A stretch of DNA of 54,044 nt. Source: Methanobacteriaceae archaeon (GTDB lineage: Archaea > Methanobacteriota > Methanobacteria > Methanobacteriales > Methanobacteriaceae). This document shows positions 1 to 54,044 of this stretch, piece after piece. The notes under the pieces were generated by a model. It saw only the letters and a list, made by a program, of their open reading frames with translations. It was not told where the DNA came from and searched no databases. The DNA lies in assembly GCA_030539615.1 (NCBI GenBank), contig JAUNXU010000002.1, positions 1 to 54,044 of the forward strand, in the 5' to 3' direction. Numbering within the stretch: position 1 is the first letter of the stretch; every line of letters begins with the position of its first letter. Made by a program: the position numbers and the translations under genes.

Positions 1-38
1 AAAAATAATATAAAAAAAATAAAATAAAGAGAAATATA

Positions 39-1829
39 ATGGAAAATAGAAAAAGTAAAAAACGAGAATGGAAATTAAATCAAATAACACAAACAAATCA
101 ATGCACTAATTGTGGAATATGCACATTAGTATGTCCAAATAATAAAATAATACAAGAAGATAAATCCTCATTAATAAAGCCCTGTTTAAGAAAAGGAAAT
201 GGTAATTGTTATGATGTATGTCCAAGAATATCAATAAATAGTTATCAAATAAAAATAAGAGAACAATTAAATTCAAAACAATATATAACAAATAATACAA
301 AAAAAGAATCCCTAAAAACAATAATAAAAACATTATTAAACACAGATAAAATAGATGCAATAATAAAAATAGAAAATGATCATTGGAATCAAATAAAAGT
401 TATAACAAAAGAAGAAAATCAATATAAAATAGAAAAATTAAATACAATAAATCAAATTAAAAAATTAGATCTTAATACAATAGCAGTAATTGCACTTTCC
501 TGTCAAATAAATGCTTTAAGAAATATACAATATTTCTCAAATTTAAAAGGACATAAATTAAAAGAAAATGAAAAAGAAAAAATACCTGAAATAAAATATT
601 TAATAGGTCAATATTGTATGGGGATCTATAATAAAAAAGATTTAAAACAGTTACTTAAAAAAGAAGATATTGATAAAGATACAATAGAAAATATACATAC
701 AACAAAAACAGAATTAATTATAAAAACAAAAGATACAACATGCAAATTACCCTTACCTGAAATAGGAATAAATCCTGGATGTAACTTATGTGATGATTAT
801 GAATCAAAACAAGCAGACATGTCTATAGGTACAATTAATAATAAAACAAGCATAATATTAAGAACAGCAAAAGTACAAAAATTTAAAGAGATATTACAAT
901 TAAAAGAAGATAATGAAAACTTAATAAAACAAGAAAAGCAAGATAAAAAATATAAATTTGAAAAAACAATATCTGAAAGACAAGAAACTAATGAACAAAT
1001 ATCTCCTTATTGGATAGCAAGTACTCCTGGAGTAGTAAAACAAGCAGATGAAAATTATTTTATAAGAATCAGATCAAAACAAGCTGGATGGTATACTCCT
1101 AATGAAATAAAAAATATATCAGAAATAGCAATGAAAAATAATTCACGAATAAAAATAACAACAAGAGGATTATTTGAATTACATGATATTAATCCATTAA
1201 AAATAATGGATGTTATTCATGAATTAGATGAAAAAGATTTAAAAACGGGATCAGAAGGTCCATTAGTTCGAGGAACAATAGCTTGTCCTGGACAAAATAA
1301 TTGTAAAAAAGCATTAATAAATACTGAAAATTTAAGACAAGAAATATCTAATAAGTTTGAAGAACAACCAACACCATATAAATTTAAAATAGCAATAAGT
1401 GGTTGTCCAAATAAATGTGTAAGGCCACAGATACATGATTTTGGAATAGTTGGTGTAACATATCCTGAAATTGATCCAAAGAAATGTTGTAAATGTGGTC
1501 GATGTCAAGATGTGTGTAAAATTGAAGCAATAAATGATAAAATTGAAATAAATGAATCTTGTATTGGTTGTGGAATGTGTATAAAAGCATGTCCTCATAA
1601 TGCAATAAAAATACGAAATTCAGGTTATGAACTTTTTATTGGTGGAAAATCTGGACGAGAACTTGTGGAAGGAATAAAGATATATGTTGATTCTCAAGAA
1701 GAAATTGTGCCTTTAATTGAAAAAACAATTAATTTGTATATTGATTTGGCTAAAAAACCCCAAAAAGAAAGATTAGCTACAACTATAAAAAATTATGGTA
1801 GAAAAAATTTTATTAATAGATTATGTTAA
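39..1829 (+). CDS. fsr: F420-dependent sulfite reductase (Fsr)
   Basis: This 596-residue protein fuses an F420H2 oxidase half to a siroheme sulfite reductase half, as in Fsr, which reduces sulfite to sulfide in the cytoplasm with F420H2. The N-terminal part (about 20-290) shows a ferredoxin motif CTNCGICTLVCP and the FrhB/FqoF-type motif GCNLCDDY followed by ADMSIG. The C-terminal part carries the siroheme-[4Fe-4S] ligands: C416/C422 (CPGQNNC) and C456/C460 (CPNKC). An inserted pair of [4Fe-4S] motifs follows (CCKCGRCQDVC and CIGCGMCIKACP). The length is close to the roughly 620 residues of known Fsr. One oddity is the sequence TTRGLFELH where many sulfite/nitrite reductases have TTRQ. The next gene overlaps its end by 7 nt, suggesting coupled translation. 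A likely role is sulfite detoxification or sulfur assimilation. The domain call is firm; sulfite as substrate is inferred from the family. Confidence 0.88.
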   Translation: MENRKSKKREWKLNQITQTNQCTNCGICTLVCPNNKIIQEDKSSLIKPCLRKGNGNCYDVCPRISINSYQIKIREQLNSKQYITNNTKKESLKTIIKTLLNTDKIDAIIKIENDHWNQIKVITKEENQYKIEKLNTINQIKKLDLNTIAVIALSCQINALRNIQYFSNLKGHKLKENEKEKIPEIKYLIGQYCMGIYNKKDLKQLLKKEDIDKDTIENIHTTKTELIIKTKDTTCKLPLPEIGINPGCNLCDDYESKQADMSIGTINNKTSIILRTAKVQKFKEILQLKEDNENLIKQEKQDKKYKFEKTISERQETNEQISPYWIASTPGVVKQADENYFIRIRSKQAGWYTPNEIKNISEIAMKNNSRIKITTRGLFELHDINPLKIMDVIHELDEKDLKTGSEGPLVRGTIACPGQNNCKKALINTENLRQEISNKFEEQPTPYKFKIAISGCPNKCVRPQIHDFGIVGVTYPEIDPKKCCKCGRCQDVCKIEAINDKIEINESCIGCGMCIKACPHNAIKIRNSGYELFIGGKSGRELVEGIKIYVDSQEEIVPLIEKTINLYIDLAKKPQKERLATTIKNYGRKNFINRLC

Positions 1830-2149
1830 ATGAAATAACTAAAAAGTTTACAAAGGAATTATTGAAGTATTATAATTTAAATTCTCATAAAAGTCATGAA
1901 ATACAAAATATTATCGAGTCTAGTAATCAATTACAAGAAGATGTGGATATGTATTTAAATCAAAAAGAGATTATTATGTTATCTTATAAACAATCGGATA
2001 CTATGAATTTAATCTTAGCTGATGCTAAGAAACAATATGATTTATTAAAAAGTAGTATTTATAATTTAGGTGAAGATTTTGATAATGATTTGAAAAGTGA
2101 GTATTTATCTATGATAGATAAGCAATTCAATTTAGTATTTAATTATTAA
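1823..2149 (+). CDS. Unrecognised 108-residue protein, coupled to fsr
   Basis: This is a 108-residue, mostly helical, charged protein without signal peptide, membrane segment, cysteine pairs or a motif I recognise. Its ATG overlaps the last codons of the sulfite reductase gene by 7 nt in another frame, so it is probably translated by coupling from the same mRNA. An oligo-T stretch just past the stop (2153-2168) could end the transcript. Its composition (Asn, Lys, Ile, Leu, Ser) matches neighbouring genes, so it looks like a real gene. I cannot assign a function; a role in sulfur metabolism is only suggested by position. Confidence 0.6.
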   Translation: MLNEITKKFTKELLKYYNLNSHKSHEIQNIIESSNQLQEDVDMYLNQKEIIMLSYKQSDTMNLILADAKKQYDLLKSSIYNLGEDFDNDLKSEYLSMIDKQFNLVFNY

Positions 2150-2677
2150 ATTATATTTTTTTTATTTTTATGTTGTTAAAATGTGGTATAAATTACTTGT
2201 TTAAGGTAGATGTTTTAAACTATTTTTTATTTTTTTGAGTAGTTATTTCTTTTTTAATTATTTTTGAACATTTAATTATGGTTTTCTTAAAAAAATAATA
2301 AAAAATTAAATTAAAATTTCTTGAATTTTAATTAAGTAATTTTTATTAATTGTAGTATTTTGGTGATTTTTTTATATAAAAATTATAAATGTTTATAATA
2401 ATAATTATTTTTTATTAACTTTTTCTAATTCATATCTTTAATTTAAAGTAAACTGTGTTAAATCTAATTTTACAACTTTTAATAAAATAAATGAATACCT
2501 ATAAAAAATTAATAAATTTTAAAGTAAATTAAAAATAATAATATTAATATATTAAAACACATAAATAGTAATGGTTAAAAATGGATTCTGTTTTTAACTA
2601 TGAAACATGAAATTAAAGAATGTTTTATTACACTGTTTTTTGCTCAAAATGTCTGATTTAAAAAATAGGAAGAGGTA
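2150..2677. other. Intergenic region upstream of the adhesin gene
   Basis: No coding sequence is visible in this very AT-rich 528-bp stretch. It starts with the T-rich end of the preceding transcript. A TATA-like element (TTTATATAAA, 2371-2380) is one possible promoter for the adhesin gene, which would give a long leader. AT-rich elements closer to the gene (around 2540-2555) are alternatives. A stem-loop at 2572-2600 is listed separately. Confidence 0.5.
2572..2600 (+). promoter_or_regulatory. Stem-loop in the adhesin leader
   Basis: The arms GTTAAAAA (2574-2581) and TTTTTAAC (2591-2598) are perfectly complementary around a 9-nt loop. They extend by one G-T and one T-A pair to 2572/2600. 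The stem lies about 80 nt before the adhesin start. It is not followed by a T-run, so it does not look like a terminator; a leader structure or protein-binding site is possible. In DNA this AT-rich, short A/T stems also arise by chance. Confidence 0.35.
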
Positions 2678-2683
2678 ATGACA

Positions 2684-5600
2684 ATGATTAACATTAAAAA
2701 ATTGTTTATCTTTGTATTATTGTCTCTTCTGTTGATTGCGGGACTATCAGCAATTGATGCTGCTAATAGCGATAATCATTCAATATATGACTCAACAATA
2801 AACAAAATAAACACAGAACAAAATACGCAAATAGGCCTTCAAGATAACATAGACAAAAAAATAACTGGAAACATGAATGAGCAAGTTAAAACAGTAAGTG
2901 CTGAGATAAGTGAAAATACAAAGAAAGTAAGTGCAAAACAAACTGGAAATACACAATTATCTAATCATGAAACACAAAACCTTGAATCAACTAAAAACTG
3001 TGATGAAATAGATGATAATTCATTCGAAATTTCTGAAAATAAACAGGTTATATCTTTAAAAAATGGAAATAATTTAATTAATTTTTTAGAAGATAATAAT
3101 CATGTTAATGTCGCAGAAACAGCTTATGGAATGTCATTAAAAAATGAAAGTATGGACGAAGCAGATTTTGTTCTATCTGAAAAAGTTCAAAAAATTTCAT
3201 TAAAAAATGAAATCATTTATGAGGAAACAAAATTTAATTTATCTACTTCTGAAGATAAAAAATCTTCAGAAAAGGAATCTGTTAATTCTGATTCAGAAGA
3301 AATAAATAATGTTTCACTCAAAAATGAAAGCATGGCTGTTAATATGTCATTAGATAATACTAATGATATTATAATAAAAGAAAGTACAGGTATTAATAAT
3401 GTGAATGTTTCTGAACTTTCAGAAAATAAACAAAGTGCATCATTAAAAACTGTAACACTAAATAATGTAACAGTTAATGATACTGTTTCATTAAAAAGCG
3501 TAACAAATATATACGAAAATAACACAATCTATGTAAGCCCATTGGGTAATGGAAGTGGTAACAGTACTGATAATCCAACTACATTGAATAAAGCTATAAC
3601 TAATATAGCTAAAAATGGTAATTGGACTATTAATGTTGCTGGTGGGGTATATAACTTCACACGTTCTTTAACAATTGGAACAAACAATAATGCTGTTAAT
3701 ATAACTATTAATGGAGATGTTAATGAACAAGTAATATTTGATGGATTAAATAAATCTAAAATGTTTTATTTATCAAATAAAGGTACTACATTAACTGTAA
3801 ATAATCTAAACTTTATTAATGGTGCTTCTGGCATTACTCCATATGGAGGAGCAATATTTTGTAGAAATGGAAACTTAAACGTAAACAATTGTAATTTCAC
3901 AAATAACAAAATTAATATTCCTAGTGGATCTGGTGGTGCAATAGCATTTTATGATGATAATACAAACACCAATACATTAAACATTACAAATTGTAACTTC
4001 ATAAATAATTATGGAGCACGTTTTGGCGGAGCTTTAAGAATATGGTATGAAAACAGCACAAATAGTGGTCGTGGTGGATACATGGAAAATATAACTGTAT
4101 TCATTGACAATTGTAACTTCATAAATAATTCAGTAAATTCTGAAAGAGACGAAAACGGAAATTCAGGATCACGTGGAGGAGCAATAAATATACATGCTAT
4201 TAAGTCAAACATCACAAACTGTAATTTTACTGAAAATTATGCAAGAGATTGTGGTGGAGCTATAAGAACTGACTCTGTATTATACCTAGAAAACTGTATT
4301 TTTGATAAGAATTCCATTGGAGAAACGGATAAAATACATGGTGATGGAATTGCCATTTATAATAACAACGGAGAAAATGGGATATATGATAGCGATTTAT
4401 ATCTTATAAATTGTACTTTTGAAAACCATGCAACAAATACTGGTAGAGGAACCATATTTAATATGGGAGATGCTAACATTATTGTATATGGAGAATGTAA
4501 ATTCATAAATAACTCTGCTGTAAATGGGGGTATATTTTATAACGATGGTGGAAACATTAAAATAGATCATGGAGTAAACTATTTCGAAAATAATTTTGCA
4601 ACCAATAATGGTGGAGTAATATACAACAATGGCGGAATAATGAATATAAGTGAAGTTATTGTTAAAAATAATTTTGCAACCAATAATGGTGGTTTTATTT
4701 ATAATAATGGAGGAAGTATTTACATAAATAATAACTCCAATATTAAAAACAATAAAGCAACTAATGGTGCAGTTTTATATAACAATGCTAAATCAAAATC
4801 TATTATGAAAATAGAAGATTCATTATTTGAAAATAACTCTGCAAGTGAAAATGGAGGAGTAATGGAAATAATTGGAGTTAGTGAATTAAGTTTTAATGCT
4901 CTAGAAATAGAAAATGCTAAATTCATTAATAACAATGCAAATAAGGGTGGTGTAATATACACCCAAGCAAGTATTAACATTATTTCATCAGAATTTGAAA
5001 ATAACATCGCATCTGAAGGTGGAGTAATATACAATTTATTACCTTTAAAAACTCAAGATGGTGATGTTAAAGTAGTGGCTACTGATTCAATTTTTAAATA
5101 TAACAAAGCTACTAATGGAAACGGTGGAGTAATCTATAATAATGGAATTATAAATATTGATAATAACCAATTTATAGATAATTTTGCAACCAATAATGGT
5201 GGAGTAATATACAACAATGGCGGAATAATGAATATAAGTGAAGTTATTGTTAAAAATAATTTTGCAACCAATAATGGTGGTTTTATTTATAATAATGGAG
5301 GAAGTATTTACATAAATAATAACTCCAATATTAAAAACAATAAAGCAACTAATGGTGCAGTTTTATATAACAATGCTAAATCAAAATCTATTATGAAAAT
5401 AGAAGATTCATTATTTGAAAATAACTCTGCAAGTGAAAATGGAGGAGTAATGGAAATAATTGGAGTTAGTGAATTAAGTTTTAATGCTCTAGAAATAGAA
5501 AATGCTAAATTCATTAATAACAATGCAAATAAGGGTGGTGTAATATACACCCAAGCAAGTATTAACATTATTTCATCAGAATTTGAAAATAACATCGCAT

Positions 5601-8600
5601 CTGAAGGTGGAGTAATATACAATTTATTACCTTTAAAAACTCAAGATGGTGATGTTAAAGTAGTGGCTACTGATTCAATTTTTAAATATAACAAAGCTAC
5701 TAATGGAAACGGTGGAGTAATCTATAATAATGGAATTATAAATATTGATAATAACCAATTTATAGATAATTTTGCAAGTGAAAATGGAGGAGCAATATTC
5801 AATTATGGTAATGAAGCAACAAAAACTGACTTCGTATTTGTGAATAATAATGCATTTATAAACAATATTGCAACTAATGGTGGAGCATTATATTTAAAAA
5901 ATAGTACTAAAGTAAGTATGAATAATACTTTATTTAAAAATAATAATGCAACAAATAAAGGTGGAGCAATATACACTGAAGGTACAAAATACCTTACAAT
6001 AACAAACAGTAGTTTACAAAATAATAAAGCAAAAGTTGGAGGAGCAATAAACTCTGAAAACACATTAGTAAACATAACTTACTCTATCATATATAATAAC
6101 ACAGCAGACGGAACTTGTACAGGAATAACTGCTGATAGTTCAAGTACAGCATATTATAATTGGTGGGGAACAAATAGTTTATCTGATGATAAAATAGAAG
6201 GAATAAGTGCAAAATATCCTGTAATATTAGAAATAAATGGAAAATTAAATATAGATCAAGAAGAAACAAATTTCTTAGTGTCATTAAACAAATATTTAGA
6301 TGATGATGGTCAATTAAAATCATTACCTGAAAATGGTAATTTCCCATCAGAACTAGTATATTTAACAACTGACATGAATGGATTATTTGTCTCAACAAAT
6401 ACTAATATTGATCTTTTAACAACTGTAAATGGACAATATAATGGAAAAATCACATCTAAATGCATAGTTTATGCAACATTAAATAATCAAACTGTAAGTC
6501 TACAAGCACCTGAAGGAATAATCATAAATGTACAAGATATTACAACAAATTATAATCAAGAAATTATTATACCTGTTGAAATAACTTGTGATTATGGAAT
6601 AGTAAATGAAGGTAATATAGTTATTACAATTAACGGTAAAGGTTATAAAGCTAATGTAATTAATGGCATAGCAAATATAACCTATACTGGATTTGATAAT
6701 GTAAATACATATAATATGGATGTTGAATACATTAATTCATCTAACAATTATAATTATAAATCAAGCAATGCTACTTTAACTATTACTCCAAACAATGTTG
6801 AAGTTTTAGTTAATGATATTGTATTAGATTATAATAAAATTGAAGATATTCTTGTAACTGTAAAAGGTAATGATAGTACTTTATTAAATGGTACTGTTAC
6901 TATTACAATTAATGGTAAAGATTATTCTGCTAATGTAATTAATGGAAAAGCAATAGTATCATATGATGGATTTGATGATGTAAATGTATATCTTATGGAT
7001 GTTGAATTTGTAAGTGATTCTAAAAATTATAATAGTGGAATAACCACAGCAACATTAACTATTAATAAAATTAATACAGTAGTTTCAGTTTCTGATGTTA
7101 CTGTACTTTATGGTGAATCTGTAAAGATTCCTGTAAATGTTAATAATGCTTTAAATGGTACTGTTACTATTACAATTAATGGTAAAGATTATTCTGCTAG
7201 TGTAACTAATGGAAAAGCAATAGTATCATATGATGGTAATGATAATGTAAATAATTATGATTTAAAAGTCAAATTTACAAGTGCTTCTGAAAATTATGAA
7301 AATAAATTAATAGTAAAAACTATTACAATATTACCATTAGATACAACAGTATCAGTATCTGATGTAAATGTAAAATATCTAAATAATGTAGACATAACCG
7401 TTAATGTTATAGCTAATAATATTCCTTTAAATCAAGGAACTGTTACTATTACAATTAATGGGATTGAATATACAACTAAAGTAACTAATGGTAAAGCAGT
7501 AATAAATTACTATGCTAAGGATGATGTTGGATCATACAAAATATATGTTAACTATATTAGTGCTTCAGATAATTATAAATCTGGAACAACTAATGCAGAT
7601 TTAACAATAAGCAAATTAGATACTATAATTGAAGTAGATAATCCAGTAATTACAGAAAAAACAACAGAATTAAATGTTTCTGTTAAAGATGAACACGGAA
7701 ATCCAATAAATGATAGTGAAATAACTATTGTAATTAATGAAAATGAAAAAAAAGTTGCTGTTAAAGATGGAGTTGCTATTATACAAACTGATGATTTGAA
7801 TGTAACTGATGATTCAGACATAATTATAATAAGTGAAGAAACAACCAATAATAAAAAAGGTGAAATCACTGAAAAAATAATAGTTATTGGTGATGTTAAC
7901 ATAACAGTAAATGATGTTAAAGCCATAATAGGTGATAACGTAACATTTAATGCAAATGTAACATATAATTCTGGAAGTAATATTTTAGAAGGAACTGTTG
8001 TATTTAAATTAAATGAAAATACAATAGGTAAAGCACTAATTAATAATGGAAAAGCAACATTAACATTTAATATACCAGATGATTGGACAGCTAAAGATTA
8101 TATTATAACAGCAGTTTATGTAAATAATTCTAGAAGATCAGTAGCTAAAGGAATATTAACTCTTGGTAAAATAACAACAAATATTGAAACATATGATATA
8201 AAAACTGTTAGTGGAACAGAAGTTAAATTCTTAGCAAAAGTCACTGATTCAAATGGAAATCTCATGACTACTGGAAAAGTTATATTTAAAATTAATGGAC
8301 GAGAAATAGGTTCTACTTCAGTTTCAGAAGGTTTAGCTAGTTATACATTCAGTATTCCTGATTGGTCTGCAAAAGATTATACTATAACTGCAGTGTATGG
8401 TGCTAATAATCTTTATGAAAGATCAGAAGCTAATGCTGGATTAATACTAACTAAAACTTTTGCTGTTGTTAATGTATTTAATGTATCAGCATTACCTGGA
8501 ACAAATATAAATCTTACAGCAACTGTTACAACACCTGAAGGAAATTTAATTTCTGAAGGACAAGTTATAATAAAAATTAATAATATAACTGTAGGATTTG

Positions 8601-9043
8601 CTGATGTTATTGATGGAAAAGTAACTTATGAATATGGAGTGCCAGACGACTTTAAAAATGTAAATTATGATATAGTAATGCAATATATAAATAATAGAAA
8701 AATTGCAGATTTAGAGGGATATGAATCTTCAGCAATATTATCAATTGAAAAACAAAATACTAAAGTATTATTAAATAATATGACTGGATTTGCAGGATCA
8801 AGTATAAAATTATCTAGTTTATTTACTAAAGAAATAACTGGAAGTATTTTTGTAGATGGTCATGCAGTGTTTAAAATTGATGGTAGAACAGTAACTAATG
8901 TACTTGATGTTAAGAATGGAATCGTAGATTATGAGTACACCATACCTGAAAACTTTGTTGGAACTCACAGTTTAAGTGTAGTTTACAGTGGTAATGGTCA
9001 TTTATACTCTGCAAATGAAGTAGCAACATTAACAGTATATTAA
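2684..9043 (+). CDS. Large secreted adhesin-like protein: beta-helix plus Ig-like repeats
   Basis: This surface protein of about 2119 residues belongs to the adhesin-like proteins of gut Methanobacteriales. I prefer the ATG at 2684, because the Shine-Dalgarno GAGGT (2672-2676) touches the ATG at 2678 but sits 7 nt from the second. A signal peptide follows (hydrophobic core LFIFVLLSLLLIAGL, cleavage near AIDA). Residues about 30-280 are a low-complexity Ser/Asn/Glu linker with a recurring SLKN-like motif. From about 282 to 1170 comes a right-handed beta-helix of PMP-like repeats (GGAIYN/NNxF) ending in YNWWGTN. It includes two identical 196-residue units (DNA 4590-5765). From about 1280 to the end are some nine Ig-like repeats of roughly 90 residues. 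There is no C-terminal membrane anchor or sorting motif, so wall attachment must be indirect. A strong terminator follows. The binding partner is unknown. Confidence 0.88.
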   Translation: MINIKKLFIFVLLSLLLIAGLSAIDAANSDNHSIYDSTINKINTEQNTQIGLQDNIDKKITGNMNEQVKTVSAEISENTKKVSAKQTGNTQLSNHETQNLESTKNCDEIDDNSFEISENKQVISLKNGNNLINFLEDNNHVNVAETAYGMSLKNESMDEADFVLSEKVQKISLKNEIIYEETKFNLSTSEDKKSSEKESVNSDSEEINNVSLKNESMAVNMSLDNTNDIIIKESTGINNVNVSELSENKQSASLKTVTLNNVTVNDTVSLKSVTNIYENNTIYVSPLGNGSGNSTDNPTTLNKAITNIAKNGNWTINVAGGVYNFTRSLTIGTNNNAVNITINGDVNEQVIFDGLNKSKMFYLSNKGTTLTVNNLNFINGASGITPYGGAIFCRNGNLNVNNCNFTNNKINIPSGSGGAIAFYDDNTNTNTLNITNCNFINNYGARFGGALRIWYENSTNSGRGGYMENITVFIDNCNFINNSVNSERDENGNSGSRGGAINIHAIKSNITNCNFTENYARDCGGAIRTDSVLYLENCIFDKNSIGETDKIHGDGIAIYNNNGENGIYDSDLYLINCTFENHATNTGRGTIFNMGDANIIVYGECKFINNSAVNGGIFYNDGGNIKIDHGVNYFENNFATNNGGVIYNNGGIMNISEVIVKNNFATNNGGFIYNNGGSIYINNNSNIKNNKATNGAVLYNNAKSKSIMKIEDSLFENNSASENGGVMEIIGVSELSFNALEIENAKFINNNANKGGVIYTQASINIISSEFENNIASEGGVIYNLLPLKTQDGDVKVVATDSIFKYNKATNGNGGVIYNNGIINIDNNQFIDNFATNNGGVIYNNGGIMNISEVIVKNNFATNNGGFIYNNGGSIYINNNSNIKNNKATNGAVLYNNAKSKSIMKIEDSLFENNSASENGGVMEIIGVSELSFNALEIENAKFINNNANKGGVIYTQASINIISSEFENNIASEGGVIYNLLPLKTQDGDVKVVATDSIFKYNKATNGNGGVIYNNGIINIDNNQFIDNFASENGGAIFNYGNEATKTDFVFVNNNAFINNIATNGGALYLKNSTKVSMNNTLFKNNNATNKGGAIYTEGTKYLTITNSSLQNNKAKVGGAINSENTLVNITYSIIYNNTADGTCTGITADSSSTAYYNWWGTNSLSDDKIEGISAKYPVILEINGKLNIDQEETNFLVSLNKYLDDDGQLKSLPENGNFPSELVYLTTDMNGLFVSTNTNIDLLTTVNGQYNGKITSKCIVYATLNNQTVSLQAPEGIIINVQDITTNYNQEIIIPVEITCDYGIVNEGNIVITINGKGYKANVINGIANITYTGFDNVNTYNMDVEYINSSNNYNYKSSNATLTITPNNVEVLVNDIVLDYNKIEDILVTVKGNDSTLLNGTVTITINGKDYSANVINGKAIVSYDGFDDVNVYLMDVEFVSDSKNYNSGITTATLTINKINTVVSVSDVTVLYGESVKIPVNVNNALNGTVTITINGKDYSASVTNGKAIVSYDGNDNVNNYDLKVKFTSASENYENKLIVKTITILPLDTTVSVSDVNVKYLNNVDITVNVIANNIPLNQGTVTITINGIEYTTKVTNGKAVINYYAKDDVGSYKIYVNYISASDNYKSGTTNADLTISKLDTIIEVDNPVITEKTTELNVSVKDEHGNPINDSEITIVINENEKKVAVKDGVAIIQTDDLNVTDDSDIIIISEETTNNKKGEITEKIIVIGDVNITVNDVKAIIGDNVTFNANVTYNSGSNILEGTVVFKLNENTIGKALINNGKATLTFNIPDDWTAKDYIITAVYVNNSRRSVAKGILTLGKITTNIETYDIKTVSGTEVKFLAKVTDSNGNLMTTGKVIFKINGREIGSTSVSEGLASYTFSIPDWSAKDYTITAVYGANNLYERSEANAGLILTKTFAVVNVFNVSALPGTNINLTATVTTPEGNLISEGQVIIKINNITVGFADVIDGKVTYEYGVPDDFKNVNYDIVMQYINNRKIADLEGYESSAILSIEKQNTKVLLNNMTGFAGSSIKLSSLFTKEITGSIFVDGHAVFKIDGRTVTNVLDVKNGIVDYEYTIPENFVGTHSLSVVYSGNGHLYSANEVATLTVY
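4590..5777 (+). repeat. Perfect 588-bp tandem duplication inside the adhesin gene
   Basis: Positions 4590-5177 and 5178-5765 are identical base for base as far as I can compare them, and the match runs 12 nt into the next copy (to 5777). The unit is exactly 196 codons, so the frame is kept. It encodes beta-helix repeats with the motif FATNNGG. That motif recurs within the unit and at its edges, offering a seed for unequal recombination. The absence of even synonymous differences points to a very recent duplication or ongoing homogenisation; an assembly artefact is also possible. Confidence 0.95.
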
Positions 9044-9056
9044 ATCAATAACAAAT

Positions 9057-9114
9057 AAAAAAAGGATTTAAAAATAAGATTATTACTTTTTTAATCTTAT
9101 TTTGCCTTTTTTTT
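9057..9114 (+). terminator. Strong terminator after the adhesin gene
   Basis: A perfect 12-bp stem pairs 9071-9082 with 9092-9103 around a 9-nt T-rich loop. Outside it, AAAAAAAGG (9057-9065) pairs with CCTTTTTTT (9105-9113), giving a two-part hairpin that ends in a T-run. It begins 14 nt past the adhesin stop codon and ends before the tRNA gene, so it most likely ends the adhesin mRNA. Confidence 0.75.
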
Positions 9115-9232
9115 AAAAAAAAAGAAAAAAATTTTTTTTATTATATATTTTTTAATCGCAAAATATAATAATAACTTATTATAAATTATAATAATAGTGA
9201 ACTAAAATTCTAATTTTATATTTATAATAAAT

Positions 9233-9304
9233 AGTCCCGTAGGGTAGTGGCAATCCTCCTGGTCTTTGGAACCGGGGACAGCGGTTCGACTCCGCTCGGG
9301 ACTA
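9233..9304 (+). tRNA. tRNA-Gln (anticodon TTG)
   Basis: The 72-nt sequence folds as a cloverleaf. The acceptor stem is AGTCCCG/CGGGACT with discriminator A9304. The anticodon arm is CTGGT-CTTTGGA-ACCGG, giving anticodon TTG for Gln (CAA). The T arm is GCGGTTCGACTCCGC. The 3' CCA is not encoded, so it is added after transcription. Its G/C content stands out sharply from the flanks. In methanogens such a tRNA is normally charged through Glu-tRNA(Gln) and an amidotransferase. Confidence 0.95.
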
Positions 9305-9431
9305 CTATAATTTAATTTAAACATAATATAATGCTCTTTTTATAATAAAATTATTTCTAAAAATTATTCTATTTTTTAATTATTTTACTAAAAAAAAATA
9401 TTTCATTTTATATTAAAAAAATTAATGGTGT

Positions 9432-10541
9432 GTGTATAAAATAACAGAAAAAATACTAATTGCAGGATCAAATACAACTCAAGTATCAAAATCTCTAAAA
9501 GAAAAAGGATACATCGTATATGCAACAAGTTATTTTAATAATGTAGATCAAAGAAAATACACAGATAAATTAATAACACCAACAAAAAAACAAATAACAA
9601 AAGAATATAACCCTGAATTAATAGAAACTTTAGCAAAAGAATATACAAATGAAGTGGATCGTATAATCTGTTTAGCAGGTGTAAGACCTTGGAAATTACC
9701 AAAAAATAAAATAATTGGAAATAAAAATACAGAAAAAATTGATGATAAATATAAACAATATCAAAAACTTAAAAAAGATTTTCAAATACCTGAAACACAT
9801 AAATTAAACTCAATACAAGAAGCAAAAGAAATATCAAAAAACTTTCCAAAAAAAAAATACATAACTAAACCTATACAAGGTTGTGGTGGAGTAAATATTA
9901 AATGGTTAGAAAATACATTAGAACAAGAAAAACCGTTTTTATTACAAGAATATGTTAATGGAACTCCATTAAGTTCATCATTACTTAGGACACCTAATAA
10001 TAATACATGTGTAATTACAACATCACAGCAAATAATTGGATCACAAAAATTAGGGCAACATCCATTTGGATACTGTGGAAATATAACTCCAAGTATACAA
10101 GAAACTAAAAAGATAACTAATATTTCAAAGAAGATTGCTGAAACTTATAAATTAATAGGGTCAAATGGTGTTGATTTTGTATTGGATGATAATAAATTAT
10201 ATTTAATAGAAGTAAATCCACGAATACAGGGAACAATAGAATGTATTGAAAATAGTTATAATATAAATTTACCTGAAGCACATATAGATGCTTGTTCTAA
10301 TAAAATAGTAACAATACCTGAACCAAATCAATTTAGTATAAAGTTAATTTTATTTGCAAAACAAAATTTAGTATATAAGCATGTTAATTTAGAGGGTATA
10401 CAAGATATTCCTCCTGAAAATATGAAAATACAAAAAGGTGAACCAATATTATCAGTAGTGACTTCTGATAAAATTTTAGAAAATGCAATGAATAAAGCAG
10501 AAAATATTCAAAGACAAATTTATTTTAATCTTGAAAGATAA
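9432..10541 (+). CDS. ATP-grasp family carboligase of unknown substrate
   Basis: This is a 369-residue predicted cytoplasmic ATP-grasp enzyme, the superfamily that joins a carboxylate to an amine or thiol through an acyl-phosphate. The N-terminal IAGSNTTQVSKSLKEKGY resembles the nucleotide-binding-like start of the archaeal COG2232 proteins. The central part has typical ATP-grasp features: KPIQGCGGVNI (glycine-rich loop, about 148-158), LLQEYVNGTP, and near 270 the metal-binding VEVNPRIQGTIE. The start is a GTG; no ATG lies upstream in frame, and the GGTG next to it is too close to be an ideal ribosome site. It stands alone between a tRNA and mtaA, with about 470 bp of empty DNA downstream. 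It differs from MfnD, the ATP-grasp ligase of methanofuran synthesis, as far as I can judge. The substrate is unknown. Confidence 0.7.
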   Translation: MYKITEKILIAGSNTTQVSKSLKEKGYIVYATSYFNNVDQRKYTDKLITPTKKQITKEYNPELIETLAKEYTNEVDRIICLAGVRPWKLPKNKIIGNKNTEKIDDKYKQYQKLKKDFQIPETHKLNSIQEAKEISKNFPKKKYITKPIQGCGGVNIKWLENTLEQEKPFLLQEYVNGTPLSSSLLRTPNNNTCVITTSQQIIGSQKLGQHPFGYCGNITPSIQETKKITNISKKIAETYKLIGSNGVDFVLDDNKLYLIEVNPRIQGTIECIENSYNINLPEAHIDACSNKIVTIPEPNQFSIKLILFAKQNLVYKHVNLEGIQDIPPENMKIQKGEPILSVVTSDKILENAMNKAENIQRQIYFNLER

Positions 10542-10870
10542 TTATTTTTTTTAATATGTTGTTTGAATATTTTTCTTAGTTTTATGTATTTAATAAACTA
10601 TTATTTATCCAATATATAACTACTGTTAAAATTACTTTAATTTATTTTACTTGTTAATTTTTTAATATGTTTTGATTTTTATTAGTGTGGTACTGAAATT
10701 TTTATTTTTATGTTGTTATAATCTATATGTGTTCTCTGTTTTTTTTATTTTAATAATTTTATGATTTTTTTTTAGTGTATCTAATTTAACTAATTTTAAA
10801 TTTTTTTATTTTTTTTAAGTTTTTTTGAATAATATTTAAATATTTTTTATTTTAATATATTAATTTTTAA
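10542..10870. other. Gene-free AT-rich region upstream of mtaA
   Basis: No open reading frame or RNA gene is evident in this run of T-rich DNA between the ATP-grasp gene and the mtaA promoter. The poly-T tracts right after the ATP-grasp stop (10543-10550) could terminate its transcript. Confidence 0.5.
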
Positions 10871-10871
10871 C

Positions 10872-10885
10872 TAAAAGTTATATAC
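10872..10885 (+). promoter_or_regulatory. Probable mtaA promoter (BRE/TATA)
   Basis: The sequence TAAAAGTTATATAC has an A-rich BRE-like part followed by a TTATATA box, the usual archaeal arrangement. Transcription would be expected about 25 nt downstream, near 10908, giving an mtaA leader of roughly 115 nt. It is the clearest TATA box between the ATP-grasp gene and mtaA. Confidence 0.5.
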
Positions 10886-10911
10886 CTTGAATATGAAATT
10901 TATAATTTGAA

Positions 10912-10994
10912 GGTAATTTAATAATAAAAATAATAATATCAGTAAAAATTCAGTAATAAAAAAAAATAATTAATTAAAAATATTTTAAATTACC
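10912..10994 (+). repeat. Long-range inverted repeat in the mtaA leader
   Basis: GGTAATTTAA (10912-10921) and TTAAATTACC (10985-10994) are perfect 10-bp complements enclosing 63 nt. Two more pairs (10910-10911 with 10996-10997) form past a single bulged C. The left arm lies at the predicted mRNA 5' end and the right arm ends 12 nt before the Shine-Dalgarno sequence of mtaA. A closed leader structure affecting stability or translation is possible. Confidence 0.4.
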
Positions 10995-11024
10995 CTTAAA
11001 AAACATAAGGAGTCAATGATTTTA

Positions 11025-12035
11025 ATGAGTATGAAACAAGATGTTCTAGATGTACTTTCTGGAAAAACAGTAGAAAAGACACCAGTATTAAGTGCAACAA
11101 CATGTGGAATAGTAGATACAATGGATTATGCAAAAACAAATTATCCTGATGCACATAAAGATTCAAATGAAATGGCAAGATTAGGAAGTGCATTGCATGA
11201 TTTGACTGGCTTGGAATGTGTAAGGGTACCATTTTGTTTAACTGTTGAAGCAGAAGCTATGGGTTGTGAAATAGATTTTGGAAACAATGATAAATCAGCT
11301 GGAGTTGCAAGTACTCCATATAGATCATCTGAAGATATAACTGTTCCTGATGATATAGCAGAACTTGGTAGAATACCAACAGTTTTAAAAGCATTACAAT
11401 TATTAAAAGATGAATATCCTGAAGTACCAGTAATTGCTGGTGCAGTAGGTCCATTTACTTTAGCTGGACATTTAATTGGTGTTGAAAATATCTTGAGAAA
11501 AATATTAACTGATTATTTAGATGTTGAAGCAACAATTGATATAGCTATTGAAGTATTAGAACAGTATTTAACTGCAATAAATGAAGTAAATCCTGATATA
11601 ATTTGTTTTGCAGATCCTAATTCATCACCTGAATTATTAAGTCCATTTGATTATAAATTTATATCAAAACCAGCACTTCAAGAAATATCAGAAGTAGTAA
11701 AACCTAAAAGTATACTTCACATATGTGGGAGAACAAAACCAATAATTCCTGATATGTTAGAATCAGGCTTTGATGGAATAAGTATAGAAGAAAAATGTCC
11801 AATGGATGAAGCACAAGCAATAAAAAGAGAAATGAATAGTAATGTGGCAATTGTAGGTAATATATCTACTAGTAAAACATTATTTTATAGTCCAATAGAA
11901 GATGTTAAAAAAGAATGTACAGAAGCATTACAAGCAGGTACAGATATTCTTGCACCAAGTTGTGGAATTGCAATGAGATCTCCAACAAAAAATATTCAAG
12001 CAATGGTAGATGCAAGAAATGAATTTTATGAATAA
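11025..12035 (+). CDS. mtaA: Methylcobalamin:coenzyme M methyltransferase, methanol-specific (MtaA)
   Basis: MtaA moves the methyl group from the methanol-loaded corrinoid protein MtaC to coenzyme M, giving methyl-CoM for methane formation. The protein (336 residues from the chosen start) has the uroporphyrinogen-decarboxylase-like TIM barrel of MtaA. It carries the zinc ligands His-X-Cys in LHICGRTKP and the distal Cys in APSCGIA near the C-terminus. It aligns by eye along its whole length with the Methanosarcina enzyme (for example ADPxxSPxLxSP, GRIPxVLxA). The Shine-Dalgarno AAGGAG (11007-11012) is only 3 nt from an upstream in-frame ATG at 11016, so I chose the ATG at 11025; either is possible. 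The methanol enzymes MtaB and MtaC are not adjacent. Expression is probably driven from the TATA box near 10880, and a hairpin terminator follows. Confidence 0.92.
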   Translation: MSMKQDVLDVLSGKTVEKTPVLSATTCGIVDTMDYAKTNYPDAHKDSNEMARLGSALHDLTGLECVRVPFCLTVEAEAMGCEIDFGNNDKSAGVASTPYRSSEDITVPDDIAELGRIPTVLKALQLLKDEYPEVPVIAGAVGPFTLAGHLIGVENILRKILTDYLDVEATIDIAIEVLEQYLTAINEVNPDIICFADPNSSPELLSPFDYKFISKPALQEISEVVKPKSILHICGRTKPIIPDMLESGFDGISIEEKCPMDEAQAIKREMNSNVAIVGNISTSKTLFYSPIEDVKKECTEALQAGTDILAPSCGIAMRSPTKNIQAMVDARNEFYE

Positions 12036-12045
12036 ATATATAATG

Positions 12046-12100
12046 ATAAAGTTGTAATTATCTATAATTTTTTAAATACAACTTTATTATTTCTTTTTTT
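12046..12100 (+). terminator. Terminator of mtaA
   Basis: The arms ATAAAGTTGTA (12046-12056) and TACAACTTTAT (12077-12087) form a perfect 11-bp stem with a 20-nt loop, followed by a T-run. It starts 10 nt after the mtaA stop codon. Confidence 0.65.
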
Positions 12101-12261
12101 AACTTCAAATTTAATATACATATTTATTAATATCTTTATAATCAAAATAAAATTTTAGATAATAACTTGATTTAATAATTATTTAAAATAAGTATTTTAT
12201 ATTTAAATAACATATATATATAATATAACATAATATTTTTTTAAGGGAAGTGAATAAATTC

Positions 12262-12417
12262 ATGACATATTATGAAGATCCATTAGAAGATTACTTAAAA
12301 GATCCTGATAGACGAGCAAAATTATTCATGATTTTTACAGGTCTTATGATTATATCCACATTTTTAATTGCAATAGGAACTATCATGTTTATATTATTAA
12401 CATTAAATATAATTTAA
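12262..12417 (+). CDS. Small single-span membrane protein (51 residues)
   Basis: This short gene encodes 51 residues. An acidic, soluble N-terminus (YYEDPLEDYLKDPDRR) is followed by one long hydrophobic helix (about 22-49) with no charged residue, so the N-terminus probably faces the cytoplasm. A purine-rich AAGGGA element (12243-12248) precedes it. An in-frame GTG at 12250 is an alternative start, but it is too close to that element. An AT-rich TATA-like run near 12210-12232 could be its promoter. It lies between mtaA and the converging flp genes. I do not recognise the family; it could be a small subunit of a membrane complex, but nothing visible shows which. Confidence 0.6.
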   Translation: MTYYEDPLEDYLKDPDRRAKLFMIFTGLMIISTFLIAIGTIMFILLTLNII

Positions 12418-12472
12418 TTCTTTTTTTTTAAATTTAGTAAAAAAAATAGTAGTAAGTGGAGGTTATTTTTTT

Positions 12473-12874
12473 TTATTCTATATTATCTTCACTTGTTAAT
12501 CTATCATAAAATGTTTGCATTGTTCTTTGGAATTTTTCTCCTTCTGATGCAGATATCCATTCAAATATAAATCTTTCAGGATCAATACCAAATTCAGGTA
12601 ATATTTCTTTTACAAATGTTGCACGACGATTCCATTTATAATTTCCAGCATCATAATGACAATCTCCCATATGACAACCACCAACAAATACTCCATCAGC
12701 ACCTTCTTTAAATGCTTTAAATATCATTGATGGTGTAATTCTTCCAGAACACATTACTCTTATAATTCTTATTCCTGAGGGATATTGCATTCTTGAAGTT
12801 CCAGCAGTATCTGCACCACCATAACAACACCAATTACAACAAAATCCGACAATTTTTGGATGTTCTTTACTCAT
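12473..12874 (-). CDS. flpD: MvhD/FlpD-type iron-sulfur protein (hydrogenase delta subunit-like)
   Basis: This 133-residue protein is the iron-sulfur subunit family that docks onto HdrA of heterodisulfide reductase and hands it electrons from hydrogenase or formate dehydrogenase. Family signatures are complete: [16 protein letters not shown] near the N-terminus, RVMCSGRI, and [14 protein letters not shown]. It is last in a - strand group, 39 nt after the FdhB-like gene, with Shine-Dalgarno GGGAG. In Methanothermobacter a homologous gene occurs in the flp (formate-dehydrogenase-like protein) cluster beside fdhA- and fdhB-like genes, so I use flpD. No hydrogenase subunits (MvhA/MvhG) are adjacent, which suggests its electrons come from the FdhB-like partner. 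That electron path is inference. Confidence 0.82.
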
Positions 12875-12913
12875 ATTATAAATCTCCCTTTAAATTAATC
12901 TTCCTTTTCATGT

Positions 12914-14059
12914 TTATTCCTTTAATGGACTATAAATTGGTGGAAGTTCATCACTATGTCCTGCTTCATATCCTGATATTTCTTTATATTTATTTTGCAT
13001 TCTTTGGTATATTCTAGCTATTGGAATTTCCATTGGACACACATCTTCACATTGACCACAATTTATACAACTATAAGCCATGTGTGATATTCGAACTGCT
13101 TGGAATGTCAATGGATTTCTAGTGGTAGAATCATCTTTATAGAAATCTCTTTCTAATTCGCATCCTATACAATAACATATAGGGCAAATGTCTCTACAAC
13201 TGTAACATTCAATACATCTATTCCAATAATTATCCCATTGATTTATGGAAGGATATTCTTTTTCTAAATATCTCTTCTGGAATTTATTACCCATTTTTAT
13301 CATAACTTTTTCAATTTTAGATCTGATAGCTATAGGTTTTTCACCAGGAGTTTTAGTTTCAACATAACCTTTATTTTCTGCATTTTCAATTATTTCTTTT
13401 CCTTTTTGAGAAGTAACTTCAACAAATGTCCATCCATTAGCTGAACCCCAATTACCACATGCTAAATCAGCTTGTCTTGGAATTTTATTAACACATCGAC
13501 GACAATTTTCTCGTCTACCATATCCTTCATCTTCAAGATCATCAATTTTTACAGATTTTTCAGTTCCATCCTTAAGTTCTATTATGAATTTTCCTTTATC
13601 AATTTCTTCTTTGACAACATCTTGTGGATCAGTATCATAAAATAATTTAATCATTTTTTCTGCTGTAACAGGTTTTACTGTTCCACCACAATTTAATCCT
13701 ACTGTGATAATATTTTCAGGATTTATTTGATGTCTAATTTCAAGTTCTTTTATAGCCATCATATCACATGGTTTTACAGAAATAGCAACTTTTTTATCTT
13801 TAAGTTCTTTACTTAATAAATCACCATATAATGTTGGTGAACAATGTAATGATCCACAACTATTAATTATCTCATCTGAATTTTCAATAAATGTTGGTAT
13901 TCCATCATAAAGATCTTCACCTTTAGTTAATACAAGTACACCATCAACTATTTTTTCATCTAAGAGATATTTGAATATAGAACTAACAGCTCCACCACAT
14001 TCTCCACTTTCATGTAATTGTTCATTTTTTGCCTTAGCAAGTAAATATTCATTATCCAT
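12914..14059 (-). CDS. flpB: F420-binding FdhB-like subunit (FlpB)
   Basis: This 381-residue protein belongs to the FdhB/FrhB family, whose members exchange hydride between F420 and a flavin. The N-terminal part has the family start GECGGAVSSI and the motif KPCDMMAIKEL. The middle holds GRRENCRRCVN and ADLACGNWGS. The C-terminal part carries two ferredoxin-type clusters: CIECYSCRDICPICYC and CINCGQCEDVCP. It lies 43 nt after the flpA gene with an AGGTGA ribosome site and is followed by flpD. Formally it could be the beta subunit of a formate dehydrogenase, but its alpha partner here is reduced, so an F420H2-oxidising or F420-reducing module for heterodisulfide reductase is more likely. Confidence 0.85.
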   Translation of the reverse strand: MDNEYLLAKAKNEQLHESGECGGAVSSIFKYLLDEKIVDGVLVLTKGEDLYDGIPTFIENSDEIINSCGSLHCSPTLYGDLLSKELKDKKVAISVKPCDMMAIKELEIRHQINPENIITVGLNCGGTVKPVTAEKMIKLFYDTDPQDVVKEEIDKGKFIIELKDGTEKSVKIDDLEDEGYGRRENCRRCVNKIPRQADLACGNWGSANGWTFVEVTSQKGKEIIENAENKGYVETKTPGEKPIAIRSKIEKVMIKMGNKFQKRYLEKEYPSINQWDNYWNRCIECYSCRDICPICYCIGCELERDFYKDDSTTRNPLTFQAVRISHMAYSCINCGQCEDVCPMEIPIARIYQRMQNKYKEISGYEAGHSDELPPIYSPLKE

Positions 14060-14102
14060 TTTTTAATTCACCTAGTTTGATTTAAATGAAAATATTTTTT
14101 TT

Positions 14103-15167
14103 TCATTCAATTAATTTTTCAATAATTTCTTCTAAGTTTGGTGTAGTTGATGTGAGTACCTTAGAAAATTTTTGTGTTGTACCAACCATATTTGTAAATG
14201 AACCATCTTTTTTTACCCATGAAACATCAGGAAGTACAATATCTGATAATTTATTTGTATCATTAAATGAGTTATTTTCAGTAACTAAAAAGTCTATTTT
14301 TTTAACAATATCTTCTCCAACAAGTTCTACAAGATCACATTCAACAGCAAAGACAGTATCAACTGAATTCAATAAGTTTATTAATTCATCAGTAGTTACA
14401 GGATTTAATGAATTACTTGCTCCATTATCATTACATTCTTTTAAAGCAATTATTGTTTTTAAATTCTTATTTTTTGATAAATCTTCTAATTTTTTTATAT
14501 CTTTATTGTCATCAAGTTTTCCAATGATTATGGATAATTCTTCATCAAATTCATTAAGAATATTTTCATCAATTTTGTCTAGATAATCTTTAATTGATTC
14601 AATTTTAACATATTCATCAGAATTTATACCTGTTATAGTTTCATCAGCTGTATCAACAGTTATTATTTTTGCACCATTATCTTTTGCAATAATAATACGA
14701 CGACCTAATAATGGATTTTCTTTTAATATATCTCCAACAATTAAAATAACTTTAGAATTATTTATATCATCATAAGTTGTATCTGTTTTTAATGGCAAAA
14801 CATTATTTGCAATAGGATATACTAAATTATCAATACCATACTCATTTGCTAATTTTTTAAGAGCATCACATTCTTCATTAGTACATTTTCCAGAACCAAT
14901 AATCAAAGTTTTAGATGGATTATTTTTAAGTTTATCTTTTACATGTATTATTGCATCATCAAGGTCTGCTTCTTTATCATTAATAAATGCATTTTTAATT
15001 TCTTGATTAGCTTTTTCATAAATATTTCTACCATTGTTACAGTTTTTACCTTCATTTATAGGATGTCTTTTATATGGGAAAGTCCGAGTTATAATTCCAT
15101 TATCTTCAACTAGGTTTAAACCACAACCAACGCTACAGTAGGAGCAGATCGTATGTTTTATTTTCAT
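14103..15167 (-). CDS. flpA: Reduced formate-dehydrogenase alpha-like protein (FlpA)
   Basis: This 354-residue protein is related to the molybdopterin oxidoreductases (FdhA, FwdB) but is about half their length. The N-terminal [4Fe-4S] motif is intact: C8, C11, C15 and C43. Parts of the central fold remain: GSGKCTNEECDALKKLA near 90-106, a Rossmann-like segment around 135-170, and DIVLPDVSWVKKDGSFTN near the C-terminus. The stretch that normally holds the catalytic Cys/Sec after the TNEE motif is short and has no cysteine. The C-terminal domain that closes the cofactor site is absent. The gene has its own ribosome site (GGAGAC), a full frame and an ordinary stop, so it looks like a shortened family rather than a broken gene. 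I infer a structural or electron-wire role between FlpB and FlpD rather than formate oxidation. Confidence 0.78.
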   Translation of the reverse strand: MKIKHTICSYCSVGCGLNLVEDNGIITRTFPYKRHPINEGKNCNNGRNIYEKANQEIKNAFINDKEADLDDAIIHVKDKLKNNPSKTLIIGSGKCTNEECDALKKLANEYGIDNLVYPIANNVLPLKTDTTYDDINNSKVILIVGDILKENPLLGRRIIIAKDNGAKIITVDTADETITGINSDEYVKIESIKDYLDKIDENILNEFDEELSIIIGKLDDNKDIKKLEDLSKNKNLKTIIALKECNDNGASNSLNPVTTDELINLLNSVDTVFAVECDLVELVGEDIVKKIDFLVTENNSFNDTNKLSDIVLPDVSWVKKDGSFTNMVGTTQKFSKVLTSTTPNLEEIIEKLIE

Positions 15168-15204
15168 TCTTTGTCTCCGTTAAGTATTTTTTTTATAAAT
15201 TAAC

Positions 15205-15252
15205 TGTATCTAATATTTTAAATAAAAAAATAAAAATTAAAAATTAGATACA
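15205..15252 (-). repeat. Inverted repeat between the ABM gene and flpA
   Basis: TGTATCTAAT (15205-15214) and ATTAGATACA (15243-15252) are perfect 10-bp complements around a 28-nt A/T loop. The pair lies in the 101-bp gap after the ABM-domain gene and 38 nt upstream of the flpA start. It could be an operator for flpABD, or a stem that reduces read-through from the upstream genes. No T-run directly follows the distal arm on the - strand, so it is not a classic terminator. Confidence 0.4.
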
Positions 15253-15268
15253 AAATTTATTATTTTAA

Positions 15269-15559
15269 TTAATTTAATATTTCTGCAGATAATATTTGAA
15301 TATCTAATTCAGCTTCAAGATAATCTTTGATTTCATTACCAAAATCAATGAAATGGTTGGTTTTTAAATGTTTGTCTAAAATTTCTTTAGATTCCCATTT
15401 TTCAACAAATGTTAATGAGTTATCTTCAGTTGAACTATATAAATTATAATCTATATTTCCATTTTCAGCACGTGAATTTTTAATTAAATTTTGAGCAGCA
15501 TCAATAATTTTATTTTCTGAACCTTTTTTTGGAATGGCTTTTGCTAAAACAAGTATCAT
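15269..15559 (-). CDS. ABM-domain (YgiN-like) protein
   Basis: This protein of about 96 residues is a single antibiotic-biosynthesis-monooxygenase domain, a small dimeric ferredoxin-like fold. Typical features are the N-terminal beta strand ILVLAKAIPKKG, NIDYNLYSS, the conserved FVEKWESKEILDKHLKTNHF, and a C-terminal strand. I start it at the ATG at 15559, because AGGA lies about 9 nt upstream; the in-frame TTG at 15568 is less likely. It follows npdG by 18 nt, so the two are probably cotranscribed. Members include quinol monooxygenases and many proteins of unknown function. Here a link to NADP/F420 or alcohol metabolism is suggested only by position. Confidence 0.75.
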   Translation of the reverse strand: MILVLAKAIPKKGSENKIIDAAQNLIKNSRAENGNIDYNLYSSTEDNSLTFVEKWESKEILDKHLKTNHFIDFGNEIKDYLEAELDIQILSAEILN

Positions 15560-15577
15560 TTTTAACAAATCCTGTTT

Positions 15578-16264
15578 TTATTCAGTGAATTTTTTTATTC
15601 CAGTAATTCTTAATCCACCATAATGGGATCTATGTTTTATATTTAATCCTATTAATAATGGAGTTATTTTTTCAACTATTCGTGCTTTTTCAAGTTTTCC
15701 ACAGTCAACACATTCTACTCCTGGAATCTTGTTGATAAGTTTCATAGCTGTTATTTTTGCTTCATTATCATCACCGGAAATTAAACAATCACAATCAATT
15801 GTTTCTGGAATATTTGAAAGATGTGAGTTACTAATGTTATTAAATCCTGATACAACTTTAACTCCAGTTCCTTTAAGAAGTTTTTGAGTTCTTTCAGCAG
15901 CAGATCCTTCCATTAAATCAATAAATCTTGCAGGTGATCCTCCAATTGCTGTTTCTAATGGTACTGTTGCATCAATTAATATTTTATCTCCAACAAATTC
16001 TTTTATTGATTTTAATGTAGCTTTTTGAGCAACAAGTGGAACTGTTAAAATAAGTAAATCTGCATGTTTTGCAGTATCTTCATTAGACATTCCTTTCATT
16101 GAAACATCATAATCTTTAAGGTCTTCTTCAAGGGTGGTTTTAACAATATCTAAAGCTTTTTCTTCTTTTCTAGATCCGATTATGATATCAACTCCTTCTA
16201 TAGCTAATCTCATACCAATACCTAATCCTTGAGGTCCAGTACCTCCAATAATTCCAACAAGCAT
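15578..16264 (-). CDS. npdG: F420-dependent NADP reductase
   Basis: NpdG (Fno) transfers hydride between F420H2 and NADP in the cytoplasm. The 228-residue length fits the family. The N-terminus is the characteristic Rossmann start IIGGTGPQGLGIGMRLA, followed by IIGSRKEEKA, where Ser-Arg binds the NADP 2'-phosphate. Later come LTVPLVAQ, DATVPL and VSGFNNIS. A GGAGG ribosome site lies 8 nt before the ATG, and a TATA box on the - strand sits near 16320. The alcohol dehydrogenase gene lies just upstream and an ABM gene directly downstream. In other methanogens this enzyme links alcohol oxidation with NADP to F420; in growth on H2 it provides NADPH for biosynthesis. Confidence 0.93.
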   Translation of the reverse strand: MLVGIIGGTGPQGLGIGMRLAIEGVDIIIGSRKEEKALDIVKTTLEEDLKDYDVSMKGMSNEDTAKHADLLILTVPLVAQKATLKSIKEFVGDKILIDATVPLETAIGGSPARFIDLMEGSAAERTQKLLKGTGVKVVSGFNNISNSHLSNIPETIDCDCLISGDDNEAKITAMKLINKIPGVECVDCGKLEKARIVEKITPLLIGLNIKHRSHYGGLRITGIKKFTE

Positions 16265-16317
16265 ATTTTTTTTCCTCCGTTATAAAATAAAATCTTTAAT
16301 ATTTCATGATTAAATTA

Positions 16318-16327
16318 TTTTATATAA
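16318..16327 (-). promoter_or_regulatory. Probable npdG promoter (TATA box)
   Basis: Read on the - strand this is TTTATATAAA inside a T/A-rich run, about 55 nt before the npdG ATG. A start of transcription about 25 nt downstream would leave a leader of around 30 nt that includes the GGAGG ribosome site. Together with the terminator at 16371-16408 it suggests npdG has its own transcript. Confidence 0.5.
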
Positions 16328-16370
16328 AAAATTATCATAATAAAATGTTTTTTGGTTATTAAATTGGTTT

Positions 16371-16408
16371 AAAAAAAAGTAATCAATATAATTAATTATT
16401 ATATTGAT
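16371..16408 (-). terminator. Terminator after the alcohol dehydrogenase gene
   Basis: ATCAATATAAT (16382-16392) and ATTATATTGAT (16398-16408) form a perfect 11-bp stem with a 5-nt loop. On the - strand the stem is followed by ACTTTTTTTT. It lies 15 nt past the adh stop codon, so it probably ends the adh mRNA before npdG. Confidence 0.65.
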
Positions 16409-16423
16409 CATACAATGTATAAT

Positions 16424-17494
16424 TTATTCGTCTATAAGTACTACTGGTTTAATTAAATCTCTTGGTTTATCTTTCATAAGCATTAAAGCATCTTCAACTT
16501 TGTCAAGTCCATTGAACTTGTGGGTAACTAAGGATTCAGGATCTATACGTCCATGTTGTACAAGACTTGCTAATCTTTCCATTCTTACTTTTCCACCAGG
16601 ACAAAGACCTGTAGCAATATCTATGTTTGCCATTCCACATCCCCATGCTTCTCTTGGAAGTGGTACTACATCTGCTCCACTTAAATAGTTTACATTAGAA
16701 ATTACTGAACCTGCTTTTGCCATTTTTACTGCTTGAGGCCAAACATCCATATTTCCTCCAGCAATAATTACTGCATCTACACCTTCACCATCTGTTGCTT
16801 CTCTGATTTGTTCATCAATTTCTCCTTCTTTATAGCTAATAATGTCTGTTGCACCATATTCTTTAGCTACTTTTACACAGTTTGGCCTAGTTCCTACTGC
16901 AAATATTCTTCCTGCACCTAATAATGCTGCTCCTCCAACAGCTGATAATCCTACAGGTCCGATACCTATAACAGCTACAGATGCTCCTAATTTAATTTTA
17001 GCATTTTCTGCACCCATCATTCCTGTTGAAAACATATCAGATAACATTACTGCTGCTTCAGGTTTCATACCTTCAGGAAGTTTTGCTAGATTTGCATCAG
17101 CTAAATTTACGTGGAAATATTCACCAAATACACCATCTTTGAAATTTGAGAATTTCCAACCACCTAATGGTTGAGTTGTTTGTGAAGAAAATCCTCTTTG
17201 TGCTGCTTCATCTTCCCAATCTGGGGTAATTGCTGGAACAATAACTTTGTCTCCTGGTTTAATATCTACTACATCTTCACCAACAGTATCTACAATACCC
17301 ACTGCTTCGTGACCTAGAATCATATCACGACGATCACCGATTGCACCTTCCCATACTGTGTGAATATCTGAGGTACATGGAGATAATGCTAATGGTTTAA
17401 CTATTGCATCTCTACGTCCACATTTTGGTTTTTCTTTTTCTACCCATCCAACTTCATTTAGTCTTTTCATTGCAAATCCTTTAAATTTTGTCAT
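16424..17494 (-). CDS. adh: NADP-dependent secondary alcohol dehydrogenase, zinc type
   Basis: This enzyme of about 356 residues oxidises an alcohol (isopropanol, ethanol or similar) with NADP. It closely resembles the well-known Thermoanaerobacter and Clostridium secondary alcohol dehydrogenases along its full length, for example PCTSDIHTVWEGAIGDR, GHEAVG, VPAITPDW and FGEYFHVN. The catalytic zinc ligands are Cys40, His62, Glu63 and an Asp near 153. The NADP site shows GIGPVGLSAVGG then GTRPNC, with a downstream Tyr in ISYKEG, as in NADP enzymes. I start it at the ATG at 17494, because the GTG at 17506 overlaps the AGGTGA ribosome site. The bacterial-type sequence suggests acquisition by transfer, although base composition is now local. 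With npdG downstream, alcohol-derived NADPH can feed F420. Substrate range is not visible. Confidence 0.93.
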   Translation of the reverse strand: MTKFKGFAMKRLNEVGWVEKEKPKCGRRDAIVKPLALSPCTSDIHTVWEGAIGDRRDMILGHEAVGIVDTVGEDVVDIKPGDKVIVPAITPDWEDEAAQRGFSSQTTQPLGGWKFSNFKDGVFGEYFHVNLADANLAKLPEGMKPEAAVMLSDMFSTGMMGAENAKIKLGASVAVIGIGPVGLSAVGGAALLGAGRIFAVGTRPNCVKVAKEYGATDIISYKEGEIDEQIREATDGEGVDAVIIAGGNMDVWPQAVKMAKAGSVISNVNYLSGADVVPLPREAWGCGMANIDIATGLCPGGKVRMERLASLVQHGRIDPESLVTHKFNGLDKVEDALMLMKDKPRDLIKPVVLIDE

Positions 17495-18281
17495 TTTTGG
17501 TTTCACCTATATATTTTTTTAAATATTTTTTATTTATTTTTTAATTTAATATATTTAAGCTATTTAATACAATAAGAATATACCTGCTTTTTATTGTATT
17601 TTATTTTATTCAAAATTTAATTATTATTATGGACTAGGATATTTTCAATTTTATTAACTAAATATTCAGTTTTAGAAAAATGAAATACATGTAAACTAAT
17701 TTTGGTTTGTAGTACTTTTTTTTTATTTTAAAAATATTCTAGTTTCATATTCCTATTTATAATGTTTAATCTATATAAATCTACTTAGAAAAAATATGGA
17801 TTTTTAATAGTTTAAATTAACTTTAACAGCTTTATAATCACTAAAATAGTTTTATTAAATTAGATTATTCTATTTATTCTTTTATTTTATTTTTTATTTT
17901 ATAATTTATCTATATAGTAAGATTATAGATTAGTTGATTTTTATTTTAGTGTTTTTGATTGATTTTTTTTAAATTTATAGTTTTCTTTCAACTAATTAAA
18001 GCTATTTTAATAAAAAGAAATTATTAACTCTTTTAAAAAAATAGTCATTAATTTAAGTAGAATTATTTTAGAATCTAAGAAAAAATAAATATTAAAAAAT
18101 TTTAAATCCAAACAACTAATTTTTAAATCAACAATACTAAACTAAATTAAAATTAAAAGCTTAAAAAAAGAAGAGGTAATTGGAGTTGGAATCACTTTAA
18201 AAAATTCTTTATAAAAATCAAAAGTCAGTATTTGATCAAATAACTTTAAAACCTCTTAATAATTACTTAATAAATTTTCAA
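17495..18281. other. Long gene-free region between adh and an unknown gene
   Basis: I see no gene in these 787 bp of AT-rich DNA. The part next to adh holds its ribosome site and AT-rich promoter candidates. Near the other end, AAGAGGT (18171-18177) and ACCTCTT (18251-18257) are complementary and enclose a 14-bp palindrome, TATTTGATCAAATA (18229-18242). They lie downstream of the - strand gene ending at 18282 and may form a structured 3' end. Confidence 0.5.
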
Positions 18282-18746
18282 CTAACAACAACCACCATGA
18301 CTATGATGATGTAATTCATGTTTTATAGGTATATTCCGTGGAATATTCAATTGTTTTAGTTTATCAAATAATAATCCGATCATAATTTCTAATTGAAAAT
18401 AATTATAATAAATATCAGAGTTTTTAATATATTCTTCCATATCTTCAAATTCAGAGTTATCTTTTTTATTTGTTATATTCCATTCAATATCTAATTCTAA
18501 TAATGAAATTAATTCTTCTTTAATCTCAAGAATCATATCCTCTTTTTTATGAGTTTCATCTCTTATAATAATAAATTTTTCATTATCTTCATCAGTTAAA
18601 TTATAAAGTTCTTCATAAGTAATAAGATCATTATATTTAGATAATTTAGAATACATAGATTCACATTCATTCAAAGATTTTTTTATATTTTGTTCTATAT
18701 TTTTAAATTGTTTTAATTTAGCTTCATTAGCTTCTTCCATTAACAT
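18282..18746 (-). CDS. Unrecognised acidic protein with His/Cys tail
   Basis: This protein of about 154 residues is predicted to be mostly helical and acidic, with probable coiled coil in the first half (EEANEAKLKQFKNIEQNIKK). Its striking feature is the C-terminal tail HELHHHSHGGCC, with five His and two Cys in twelve residues, which looks able to bind metal such as Ni, Zn or Co. I place the start at the ATG at 18746. An in-frame GTG at 18761 overlaps the AGGTG ribosome site and is unlikely. It is transcribed away from the two following unknown genes. I do not recognise the family. Metal storage, delivery or sensing is a guess from the tail alone. Confidence 0.6.
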   Translation of the reverse strand: MLMEEANEAKLKQFKNIEQNIKKSLNECESMYSKLSKYNDLITYEELYNLTDEDNEKFIIIRDETHKKEDMILEIKEELISLLELDIEWNITNKKDNSEFEDMEEYIKNSDIYYNYFQLEIMIGLLFDKLKQLNIPRNIPIKHELHHHSHGGCC

Positions 18747-18977
18747 TGTTACAATCAACACCTATATTTTTTTTAAAAATAAAAAAATATTTTTTTATTA
18801 AGATTATATTTACATATTCACTTTTTTTAATATTTAAATACTATATATAAATCATAAAAAATTTATGATGTTAATTATATATTTTGTTATATAATTAATA
18901 AATTTTAAAAAAAAGATCTAATATACATTAATTAAAAAGAATTTTCTATTTCAAATTTATTGAAGGTGATTAATTTA

Positions 18978-19496
18978 ATGCAAGACATAACAGATGAAAA
19001 AAATATTGAATGGGAAGAAGAAGATCCGGAAGATTATATATCTATTAATGCAGATCATGCATTGCTAAAATCAGTTCAGATATTATTTAAATCAGAATCT
19101 GAAGTTGAAGTATTTTATAATGGTTTATTAAAATCAATAAATCATAATAAAAAATTAAAAAAAGATCCTGATAATCGAGAAGAAACAAATAAAGTTTTAT
19201 TAAATGAATTATTAAAATATTTTAAAATAGATAAAATTAATACCGTAGTACGAGCTGTTAAAGAAAATAAAAAAATAGAAAAAGTAGTAACAAAAGAAGA
19301 AAAAGAAACTGAAAAAATATTAAAAAAAGTATTTCCGGATAATAACGAATTTAAAAAATTTATAACATTATCTACAAGATATATGATGGAAAATAAAGAA
19401 GAACCATTACAAGCAACGGTAAAATCAATGATTAATCTTGGAAAGACAAAAAGTCAAATTTTGGAAATAACTAGTATACTAGATAAATTATTTTAA
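18978..19496 (+). CDS. Unrecognised helical protein (172 residues)
   Basis: This is a highly charged, Lys/Glu-rich, probably all-helical protein with no cysteine, membrane span or signal peptide. The start is the ATG at 18978, with AAGGTGA (18963-18969) 8 nt upstream; an in-frame TTG at 18960 precedes that ribosome site. The last 60 residues (NNEFKKFITLSTRYMMENK to SILDKLF) look like a compact helical domain. It is followed 21 nt later by another charged helical gene, and the two are probably cotranscribed. The divergent gene upstream has a metal-binding-like tail. Function unknown. Confidence 0.6.
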   Translation: MQDITDEKNIEWEEEDPEDYISINADHALLKSVQILFKSESEVEVFYNGLLKSINHNKKLKKDPDNREETNKVLLNELLKYFKIDKINTVVRAVKENKKIEKVVTKEEKETEKILKKVFPDNNEFKKFITLSTRYMMENKEEPLQATVKSMINLGKTKSQILEITSILDKLF

Positions 19497-19517
19497 TAAA
19501 AATTAAGAGGTATTTCT

Positions 19518-19760
19518 ATGGAAGAAAAAAATATAACTGAACTATTTGAAAATTTTGCAATAGAAAAAGAAGAAAAAATTAAAGAATTAGGTATGACAAA
19601 AGAAGAATTTATTCAAACAGCAACTGAATGGACAAAAACAGAAGAAGGAAAATTAGAAATACAAAAATTTATATTAGAACAAGAAGTTGAAAAATTAGAG
19701 TCACAAATAGAAAAAAAACAGGTTGAAATTAAATATATTGAAGTGCAATTAAATAAGTAA
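19518..19760 (+). CDS. Unrecognised short coiled-coil protein (80 residues)
   Basis: This 80-residue protein is very rich in Glu and Lys. Residues about 45-80 (LEIQKFILEQEVEKLESQIEKK) form a clear heptad-like coiled coil, so it probably makes dimers or binds a helical partner. An AGAGGT ribosome site lies upstream at the right distance. It follows the 172-residue gene by 21 nt in the same direction, forming a likely two-gene operon. Function unknown. Confidence 0.55.
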   Translation: MEEKNITELFENFAIEKEEKIKELGMTKEEFIQTATEWTKTEEGKLEIQKFILEQEVEKLESQIEKKQVEIKYIEVQLNK

Positions 19761-20065
19761 TTTTTTTATAATTGTTATGTATTACATTCTTATTTTTCAT
19801 TATTTTTTAAAACGTTATCTTTTTTTATATAGTTGTAGTTAGAATCTATATTTATTTTAACCGATTCTTTGTTTAAAATTAATCTTATCATTTTTTTTAT
19901 AAAAATTTATATCATGGTATATATTAATCTTTATTAAAATTTATTATTTGTTAAAATATATAATAAAATAATTAAAAAATATTATCTTTTTAAAAAAATA
20001 GAGATTTAAGAGATCTAAAAAAAAAGAAAGGAAAATAAAAAAGATAAAAAAATAAATGTTGCTAT
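19761..20065. other. Convergent intergenic region with ATP synthase terminator
   Basis: No gene is visible. Reading the - strand, a hairpin overlaps the atpD stop codon (about 20057-20081, arms GTTGCTATT and AATAGCAGC, with one G-T pair). It is followed by T-rich runs over 20000-20055, which is the probable end of the ATP synthase transcript. The + strand side has oligo-T runs just after the coiled-coil gene. Confidence 0.5.
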
Positions 20066-20731
20066 TTATTCAATAGCAGCATCTGCTTTTTCATGAGCTT
20101 CCATAGATTTTTTAATAACTTTTAATCTTACGAAGCTTTCCCGTTCCATTTCTTCTAGTCTCATTTCAATATAACTTACTGTATTTTTAATTCTTGGAAT
20201 AACTACATGTTCTAAAGAGTTAACTCTTCTTTTAGTAGATTCCACTTCACTAGCTAAAAGAATAATTGTTTTTTCTATTTCACCTAATTCAATAATTAGT
20301 TTAATAGATTCTTCAAATTCTTTAGCTGCAATATCGAGATTTACTGATGTTTCTGTAAAGCCATATCCACGACTTATAAGATTACTTTTAGTTGTTTGAC
20401 TTTTAACTACAGGTACTGAAACACCCATTATACTTCTAGAAGTAATTTCAAGATCTACAGATTCTTGTACAGATAAAGCAGCTCTTTTTACTGCTAAGTC
20501 TCCCATGTCTATTTGAGCTTTATTTAATTCACTATAAGCTATTGCTAATTTTGCTTTGACTTCATCTCGTGATCCTTTTACACGTTCTAGAATTTTGAAA
20601 AATTCCATAATAAGTGCATTTCGTTTTTCTTTAAGAAGACTATGACCTTTAACAGCTAGTTTTTCCCTATCTTTTAAGTCAAGAAGTTCCATTCGTGTTG
20701 GATTAATTCCTTCCATTATTTCGTCTGCCAT
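20066..20731 (-). CDS. atpD: A-type ATP synthase subunit D
   Basis: Subunit D forms the central rotor shaft inside the A3B3 head. The 221-residue length is usual. The start [21 protein letters not shown] is the family signature. The protein is two long helices (about 1-75 and 120-210) with a Gly-containing connection, as expected for the antiparallel coiled coil. A GGAGACC ribosome site lies before the ATG, and the gene is 82 nt after atpB, the last gene of the operon. A terminator-like hairpin with T-runs follows. Confidence 0.93.
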
Positions 20732-20813
20732 TGTATTCGGTCTCCTCTATTGAATTTTTTTATTATTATTTACTTTTATTAAATATATTGATGTTAAGAA
20801 TAATAATTAATTA

Positions 20814-22217
20814 TTATTCTTTATCAGTTTTATTTTCTGGTAAATATTTTTCAATATGTTCATCTTTTACACGTTTAAGCTCAGTTGTAGGTAGAACAGA
20901 TAATAACTCCCATCCAAGATCTAATGTTTCTTGGATTGATCTATCCTCATCTTTACTTTGTGTTATGAATTTGGATTCGAATAAGTCAGAAAATTCAAGG
21001 AATTTTTTGTCACGGTCAGTAAGTGCTTCTTCTCCAACTACAGCAGTTAAATCACGAAGGTCACGACCTTCAGCATATGCTGCATATAATTGATCTGAAA
21101 CTCCACTATGGTCTTCTCGTGTACGATCTCCACCAATACCTCCACTCATTAATCTTGATAGTGATGGTAATACATCTACAGGTGGGTATAATCCTTTACG
21201 TTGAAGATCACGACTAAGTACAATTTGTCCTTCTGTAATATATCCAGTTAAATCCGGAATAGGGTGAGTAATATCATCCTGTGGCATTACAAGAATAGGC
21301 ATTTGTGTAATTGATCCTTCTTTTCCATGTATACGTCCTGCTCTTTCATATATAGTAGAAAGGTCAGTGTACATGTAACCAGGGTATCCTCTACGTCCAG
21401 GTACTTCTTCACGAGCTGAAGAAATTTCCCTTAATGCTTCACAGTAGTTAGTTATATCAGTTAATATAACAAGTACGTGCATACCTTTTTCAAATGCAAG
21501 GTATTCTGCAGTTGTTAATGCCATTTTAGGTGTTAATATTCTTTCAATAGCAGGATCATCTGCTAAATTCATGAATACAGTTACTCTTTCAAGTGCTCCT
21601 GTTTGTTCAAATTCATTCATGAAGAAGTTTGCTTCTTCGTGAGTAATTCCCATTGCTCCGAATATAACTGCAAATTCACTATCTTCACTAATAACCTTTG
21701 CTTGTCTTGCAATCTGAGCTGCAAGATCATTGTGAGGTAATCCTGAACCTGAAAATATAGGTAATTTTTGTCCTCTTACAAGAGTGTTCATTCCATCAAT
21801 AGTTGATATACCTGTTTCAATAAATTCTGCTGGAAATTCCCTTGCAGAAGGATTCATTGGTGCACCATTTATATCTAATTCTTGATCTGGTATAATTTCT
21901 GGTCCACCATCAATAGGTTTTCCTATACCATTGAATATTCTTCCAAGCATGTCTGTGGATACTCCAATTTTTGCAGTTTCTCCTGTGAAACGTACTTTTG
22001 TAGTATCTGTGTTTAAGTCACTTGTTCCTTCAAATACCTGAATAACAGCTATGTCATCTTGTACCTCTAGAACTTGACCAGATCTTTGATCACCATTAGG
22101 TGTTTCAATGTCTACAATTTCGTTGTAAGCTACTCCTTCAACATCTTGAACAACCATTAGAGGTCCTGAAACTTCTGAAACAGTAGTGTATTCTCTTGTT
22201 TTAATATCTACATTCAT
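20814..22217 (-). CDS. atpB: A-type ATP synthase subunit B (regulatory, non-catalytic)
   Basis: Subunit B alternates with A in the hexameric head and shapes the nucleotide sites without catalysis. The 467 residues start with [16 protein letters not shown]. As in other B subunits the canonical Walker A is replaced by [55 protein letters not shown] and [11 protein letters not shown] follow. Its start overlaps the atpA stop by 4 nt (ATGA), so translation is coupled. This ensures similar amounts of A and B. Confidence 0.96.
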
Positions 22218-23971
22218 TGTTCTGCCTCATTACATTGTTTTGTTATATCCGCTTTAATTTGAACTATTCTTTCGTCAAATTCATTTTCTGGGATATATTT
22301 CATTTTTCCTAGATCGGTTCTTACACTTAAGTTAACTAATGCATTTACTGGAGCTCCTGCTGCTAGTGATGCACTTGCTGTAGTGTTGTAATGTAAGATT
22401 GCTTTTAACATATTATATTGTTTTGTTGGTGAACAGTATGTATCTGTATCATCAAATGCATTTTGTTGTAAGAAATCTTCTCTTAACATACGTGAAGCTT
22501 CAAGAGTTACTTGTTCTTTATCAGGTAAAGCATCTGGACCTACTAATTGTACAATTTCTTGTAATTCTGATTCTTTTTGTAGTAAAGCCATTGCTTCGTT
22601 TCTCATATCTCTCCAATCATCACCAATTTCACGATTCCACCATTTACCTACACTGTCAACATACAATGAATAACTTTGTAACCAGTCAATAGATGGGAAG
22701 TGACGTTTATCTGCTAAAGAAGAGTCTAATGCCCAGAACACTTTAGCAATACGTAATGTATTTTGTGTAACAGGTTCTGATAAATCTCCTCCAGGAGGTG
22801 ATACTGCTCCTACTACAGTTACTGATGATTCAGCTTTATGACTTCCTTTTGTGATAATTCTTCCTGCACGTTCATAGAACTGAGCTAATCTAGATGCAAG
22901 ATATGCTGGGTATCCTTCTTCCCCAGGCATTTCTTCTAGACGACCAGAGATTTCTCTCATAGCTTCTGCCCATCTTGAGGTTGAATCTGCCATAAGTGCT
23001 ACATCATAACCCATATCTCTGAAATATTCTGCTATAGTAATACCTGTGTACACACAAGCTTCCCTTGCAGCTACCGGCATGTTTGATGTGTTAGCAATTA
23101 ATACTGTACGATCCATTAATGGATTTCCACTTTTTGGATCTTCAAGTTCTGGAAACTCTGTAAGTACTTCAGTCATTTCGTTTCCACGTTCTCCACATCC
23201 AACATATACAACTATATCAGCATCTGCCCATTTAGCTAATTGTTGTTGAGTAACAGTTTTTCCAGACCCAAATGGCCCTGGCATTGCTGAAGTTCCTCCT
23301 TTTGCTAAACAGAAGAAAGTATCTTGAGCTCTTTGTCCTGTAATTAGTGGAAGATCTGGATCAAGTTTTTTATCATATGGTCTTCCTACTCGAACAGGCC
23401 AAATTTGCATCATTTGTATTTCTTCAATACCGTTTTCAGTTTCTACTTCAGCTATTTTATCAACAACTGTGTATTTTCCTTGATTTACAATTGATTTTAA
23501 AGTTCCACTGATTTTAGGTGGTATCATAATTTTGTGAACAATAGCGCTTGTTTCATTTACTGTTCCTATGATGTCTCCACCGTTTACTTCAGTTCCTTGT
23601 TTAACTGTTGGTTCAAATAACCATTCTTTTTCTTTATCTAATGCTGGTACATCAACCCCTCTAGGTAGATAGTCACCAGATAAACTTTTAATTTCATCTA
23701 ATGGTCTTTGAATTCCATCATAGATTGATTTTAGTATACCTGGTCCTAATTCTACTGAGAGTGGTCCTTCTGTACTTTCAATTTTTTCTCCTGGTTTAAT
23801 ACCAGCAGTTTCTTCATAAACTTGTATTGTGGCTGTGTCGCCTTCAAGTTCGATAATTTCACCTATGAGTCCTATGTCACCTACACGAACCATTTCGTGC
23901 ATCTGAGTACCTTTCATGTCTCCACCGACAATAACTGGACCTGCAATTTTAATTATTTTTCCTGTGATCAT
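22214..23971 (-). CDS. atpA: A-type ATP synthase catalytic subunit A
   Basis: Subunit A carries the catalytic sites for ATP synthesis or hydrolysis. The 585 residues contain the archaeal P-loop [11 protein letters not shown] (about 232-242), the non-homologous insertion typical of A/V-type subunits (about 110-190, with [15 protein letters not shown]), the catalytic-site region [11 protein letters not shown], and [20 protein letters not shown]. There is no intein. It overlaps atpF upstream and atpB downstream by 4 nt each, so the three are translationally coupled. Full-length and intact. Confidence 0.97.
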
Positions 23972-24288
23972 TTTACCATCTCTACCCCAATAACCTTTTT
24001 GATAAGTTCATTCATTGGGTCAGATTCTTTCTCTATTGAACCTGACTTATCCGGTACTTCTATTATCATTGGTAATGCTTTAGATCCTGTGTATTTTTCA
24101 ATATCGTCTCTTAGTACATCCCCATATTTTTCAGTAATTATGATTATGGAATATTCATCTTTAACTAATTGTTTCAATGTTTTTTTAGCTTCTTCTGTAT
24201 CACGTACAGGAAATCCACTTTTTATTCCTCCAAGCATGAAACCAGTTACTGAATCTGGATCAGCCATTATAGCTATATCGTTTTTCAT
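23968..24288 (-). CDS. atpF: A-type ATP synthase subunit F
   Basis: Subunit F sits on the central stalk next to D and can regulate ATP hydrolysis. The 106-residue protein has the family pattern [18 protein letters not shown] at the start and [12 protein letters not shown] in the middle, giving a small Rossmann-like domain, then a C-terminal helix reaching towards the head. It overlaps atpC and atpA by 4 nt each. Confidence 0.93.
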
Positions 24289-25442
24289 AATAACATATCC
24301 TTAATTTCTGATGTTGGTATTCCACTTACACGTTTACTTCTACTAATAACTTTAAGATTTTTAATTTCAATTTCTTTTTTATTTAAGTACCCTACAATTG
24401 GTCCTATACCGAATGGTTTTTTCTTAAAGATATTATCTGCAACTTTTCTTTCGTGTTGATCTAAAGCTTTTTCAAATGGTGCTATTGAATTAGTTTGATT
24501 GAATTCAGGAATATGTTCTGAGACAATTTTCCCATAAACTGTTCCTTCAATACTACTTAATACACTATTTAAATCTTCAGCTTCCATTAATTCTTTTAAT
24601 TTCCATTCTCGAAGTTGATAACCTGCTGATATGGCATAATTATGAATTTCTTCATATTTTAATCCATCTGCTTTAGCTCTTAAGATAATTTTTAAATTAG
24701 TAATATCAACTTTTGTACCTATGTAATTATGTAACATTCGAGTATTATCATCTTCTTGACTTGAAGATTTTGTTAATAATTCTTTGTAATAATAATTATC
24801 TAAAGCTGCTTCTAATGATAAAAGGGTACCTTTCTCATTATAGTCAGGTAATGCATCTTCTAATATTTTTGCATAAGGTGTATTTTCAAGAGCAATTATT
24901 AATTCTTGTACATTATTTGCATCTAATAATTTATCTTGAATATCTTTTAATTCACCATATGGTACTAGAAAATCCATAGTTTCTTCTTCATTGAGTTTTG
25001 CTTCTTTGGCTATTAGGACACTTTTTATATTTTTAATATCCCACTCTTTAAGCATCACTTCAAATACTGGTTTAACAGTTTTTGGTGTGACTCTTGCTAA
25101 TAAATCAGAAGTTTCAGCTAAATTAGTGTCTAGAGCTTTTTCCATATTGAATTTATCAATATATTTTGCATATTCTTTAGAACCTCTTAAATAATTTTTC
25201 ATTTCTTCAGAACTATCTGTTTCGGTTATTTCAGAAATTTGTTTACTATTGAATAAAGATCCAATTCGGGCTCTTATACGAGCATTTGGATATGTGTATG
25301 GGTAATATTCCATTAATGGTCTAAATGTAATAACTACTATTATAGCACCTATTATAGCTAGTACCATAAACAATAATCCTATGAATGCTTCAGGAGAAGG
25401 GAATCCTATGGATGTTAATATTGCAGTAATGCTTTCTACCAT
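24285..25442 (-). CDS. atpC: A-type ATP synthase subunit C
   Basis: Subunit C (homologue of eukaryotic V-ATPase subunit d) is the funnel that couples the central stalk to the rotor ring. The 385-residue protein has an unusual N-terminal hydrophobic segment (about 15-40, FIGLLFMVLAIIGAIIVVI) seen in methanobacterial versions. It is followed by YPNARIRARIGSLF and three helical repeats (for example ETSDLLARVTPKTVKPVF). It is 15 nt after atpE and overlaps atpF by 4 nt. Confidence 0.92.
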   Translation of the reverse strand: MVESITAILTSIGFPSPEAFIGLLFMVLAIIGAIIVVITFRPLMEYYPYTYPNARIRARIGSLFNSKQISEITETDSSEEMKNYLRGSKEYAKYIDKFNMEKALDTNLAETSDLLARVTPKTVKPVFEVMLKEWDIKNIKSVLIAKEAKLNEEETMDFLVPYGELKDIQDKLLDANNVQELIIALENTPYAKILEDALPDYNEKGTLLSLEAALDNYYYKELLTKSSSQEDDNTRMLHNYIGTKVDITNLKIILRAKADGLKYEEIHNYAISAGYQLREWKLKELMEAEDLNSVLSSIEGTVYGKIVSEHIPEFNQTNSIAPFEKALDQHERKVADNIFKKKPFGIGPIVGYLNKKEIEIKNLKVISRSKRVSGIPTSEIKDMLL

Positions 25443-25457
25443 TTAATTTCTCCTCCT

Positions 25458-26081
25458 TTATTTAAAAATTATTTTAGCAACCTCTGATCGTAAATTCTTT
25501 TTAAATCGAAGCATACGGGCTTCAATTGTATTTTTAACTTCAATTTCTCCATCAGCTGTTCTTAATATTGCTCCACCTATAACATTAATAGGTTCTCCAA
25601 TACTGTATGATGTTGTTACACCTAGTTCAGAAGTAACATCTTTAGCAATATCTGTTACTACTTTTCCAGCTATACCAATATCGTCTTCTCTAACGAGTAA
25701 TTCAAGTTTTCCTCCACCTATTTCTAGGGAAGCTTCTTTAATCATTTTTCTTAATGAATCTACATATTCTGTAGATTTTTCAGATGCTTGTTTTTCAATT
25801 TTATCTGATGCTATTCTGAAAGATTTTTCAATTAATTCTTCTCTAGCTTCAAGTTCAGTTCTTCTAGCATTAACTTTAGCTTCGGAAATGATTTGTTGAT
25901 ATTTCATTCCTGCTTGTTTTTCAGTTGCTTCTAGAATTTTTGTTTTTTCAGCTTGAGCTGTTTTATTTCCTTCTTCAGATATTTTTTCACATTCTAATGA
26001 TGCTTTGGAGAGTATATCATCAGATTTTTTCTGAGCATCTTCCTTTATACTTGCTATTATTTTTTCTGTTCCAACGCTCAT
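25458..26081 (-). CDS. atpE: A-type ATP synthase subunit E
   Basis: Subunit E, with H, forms the peripheral stalk that keeps the head from turning. The 207-residue protein has an N-terminal Ala/Lys/Glu-rich helix (about 1-100, pairing with AhaH) and a C-terminal globular domain that binds the head, with GGAILRTADGEIEVKNTIEA as the recognisable signature. There is an 86-nt gap from atpK, the largest within the operon apart from the one before atpD, but no clear terminator within it. Confidence 0.93.
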   Translation of the reverse strand: MSVGTEKIIASIKEDAQKKSDDILSKASLECEKISEEGNKTAQAEKTKILEATEKQAGMKYQQIISEAKVNARRTELEAREELIEKSFRIASDKIEKQASEKSTEYVDSLRKMIKEASLEIGGGKLELLVREDDIGIAGKVVTDIAKDVTSELGVTTSYSIGEPINVIGGAILRTADGEIEVKNTIEARMLRFKKNLRSEVAKIIFK

Positions 26082-26167
26082 CTAGATTTTCCTCCGTAAA
26101 AACAATATTAATAAATATTAAAAAATAGTTTATATTTTTCCTATTTTTTAATTAATTATTATATTAC

Positions 26168-26656
26168 TTAAGCTCCGAGTATTCCACCGAATACTAATAA
26201 TAAGATAGCTATAAGGAAACCGTAGATAGCCTGAGTTTCAGGAATAGCTGTGAAAACTAAACCTTGTGCAAACATACTTGGTTCTTCTACAACTGCTCCA
26301 ACTGCTGCGGATGATGCTATACCTTGACCCATACCTGAACCAAGACCACCGAAACCAACTGCTGCTCCTGCACCTATTGCAACAAGTCCTGTTGTCATAC
26401 TAAGTGGAGAACCACTCATAATACCTGAAAATACTAATAATAAGATAGCTATAAGGAAACCGTAGATAGCCTGAGTTTCAGGAATAGCTGTGAAAACTAA
26501 ACCTTGTGCAAACATACTGGAATCCTCAGCCACAGCACCAACTGCTGCGGATGATGCTATACCTTGACCTATACCTGAACCTAAAGCTGCAAAACCAACT
26601 GCTACTCCTGCACCGATTGCTGCTAAGGCTGTACCTAATGCCATTTCTGCTGCCAT
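26168..26656 (-). CDS. atpK: A-type ATP synthase subunit K (rotor ring proteolipid, double hairpin)
   Basis: Subunit K makes the ion-carrying rotor ring. The 162 residues hold two fused helical hairpins (four membrane spans). Each has a G-rich first helix with GSGxGQGIASSAAVGAV and a second helix with FTAIPETQAIYGFL. Both ion-binding glutamates, E60 and E140, are kept, so both hairpins can carry ions. The Gln in GQG plus Glu-Thr in PETQ resemble sodium-binding rings, so Na+ coupling is plausible. The two halves are nearly identical in DNA (89 bp identical), suggesting recent duplication or gene conversion. It is 6 nt after atpI. Confidence 0.95.
   Translation of the reverse strand: MAAEMALGTALAAIGAGVAVGFAALGSGIGQGIASSAAVGAVAEDSSMFAQGLVFTAIPETQAIYGFLIAILLLVFSGIMSGSPLSMTTGLVAIGAGAAVGFGGLGSGMGQGIASSAAVGAVVEEPSMFAQGLVFTAIPETQAIYGFLIAILLLVFGGILGA
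26190..26518 (-). repeat. Identical 89-bp blocks in the two halves of atpK
   Basis: Positions 26190-26278 and 26430-26518 are identical, offset by 240 bp (80 codons). A second stretch around 26301-26340 and 26541-26580 differs at about one base. The rest of the two halves is clearly diverged. This patchy pattern fits gene conversion between the two hairpins. Confidence 0.9.
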
Positions 26657-26662
26657 TTTAAA

Positions 26663-28657
26663 TTACCTCCGAATTTTTGTATATTTTCTTTCTGCCTTAA
26701 ACGGCTCAAATTCTTCACTTGCACCTTTGTAAAAGCCACTGAAGAATTCAACATAATGTAAACGTAATGAATGTATAAATGCACCTAAACTTTGGAAACT
26801 TATATTGAATATATGTCCTCCAACGAATATGAATGGTGCTAAAATAATACCCACATAAGGTATCATATCTGCTGATAGTTGAGTTAAAATATTAACTGTC
26901 ATAGCGACACCACCAGTAGATAAACATAATGCTAATAATCTTGAATAAGATAAAACATTTCCAAGGAATCCGAATATATCCATAACTCCAAATAGACCTG
27001 CTCCATAAATTAATACAAGAAGACCTATAACAAATACTGCACCGAATACTGGGATAGAACCAGTAACAACAAATAGTACAATAGATAATTCAATTAGAAC
27101 CCATGGTAACTGTTCAGCACACATGTCTTTAATTTTATTTCTTTTTATATTATCAATAATTCCGAATAAGAAACCTATATTTAAGTGAATAATACCAATT
27201 ATTAATGCAATAATCAATATGTTTTCTGGATGAGCAAATGCATTTATGTCTCCTATTACTGTAGGTAATGCTAGACTAGAATCACCCATAAGGAATCTAG
27301 GAATAAAATCTCCAATAAATCCATTAGTAGCTAATCCCAATACAATTGTCCATAATCCACATAATGTTAATATAATACCAAATGAGTTCATAGTTTTATT
27401 AATTCTACCCATACCTTTATGTAGAGTTAATCCTATTATAGCTAATATTATTCCATAAAATGCATCGGTTAAACAATAACCGAATAAAAATGGGAAGAAT
27501 AAAGCCATTATGATTGTTGGATCAATATCTTTATAATTTGGTGTGGAGTACATATTAACTAATAATTCATATGGTTTTGCAAACTTAGGATTTTCCTGTT
27601 TAATAGGAACTTTGTTTTCATCAATTTCTTCATTATCCGGATCAGTTACTTCAATGACACTGTGGCCATCAGTAATATCATCAATTAATGAAAGTGTTTG
27701 ATCAACATCATTCTTAGGAATCCAAGCTTTAAACATTTTAGTACTATTAGTTTCTCCAAAATGAGAAAATATTTCTATTTTTTCTTTTTCAACTTCAAGT
27801 TCTTCATTAATAATTAATAAAGTTTCTTTAGTTCTTTGAGAAATTTCTCTTAAATCTTTGTGACATTCGTCTTTTTCTTTATCAAGAGCACTGAGTTTTT
27901 CATTAGAATCAGCTATGATTTTTTGAGGATTACCTGATAATCCAGTAATATCAAATTTTTCTAATTCTAAACGTCTAAGAGCACCTGCTATTGCTTCTTC
28001 AAATTCAATTGAACATATAATCATTATAGGTTTTGATCCTTCTTCTGAAGTAACATTACTTTTTATTATTTCAGCTTTTTCAGTAATTTCACTGATTGCT
28101 TCTTCTGCTTTAGTTATGTTTTCTTCAGGGAGTTTACCACATAAAACATGTGTATATTTACTATCTTGTAAATCTCCAAAATCAATATCAAATGATTTAA
28201 GTTCAGTTGCAACTTTTAAAGAATCACTATATATTGCTTTTTCAGATCCTATCTCGTTCATACGTGCTTCAATTGGGTTAGTTACAGATTCAACTTTTCC
28301 AATTATTTCTGAAGCTTTATCAACAAGAATTTCAGAATCTATATTTTCAACTTCTTTGCCATCAATAATTTTAGGGCTGATATATCCTTTAATAACATCA
28401 ACTATACCTGTTGATTTTTCAGCAGATTCTAATGTATCTATAATGCTTGTTGCTTTCATAGATAAACTAGCTAATTTACTGGCAACAGGATCTTGTTTGG
28501 ACGGTTCTAAACCATTAAGTGCTTCTTCTTCTTGGATACTTTCAGAAATATCTTCAATCTGAATAATTCCTTTTTCGTGAAGGGCATTAATAGTATCTTT
28601 AGCATATTTGTCCAAAGTAACTATGCTTAATTTCTGCATTCTTGCTGTTGTAAACAT
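26663..28657 (-). CDS. atpI: A-type ATP synthase subunit I (membrane stator a)
   Basis: Subunit I forms the ion half-channels against the rotor and anchors the peripheral stalks. The N-terminal half (about 1-350) is soluble and helical. The C-terminal half (from about 380) has seven or eight membrane spans, with FFPFLFGYCLTDAFYG at its start and YSRLLALCLSTGG, which carries the conserved Arg that works with the rotor Glu. ALGAFIHSLRLHYVEFF-type sequence closes the protein. I prefer the ATG at 28657, since GGG lies 6 nt before it; the ATG at 28663 directly touches that ribosome site. About 664 residues, normal for the family. Confidence 0.95.
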   Translation of the reverse strand: MFTTARMQKLSIVTLDKYAKDTINALHEKGIIQIEDISESIQEEEALNGLEPSKQDPVASKLASLSMKATSIIDTLESAEKSTGIVDVIKGYISPKIIDGKEVENIDSEILVDKASEIIGKVESVTNPIEARMNEIGSEKAIYSDSLKVATELKSFDIDFGDLQDSKYTHVLCGKLPEENITKAEEAISEITEKAEIIKSNVTSEEGSKPIMIICSIEFEEAIAGALRRLELEKFDITGLSGNPQKIIADSNEKLSALDKEKDECHKDLREISQRTKETLLIINEELEVEKEKIEIFSHFGETNSTKMFKAWIPKNDVDQTLSLIDDITDGHSVIEVTDPDNEEIDENKVPIKQENPKFAKPYELLVNMYSTPNYKDIDPTIIMALFFPFLFGYCLTDAFYGIILAIIGLTLHKGMGRINKTMNSFGIILTLCGLWTIVLGLATNGFIGDFIPRFLMGDSSLALPTVIGDINAFAHPENILIIALIIGIIHLNIGFLFGIIDNIKRNKIKDMCAEQLPWVLIELSIVLFVVTGSIPVFGAVFVIGLLVLIYGAGLFGVMDIFGFLGNVLSYSRLLALCLSTGGVAMTVNILTQLSADMIPYVGIILAPFIFVGGHIFNISFQSLGAFIHSLRLHYVEFFSGFYKGASEEFEPFKAERKYTKIRR

Positions 28658-28667
28658 AGTCATCCCT

Positions 28668-28982
28668 TTATAAAACAGTTTTTATTATTGTGTCTGCTGC
28701 AGCTTCAACATTCTGTTCAGATCCTCTTAAGGTATCTTTAACAGTTTTATCAGATTCATTAGTAATGATAACTGCTTCTTTTTTAGCTTCTTCTTCTTTA
28801 GCAAGTAAAACATGCTTAGATTCTTCGAATGCATCATTTTTAGCTTCATCAATACATGATTCTGCTTCAGTGCGAGCATTTTGGATCATTTCAGCTGATT
28901 TTTGATTAGCATTTTCTATTAAACTATCTGCATCAGATTCTGCTTTTCTAACATTGCTTATAGTTTCTGATATGCTTGCCAT
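28668..28982 (-). CDS. ahaH: A-type ATP synthase subunit H (peripheral stalk)
   Basis: This 104-residue protein is almost entirely one long helix rich in Ala, Glu, Lys and Ser, with right-handed coiled-coil character, as in AhaH that pairs with subunit E. It is the first gene of the operon, with a GGTGAT ribosome site 8 nt before the ATG, and is followed closely by atpI. Position and sequence together make the call firm. Confidence 0.9.
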   Translation of the reverse strand: MASISETISNVRKAESDADSLIENANQKSAEMIQNARTEAESCIDEAKNDAFEESKHVLLAKEEEAKKEAVIITNESDKTVKDTLRGSEQNVEAAADTIIKTVL

Positions 28983-29678
28983 TATTAAATCACCATTTTA
29001 TATGATCGTATTAATTAAATACTTTTATTTTTCATTCAACTACTAGATCATACAACTGTTACTGTTTTAAAAGTAAACAAGTAACTAGTATGAAATTACT
29101 TAAAAATTTTTTATTTAACTTATTTCTATTTAAATTTTGTAATAAATAAAACTAGAGCTAAATTATTTATTTTATAGACATGAGAACTTATTAAATCAAT
29201 AATAAAAAAATTTATACTAATTTAATTAGCAGTTCATAAATTTATGCTCTATACTTAACTATTATTATTTTATTGGTTATATATTTTAGTAAGTTTGTTT
29301 TAAATTAGGGTATGTTTTTTAGAAATTTAATTTGAGTTTGTTTGGAAGCTATTTTTATAATTTAATTTTTTAAATAAGTGTTTTATTGATTTTTATTAAT
29401 TATTTTAGGATTATATTTTATTATTTCTTAATAAAATTTGTATTTTTAATATTTAATTATTTTTTTTAAAGAATTATTCTACTTTGTTTTTCGTAATTTA
29501 TAACGAATTATTATACAAAAATAAGGGAATGTTTAAAAAAAATCTAAAATAAATGAAAAGATAAAATAAAAAAATAATAAACTGAATTAATTTTAATTTT
29601 CTTTTATAAATTAATTAAGACCTTAACTAAATATGCTTTTTACTAACAATAATCAATATATTTATTATGGTAACTAGA
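28983..29678. other. Region upstream of the ATP synthase operon
   Basis: No gene is visible in 696 bp. The part next to ahaH must contain the operon promoter on the - strand. At 29041-29090 there are nested inverted repeats: TACTAG (29041-29046) with CTAGTA (29085-29090), and GTTACT (29058-29063) with AGTAAC (29080-29085). These are candidate operator elements. The remainder is AT-rich with no clear structure, and its far end receives the 3' end of tiaS. Confidence 0.45.
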
Positions 29679-30950
29679 TTAGTTTAGCATACGACTAATT
29701 GGTTTAGATAAATGTCTTCTAGCTGAAGTTGGAACTTCATAAAAACCTTCAGTTATAAAACGTTCTAATATAATTTTATTCTTTTTATCACTAGTTATTT
29801 TTTTTCCACAAATATAACATTTATAACCTTGACCTTTTCCTTTAGACTTCATATGTTTACCACAACATACAGGATTTGTTAGTTTATAATCAGAAGCCAA
29901 TTTATTTAATTTAAATTTTTCAATATTCAAAGTATTTTTATCTCCTATTCCACCATAAATAGTTAATTTATCACCAATTCGTAATTGTTTAACTTTATTT
30001 CTAAATTCTTTTGTAGGTTCATAAGCAGCACATTCAATACTTCCAGTTTTATCACTAACTGTTATAAATATATGTCCACCTTCAATAGTACGTGGATTTT
30101 CAATAATTTCTGCATCAAATTTATAACAACAATATTGCTTCATGTTTCTTATATCAATATTTTCCTGAATATGCATATCTGTATGTTGATTTGTTTTAAA
30201 TATTGTATAATCTTCAATTTCTTCATAAGATTCAACAATATCATGAGCTTTTTGAACAATATCAGGGTTATTTCCTCTAATACCATATAATACAGGACAA
30301 GGTGTATGAGGTTCAATAGCAGTATATTTACCATCAACATTATCAAAAGTATCAGGATAAGTTTCTTTATTCATTAATCGAACTGATTCTTCATTTAATC
30401 TACGTTCTGTTTTATAATTTTTAGGTAATCTATAAGCTAATAATTCAAATGTTTTATCTGGTAAAGGACAACTGATTGCAGCAATAGATCCAATAATACC
30501 TCTACCTTTTTTGAATTTATGAATTCTAGCATTAATTTTATTAGCAAATTTTTGAGCATAATCTATAGTTAATATATTATATATGGCATCTTGAGAATAT
30601 TGTATCATATCATCAGTAATTTCACCTTCATAAAATACAACACCAGGATTTGTATTTTCACCATTAAAATCAGCATTTTCTTCAACAGTTTCTAATACAA
30701 TTTGTTCTATTTCATTTACTTCTTCTCTATTATTTAATTTTATTGTAAATGATAATGCTCCATTTCCACGAGTTTTATATCTAGCAAATGGGTTTAATCT
30801 AATAAGGTGAGGATAACCTTCGATTTTATAATTAAGTTTTTTGAATTTTCTAAGTAATATACATATAATATATGTAGTACACATTCCTTCTCTAGAATCT
30901 GTATCATCTATTCCAACATGTAAAGTAATTTTATTATTATTGTTTGTCAT
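29679..30950 (-). CDS. tiaS: tRNA(Ile2) 2-agmatinylcytidine synthetase
   Basis: TiaS attaches agmatine to C34 of tRNA-Ile2 so that the tRNA reads AUA instead of AUG, an essential archaeal modification. The 423-residue protein begins with the family motif HVGIDDTDSREGMCTTY, then RLNPFARYKTRGNGA and KGRGIIGSIAAI. An OB-fold (GHIFITVSDKTGSIECAAY, from about 290) and a C-terminal zinc ribbon (CCGK then CYICGKK, about 363-385) follow. A GGTGAT ribosome site precedes the ATG. It stands alone on the - strand, divergent from the HTH regulator. Confidence 0.93.
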   Translation of the reverse strand: MTNNNNKITLHVGIDDTDSREGMCTTYIICILLRKFKKLNYKIEGYPHLIRLNPFARYKTRGNGALSFTIKLNNREEVNEIEQIVLETVEENADFNGENTNPGVVFYEGEITDDMIQYSQDAIYNILTIDYAQKFANKINARIHKFKKGRGIIGSIAAISCPLPDKTFELLAYRLPKNYKTERRLNEESVRLMNKETYPDTFDNVDGKYTAIEPHTPCPVLYGIRGNNPDIVQKAHDIVESYEEIEDYTIFKTNQHTDMHIQENIDIRNMKQYCCYKFDAEIIENPRTIEGGHIFITVSDKTGSIECAAYEPTKEFRNKVKQLRIGDKLTIYGGIGDKNTLNIEKFKLNKLASDYKLTNPVCCGKHMKSKGKGQGYKCYICGKKITSDKKNKIILERFITEGFYEVPTSARRHLSKPISRMLN

Positions 30951-31254
30951 TATGTTTTATCACCAAATTAATATTATTATGAATGATTTATTGTTATAAA
31001 AATTATTTTAAAAATTAATTTCTATCAAATTGATAAAATTTTGATTTGGAGTGGATAATAATTTTTAGATCATATATGTATAAAATTATGAAATTGAATT
31101 TATTTATATATTGATATTTTTAGAATTATTATTATTAACTATAAAATTTTACTATTAAATCAATTTAAATAATATTATTGATATAATCTTTTAATAACAA
31201 AGTAAGATAAATTCATGATTTTAACAGGATTTTTTCTAAAAAGAGGATTATAAT
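30951..31254. other. Divergent promoter region of tiaS and the HTH regulator
   Basis: These 304 bp hold no gene. TATA-like runs occur, for example around 31102-31112, and the two genes' ribosome sites lie at the ends (GGTGAT for tiaS on the - strand, AGAGGAT for the regulator). I see no distinct operator. Confidence 0.45.
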
Positions 31255-32301
31255 ATGCCATTAGGAAATACAACTATTAAGAAAGAACATATTTTAAAAG
31301 ATATTAATCAACTTTTATTAGATTATGGTTTTAAAACATCAGATATTTATGATCGAAATTGTTTTGATATTGTAGCTCGAAAAGATGATGTTTTAGTGGT
31401 TTTAAAGATTCTTGTTAATATAGACAGTTTATCTAGCATACAATCAGAAGAAATTCGAAAACTTGCAGGAATCTTTCGAGCAGCACCAATTATAATTGGA
31501 TTAAAACATAAAACAAATTATCTTGAAGAAGATGTTGTTTATGAAAGATATGATATTCCTGCTATATCACCACAAACTTTTTGTAATGTAGTAGTAAATG
31601 AAGCACATCCTGAAATTTATGCAAGACGTGGTGGTTATTATGTACAAATTGATGGTAATCTATTAAAACAGTTAAGGGAAGAAAAAAATTTATCATTAAA
31701 AAAACTTGCAGATATTAGTCATGTGTCAAGAGAAACCATATATAAATATGAACAAGGAATATCTTTAACTTATCCTGAAACAGCTATATTATTAGAAAAT
31801 ATATTAGATAAACCTATTGTTAAGACAATTAATATTTATTCACAAAGAAATGAAGATTTTATTAATGATCTTATAAAAGAACCTGAAGAATTAATTAAAT
31901 TGGGTTTTGAAATTTCTTCAGCTAAAAAAACACCATTTGATGCAATAACACAATCTGATAATGAAGATATACAAGAATTAGAAAAACTTAAAAAGAAATT
32001 AGCTGATGGACTTGATGAAGTTAAATCATTACAAGAAAAAATTATGAAAAAATCTTCTAAAGATTTATTATTAACAAATTTAGATAAAAATCGTGACAAT
32101 AAAACATTAAATAAGATGTCTTTAAAATTAGAAGATATTGCAAATATAACTGAAAATGATGCTTTGTTTGTTTTAGAACATGAAAAAGATGAAACAATCA
32201 TTAATAATGTTCCAATCATATATAAATGGGAATTAAAAGAGATGGATTCTTCTAAAGATGTTTTAAAACTTATAAAAGAAAGAAAAAGTGAGAAAAGTTA
32301 A
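31255..32301 (+). CDS. Archaeal HTH-type transcriptional regulator (COG1395-like)
   Basis: This 348-residue protein has an N-terminal nuclease-like fold of archaeal type (about 1-120, with FDIVARKDDVLVVLKIL as in Holliday-junction resolvase relatives). An XRE-type helix-turn-helix follows (about 138-170: LKQLREEKNLSLKKLADISHVSRETIYKYEQG). The C-terminal half is charged and helical. This is the architecture of the widespread putative archaeal HTH-type transcriptional regulatory protein, whose targets are unknown. The ribosome site AGAGG is well placed. Its stop overlaps the stop of the converging gene by 4 nt. Confidence 0.82.
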   Translation: MPLGNTTIKKEHILKDINQLLLDYGFKTSDIYDRNCFDIVARKDDVLVVLKILVNIDSLSSIQSEEIRKLAGIFRAAPIIIGLKHKTNYLEEDVVYERYDIPAISPQTFCNVVVNEAHPEIYARRGGYYVQIDGNLLKQLREEKNLSLKKLADISHVSRETIYKYEQGISLTYPETAILLENILDKPIVKTINIYSQRNEDFINDLIKEPEELIKLGFEISSAKKTPFDAITQSDNEDIQELEKLKKKLADGLDEVKSLQEKIMKKSSKDLLLTNLDKNRDNKTLNKMSLKLEDIANITENDALFVLEHEKDETIINNVPIIYKWELKEMDSSKDVLKLIKERKSEKS

Positions 32302-33032
32302 ATATATTTATTTATAACATTAAATGTTTCTTCAACTTCTTTTTTATTACTAACACCCACACATATTCCATCAATATACTCAATGTTTTTAAGATAATTA
32401 TAAGCTTCTTCAGGTTTAAGAATTCCTGTTGCAAGAGTTCTATTAACAATAATTTCTTTATTCATTTTTTTAATATTTTCTTCATATATAATCTTATTTT
32501 CTTTATCAAACCATTCACAATCTAACATATAACCAAATTTATTTAATACAACCATATAAACACTAAATAAATTAATTATAGTGCTATCATAGATTAATGG
32601 TGTATTTTTAAATGGTCTGCAAGATTCAATACCAACAGTAAAACCATTATCTTTAATTATATTAAGATTCTTTTCTAAAAGATCATAATTTTCTTTATCA
32701 ATATTTTCATCTACAAAAGAACCTGATAAAAAAACGGTATTTGCATTAAGATCATTAAAAATATTAATATCTTCTTCAAAAGATTTACAATCAGTAATAC
32801 CATAGATATTCATCTTATAACCTTCATTAGAAACAATATCGTATGATTTTAACATATCTTCAGTAGGTTTTAAAAGAAGATTTTCAACACCATTTTTGCA
32901 AGCATCAATAATAATATTACTAATATTTTCCGGTTGATTTTTAAAATCTAATTCATATAAACGAGATCTATGACCAAAATGCATAGCTCCTATAAAAGGG
33001 GAACAACCCATAATAACTTTATTAAAACTCAT
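32298..33032 (-). CDS. Predicted TIM-barrel protein of unknown function
   Basis: This 244-residue protein starts with MGCSPFIGAMHFG and continues with alternating beta strands and helices (for example ENLLLKPT, NIYGITDC, ANTVFLSGS, FTVGIESCRPF, IDGICVGVSN). This looks like a TIM barrel similar to aldo/keto-reductase-like or luciferase-like proteins. I see no catalytic signature that fixes a reaction. A GGAGGT ribosome site precedes the ATG. It overlaps the converging HTH gene by 4 nt and lies divergent to serA. Probably cytoplasmic; function unknown. Confidence 0.6.
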   Translation of the reverse strand: MSFNKVIMGCSPFIGAMHFGHRSRLYELDFKNQPENISNIIIDACKNGVENLLLKPTEDMLKSYDIVSNEGYKMNIYGITDCKSFEEDINIFNDLNANTVFLSGSFVDENIDKENYDLLEKNLNIIKDNGFTVGIESCRPFKNTPLIYDSTIINLFSVYMVVLNKFGYMLDCEWFDKENKIIYEENIKKMNKEIIVNRTLATGILKPEEAYNYLKNIEYIDGICVGVSNKKEVEETFNVINKYI

Positions 33033-33321
33033 AAATTAAAACAAACCTCCAATTAATAAAACAGTATTATATTTAATTATGAAATTAATCATTAATATAT
33101 AAACTTATAAAATGTTTAATTAAATATGTAAATAAATTTTAAATTATAATTCTCTTAAAAATATATAATTTAATATAATAATTCAAATAGAAATATAACT
33201 ATTAGAAATAATAAAGATAATTATATACATAAATAGTTTAATGTAAAAAATATTCTTTATGTTAATTTTCAAAATTATTATAAAAAAATAATTCATACAA
33301 ATTTATGGAGAAAATATAAGA

Positions 33322-34896
33322 ATGACAAAAGTATTAATTGCAGATAAGATAAATGAAAAAGGGATAGATGTTTTAAAAGACGCATCTGAAATTGTAAACA
33401 ATCCTAAAATAACTCCTGAAGAACTATTAAATACAATCGATCAATATGATGGTATTATAGTAAGAAGTAGGACAAAAGTAACAAAAGAAGTAATAGCAAA
33501 TGCTAAAAATCTTAAAATAATTGCAAGAGCTGGTGTTGGAGTTGACAACATAGATTTAAAAGCAGCAACTGATAATGGTATAATGGTTGTAAATGCACCA
33601 GAATCAACATCAATAACTGTAGCAGAACATGCAATGGGTTTAATGTTATCCTTAAGTAGAAAAATAGCAATAGCAGATGCATCAGTAAAATCTGGAAAAT
33701 GGGATAAAAGTAAATTCATGGGAATGGAATTAAAAGGAAAAACACTTGGTGTAATAGGAATGGGAAGAATAGGAAGCCAAGTAGTAAAAAGAGCAAAATC
33801 ATTTGAAATGAATGTAATAGTATATGATCCATATATAACAGAAGACACTGCTAAAAAACTTGGAGTAACAATAACAGACTTTGAAACTCTCATAACAAAA
33901 GCAGATGTAATGACAATACATGTACCATTAACACCAGAAACTAAAGGACTTATATCCGAACCACAATTAAGACAAATGAAAAAACATGCAATTATCATAA
34001 ACTGTGCAAGAGGTGGAATCATAAATGAAGAAGACCTCTACAAAGTATTAAAAGATGAGCCTGATATGAAAGCAGGACTTGATGTATATCAAGATGAACC
34101 ATTAGAAAATAGTCCATTAACTACATTAGATAATGTAGTATTAACTCCTCATATAGCAGCATCAACAAAAGAAGCACAACGTGATGCAGCAATAATTGTT
34201 GCAAAAGAAGTAAAACAAGTTTTAAGTGGTGAAACACCGAATAATGTATTAAATATGCCGGTATTAGATATTGAAACCTTTCAAGAACTAAAACCATATT
34301 TTAAATTAACAGAAAAACTTGGATTAATGTTAATGCAAATATTTAATAAAAATATTCAAAAATTAAATATAACATATCAAGGTGAATTAGCTAATTTACC
34401 AAAAGATTCATTAACAAGACACTTATTAAAAGAATTATTAAATCCTATGTTAACAGAACCTGTAAATGCAGTAAATGCAAAAGCAGTAGCAGAACAAAGA
34501 GGAATAATATTAACAGAATCTGAAAGTTCATTTGCTGGAAATTATGATAGTATTATAAAAGTTGAAGCAACAAATAATAAAAGAACCGTGGAAATTGAAG
34601 GAACATTACAAAATGATAAACCTTTAATAATATCTATTAATGGTTATTCAGTAAACATGTTACCTTGTGGAACAATGGCTATAATAAAATATAAAGATCT
34701 TCCAGGTACTATAGGTATTATAGGAAAAATGCTTGGTGAAGAAGAAATTAATATTGGTGAAATGCAAGTAGGTCGAAAAGAAGAAGGTGGCGAAGCTGTA
34801 ATGATTCTTAAATTAGATCAAAAAATAACTGATGAAGTAGCTAATTCTCTTAAAACTATACCTGAAATTGAAGAAGCTATTCCATTAAAATTATAA
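33322..34896 (+). CDS. serA: D-3-phosphoglycerate dehydrogenase
   Basis: SerA oxidises 3-phosphoglycerate with NAD, the first step of serine synthesis. The 524-residue protein has the long form. The 2-hydroxyacid dehydrogenase domain (about 1-310) has the NAD motif [12 protein letters not shown] and catalytic Arg (CARGGIINE), Glu (YQDEPLEN) and His (LTPHIAAST). It is followed by an allosteric substrate-binding-like domain (about 315-450) and a C-terminal ACT domain ([17 protein letters not shown]), expected to sense serine. GGAG lies 10 nt upstream. It is a single gene with T-runs after the stop. Confidence 0.95.
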
Positions 34897-35124
34897 CCTT
34901 CCTTTTTTTTTAAATTCTTATTTTTTTATAATTCTAAAAAATTATAGTTAATTATTAAATATTTTCAATGTTTATACATATTTGATTGATACAAAGACAA
35001 CAATGAAAATTTATATAAAAATATTTAGTTTAATAATACTTTTAAAAATAGTTAATTTTTATTTGGCTTTAAAAAAATAGTTTAAATGATAAAAAAAGAG
35101 ATTACTCCTATTTTTTATCTTAAT

Positions 35125-35634
35125 TTAATATAAGTATTCAAATTCTGGATGATCTATAGTAAAAAATGAGAATAATCCATTGATGATTAACCATGCACCT
35201 ATGAATGATCCTAATACAATAGGATTTGCTAAAAATGTACCTAATAATATGTATATAATACCTAACATTACATTTATAACTCCCATTAATAAACTAGGTT
35301 TAAATATTCTAGAACCAATAATATTTAAAATTCCCACTATTATAAATACAAAACCTGCAATTATTGTAATATATTCTACAAGAATACTTATTTTTTCAGG
35401 CATGAATAATAATTCTCCAGACATTAAAACAAGGATAAATGCTAACAAAAGAAAAATTATTGCTCCAATTTTTTTAATATCCCATATTTCACATCCTGCT
35501 ACAAATAACCATGCAGCTAGTAATATGAAGAAGAATACTGACAATAATCCTAGTGTTTTCACACCAAGTAATGGGAAAATAATAGCAATCAAACCAAGAA
35601 GTATGGCTACAACTCCACTAGTATTAAATTTCAT
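35125..35634 (-). CDS. DUF308/HdeD-like membrane protein
   Basis: This 169-residue protein is six hydrophobic helices in three similar pairs, with short polar turns and Gly-rich helices (IIVGILNIIGSRIF, LGIIYILLGTFL). This is the pattern of the HdeD/DUF308 family, whose members are poorly understood; the E. coli founder is linked to acid resistance. A GGAGG ribosome site is close to the ATG. It is a single gene upstream of which pepQ runs the same way, ending 80 nt before it. Function unknown. Confidence 0.75.
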   Translation of the reverse strand: MKFNTSGVVAILLGLIAIIFPLLGVKTLGLLSVFFFILLAAWLFVAGCEIWDIKKIGAIIFLLLAFILVLMSGELLFMPEKISILVEYITIIAGFVFIIVGILNIIGSRIFKPSLLMGVINVMLGIIYILLGTFLANPIVLGSFIGAWLIINGLFSFFTIDHPEFEYLY

Positions 35635-35713
35635 ATTGAACCTCCCTATTTATATGGATCTTTTTAGTATATAAGTTATTATTTCTTAAATCTTTTATAA
35701 ATAGATGATCATA

Positions 35714-36718
35714 TTATAATGTAAAATCAAGTTTTTTGTCAATACTTGTTAAAACTTTTCCTTGTTTTTTAACAAGAACATCATCTTCAATTCTAACACC
35801 AAATTCTCCAGGAATATAAATACCGGGTTCAACAGTTACAATCATATTTTCTTTTAAATAACCTTCACTATTAAATGATACATTTGGTGCTTCATGAATT
35901 TCAAGACCAAAACCATGACCTGTGGAATGTATGAAATATTCACCATAACCATACTCAGTAATAACTTCACGGCATGCATTATCAACATCAGATAATTTAA
36001 CATTTTCTCCAACAGTTTTAATACCTTCTTGTTGAGCTTCACGAACTATATTCCATATTTCTTCTTGTCTTTCAGATTCAATAAAAGTTCTTGTTATATC
36101 AGAACAATAATGGTCATATCTTGCCCCCCAATCAACAACAATAGGTGTACTTACTCTATCATTTGTAGAAACACTATGTGGTGAACTAGATTTTGTACCA
36201 GATGCAACAATAGTATCAAAAGCTGGTTTTATAGAACCATTTTTCATCATATTATATTCTAAACTAGCAGCTGCTTCTTTTTCAGTACCTGTAAAGTCAA
36301 TTTCTTTTATTGACTTTTCAGCAATTTTAATAGATTTTTTAATTTTTTCTATTTCTTCTTTGGTTTTAATAGCTCTACTTTCTAATATAACATTTGAAAT
36401 ATTTAATTTACTAATATCTTCTGTTATAGTATTAGCCATACGTAAATCTAATGTTTCTTCAACAGCTGTATTTCCTTGGAATTCTTTTCTAAGTTCATCT
36501 TTTGACAATAATTCTCTAATTTCTATTTCAGATTCTTTTTGAGCAGTTTCTTTATCAAGACTTGAAACGTATAATATTGGTTTATCTTTAATAATTATAT
36601 ATGAAAAACTTGATGGGAAAAAGTTAGACATATATTTAATATTTTCTGGTTTGAAAACAAGCATAGAATCAATGTTTTCTTCTTGTAATTTATTTAATAT
36701 GTTCTCATTATTAATCAT
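35714..36718 (-). CDS. pepQ: Xaa-Pro dipeptidase/aminopeptidase (M24 family)
   Basis: This 334-residue metallopeptidase removes residues next to proline in short peptides. The N-terminal domain (about 1-115) is the creatinase-like fold. The C-terminal pita-bread domain has all five metal ligands: Asp in VVDWGARYD, Asp in CSDITRTF, His in STGHGFGLEIHE, Glu in VTVEPGIYIPG and Glu in GVRIEDDVLV. The ribosome site AGAGGT is well placed. It is transcribed divergently from nudC across a short symmetric promoter. Whether it acts as an aminopeptidase or a dipeptidase cannot be told from sequence. Confidence 0.88.
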   Translation of the reverse strand: MINNENILNKLQEENIDSMLVFKPENIKYMSNFFPSSFSYIIIKDKPILYVSSLDKETAQKESEIEIRELLSKDELRKEFQGNTAVEETLDLRMANTITEDISKLNISNVILESRAIKTKEEIEKIKKSIKIAEKSIKEIDFTGTEKEAAASLEYNMMKNGSIKPAFDTIVASGTKSSSPHSVSTNDRVSTPIVVDWGARYDHYCSDITRTFIESERQEEIWNIVREAQQEGIKTVGENVKLSDVDNACREVITEYGYGEYFIHSTGHGFGLEIHEAPNVSFNSEGYLKENMIVTVEPGIYIPGEFGVRIEDDVLVKKQGKVLTSIDKKLDFTL

Positions 36719-36751
36719 TTTTTTCTTTGATACCTCTTATATTATAATATA

Positions 36752-36773
36752 TTTCTTATTATATAATAAGAAA
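36752..36773. promoter_or_regulatory. Perfect 22-bp palindrome forming a divergent TATA promoter
   Basis: The 22 bases are a perfect inverted repeat centred between 36762 and 36763, with TTATATAA at the centre. It lies in the 75-bp gap between pepQ (-) and nudC (+). The symmetric core can serve as a TATA box for both directions. For nudC a start about 25 nt downstream would fall almost at its ATG (36794), and nudC has no ribosome site, so its mRNA may be leaderless. The pepQ mRNA would have a short leader with AGAGGT. Confidence 0.55.
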
Positions 36774-36793
36774 AACAGTACATAAATAATAGT

Positions 36794-37609
36794 ATGGAAA
36801 GAAAAAGTATTTATGAAAATTATACATTAGATTATAAAACAGAATATGATATTAATGAAGAATCATATTTTTTAATATTTAATAAAGATAATAAATTATA
36901 TCTTGATCCAAAAACAAATAAGATCCCTTTAATAAAGAATATAGAAAAAACTAGTCTTAAAATCAAGAATAATGTCTATATTGGTAATTATAATAATAAA
37001 CAATGTTTTACTATAGATGTTGAAGATAATTCTGAGTATGAATTTATAGATTTACATTCAATATATGATATAAATGTGGAATCTTATTTATTAGGTGGTA
37101 GAGCTAAACAAGTTCTTTATTGGTATAAAACTCATCAATATTGTGGGGCATGTAAAACTAAAACTGTTTTAGATGAAGAAGAATTAATGTTAAAATGTCC
37201 TAAATGTGGAATTACAAATTATACTCAAATTGCACCAGCAATTATTACTGCAATAAAAAAAGATGATAAATTATTAATGGCAAGACATACTTATTTTACT
37301 AAAATAAGATATGCATTAATAGCTGGTTTTTTAGAAGCAGGGGAAAGTGTAGAAGAAGCCGTTAAACGTGAAATAAAAGAAGAAGTTGGAATAAATGTTA
37401 AAAATATAAAATATTTTGGTAGTCAATCTTGGCCATTTCCAAATTCTTTAATGTTAGGTTTTACTTCAGAATATGATAGTGGTGAAATTAGTGTGGATGG
37501 TAAAGAAATTGATGATGCTCGTTGGTTTAGTAAAAGTGAAATTGAAAAACCAAAATCAGATATTAGTATATCATCTGAATTAATAAAAGATTTTATTGAG
37601 AATAGATAA
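36794..37609 (+). CDS. nudC: NAD+/NADH diphosphatase (NudC-type Nudix hydrolase)
   Basis: NudC splits NADH into NMNH and AMP and can remove NAD caps from RNA. The 271-residue protein has the family layout: an N-terminal domain, a four-Cys zinc ribbon (CGAC then CPKC, about 116-138), and the Nudix box GFLEAGESVEEAVKREIKEE (about 177). Then comes the NudC-specific SQSWPFPNSLMLGF, matching the SQPWPFPxS signature. There is no visible Shine-Dalgarno sequence, so translation may start on a leaderless mRNA from the palindromic promoter. Confidence 0.9.
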   Translation: MERKSIYENYTLDYKTEYDINEESYFLIFNKDNKLYLDPKTNKIPLIKNIEKTSLKIKNNVYIGNYNNKQCFTIDVEDNSEYEFIDLHSIYDINVESYLLGGRAKQVLYWYKTHQYCGACKTKTVLDEEELMLKCPKCGITNYTQIAPAIITAIKKDDKLLMARHTYFTKIRYALIAGFLEAGESVEEAVKREIKEEVGINVKNIKYFGSQSWPFPNSLMLGFTSEYDSGEISVDGKEIDDARWFSKSEIEKPKSDISISSELIKDFIENR

Positions 37610-37676
37610 TAAAACATAATTATTAATTAAATTATATTATATATAATATTAAATTAAAATGGAGGTACTAATTATA

Positions 37677-38294
37677 ATGACTTCGTTTTCACGATTAGAA
37701 AAAAGAGATTTAACAATAACAATTATAGTAATAACATTTTTATTCACATATTTATTTAGTAAAGGATCAAATTTAGCAACTTTTGTATTATTATTACCAG
37801 TATCTTTTGTTGCTGTAGGATTAAGTTTTGTTTTACATGAATTAGGACATAAATATATGGCACAAGAATATGGATTCTATGCAGAGTTTAAAATGTGGAT
37901 GCAAGGATTAATTCTAGCAATATTTACTGCATTTTTAGGATTTATATTTTTAGCACCTGGAGCTGTATATATAAGTGCTTATCAAATAACAGATGAACAA
38001 AATGGAAAAATATCTTTAGCAGGACCAATAGTAAATATAATACTAGCAATAATATTTTTAATACTAAAAATAACAGTATTACCATTATTAACAACACCAG
38101 ATCTTTTAACATTTGAATTAGCAATGATAATATTAATAGGATTTAATGTGAATAGTTTTTTAGCATTCTTTAACTTATTACCAATACCAATGTTTGATGG
38201 AAGTAAAATATTCAAATGGAATAAACCAATATGGATTGTAGTATTTGTAACATCTTTATTATTAACTGGTATATCTTATACAGGAGTAATTTAA
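37677..38294 (+). CDS. M50 family (site-2 protease-like) membrane metallopeptidase
   Basis: This membrane protease of about 205 residues has the zinc motif HELGH (H54, E55, H58) in its second span and the third-ligand motif NLLPIPMFDGSKI near 165-177. About five or six membrane spans are visible. I start it at the ATG at 37677: GGAGGT (37661-37666) lies 10 nt upstream, and the ATG at 37659 overlaps it. The ycaO gene starts 4 nt after its stop, so they form an operon. Relatives cleave membrane-bound regulators; the substrate here is unknown. Confidence 0.85.
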   Translation: MTSFSRLEKRDLTITIIVITFLFTYLFSKGSNLATFVLLLPVSFVAVGLSFVLHELGHKYMAQEYGFYAEFKMWMQGLILAIFTAFLGFIFLAPGAVYISAYQITDEQNGKISLAGPIVNIILAIIFLILKITVLPLLTTPDLLTFELAMIILIGFNVNSFLAFFNLLPIPMFDGSKIFKWNKPIWIVVFVTSLLLTGISYTGVI

Positions 38295-38298
38295 AACT

Positions 38299-39489
38299 AT
38301 GTTGAATGAAACACCTATTAAATATTATGAATCAACACATAGAACAATATCTCCTGAAAACACAATAAAAAATATACAAGAAAAATTAACTCAAACAGGA
38401 ATTACAAGAACATCTGATATAACTCATCTTGATAGATTAAAAATACCTGTATATACATCAATAAGACCAAAAGCAGAAAAAGGTGCAGTAAGTGTATATG
38501 CTGGAAAAGGTCCAACAAAAGCTCATGCAAAAGCATCAAGTATGATGGAAGCAGTAGAAAGATATTCTGCTGAACAACAAGAAAATGATAATACAATAAT
38601 TCAAAAATATGATCCAAAAACTTGTTTAAATCCTGAAAAACTTATAATTTCTCCACATATTACAATTAATGATGAAATTGAGTGGGTGTCAGCAATTAAT
38701 ATAAAAACAAATGAAGAAATATTAGTACCTGCAAATGCTGTTTATCATCCATATAATAATTCAAAAGTTCAACACTTATTTAGATCAAATACTAATGGTT
38801 TAGCATCAGGGAATCAATTAGAAGAAGCAATATTTTATGGATTGATGGAAGTAATAGAAAGGGATGCTTGGAGTATATTTGAAGTGCATAAAACAAATCC
38901 TATTCAAATTGATGTAACAACAACTCAAAATCAAATAATACGTGACTTAGTTGAAAAATTTGAAAGAGAAAATATAACATTAAACTTACTGGATATAACA
39001 TCAAATATAGGCATACCTACTGTTCTTGCAGTATCTGATGATTTATCATTAAAAGATCCTGCATTATTAACAATAGGTGTGGGAACACATTTAAATCCAG
39101 AAATAGCAGTAATACGTGCAATAACAGAAGTGGCTCAAAGTAGAGCAACACAAATTCATGGTACAAGAGAAGACACAGTAAGAGCAAAATTAGCTAGAGA
39201 TACAGGATATGATCGTATGAAACGAATAAATAAACATTATTTCCAAGAACCTGAATCTACTATAAAAATAGAAGACATCTTTGATAAATCAACAAATAAT
39301 TTTAAAGAAGATATAAAAATAACATTAAAACAATTAAAAGAACAAGAAATTAATAATACATATTATGTGGACTTAACAAGAGAAATAAATATACCTGTTG
39401 TAAGGGTAATTATACCACAAGCAGAATTATATGCAATAGATCCTACAAGAGCTGGAAAACGTATAAAACCAGAAAAAATAATAAGATAA
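38299..39489 (+). CDS. ycaO: YcaO protein, methanogenesis marker 1 (McrA thioglycine formation)
   Basis: YcaO enzymes use ATP to activate a peptide bond. The methanogen type makes the thioglycine in the active site of methyl-CoM reductase subunit McrA, often with TfuA. The 396-residue protein matches methanogenesis marker 1: THRTISPENT at the start, ITHLDRLKIPVYTSIRP, GAVSVYAGKGPTKAHAKAS, then EAVERYSAE with ATP/Mg-binding Glu residues, and EVIERDAW in the middle. It is 4 nt after the M50 protease gene and 11 nt before pth2. No tfuA gene is near. The family call is firm; the McrA role is established for homologues. Confidence 0.88.
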   Translation: MLNETPIKYYESTHRTISPENTIKNIQEKLTQTGITRTSDITHLDRLKIPVYTSIRPKAEKGAVSVYAGKGPTKAHAKASSMMEAVERYSAEQQENDNTIIQKYDPKTCLNPEKLIISPHITINDEIEWVSAINIKTNEEILVPANAVYHPYNNSKVQHLFRSNTNGLASGNQLEEAIFYGLMEVIERDAWSIFEVHKTNPIQIDVTTTQNQIIRDLVEKFERENITLNLLDITSNIGIPTVLAVSDDLSLKDPALLTIGVGTHLNPEIAVIRAITEVAQSRATQIHGTREDTVRAKLARDTGYDRMKRINKHYFQEPESTIKIEDIFDKSTNNFKEDIKITLKQLKEQEINNTYYVDLTREINIPVVRVIIPQAELYAIDPTRAGKRIKPEKIIR

Positions 39490-39500
39490 AAGGAAAATAT

Positions 39501-39845
39501 ATGATGAAACAAGTAATAATAATGAGGACTGATTTAAAATTAAGTAAAGGTAAAACTGCAGCACAAGCATGTCATGCAAGCTTAGAATCATATAAAAAAG
39601 CAGATTTGCAAAATATTAAAACTTGGGAAAAAGAAGGGGTTAAAAAAGTAATTCTTAAAGTGGAAACGGAAAAAGAATTACATGAGTTACATTCATTAGT
39701 AAAACAAACTTCTTTACCTGTTAGTCTTATAATTGATGCAGGTCATACTGAAATACCATCTGGAACAATTACATGTTTAGGTATTGGTCCTGGAAATGAT
39801 GAAGAAATAGATAAAATAACAGGACATCTTAAATTATTAAATTAA
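39501..39845 (+). CDS. pth2: Peptidyl-tRNA hydrolase (Pth2)
   Basis: Pth2 releases peptides from peptidyl-tRNA that has dropped off the ribosome. The 114-residue length and motifs are typical: KQVIIMRTDLKLSKGKTAAQACHASLE at the N-terminus, then VSLIIDAGHTEIPSGTITCLGIGP. The first two codons are both ATG; the family usually starts at the second (39504). It lies 11 nt after ycaO and 4 nt before mfnE, in the same operon. Confidence 0.95.
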   Translation: MMKQVIIMRTDLKLSKGKTAAQACHASLESYKKADLQNIKTWEKEGVKKVILKVETEKELHELHSLVKQTSLPVSLIIDAGHTEIPSGTITCLGIGPGNDEEIDKITGHLKLLN

Positions 39846-39849
39846 ATAT

Positions 39850-40509
39850 GTGATTAAATTGACTACAGTAATAAAAATAGGTGGTAGTTTATTTCCAAAA
39901 TATAGCCATTTGATATGTGAAAAGCTAAAAGAGATTGATGAAGATATTTTAATTATATCTGGTGGTGGTGAATTTGCAAATACTATAAGAAGATATAATA
40001 AAAAATATCATTATAGTGATGATGCTAATCATTGGGCTGCAATAAATTGTATGGATATTACGGGGAGATTATTAGCTGATAAGCATGAACATATAAAGAT
40101 TGTAACTTCTTTAAATGAAATTAAAAAAGTTCAAAAAGAAGGTTATATTCCTCTTTTATTGGTGTCAGATATGTTACATGAACATGATATTTTAAAACAT
40201 TCATGGGAAGTAACATCAGATTCTATATCTGTATGGGTAGCACATATTTTAAATGCTAAACTATTAATATTAACAAATGTAGATGGTATATATATAGGTA
40301 ACATATCTCCAAAAAATAATATTATAGAAAATATTTATGCTAAAAAACTATTACTTTTGAATAAATTACCGGTAGATAAATGCTTACCAAAATTATTAAT
40401 TAAATATCATCTTAATTGTTCTATAACAAATGGTAAACAACTTGATAGGGTGCTATCTGTTATGAATAATGATAATAAATTTAAATATACTAAAATAATA
40501 GGAGAATAA
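39850..40509 (+). CDS. mfnE: Amino-acid-kinase family protein, probable MfnE of methanofuran synthesis
   Basis: MfnE phosphorylates the 5-(aminomethyl)furan intermediate on the way to methanofuran. The 219-residue protein is an amino acid kinase fold: VIKIGGSLF at the start, LIISGGGEFANTIR, then the family-typical SDDANHWAAINCMD and LLILTNVDGIY. Length and these motifs fit the archaeal kinase family that contains MfnE. The start is GTG, 4 nt after the pth2 stop, without a clear ribosome site, so it is probably translated by coupling. The next gene begins 3 nt after its stop. The exact substrate is inferred from family resemblance. Confidence 0.75.
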   Translation: MIKLTTVIKIGGSLFPKYSHLICEKLKEIDEDILIISGGGEFANTIRRYNKKYHYSDDANHWAAINCMDITGRLLADKHEHIKIVTSLNEIKKVQKEGYIPLLLVSDMLHEHDILKHSWEVTSDSISVWVAHILNAKLLILTNVDGIYIGNISPKNNIIENIYAKKLLLLNKLPVDKCLPKLLIKYHLNCSITNGKQLDRVLSVMNNDNKFKYTKIIGE

Positions 40510-40512
40510 ATA

Positions 40513-40677
40513 ATGAGCGAAAAAATGAAATGTATTTCTTGCAAACAAGAAATTTCACCAATAGATGATTTTGTAAAATTCCATTGTCCTGAATGTGACA
40601 ATGTAATATATAGATGTTCAAAATGCAGAACTTTTGGACATGAATACACATGTGAATGTGGATTTAAAGGACCATAA
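40513..40677 (+). CDS. Small zinc-ribbon protein (54 residues)
   Basis: This short archaeal protein has four CxxC-type knuckles: CISC, CPEC, CSKC and CECG, enough for two zinc sites. It ends in CECGFKGP. This is the pattern of the small archaeal zinc-finger proteins (HVO_2753-like, DUF1610) that are often found next to the gene for EF-1beta. An AGGAG ribosome site lies in the end of mfnE. It is 3 nt after mfnE and 19 nt before ef1B. An RNA- or ribosome-related role is likely from this context. Confidence 0.85.
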
Positions 40678-40696
40678 ATTTTAAGGAGAGATAATA

Positions 40697-40966
40697 ATGG
40701 GAGACGTATTAGGAACAATTAAAATAATGCCTGAAAGTCCTGAAGTAGACTTAGAAGCATTAAAAGAAGCAATTAAAGCAGCAATACCTGAAGGAACAGA
40801 TTTTGAAAAAATAGAAGAAGAACCTATTGCTTTTGGTTTAGTAGCTTTAAATGTTATTGTAGTTGTTGGGGATTCAGAAGGTGGGGTTGAACCAGCAGAA
40901 GCTGCATTTAATAAATTAGATAATATTGCAAGTGTAGAAGTTGTTGATGTAAGAAGATTAATGTAA
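40697..40966 (+). CDS. ef1B: Elongation factor 1-beta
   Basis: aEF-1beta exchanges GDP for GTP on EF-1alpha. The 89-residue protein fits the archaeal family exactly, with GTIKIMPESPEVDLEAL at the start, AFGLVALNVIVVV and the C-terminal SVEVVDVRRLM. The strong ribosome site AAGGAG is well placed. It is the last gene of the run from the M50 protease through zinc ribbon, with a T-rich terminator region after the stop (40964-41010). Confidence 0.96.
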   Translation: MGDVLGTIKIMPESPEVDLEALKEAIKAAIPEGTDFEKIEEEPIAFGLVALNVIVVVGDSEGGVEPAEAAFNKLDNIASVEVVDVRRLM

Positions 40967-41311
40967 TTTTTCTTCTTTGAATTCTTTTTTTGATATTTTC
41001 TGTTTTTTTAGTGATGTGTTTTTTAGTAAAACTTATAACTTATAATTTATAACTAAATTAGATGTTTTTAGAGATAGTACTATTTAAAGTTAATATTATT
41101 GTTTATAGGTGATGTTATATATTATTTGAATATTTTGTTTTGTATTAATTATTTTTTAAAATAGATATTAGTAAATTAATATTTAATTAAATTATTTTGT
41201 TTAAAGTGAATGTATTTGTGTTAATTAATAATTGTTATTTTAGAGTATAGTTTAATAATAAAAAAGTATTAATACTTAATAACTAAATAGTATTACTATA
41301 TTAAAAAAATT
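40967..41311. other. Intergenic region with a 14-bp palindrome before the permease gene
   Basis: No gene is visible. The start is a series of T-runs that probably end the ef1B transcript. Near the far end is a perfect palindrome AAGTATTAATACTT (41264-41277), 34 nt before the permease ATG. It is placed where a repressor could block the promoter. The permease has no Shine-Dalgarno sequence, so its mRNA may be leaderless. Confidence 0.45.
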
Positions 41312-42553
41312 ATGATTGACTTAATATTAATAATAATAATCGGAACAATAATCGGAACAATAACTGGAATATTACCTGGAATTCATGTAAATACCGTGGG
41401 ATTATATGTATTTTCACTATCAGATACAATATTAACGTATACAAATACTATGTGTTTATGTACATTTTTTGTAACAATAGCTATAGTTCATGCAATGTTG
41501 GAATTCATACCTTCACTTGTAATAGGAGTTCCTGATGAATCAACAGCATTAACAGTACTACCAGCACATAGATTACTCTTTGAAGGTAGAGCTTGTGAAG
41601 TGATAAGAATTGTTGCAATGGCTGGGTTTTTATCAATAATAATTATAATTTTATTGATGCCAGTTTTAGCAGTACTATTACCATTATTATATAATTTAAT
41701 AAAACCATATGTTGCATATATTTTAATAATAGTAATTTTAATAATGGTGTTTAGATTTAATAATAATATCATTGGATCTGTAATTTCATTATTAATCTTT
41801 TTAGTCTCAGGAATTATGGGTTGGTTACTTTTAAATTCAAGTATGTCTAGTAGTAGTGTATTATTATGTTTATTAACAGGTTTATTTGGGACAAGCTCTT
41901 TAATTTATAGTATGTTACATGAAGATAATAAAATACCTAAACAAGAAAAATCACAAGGAATTATAATAGATAAAAAATTTATAAAAGGAGTATTTGCAGG
42001 TTCAATTGCAGGTTGTATTCTTGGATTATTACCTGGACTTGGTCCTGCTCAAGGAAGTGTAATAGCACAAAGTATCACAGGAAATGATGATATTCGACCT
42101 GAAGATTTTCTTATTACAAATAGTGGTGTAAATGTATCGGATACTCTATTTTCTTTAATAGCAATATATTTAATTGGAAATCCTAGAAGTAGTATTAGTG
42201 TATTTATTAGTTATATTCTTTATGATATGAATATTTTCCATTTAATGTTTTTAATTTCTGTATCTCTTGTTAGTGTGTCTTTAGGACTAATAATATCTTT
42301 ATTAATTGGAGATAAAATTATAGAATTTATAGAAAAGATTAATTATCTATATTTGTCCTACATTATAATATTTTTAATGAGTATGGTAGTTTTAGTTTAT
42401 GCTTTATTTGATGGTGTACCAGTAGGGTTTATGTTACTTTGTTATATTACTAGTGTATCTTTAGGATTAATACCTCATTTTATAGGTATAAGTAAATCTA
42501 ATCTAATGGGAGTTTTAATATTACCTTCAATAATAATGTTTTTAGGATTTTAA
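41312..42553 (+). CDS. TctA/DUF112-family membrane permease
   Basis: This 413-residue protein has about ten to twelve membrane spans in two similar halves. Each half begins with the signature of the tripartite tricarboxylate transporter large subunit: GILPGIHVNTVG near 19-30 and GLLPGLGPAQGSV near 238-250. Archaeal members (DUF112) stand alone without the binding protein TctC and small subunit TctB, as here. The substrate is unknown; carboxylates are likely by analogy. There is no ribosome site upstream, only A/T DNA and a palindrome. It converges with the methyltransferase gene, overlapping its stop by 4 nt. Confidence 0.8.
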   Translation: MIDLILIIIIGTIIGTITGILPGIHVNTVGLYVFSLSDTILTYTNTMCLCTFFVTIAIVHAMLEFIPSLVIGVPDESTALTVLPAHRLLFEGRACEVIRIVAMAGFLSIIIIILLMPVLAVLLPLLYNLIKPYVAYILIIVILIMVFRFNNNIIGSVISLLIFLVSGIMGWLLLNSSMSSSSVLLCLLTGLFGTSSLIYSMLHEDNKIPKQEKSQGIIIDKKFIKGVFAGSIAGCILGLLPGLGPAQGSVIAQSITGNDDIRPEDFLITNSGVNVSDTLFSLIAIYLIGNPRSSISVFISYILYDMNIFHLMFLISVSLVSVSLGLIISLLIGDKIIEFIEKINYLYLSYIIIFLMSMVVLVYALFDGVPVGFMLLCYITSVSLGLIPHFIGISKSNLMGVLILPSIIMFLGF

Positions 42554-43497
42554 ATAATTAAAACTTCTTTAGATCTTCTTAATAAAGCTTTTTCATATTT
42601 ATCAGTTTTAATTCCTGGAAAAGTATCAAGAATTGCTAGATCAAATTTTTGAAAAGTGGTTTTTGCTAATGTAAGAATGTCCATATTGTATAATGAATAT
42701 CTTTCTCTTTCAATTGAAGGTAAATTTATTTTAATATTAGTTTTTGTAATATTTCTAGTTATGAGGTTAATATCATTAAAAGTCACATGTTTTGCACCAC
42801 TAAGTAATGCATATATTCCTAAAGTTCCAGGGCCACATGTACAATCTAATACTTTGGGATTATCAAGTTTTTCTAATTTTTCATCTAATTGCATTATTTT
42901 AGGGGCTGGTATTTTAGGATATTCAATATGAACTTGAGTTTGGGGTTTATAAATGTATAATAATCCTTTAGGTGCAATTAATATATCACATCTAATATCA
43001 CACCCTGCTTTTAAATCATATGTGTTGATTTCGGTTCCGGTATCAAGTTGACCTACTGTTTTTCGTGTATCGCCTTCAATTACACCTTTAACTTCTGGAA
43101 TTTTATTAACTATTTTTTCAGCAGTTTTTGAGCTTATTTTAGGTGTAATTATTGTTAATGAATTTTCTATTAAATATGGGATATCTTGTAATTCTATAGG
43201 TATTGCTGGAGTTATTAATGGTGTTCCAATATTTCTTAATGAACTATTATCTTTTATTTCATTTTCTGAAATCATAATCTTTAAAATATGAGCCATTACA
43301 ATATCTAAATGTCTTTTATTACATTTACATTTATAATAATTTTCATCTATTAAATTTAAATCTATTTGTTCTTTTAAAGGAATGTGCTTTTTTAAATTTA
43401 TTGAAGAACATTCAGAACATTTTTTAAAACGTTTACGTATGTCTTCTATATTTTTAGTGTTATAACTTATACAATTATTCTTACATTTACATTTCAT
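42550..43497 (-). CDS. SAM-dependent methyltransferase with Cys-rich N-terminus
   Basis: This 315-residue protein has a Cys-rich N-terminal part (CKCKNNC, CSEC, CKCNK within the first 62 residues) that probably binds zinc. After a middle domain (about 90-200) comes a class I methyltransferase core with motif I VLDCTCGPGTLGIYAL, followed by VTFNDIN, where the acidic residue binds SAM ribose, and LAILDTFPG at motif IV. The architecture resembles archaeal RNA methyltransferases such as Trm5 relatives, but the catalytic motif does not settle the target. No ribosome site is visible, so it may be leaderless. Function beyond methyl transfer is unknown. Confidence 0.7.
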   Translation of the reverse strand: MKCKCKNNCISYNTKNIEDIRKRFKKCSECSSINLKKHIPLKEQIDLNLIDENYYKCKCNKRHLDIVMAHILKIMISENEIKDNSSLRNIGTPLITPAIPIELQDIPYLIENSLTIITPKISSKTAEKIVNKIPEVKGVIEGDTRKTVGQLDTGTEINTYDLKAGCDIRCDILIAPKGLLYIYKPQTQVHIEYPKIPAPKIMQLDEKLEKLDNPKVLDCTCGPGTLGIYALLSGAKHVTFNDINLITRNITKTNIKINLPSIERERYSLYNMDILTLAKTTFQKFDLAILDTFPGIKTDKYEKALLRRSKEVLII

Positions 43498-43729
43498 AAT
43501 TAAATATTTTGTTTTTGTTTTTATTGAATATTTCTTAAAATAAATTTTATTGTTTAAATATTTGAATAAATATTGTAAAATTAAAAGTAATTTATTATAA
43601 TTTATTTAATATTGTATTTTTTTATATTGAATTTAGTTATTTTATACATAATGTTTATTTAGTATTAAGTTTATATTATTAATTATGATTTTATTTTAAA
43701 AAATAAGGAGAAAAAAACTATCAAAAATT

Positions 43730-45076
43730 ATGTCTCAAAAAGAAAGCATTCTAAAATATAACCTAGAATTACCAAAACTAAATTCTGATGAATTAAACGA
43801 ATATAATAACATAAAAAATGAAATAATACAACTTAAATTAAATAATAACATAACAATAACACAAAAAGAAATAAAAAAGATACTAAAACAACACAACATA
43901 AAAAATCAAGAAAATATACTACAAAAAATAACACAAGAATTAACAGGATACAAAGAATTAACACCACTTATTGAAGATGATAATTTAGAAGAAATAATGA
44001 TCATTGGAAACAATAAACCAGTATACATATATCATAGAACAAAAGGAATGATGAAAACAAATTTAATATTTACAAAAGAATCACAAATAAGACAAATAAT
44101 AGATAAAATTGCCCAACAAGTAAATAGAAAAATAGATCAACAAACACCAATATTAGATGCAAGATTAAAAGATGGGTCAAGAGTAAATGCAACAATACCC
44201 CCAATATCTTCTGATGGATCAACATTAACAATAAGAAAATTTAAAAAAGATCCATTAACAATCATAGATTTAATAAATAATAAAACATTAACTACTCATT
44301 TAGCAGCTTTTTTATGGTTATCTATAGAAGGATTAGGAATAAATCCAATAAATATGATAATAGCTGGAGGAACAGGATCAGGAAAAACAACAACATTAAA
44401 TACATTAACAACATTTATACCATCATATGAAAGATTAATTACAATAGAAGATACATTAGAAATACAAACAGCACATAAACATACAATACGATTAGAAACA
44501 AGACCTCCAAATATAGAACAAAAAGGTGAAATTACAATGGATATGTTATTAAAAAATTCATTAAGACAAAGACCTGATAAAATAATTGTAGGTGAAGTTA
44601 GATCAAAAGAAGCAATGACATTATTCACAGCATTAAATACAGGACATTCTGGAATGGGAACTGTACATGCAAATACAACAAAAGAAACAATTTCACGTTT
44701 AAGAAATCCACCAATGAATGTTCCACAAATAATGATAACTTCCTTAAATTATATTATAATGCAAAATCGATTATATAATGCTAAACAAGGAACAATCAGA
44801 CGAATAACTGAAGTAGCCGAAATTGTAGGATCTGAACAAGATCAAATACAATTAAATAAAATCTATCAATATAATAATAAAAAAGATACATTAGATTACA
44901 CTGCAATAACATGTGTTGCATTAAGAGAAATTGCTAAAAAGAAAGGAATAACAACAAAAGAAATAGAAGATGAACTTAAAAAAAGACAAAAAACACTAGA
45001 ATACATGCAAGAGAAAAATATCCATCAAATAGATGATGTTCAAGAAATAATAGATCAATATTATAAAAATCAATAA
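43730..45076 (+). CDS. Type II/IV secretion ATPase (TadA/FlaI-like)
   Basis: This 448-residue cytoplasmic ATPase drives assembly of pilus-like filaments. It has the conserved N-terminal half (LTGYKELTPLIEDDNLEEIM), a Walker A GGTGSGKTTT (from residue 213), the Asp box around ITIEDTLEIQ, a Walker B KIIVGEVRS with GHSGMGTVHAN, and a C-terminal helical tail. AAGGAG is about 16 nt upstream, further than usual. The membrane partner follows 2 nt later. No archaellum genes are nearby, so a type IV pilus or Tad-like surface structure is more likely than an archaellum. No pilin or prepilin peptidase gene is seen in the window. Confidence 0.88.
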   Translation: MSQKESILKYNLELPKLNSDELNEYNNIKNEIIQLKLNNNITITQKEIKKILKQHNIKNQENILQKITQELTGYKELTPLIEDDNLEEIMIIGNNKPVYIYHRTKGMMKTNLIFTKESQIRQIIDKIAQQVNRKIDQQTPILDARLKDGSRVNATIPPISSDGSTLTIRKFKKDPLTIIDLINNKTLTTHLAAFLWLSIEGLGINPINMIIAGGTGSGKTTTLNTLTTFIPSYERLITIEDTLEIQTAHKHTIRLETRPPNIEQKGEITMDMLLKNSLRQRPDKIIVGEVRSKEAMTLFTALNTGHSGMGTVHANTTKETISRLRNPPMNVPQIMITSLNYIIMQNRLYNAKQGTIRRITEVAEIVGSEQDQIQLNKIYQYNNKKDTLDYTAITCVALREIAKKKGITTKEIEDELKKRQKTLEYMQEKNIHQIDDVQEIIDQYYKNQ

Positions 45077-45078
45077 AA

Positions 45079-45966
45079 ATGATAATTGAAACACTTATAA
45101 AAGTTGGGAAATTAACAACAGATACATATAATTATATAAAAAAATATGATAATATTTCAAATAATTTAAAAGAAAAAATAAAAGAAAAAGAAGCTAATAC
45201 TCATGATATAACTGATAAAAGTATAGATGAATTAATTAAAGAAAATACAAAAAAACAGGAAACAATAACTGCTAATATGAAAATAATATCTGTAATGATA
45301 TTAATAACGCTAATTGTTTCTTTAATATTTTTAAAAATACAAGAAACTCTTATAATACTTTGTATAATCATAGGAGTAATTGTATTAATAAAATTATTGC
45401 CTAAAATAAAAAAACAAAATTATTCAAATGAAATTATGCAAGAATTACCATATGCACTAAGACAAATGTCAATAGAATTATCCTCAGGACAAGGATTATA
45501 TGATTCAATGAATTCCATAACAAAAAGTGACTATGGATCATTAAGTGAAGAATTTAAATGGGTATTAGAAGATATACATTATGGAGAAGATAATAAAAAA
45601 GCATTTGAAAAAATGCAAGGAAGAATAGATTTAGAAATTATGGATCGGGTAATTGGACAAATTATAAGAACACTTAACACTGGTGGAGATTTATCTCAAA
45701 CACTTACAACAATTGCTGATGAAAATATGTTTATATTACAAATGAAATACAAAGAATATTCTCAAAAATTAAACTCATTCATGCTTATATATATGTTTAT
45801 AGCAGTACTTGCCCCTGTAATAAGTTTTATAATGTTAATAGCAGCTTCAACAGTAATGGGATCAATAGTATCTAAAGAAATAATATTAATATTATACTTA
45901 TTTTTCTTTCCATTAATTATTTCATTTATAATATTAATAGTAAAAAAATTTGAACCAAAATTATAA
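45079..45966 (+). CDS. Type II secretion system F-domain membrane protein (TadC-like)
   Basis: This 295-residue protein is the membrane platform for the adjacent ATPase. It has an N-terminal charged region, two spans near 70-110 (ISVMILITLIVSLIFL), the GspF-type cytoplasmic domain (LPYALRQMSIELSSGQGLYDS and LNTGGDLSQTL), and two C-terminal spans. It starts 2 nt after the ATPase stop, so the pair is cotranscribed and probably cotranslated. Which filament it builds is not visible from this window. Confidence 0.85.
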   Translation: MIIETLIKVGKLTTDTYNYIKKYDNISNNLKEKIKEKEANTHDITDKSIDELIKENTKKQETITANMKIISVMILITLIVSLIFLKIQETLIILCIIIGVIVLIKLLPKIKKQNYSNEIMQELPYALRQMSIELSSGQGLYDSMNSITKSDYGSLSEEFKWVLEDIHYGEDNKKAFEKMQGRIDLEIMDRVIGQIIRTLNTGGDLSQTLTTIADENMFILQMKYKEYSQKLNSFMLIYMFIAVLAPVISFIMLIAASTVMGSIVSKEIILILYLFFFPLIISFIILIVKKFEPKL

Positions 45967-46030
45967 AACTTTAATATTAAAAAATAATATAAATAATATT
46001 ATAATAAAAAAATCATGGGGAAGGTAGGTC

Positions 46031-46915
46031 ATGACAAAAGAGGATGAAGATTTTATAAAAAATTTCCATAAAAACAGAGATTTAAATGCCCAGTTTTCTA
46101 TAAATAATAAGGAAATAAAAAAATCAATAAATGGTAAAGACTACATAGAGTTCACGTTATCTGATAAAAGTGGGGAAATAAAAGGGCGAATGTTTCCTAA
46201 AAACATACAAGAGATCTATAATGCAGTTCAAACTGGGGAAGTTATAACAACAATTGGGAAAATACAAGAATTTCCTAAAGACTCAGGGAAATATAATATT
46301 ATCATAAAAAAAATATATCCTATTAAAACATATGATGAAGAAGATTTTGTAAGAAAACTTCCTAATAAAGATGAAAAAATAGAAGAAATAGAAAAACTTA
46401 TAGAAACAATAGATGATGTAGAATTAAGACAGTTAATAGATGCCATTTTTGATGAAGAAACATTAAATAAATTTTATAATGCACCAGCAGCAAAATTCCA
46501 TCACCATAATTATATTGGAGGATTACTTGAACATACACTTGAAGTGATGGTGATCTGTCAAGCAATAAGTAAATTATATCCCCAAATAGATAGGAATATA
46601 CTTATAACTGGAGCATTATTACATGATATTGGGAAAATAGAAATATATTCATATGATAATGCTAAAATAGATATAAATCAGAAAGGACAATTATTAGAAC
46701 ATTTATACATATCTGCTCAACTTATAGAAGAAAAATCAAAAGAAATTAACTTATCTGATGAAAAAAGGTTACATTTAATTCATATGGCATTAAGTCATCA
46801 TGGGGATAAAGATTTAGGTTGGGGATCAGCAGCCGATCCAAAAACAGTAGAAGCAGTAGCATTACATCAAGCTGATGATTTAAGTGCAAAAATAAGAAAT
46901 AATATTCAAGAGTAA
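46031..46915 (+). CDS. OB-fold plus HD-domain nuclease (YhaM-like)
   Basis: This 294-residue protein combines an N-terminal OB-fold nucleic-acid-binding domain (about 15-105, with IEFTLSDKSGEIKGRMF) and an HD phosphohydrolase domain (His in HHHNYIGGLLEHTLEV, HD in LLHDIGKIE, later HMALSHHG). This is the architecture of YhaM/CBF1, a 3'-5' exoribonuclease in bacteria, and of archaeal relatives. GGGGAAGGTAGGT provides a ribosome site. It stands alone between the pilus genes and ino1. A role in RNA or single-strand DNA trimming is inferred. Confidence 0.8.
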   Translation: MTKEDEDFIKNFHKNRDLNAQFSINNKEIKKSINGKDYIEFTLSDKSGEIKGRMFPKNIQEIYNAVQTGEVITTIGKIQEFPKDSGKYNIIIKKIYPIKTYDEEDFVRKLPNKDEKIEEIEKLIETIDDVELRQLIDAIFDEETLNKFYNAPAAKFHHHNYIGGLLEHTLEVMVICQAISKLYPQIDRNILITGALLHDIGKIEIYSYDNAKIDINQKGQLLEHLYISAQLIEEKSKEINLSDEKRLHLIHMALSHHGDKDLGWGSAADPKTVEAVALHQADDLSAKIRNNIQE

Positions 46916-47080
46916 ACTTAATAAAAAACTAAAATACTAAACTTTAATATAAAAAAACAAGAAAAATAAGAAATAGAATACTAGACGGATTTCAGAAATT
47001 AAAATAAAATCAGAGTATACTATTTAAACACGATATCAACTTTTCAACAAAAAAAGGAATAATTAGAAGGTGCAATATAA

Positions 47081-48184
47081 TTGAGTAAAATAAAAATAGG
47101 AATCGTAGGATTGGGTAACTGTGCAAGTTCATTAATACAAGGAATATACTATTATCAAGATAAAGATCCTGAAAGTGCAATAGGACTTATGCATTGGGAA
47201 ATCAATGGATATAAACCATCAGATATAGAGGTTGTCGCTGCGATAGATATAGATGGAAGAAAAGTAGGTAAAGATGTAAATGAAGCAATATTTGAAAAAC
47301 CTAATTGTACTACAATTTTTCAAGAAAATTTACCTAAAACAAATGTTATAGTATCTATGGGAAATGTTAAAGATGGTGTATCACCACATATGGAAAATCA
47401 GGAAAAAGATAGAACTTTTATAGTATCATCTGAAAAATCAAAAACAAAAGAAGAGATAGTACAATTATTAAAAGATAGTGAAGCAGAAATATTAGTAAAT
47501 TATTTACCGGTTGGATCAGAAGAAGCAGGAAAATTCTATGCTGAATGTGCATTAGATGCAGGTATAGCATTTATTAATTGTGTACCAATATTCATAGTAA
47601 GTGATCCTGAAATAGAACAAAAATTCCAAGAAAAGAATATTCCATGTATTGGCGATGATATTAAAGCACAAATTGGTGCAACAATAACTCATAGAACACT
47701 TGCTAATTTATTCATGGATCGTGGAGTAAAATTAGAAAGAACATATCAATTAAATACTGGTGGAAATACTGATTTCTTAAACATGTCAAATACTGATAGA
47801 CTAAAATCAAAAAGAGAATCTAAAACTGAAGCAGTACAATCAGTATTAAAAGAAAGATTACCTGATAATGATATACATATAGGACCAAGTGATTATGTTC
47901 CATGGCAAAATGATAATAAATTATGTTTCTTAAGAATGGAAGGAAAAACATTTGGTGATGTACCTATGAATATTGAACTAAGATTAAGTGTAGAAGATAG
48001 TCCAAATTCAGCAGGTTGTGTAATTGATGCTATTCGATGTTGTAAATTAGGATTAGAACGTGGAATTGGTGGAGCTTTAACAAGTATATCTTCTTATACA
48101 ATGAAACATCCTCCTATACAATATCCTGATGATGAAGCATATCAAAAAACAGAAGATTTCATATTTGGAAATCTTGAACGATAA
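47081..48184 (+). CDS. ino1: Myo-inositol-1-phosphate synthase
   Basis: This enzyme turns glucose 6-phosphate into inositol 1-phosphate using NAD and supplies the headgroup for archaetidylinositol lipids. The 367-residue protein has the NAD motif GIVGLGNCASSLIQG, VNYLPVGSEEA, INCVPIFIVSD and the archaeal-type catalytic region GDDIKAQIGATITHR with LNTGGNTDF and KSKRESKTEAV. The start is TTG, with GAAGGTG 8 nt upstream and no competing ATG. It is a single gene with a hairpin after its stop. Confidence 0.93.
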   Translation: MSKIKIGIVGLGNCASSLIQGIYYYQDKDPESAIGLMHWEINGYKPSDIEVVAAIDIDGRKVGKDVNEAIFEKPNCTTIFQENLPKTNVIVSMGNVKDGVSPHMENQEKDRTFIVSSEKSKTKEEIVQLLKDSEAEILVNYLPVGSEEAGKFYAECALDAGIAFINCVPIFIVSDPEIEQKFQEKNIPCIGDDIKAQIGATITHRTLANLFMDRGVKLERTYQLNTGGNTDFLNMSNTDRLKSKRESKTEAVQSVLKERLPDNDIHIGPSDYVPWQNDNKLCFLRMEGKTFGDVPMNIELRLSVEDSPNSAGCVIDAIRCCKLGLERGIGGALTSISSYTMKHPPIQYPDDEAYQKTEDFIFGNLER

Positions 48185-48195
48185 ATAAAAAAAGT

Positions 48196-48225
48196 TAATT
48201 GGAATTTTTAATTATAATCCAATTA
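48196..48225 (+). terminator. Possible terminator after ino1
   Basis: TAATTGGA (48196-48203) and TCCAATTA (48218-48225) form an 8-bp stem with a 14-nt loop, 12 nt past the ino1 stop. The nearest long T-run is some 40 nt further on, so termination here is plausible but not certain. Confidence 0.45.
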
Positions 48226-48340
48226 TTCTTATCTAAAATTTATTTTCAATAAATAAAAAACTTTTTTTAAATTTTATATAATATTAATTCTATTTAAATA
48301 ATATTATTTTTAGTAATAATTAAAAGAAAATAGGAAAATA

Positions 48341-48868
48341 TTATTCATTGTTTATTACTTTTTTTCTTTCATTATTAGGTATTATTCGTAACTTACCATC
48401 TGTGAATGTATTTTCTAGCTCTTTTCCATTATTCATTAGGTGTAATGTTGTAGCAAGAGCTGCTACTTCTGAATGGGGTTGTGTTGTTACAGATGTATTC
48501 CAATCTGCAGCTTCATAAACATCTCCTGGAACGTGGGATCCACCTACAATTATAAGTTTATTTTCTTTTGTTTTATCAAGTTCTTTTACTGTTTCTTGTA
48601 TTGGTTTTCCATACATGGTTAAATGTAATATTTCATAATTTTCTTTTTTGTGTTGTTTTATAACTTTCTTATAACTATCACTATATTCTATTTGAAAGTC
48701 TCCACCCCAATTTTCTACAACTTGATTTACTGAGTTAATCACACTTTTATCATGATCTCCAGTTAATATTACTTTGTTTGCCATAAATGCTCGTGAAGTT
48801 AGGCATACATGAGTTGTAATTCTAGCATCTCTACCACTTCTGTGATCTAATCTTAATACGGTTATCAT
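48341..48868 (-). CDS. trm56: tRNA (cytidine(56)-2'-O)-methyltransferase
   Basis: aTrm56 methylates the ribose of C56 in archaeal tRNAs, stabilising the elbow. The 175-residue protein has the SPOUT-class N-terminus VLRLDHRSGRDARITTHVCLTSRAF, the knot region IIVGGSHVPGDVYEAADWN, and VTTQPHSEVAALATTLH. AAGGA lies before the ATG. It follows cobS by 12 nt on the - strand and is probably cotranscribed with cbiS-cobS, although its function is unrelated. Confidence 0.94.
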   Translation of the reverse strand: MITVLRLDHRSGRDARITTHVCLTSRAFMANKVILTGDHDKSVINSVNQVVENWGGDFQIEYSDSYKKVIKQHKKENYEILHLTMYGKPIQETVKELDKTKENKLIIVGGSHVPGDVYEAADWNTSVTTQPHSEVAALATTLHLMNNGKELENTFTDGKLRIIPNNERKKVINNE

Positions 48869-48880
48869 TTTTTTGTTCCT

Positions 48881-49669
48881 TTAAATTAAATTTAATGTTA
48901 TTATTATCATTATTATACTAATTACTCTTGAAAATTCATTTGCTGTTCCCATACAATCTCCATTTACACAATTAAAATTTTTATGGGCTGTGTACATAAT
49001 CCATAATCCACCTATTATTCCTCCAATTATACCAACTATTCCTGAAATACCTAATATAAAATAAGATAATGCCATACTAATAATGGTAGTCATAATTAAT
49101 AATTTATTATTTAATCCTTTCATAAACATTTGACCAATACCATCTTTTGTAGGTTTACCATATTGTATAACTGTTAACATGCCTATTTTAGAAGCTATTT
49201 CTGCAGTTATAATTGTAGGTATAATATATGTAATAGGTACTGAAGCATATGCTGCTATTGTACTTAAAGATATTAATATTAATGTTGCTATACCACCTGT
49301 ACCTATATTAGTATCTTTCATTACATTAATTTTTTTTTCGAAAGTTCCATGAACCATAGTTCCATCTCCAAAATCAATAACACCATCTAAATGATTAAAG
49401 CCTGTTATCCACATAATACTTGCATATATTAATGTGGCTACTAATATTGGTTGTAGATGAAATATATTATAACTAACATAAGCAATTATTACTCCAAGAA
49501 CACTTACTATTATACTAATATATGGCCAAAGAATTATACTTCCAATTGTTTCGTCTAAACTTATTTCTCTTTTTATTGGAATTATTGTAGAAAAACCTAT
49601 TATTCCAAGAATACCATTTAAACTAAAATTTAATAGAAGATCTTTATTATTTCTTGTTTTTTCATTCAT
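48881..49669 (-). CDS. cobS: Adenosylcobinamide-GDP ribazoletransferase (cobalamin synthase)
   Basis: CobS joins adenosylcobinamide-GDP and alpha-ribazole (phosphate) at the membrane in the last steps of corrinoid synthesis. The 262-residue protein has about six membrane spans, the nucleotide/metal motif FNHLDGVIDFGDG, the basic region KKINVMKDTNIGTGG and C-terminal NGDCMGTANE. It lies 21 nt after cbiS. Corrinoids are needed by the methanol methyltransferase system that feeds MtaA. Confidence 0.92.
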   Translation of the reverse strand: MNEKTRNNKDLLLNFSLNGILGIIGFSTIIPIKREISLDETIGSIILWPYISIIVSVLGVIIAYVSYNIFHLQPILVATLIYASIMWITGFNHLDGVIDFGDGTMVHGTFEKKINVMKDTNIGTGGIATLILISLSTIAAYASVPITYIIPTIITAEIASKIGMLTVIQYGKPTKDGIGQMFMKGLNNKLLIMTTIISMALSYFILGISGIVGIIGGIIGGLWIMYTAHKNFNCVNGDCMGTANEFSRVISIIMIIITLNLI

Positions 49670-49690
49670 TAGTTTAACACGCTCTTATTT

Positions 49691-50650
49691 TTACTCATCA
49701 AAGTTTAAATTATCTTCAAAGATTTTAGATACACATCCTGCAATTAAACCTCCAATAATATCATCAACAGATGGACCTAATTTACTTAATATTCCGGGTT
49801 TCTTTTTATCATATATTGTGAAATTAAATATGGCTTTAGTTCCAGATATTTGATTTGCAATAGCCATACCCATTATTTCATCCATATATAAATAAGCTGG
49901 ATCATCATCAACATTGATTCCTTTTATTCTGTAATGGTCATAATCTTCTTCTAATCGTATAGCTGCAATAAGATAAGATACTACATTAATATCTTTTAAA
50001 GAATGGATAATTTGTTTAGCTAATTTATCTTTAAGTTTATCATATTCTTCTGGATCAACATCAACAATTAATTCCATACCTGCTTCAACCATATCATCTA
50101 ATGTAACACCAATACCTTCAATAAATCCCATAATATCTTTAGGATAACCAAAATTGGCCAATGCTTTTTTAACTGCTTTACTAATAACAGTTTTTACACT
50201 ATAATTTAATGATAAATCTGGTGAAACAGTATTTTTATTTTCACCTTTACATGCAACAAATGATATATTATAAAAATTACCTAATTGATTATCTAACTTA
50301 TTTTTACTAATAGCATCAACATCCCATAATGATGTAGATATACTTTCAGTAATTATACGAAATATGTTTAGCATCATATTATTATCTAATTTAGCATCAA
50401 TAATTAATGAAGCATTAATAAAAAAACTAGATTTAATATAATCAATTGTTACAATAGCACACATATCATCTTCAACAACAATTCCAGGATGAAATTCATT
50501 AGCAAAATCATTATAATGATTCTGAAAAGAATCATGATACTTAAAACAGTATCCATCAAGATTACCTAGAATATAAAGATCTTCTTTTGATTTTACAATT
50601 AAACCATCATCGGTTTTAACAAGATCAACACCTTCTATAACATTTTCCAT
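49691..50650 (-). CDS. cbiS: CbiS-like fusion: adenosylcobinamide amidohydrolase plus alpha-ribazole phosphatase
   Basis: This protein of about 319 residues has two domains. The C-terminal one (about 170-319) resembles CobZ/PgpA-type phosphatases, with DEIMGMAIANQISG, FNFTIYDKKKPGILSKLG and SVDDIIGGLIAG. The N-terminal one (about 1-160) resembles CbiZ, which strips the nucleotide loop from salvaged corrinoids. The same fusion is known as CbiS in archaea. I place the start at the ATG at 50650; the preceding TTG is closer to the GGAGGA ribosome site. Being upstream of cobS supports a corrinoid-salvage role. The N-terminal assignment is less certain than the C-terminal. Confidence 0.7.
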   Translation of the reverse strand: MENVIEGVDLVKTDDGLIVKSKEDLYILGNLDGYCFKYHDSFQNHYNDFANEFHPGIVVEDDMCAIVTIDYIKSSFFINASLIIDAKLDNNMMLNIFRIITESISTSLWDVDAISKNKLDNQLGNFYNISFVACKGENKNTVSPDLSLNYSVKTVISKAVKKALANFGYPKDIMGFIEGIGVTLDDMVEAGMELIVDVDPEEYDKLKDKLAKQIIHSLKDINVVSYLIAAIRLEEDYDHYRIKGINVDDDPAYLYMDEIMGMAIANQISGTKAIFNFTIYDKKKPGILSKLGPSVDDIIGGLIAGCVSKIFEDNLNFDE

Positions 50651-50813
50651 CAAAATAATTCCTCCATTAAAAAATAAAAAAACTCAATATTCTTAAAGTT
50701 TTATATAATTATATATTATATTTTATATCAATAATATCTATTATAAATATAATAATTAACAATCTATTAAAAAATAATATTTTATAATATAATTAAATTT
50801 AGTTATAAATCCA

Positions 50814-51473
50814 CTAACCATTAATTAATTTATCCCTAATATAATCTAATTTATCACCAAATAACTCCTTATAAAACTTAATAATAAAACCAATTAAAAT
50901 AGCTGCAACAATAGTACCTTCTCTTACTCCAACTAATTTTCCAAAGAAAATAAATGATAAAATAGCACCACAGATAACCATGTTTGAATCAATAAACGGT
51001 TTAATTTTACTAAATTCTTTATGTAAAACTTTAGCAATAGATAATACAATACCTTCACCAGGCATGTACATTACACCAGCTTTAACTTCAATTAATATAC
51101 CAAAAGCTAAAGTAAATGCTCCAATTAAACAAGTTATCCATTCTAGAACATATCCATTAACAGTAACTCCTGATAATAAATAAAGATTTAAATCAGTAAA
51201 ATATCCAAATGGTATGAGTGTAACTATTTGTAATAATTGCTCTTTTTTAAAATCTTTTCTAAGAATTAAAATTTGGATTAAAACAAGAAATATATTAAAA
51301 AGAATAGTAAATTCACCAACACTTAATGGAAAATTTAGACTTAAAATATAAGGTATGCAAGAAATAGGTGAAGTACCTAAGTTAGCTTTAATGGATAAAG
51401 AGACACCTAAAGTCATAAAAAATAATCCAATAAATAAAATACCATATCTAACTGTTATTTCTCTTATTTTCAT
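50814..51473 (-). CDS. YczE/YyaS-like integral membrane protein
   Basis: This 219-residue protein has about five or six membrane spans. It shows the family pattern of COG2364 (YczE/YitT-like): GLFFMTLGVSLSIKANLGTSPISC at the N-terminus, GILIEVKAGVMYMPGEGIVLSIAK, and GVREGTIVAAILIGFIIKFY near the end. There is no ribosome site upstream of the ATG (TTTACTTA precedes), so it may be leaderless. Members occur in bacteria and archaea without an established function, some near sulfur- or peptide-related genes. It lies divergent to trkH. Confidence 0.75.
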   Translation of the reverse strand: MKIREITVRYGILFIGLFFMTLGVSLSIKANLGTSPISCIPYILSLNFPLSVGEFTILFNIFLVLIQILILRKDFKKEQLLQIVTLIPFGYFTDLNLYLLSGVTVNGYVLEWITCLIGAFTLAFGILIEVKAGVMYMPGEGIVLSIAKVLHKEFSKIKPFIDSNMVICGAILSFIFFGKLVGVREGTIVAAILIGFIIKFYKELFGDKLDYIRDKLING

Positions 51474-51609
51474 TAAGTAAATATATGTTTTTTATCATAT
51501 TTAAATTAATAAATAGATTTTAATGATTTTAAGATAGATTTATCAATAAAAAACAAAATATTAATTAATAATATTTAAAATAATTTTTTTTTATTAGGTG
51601 AAAATTTTC

Positions 51610-53103
51610 ATGTCAAAAATTACAGATGTTAGTAGAAATGAACTATATACAGTATTAAGATATATTGGTAAAGTATGTAAATTATTAGCAATAGCAATGA
51701 TTATACCTGTAATAATTTCTTTCATATATAATGAAGAAGGTTATACAATTCCTTTTCTTTTTACAGCAGGTATTACATATTTAATTGGATTTTTATTAGA
51801 AAAATATTTTATATCAGAAACAAAACTTTCAACAAAAAGTGCAATGATTTTTTCAACAGTAATCTGGTTAGTAGTTTGTGCATTAAGTGCATTACCTTAT
51901 TTTTTAACAAGTGAACTTTCCTATTTGGATAGTTTTTTTGAAGCAATGAGTGGATTTACAACAACAGGATATAGTATGTATTCTGATTTAGAATTAGTTT
52001 CATATACTATTCATTTTTGGAGAGGATTAACACAATGGTTAGGTGGTTTAGGAATAGTATTTATAGCATTAGCTGTTATAAATTCAATAAAAAATAATGT
52101 AAATTTATTATACCTTTCAGAAGGACGAGAAGAAAGAATATTTCCCAGTATTAGAAAAACTACCAGAGTAATATTCTATATATACACTGGAGCAAGTATA
52201 ATAGGAATTATACTATATGTTATTGCAGGAATGCCTGTATTTGATGCAATATTCCATACATTTTCAGCAATTTCAACAGGTGGAGCTGCAATGCACAATA
52301 ATAGTTTACTTTATTACAATAATTTTTATATAGAATGTGTTGCAATGGCATTAATGATATTTGGAGCAACTAATTTTCTTTTAATTTATGAAGTTCTTAT
52401 GGGTAACTGGAAAGCATATTTCAAAGATATAGAAACAAAAGTATTCTTACCTTGCGTATTAATTAGTATTCTCTTAATATTATTAATGTTATGGGGATAT
52501 GATGCTTTTGGATCAAATATATTAGTTAATTTAAGATATGATATTTTCCAAGTATTTTCTGCAATAACAACAACAGGACTTCAAACAACATTTAATCCAG
52601 CTTTAAGTATAAAATGGGGAAGTATCGGAATGGTATTATTAACTTTACTAATGGTAATTGGAGGTGGATCAGGATCAACTGCAGGAGGATTAAAATGGTT
52701 AAGAATAGGTGTATTAACAAAAAGCATATTTTGGGAAGTTAAATCATATATACTACCTAAAAATACAATAGTAAAACAAGAAATTCACCATATAAAAAAT
52801 ATAAAAGTAAGTAATGAACAACTAAGAATAACAGGAATATTTGTATATACCTATATTGTAATGTTCATACTTTCTGTAGTTATCTGTCTTTTATTTTATG
52901 ATAATATACTAGATATAATGTTTGATGTAGCATCTTCATTAAGTAATGTTGGACTATCAAGTGGAATAATATCAAATACATCTCCCGTAGAAATAAAATT
53001 ATTATTCATTCTAAACTTTTGGATAGGACGATTAGAAATATGGCCTGCATTAGTACTAATAGGTTTAATAATAAAAAAAATAACATCTATAAAAAAAGAA
53101 TAA
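51610..53103 (+). CDS. trkH: Potassium uptake channel subunit TrkH
   Basis: TrkH is the membrane channel for K+ (or Na+) uptake. The 497-residue protein has four pore repeats with recognisable filter loops: SGFTTTGYSM, SAISTGGAAM, SAITTTGLQT and SSLSNVGLSS. The conserved LGGLGIVFIALAV and GGGSGSTAGGLKWLR regions are present. I start it at the ATG at 51610, because AGGTGA (51596-51601) is 8 nt before it; the GTG at 51598 lies inside that site. The regulatory partner TrkA is not in the window. Two or three extra hydrophobic spans at the start are usual. Confidence 0.92.
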   Translation: MSKITDVSRNELYTVLRYIGKVCKLLAIAMIIPVIISFIYNEEGYTIPFLFTAGITYLIGFLLEKYFISETKLSTKSAMIFSTVIWLVVCALSALPYFLTSELSYLDSFFEAMSGFTTTGYSMYSDLELVSYTIHFWRGLTQWLGGLGIVFIALAVINSIKNNVNLLYLSEGREERIFPSIRKTTRVIFYIYTGASIIGIILYVIAGMPVFDAIFHTFSAISTGGAAMHNNSLLYYNNFYIECVAMALMIFGATNFLLIYEVLMGNWKAYFKDIETKVFLPCVLISILLILLMLWGYDAFGSNILVNLRYDIFQVFSAITTTGLQTTFNPALSIKWGSIGMVLLTLLMVIGGGSGSTAGGLKWLRIGVLTKSIFWEVKSYILPKNTIVKQEIHHIKNIKVSNEQLRITGIFVYTYIVMFILSVVICLLFYDNILDIMFDVASSLSNVGLSSGIISNTSPVEIKLLFILNFWIGRLEIWPALVLIGLIIKKITSIKKE

Positions 53104-53301
53104 AAAAAATACAAATATTTCTCAATTAACAATTTATTAAAACAAAAAAAATCTAATTCAATAAAAGATGTATAAAGCGTTAATATAGTTATTGAATGAA
53201 TTAAAAATAAAAATAAAAAAATAAATCAAGTAATTATAAGAAACAACAGCTTAAAGAATTATAAAACCAAAAAAATACATAAAATAAGATGTTTCAGAAT
53301 A

Positions 53302-53318
53302 GGGAAAACTATATATAT
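53302..53318 (+). promoter_or_regulatory. Strong BRE/TATA promoter in gene-free DNA
   Basis: The sequence GGGAAAACTATATATAT combines a purine-rich BRE-like GGGAAAA with a long TATA box (53310-53318), close to the archaeal consensus for stable-RNA and other strong promoters. Transcription would start near 53342. No protein gene follows within 700 bp; a structured segment does. Confidence 0.5.
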
Positions 53319-53341
53319 GATGTTAACTTATACAATAAATA

Positions 53342-53575
53342 GTGCTTTGATGCACTATTAGTGTATTTTTGCACTAATTAAAAAATCAGACACTTTAAGC
53401 GAAAGATGATCATTAATATTAAAACCTTAAAAATTTTTCTATCATAGATCAAAATTTTTTTGGAGTGTAAAAGGGGGGTTTCCTGTCAGTAATGATAGGA
53501 AACTTGTATCATCTTTTTACGTGGAAATTCAAAATCCCCATTTAGAATCTTGATAAGATTTACCCCCTGATTTTT
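53342..53575 (+). ncRNA. Candidate structured non-coding RNA
   Basis: Downstream of the promoter-like element, the sequence is unusually structured and locally G/C-rich. At the start are alternating GTGC/GCAC elements: 53338-53345 can pair with 53352-53359, and 53357-53363 with 53372-53378. The main part has an 11-bp hairpin (53478-53488 with 53493-53503, one G-T pair) closed by GTAA, a GNRA tetraloop. A 6-bp hairpin AATCTT/AAGATT (53546-53551 with 53555-53560) follows. A closing stem joins GGGGGT (53474-53479) to ACCCCC (53562-53567), sharing two bases with the first hairpin. A T-rich run then ends it. It does not match tRNA, and I do not see RNase P or SRP RNA core motifs. It could also be a leader of a gene beyond the window. 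Confidence 0.5.
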
Positions 53576-53580
53576 AATTT

Positions 53581-54044
53581 ACTAATTCTATATTTTTTAA
53601 TAATTTTAAAATAATATTTTTCAAAAATATAAAAAATAAATCAAAATATTTATTACATTTTTAAGAACCTTAATTTGTGTTTCTACAACTTTCCTTTTAG
53701 TATATTTCTTTTTTTCTAGTGTGTTTAATTTTTAGTTCATTATATAGTTTTAATCATGATTACTATAATTATTGTTTTTAGTGTTGATTAAACGTATAAC
53801 TCTTGGGTGTTGCAGTATTTACAGTTATTATTAGTAGTATATTCTTTTTTTTGTATGTGGTTTGTGTATTATGAACTAGTTTTATCATGAAAAATGATTT
53901 TATAATATAAACAAAGAAAAAACAACATCAAACTAATTACATCTTACAAAAAAATAATACAAATTAAACAGTATTCAATACTATCTACTAAAAAAAGATA
54001 AATATATATGATATTTGAAAATTTTATAAAAATATAAGATTTTA
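53581..54044. other. Gene-free end of the window
   Basis: I see no coding sequence, tRNA or clear repeat in this AT-rich stretch. The T-rich tracts at its start may serve as the end of the candidate RNA transcript. The interval 53104-53301, between trkH and the promoter-like element, is equally featureless. Confidence 0.5.

Follow-up and report, generated by a model that had tools for sequence, protein, structure and literature searches.

The window analysed here, a 54,044-nucleotide stretch of Methanosphaera DNA, ends in about 940 bp that had been described as free of genes, and in this interval the original prediction placed a small RNA, undescribed and with a promoter of its own. Does the interval hold such a gene? 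The gap itself is real, as trkH occupies 51598-53103 on the plus strand and no convincing open reading frame lies between the TrkH stop and the window end at 54044. The proposed structured RNA, about 240 nt long, maps to 53339-53580 on the plus strand, where it had first been located. It is supported by the z-score of its fold and by a second copy elsewhere in the genome; we refer to the segment in the window as copy 1 and to the second as copy 2.

Promoter-like elements precede copy 1. A BRE/TATA-like element, GAAAACTATATATA, lies at 53304-53317 (plus strand) and is the sole exact match in the window to the BRE/TATA consensus RAAAAYTATATATA, in agreement with the near-consensus element originally described. 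With one mismatch allowed, RAAAAYTATATATA matches the window 5 times compared to 3.7 expected, which is the level of chance. Taken alone, the TATA box of copy 1 is therefore not beyond chance; it is credible because it is kept in copy 2. The initiator-like TTATACAATA at 53328-53337 (plus strand) is identical in copy 2, and the combination TATAT-N(12-18)-TTATACAATA occurs once in the window compared to 0.05 expected. Downstream of copy 2, the nitroreductase gene likewise has TTATACAATA after its TATA box. Transcription of copy 1 would start at about 53334-53341. At the other end, a C5 run is followed by a T-rich putative terminator (53563-53595, plus strand), and copy 2 likewise enters TTATTTTTATTTTTTTTT. 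By sequence, both copies have the BRE/TATA element at the correct spacing, as expected for a stand-alone archaeal sRNA gene.

The plus strand of 53339-53580 folds with a predicted energy of -67 kcal/mol (z -5.66), and 0 of 200 shuffled sequences folded as well. The minus strand of the same segment folds more weakly (z -4.03), and copy 2 has a z of -3.44. When window stretches lacking any ORF of 90 aa or longer were divided into 240-nt tiles, the segment ranked second of 84; the top-ranked tile, at 40719, includes a short protein frame. The G+C content had been described as far above the surroundings. This holds locally, with 29% for the segment overall and 36% in its 3' half compared to 15-17% in the flanks, but not against the whole-window mean of 26%, which is close to the 29% of the segment. 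A search of the whole window against Rfam 15 at the gathering score returned only a tRNA at 9233. The segment therefore has no family match, consistent with the original statement that it resembled no recognised RNA class. A SNORD42 match at a relaxed threshold was sub-threshold, on the antisense strand and had an E-value of 1.5, and we attribute it to chance. RNase P RNA and SRP RNA were also rejected as identities, since each has its single match in this genome elsewhere (C38:14186 and C43:15751, respectively).

The second copy was found by blastn against the segment's own genome (G000:C134:4932-5177, minus strand) and is 89% identical over 246 nt. The two copies are non-syntenic and their outer flanks do not align, so contig C134 and the window contig are not alleles of one locus. 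The end of C134 is the 3' end of an adhesin-like-protein (ALP) gene and matches further ALP loci of the genome at up to 95% identity, which places C134 in this genome. Copy 2 keeps the TATA box, TTATACAATA and every main helix. Its 5' plan is a TATA box (ATAATTTATATATG) followed by TTATACAATA and the first hairpin, with spacing within 1-2 nt of copy 1, and GATAATTTATATATG is its counterpart of GAAAACTATATATA.

Differences between the copies are unevenly spread. In the core (53377-53470), the copies differ at 2 of 94 columns, compared to 29 differences among the other 140 aligned columns (p = 1.7e-5). Paired columns differ at 7 of 109 positions and unpaired columns at 31 of 138 (p = 6e-4), where the helices were drawn with both copies in view, alignment artefacts inflate some of the differences, and some of the breaks in helices P4 and P6 come from shifts in the alignment. 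With no more than two copies, there is hardly any covariation to be seen, namely one two-sided change and a few one-sided compatible changes. The uneven spread of differences around the folded core is suggestive of selection.

The predicted structure begins with two short hairpins. Hairpin A (AUAGUGC/GCACUAU; 53339-53358, plus strand, as for all features below) is kept in copy 2, where its basal A-U pair becomes G-U. Hairpin B (UUAGUGU/GCACUAA; 53358-53377) is also kept, with one G-C pair changed to G-U and the apical A-U pair changed on both sides to U-G. The GTGC/GCAC stems of the original prediction are thus present, at 53339-53377. The strands of hairpins A and B can also pair with each other to give a single long hairpin, and for that piece taken by itself this is the fold of lowest energy. 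An outer helix, AAUUAAAAAAUCAG/CUGAUUUUUAAUU, would pair 53376-53389 with 53567-53579 in copy 1 only, as copy 2 lacks the 3' partner. Inside it, core helix P3 joins ACACUUUAA (53390-53398) to UUGGAGUGU (53460-53468), and both strands are invariant between the copies.

The 3' domain is closed by helix P4, in which the G5 run at 53473-53477 pairs with the C5 run at 53563-53567, as had been proposed; both runs are kept in copy 2 even though the sequence around the C run has diverged. P4 encloses P5, an 11-bp hairpin (53478-53503; z -5.67 alone) whose stem is invariant between the copies. This hairpin had been described as carrying a GNRA tetraloop. The stem and the GUAA loop are found in copy 1, but the GNRA loop is not conserved, copy 2 having GUUAU. 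A small hairpin, P6 (GUGG/CCAU; 53521-53541), reads AUGG/CCAU in copy 2, a change from G-U to A-U seen after a local 1-nt alignment shift was corrected by eye.

The core and the 3' domain may also be connected. AAAGAUGAU at 53402-53410 is the complement of AUCAUCUUU at 53508-53516, and the two could form a 9-bp pseudoknot. Both strands are invariant between the copies, and AUCAUCUUU lies within a 15-nt invariant island, GTATCATCTTTTTAC, that adjoins diverged sequence. The pseudoknot is tentative, since by a rough estimate one 9-bp match is about what chance would give in an AT-rich RNA. Across 139 genomes, the pseudoknot pattern was found only in the two copies and in one unrelated place.

The original prediction looked to homologous intergenic regions of other Methanosphaera for confirmation. 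These were not found: blastn and a covariance model detected no homologue in any of the 19 other Methanosphaera genomes. The covariance model likewise detected none in 119 other genomes of the family, nor did blastn on a 61-genome sample of the 139-genome set. Because the model (R1), which comprises the 157-nt core, was built from two nearly identical sequences, it could miss distant homologues. Weak R1 matches (E 0.002-0.1) proved on inspection to be coding sequence or to lack the core. No homologue was detected in phages or plasmids, and matches to the core pattern in viral and GTDB contigs, from exact-pattern scans, were chance by an R1 check. It should be noted that the host species is far from its congeners, with at most 41% identity for TrkH and at most 63% for the nitroreductase. 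The TrkH value is that of the window protein (51598-53103) against the best TrkH found in the 19 congeners. A second TrkH of the same genome, on C63, is 38% identical, and the window TrkH is an unusually divergent paralogue.

Copy 1 lies between trkH and what is probably an ALP gene just past the contig end, and copy 2 is flanked by an ALP gene and a nitroreductase/ferredoxin gene. Copy 2 starts about 190 nt past the ALP stop and about 120 nt upstream of the nitroreductase gene, on the same strand. The ALP gene next to copy 2 was recognised by its conserved 3' end, and the ALP-type assignment draws on two full-length relatives, which carry Ig-like, pectate-lyase-like adhesive and related domains. 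Beside copy 1, and outside the RNA, a conserved ALP leader occupies 53868-54044 (plus strand), with its own TATA box at about 54000-54009. It is 86% identical to C18:72-249 (minus strand) and 82% identical to a stretch of C38, and recurs at the ends of several further contigs. The C137 copy of this leader continues into an ALP-like signal sequence, so the ALP gene probably starts just past the window. As ALP genes are numerous in this genome, their association with the RNA may be chance. Adhesin-like proteins are believed to be the means by which cells make contact with other organisms of the gut.

Two further observations concern these repeats. A long leader seems to be conserved among the ALP genes, measuring roughly 350-400 nt from TATA box to coding start on C137, with further copies at C38:214-340 (minus strand), C82:10538-10586 and C137:1654-1712 (minus strand), and its repetition at contig ends is the probable reason for assembly breaks there. 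A second, weaker repeat (about 70% identical) lies at 53636-53862, between the RNA and the ALP leader, and has relatives at C58:12790-13012, C112:9779-9998 (minus strand) and C38:575-783 (minus strand).

Both copies lie upstream of same-strand genes, and hairpins A and B can re-pair as parts of switches do, so the RNA could act in cis, as a leader, riboswitch or attenuator for the downstream gene. However, the ALP and nitroreductase genes are unrelated, and the two copies do not form the 5' UTR of one kind of gene. The nitroreductase gene has its own TATA box after the T-rich stretch, and at both loci a separate TATA box, past the T-rich RNA end, appears to serve the next gene, which makes a leader or riboswitch unlikely. 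Moreover, nitroreductase orthologues of the congeners have no such RNA nearby, by R1 with filters off. Taken together, we consider regulation in cis improbable. A protein-coding origin is more doubtful still. Copy 2 contains an open frame of 49 codons (MIINIKTLKIFLSWIKIF...) that starts at ATGATCATT and spans the core (approximately C134:5099-4953, minus strand), and could in principle be the intact version of a small peptide gene or of a protein gene that has decayed in copy 1. Against this, copy 1 breaks the frame with an in-frame TAG and 1-nt frame-shifting indels, the 49-aa product has no match in Pfam, no ribosome-binding site is seen, and the frame crosses hairpins while conservation tracks structure. 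With no frame conserved between the copies and no Pfam match, the segment is as expected for a non-coding sRNA gene, and we give the coding explanation very little weight.

The two copies occupy unrelated sites, do not match in their flanks and are restricted to one species, and could thus also be what a small non-autonomous mobile element (a MITE, for example) or the RNA of one (for example a TnpB guide RNA) left behind in ALP-rich islands. Copy 1 has an inverted repeat, AATTAAAAAATCAG/CTGATTTTTAATT, and both copies adjoin ALP genes, which break the assembly. On the other hand, copy 2 lacks the inverted repeat, leaving no shared terminal repeat, and there are only two copies, with no related sequence beside any other gene of the genome. 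Conservation of the TATA box and initiator, and uneven divergence around the folded core that suggests selection, also argue against an element of this type. We therefore regard mobility as an unlikely explanation.

We searched for duplexes of both RNAs with the ALP leader, a helicase-like mRNA, the nitroreductase 5' end and the trkH 5' end, and none exceeded shuffled sequences. A complement of 23 of 24 nt between the 3' part of the RNA, around TTGATAAGATTTACCCCC, and the helicase-like mRNA (L003 1501-1524; G000:C87:4148-4171) is absent from copy 2 and is probably chance.

At the level of sequence, the analysis establishes structure beyond chance, duplication, and a promoter and helices kept in both copies, together with what appear to be separate TATA boxes for the next genes. 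With no Rfam match, these features support the original prediction, and the explanation that we judge likely, with some reserve, is a species-restricted, two-copy gene that has its own promoter and encodes an undescribed, structured non-coding RNA about 240 nt long. Transcription would proceed from the BRE/TATA/initiator promoter at 53304-53337 to a 3' end in the T-rich stretch at about 53570-53595. The transcript would carry two short 5' hairpins able to re-pair with each other, followed by the extremely conserved P3 core and by a G5/C5-closed domain in which the 11-bp hairpin sits and from which a 9-bp pseudoknot may reach back to the core. Such an RNA probably acts in trans as a folded molecule, as a regulator or with a protein partner, rather than as a leader of the next gene. 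A bolder reading would have it found a new class of pseudoknotted, switch-capable archaeal RNA of adhesin-gene islands, trans-acting and with fast turnover between species, with a role in, for instance, the control or diversification of surface adhesins; this we consider speculative and improbable.

If the two-copy RNA gene is real, it offers a concrete starting point for RNA-based regulation in gut methanogens; we found no small RNAs of Methanosphaera or Methanobrevibacter in the literature. It would also exemplify fast turnover of structured RNAs, with two copies in one species and none in the relatives tested. The position beside ALP genes makes a regulatory link worth testing, although the duplexes tested gave no such link.

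The kind of RNA is known, and the family is not described in Rfam 15. Searching for RNAs in AT-rich genomes by G+C content is an established approach (PMC6429828), and many candidates from comparative screens are limited to certain lineages (PMC2864571). Orphan motifs from such work (GC-IGR, PMC6429828; comparative genomics, PMC2864571) are likewise long, G+C-rich, structured and intergenic in AT-rich genomes, with no gene product, but they rest on many covarying homologues, while the Methanosphaera RNA rests on two copies from a single species. The archaeal RNase P RNA (RF00373) and SRP RNA (RF01857) are also stable structured RNAs with their own genes, and at about 290-320 nt they are roughly comparable in length; they differ in that one of each is present elsewhere in this genome, and the RNA of the window gave no match to either. 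TnpB-associated guide (omega) RNAs of IS200/IS605 elements are likewise structured and can move around a genome. Unlike omega RNAs, which overlap or follow tnpB, the Methanosphaera copies have TrkH, ALP and nitroreductase genes as neighbours, with no tnpB adjoining either site and no other copy in the genome. Archaeal intergenic sRNAs such as Haloferax volcanii sRNA132 (PMC6560208) and the Pyrococcus abyssi ncRNAs (PMC3124441) are likewise independently encoded, intergenic and non-coding, and belong to the type that scans of AT-rich genomes for G+C content and structure bring to light. The comparison with these RNAs was made through Rfam, and the Methanosphaera RNA may be the more extensively folded.
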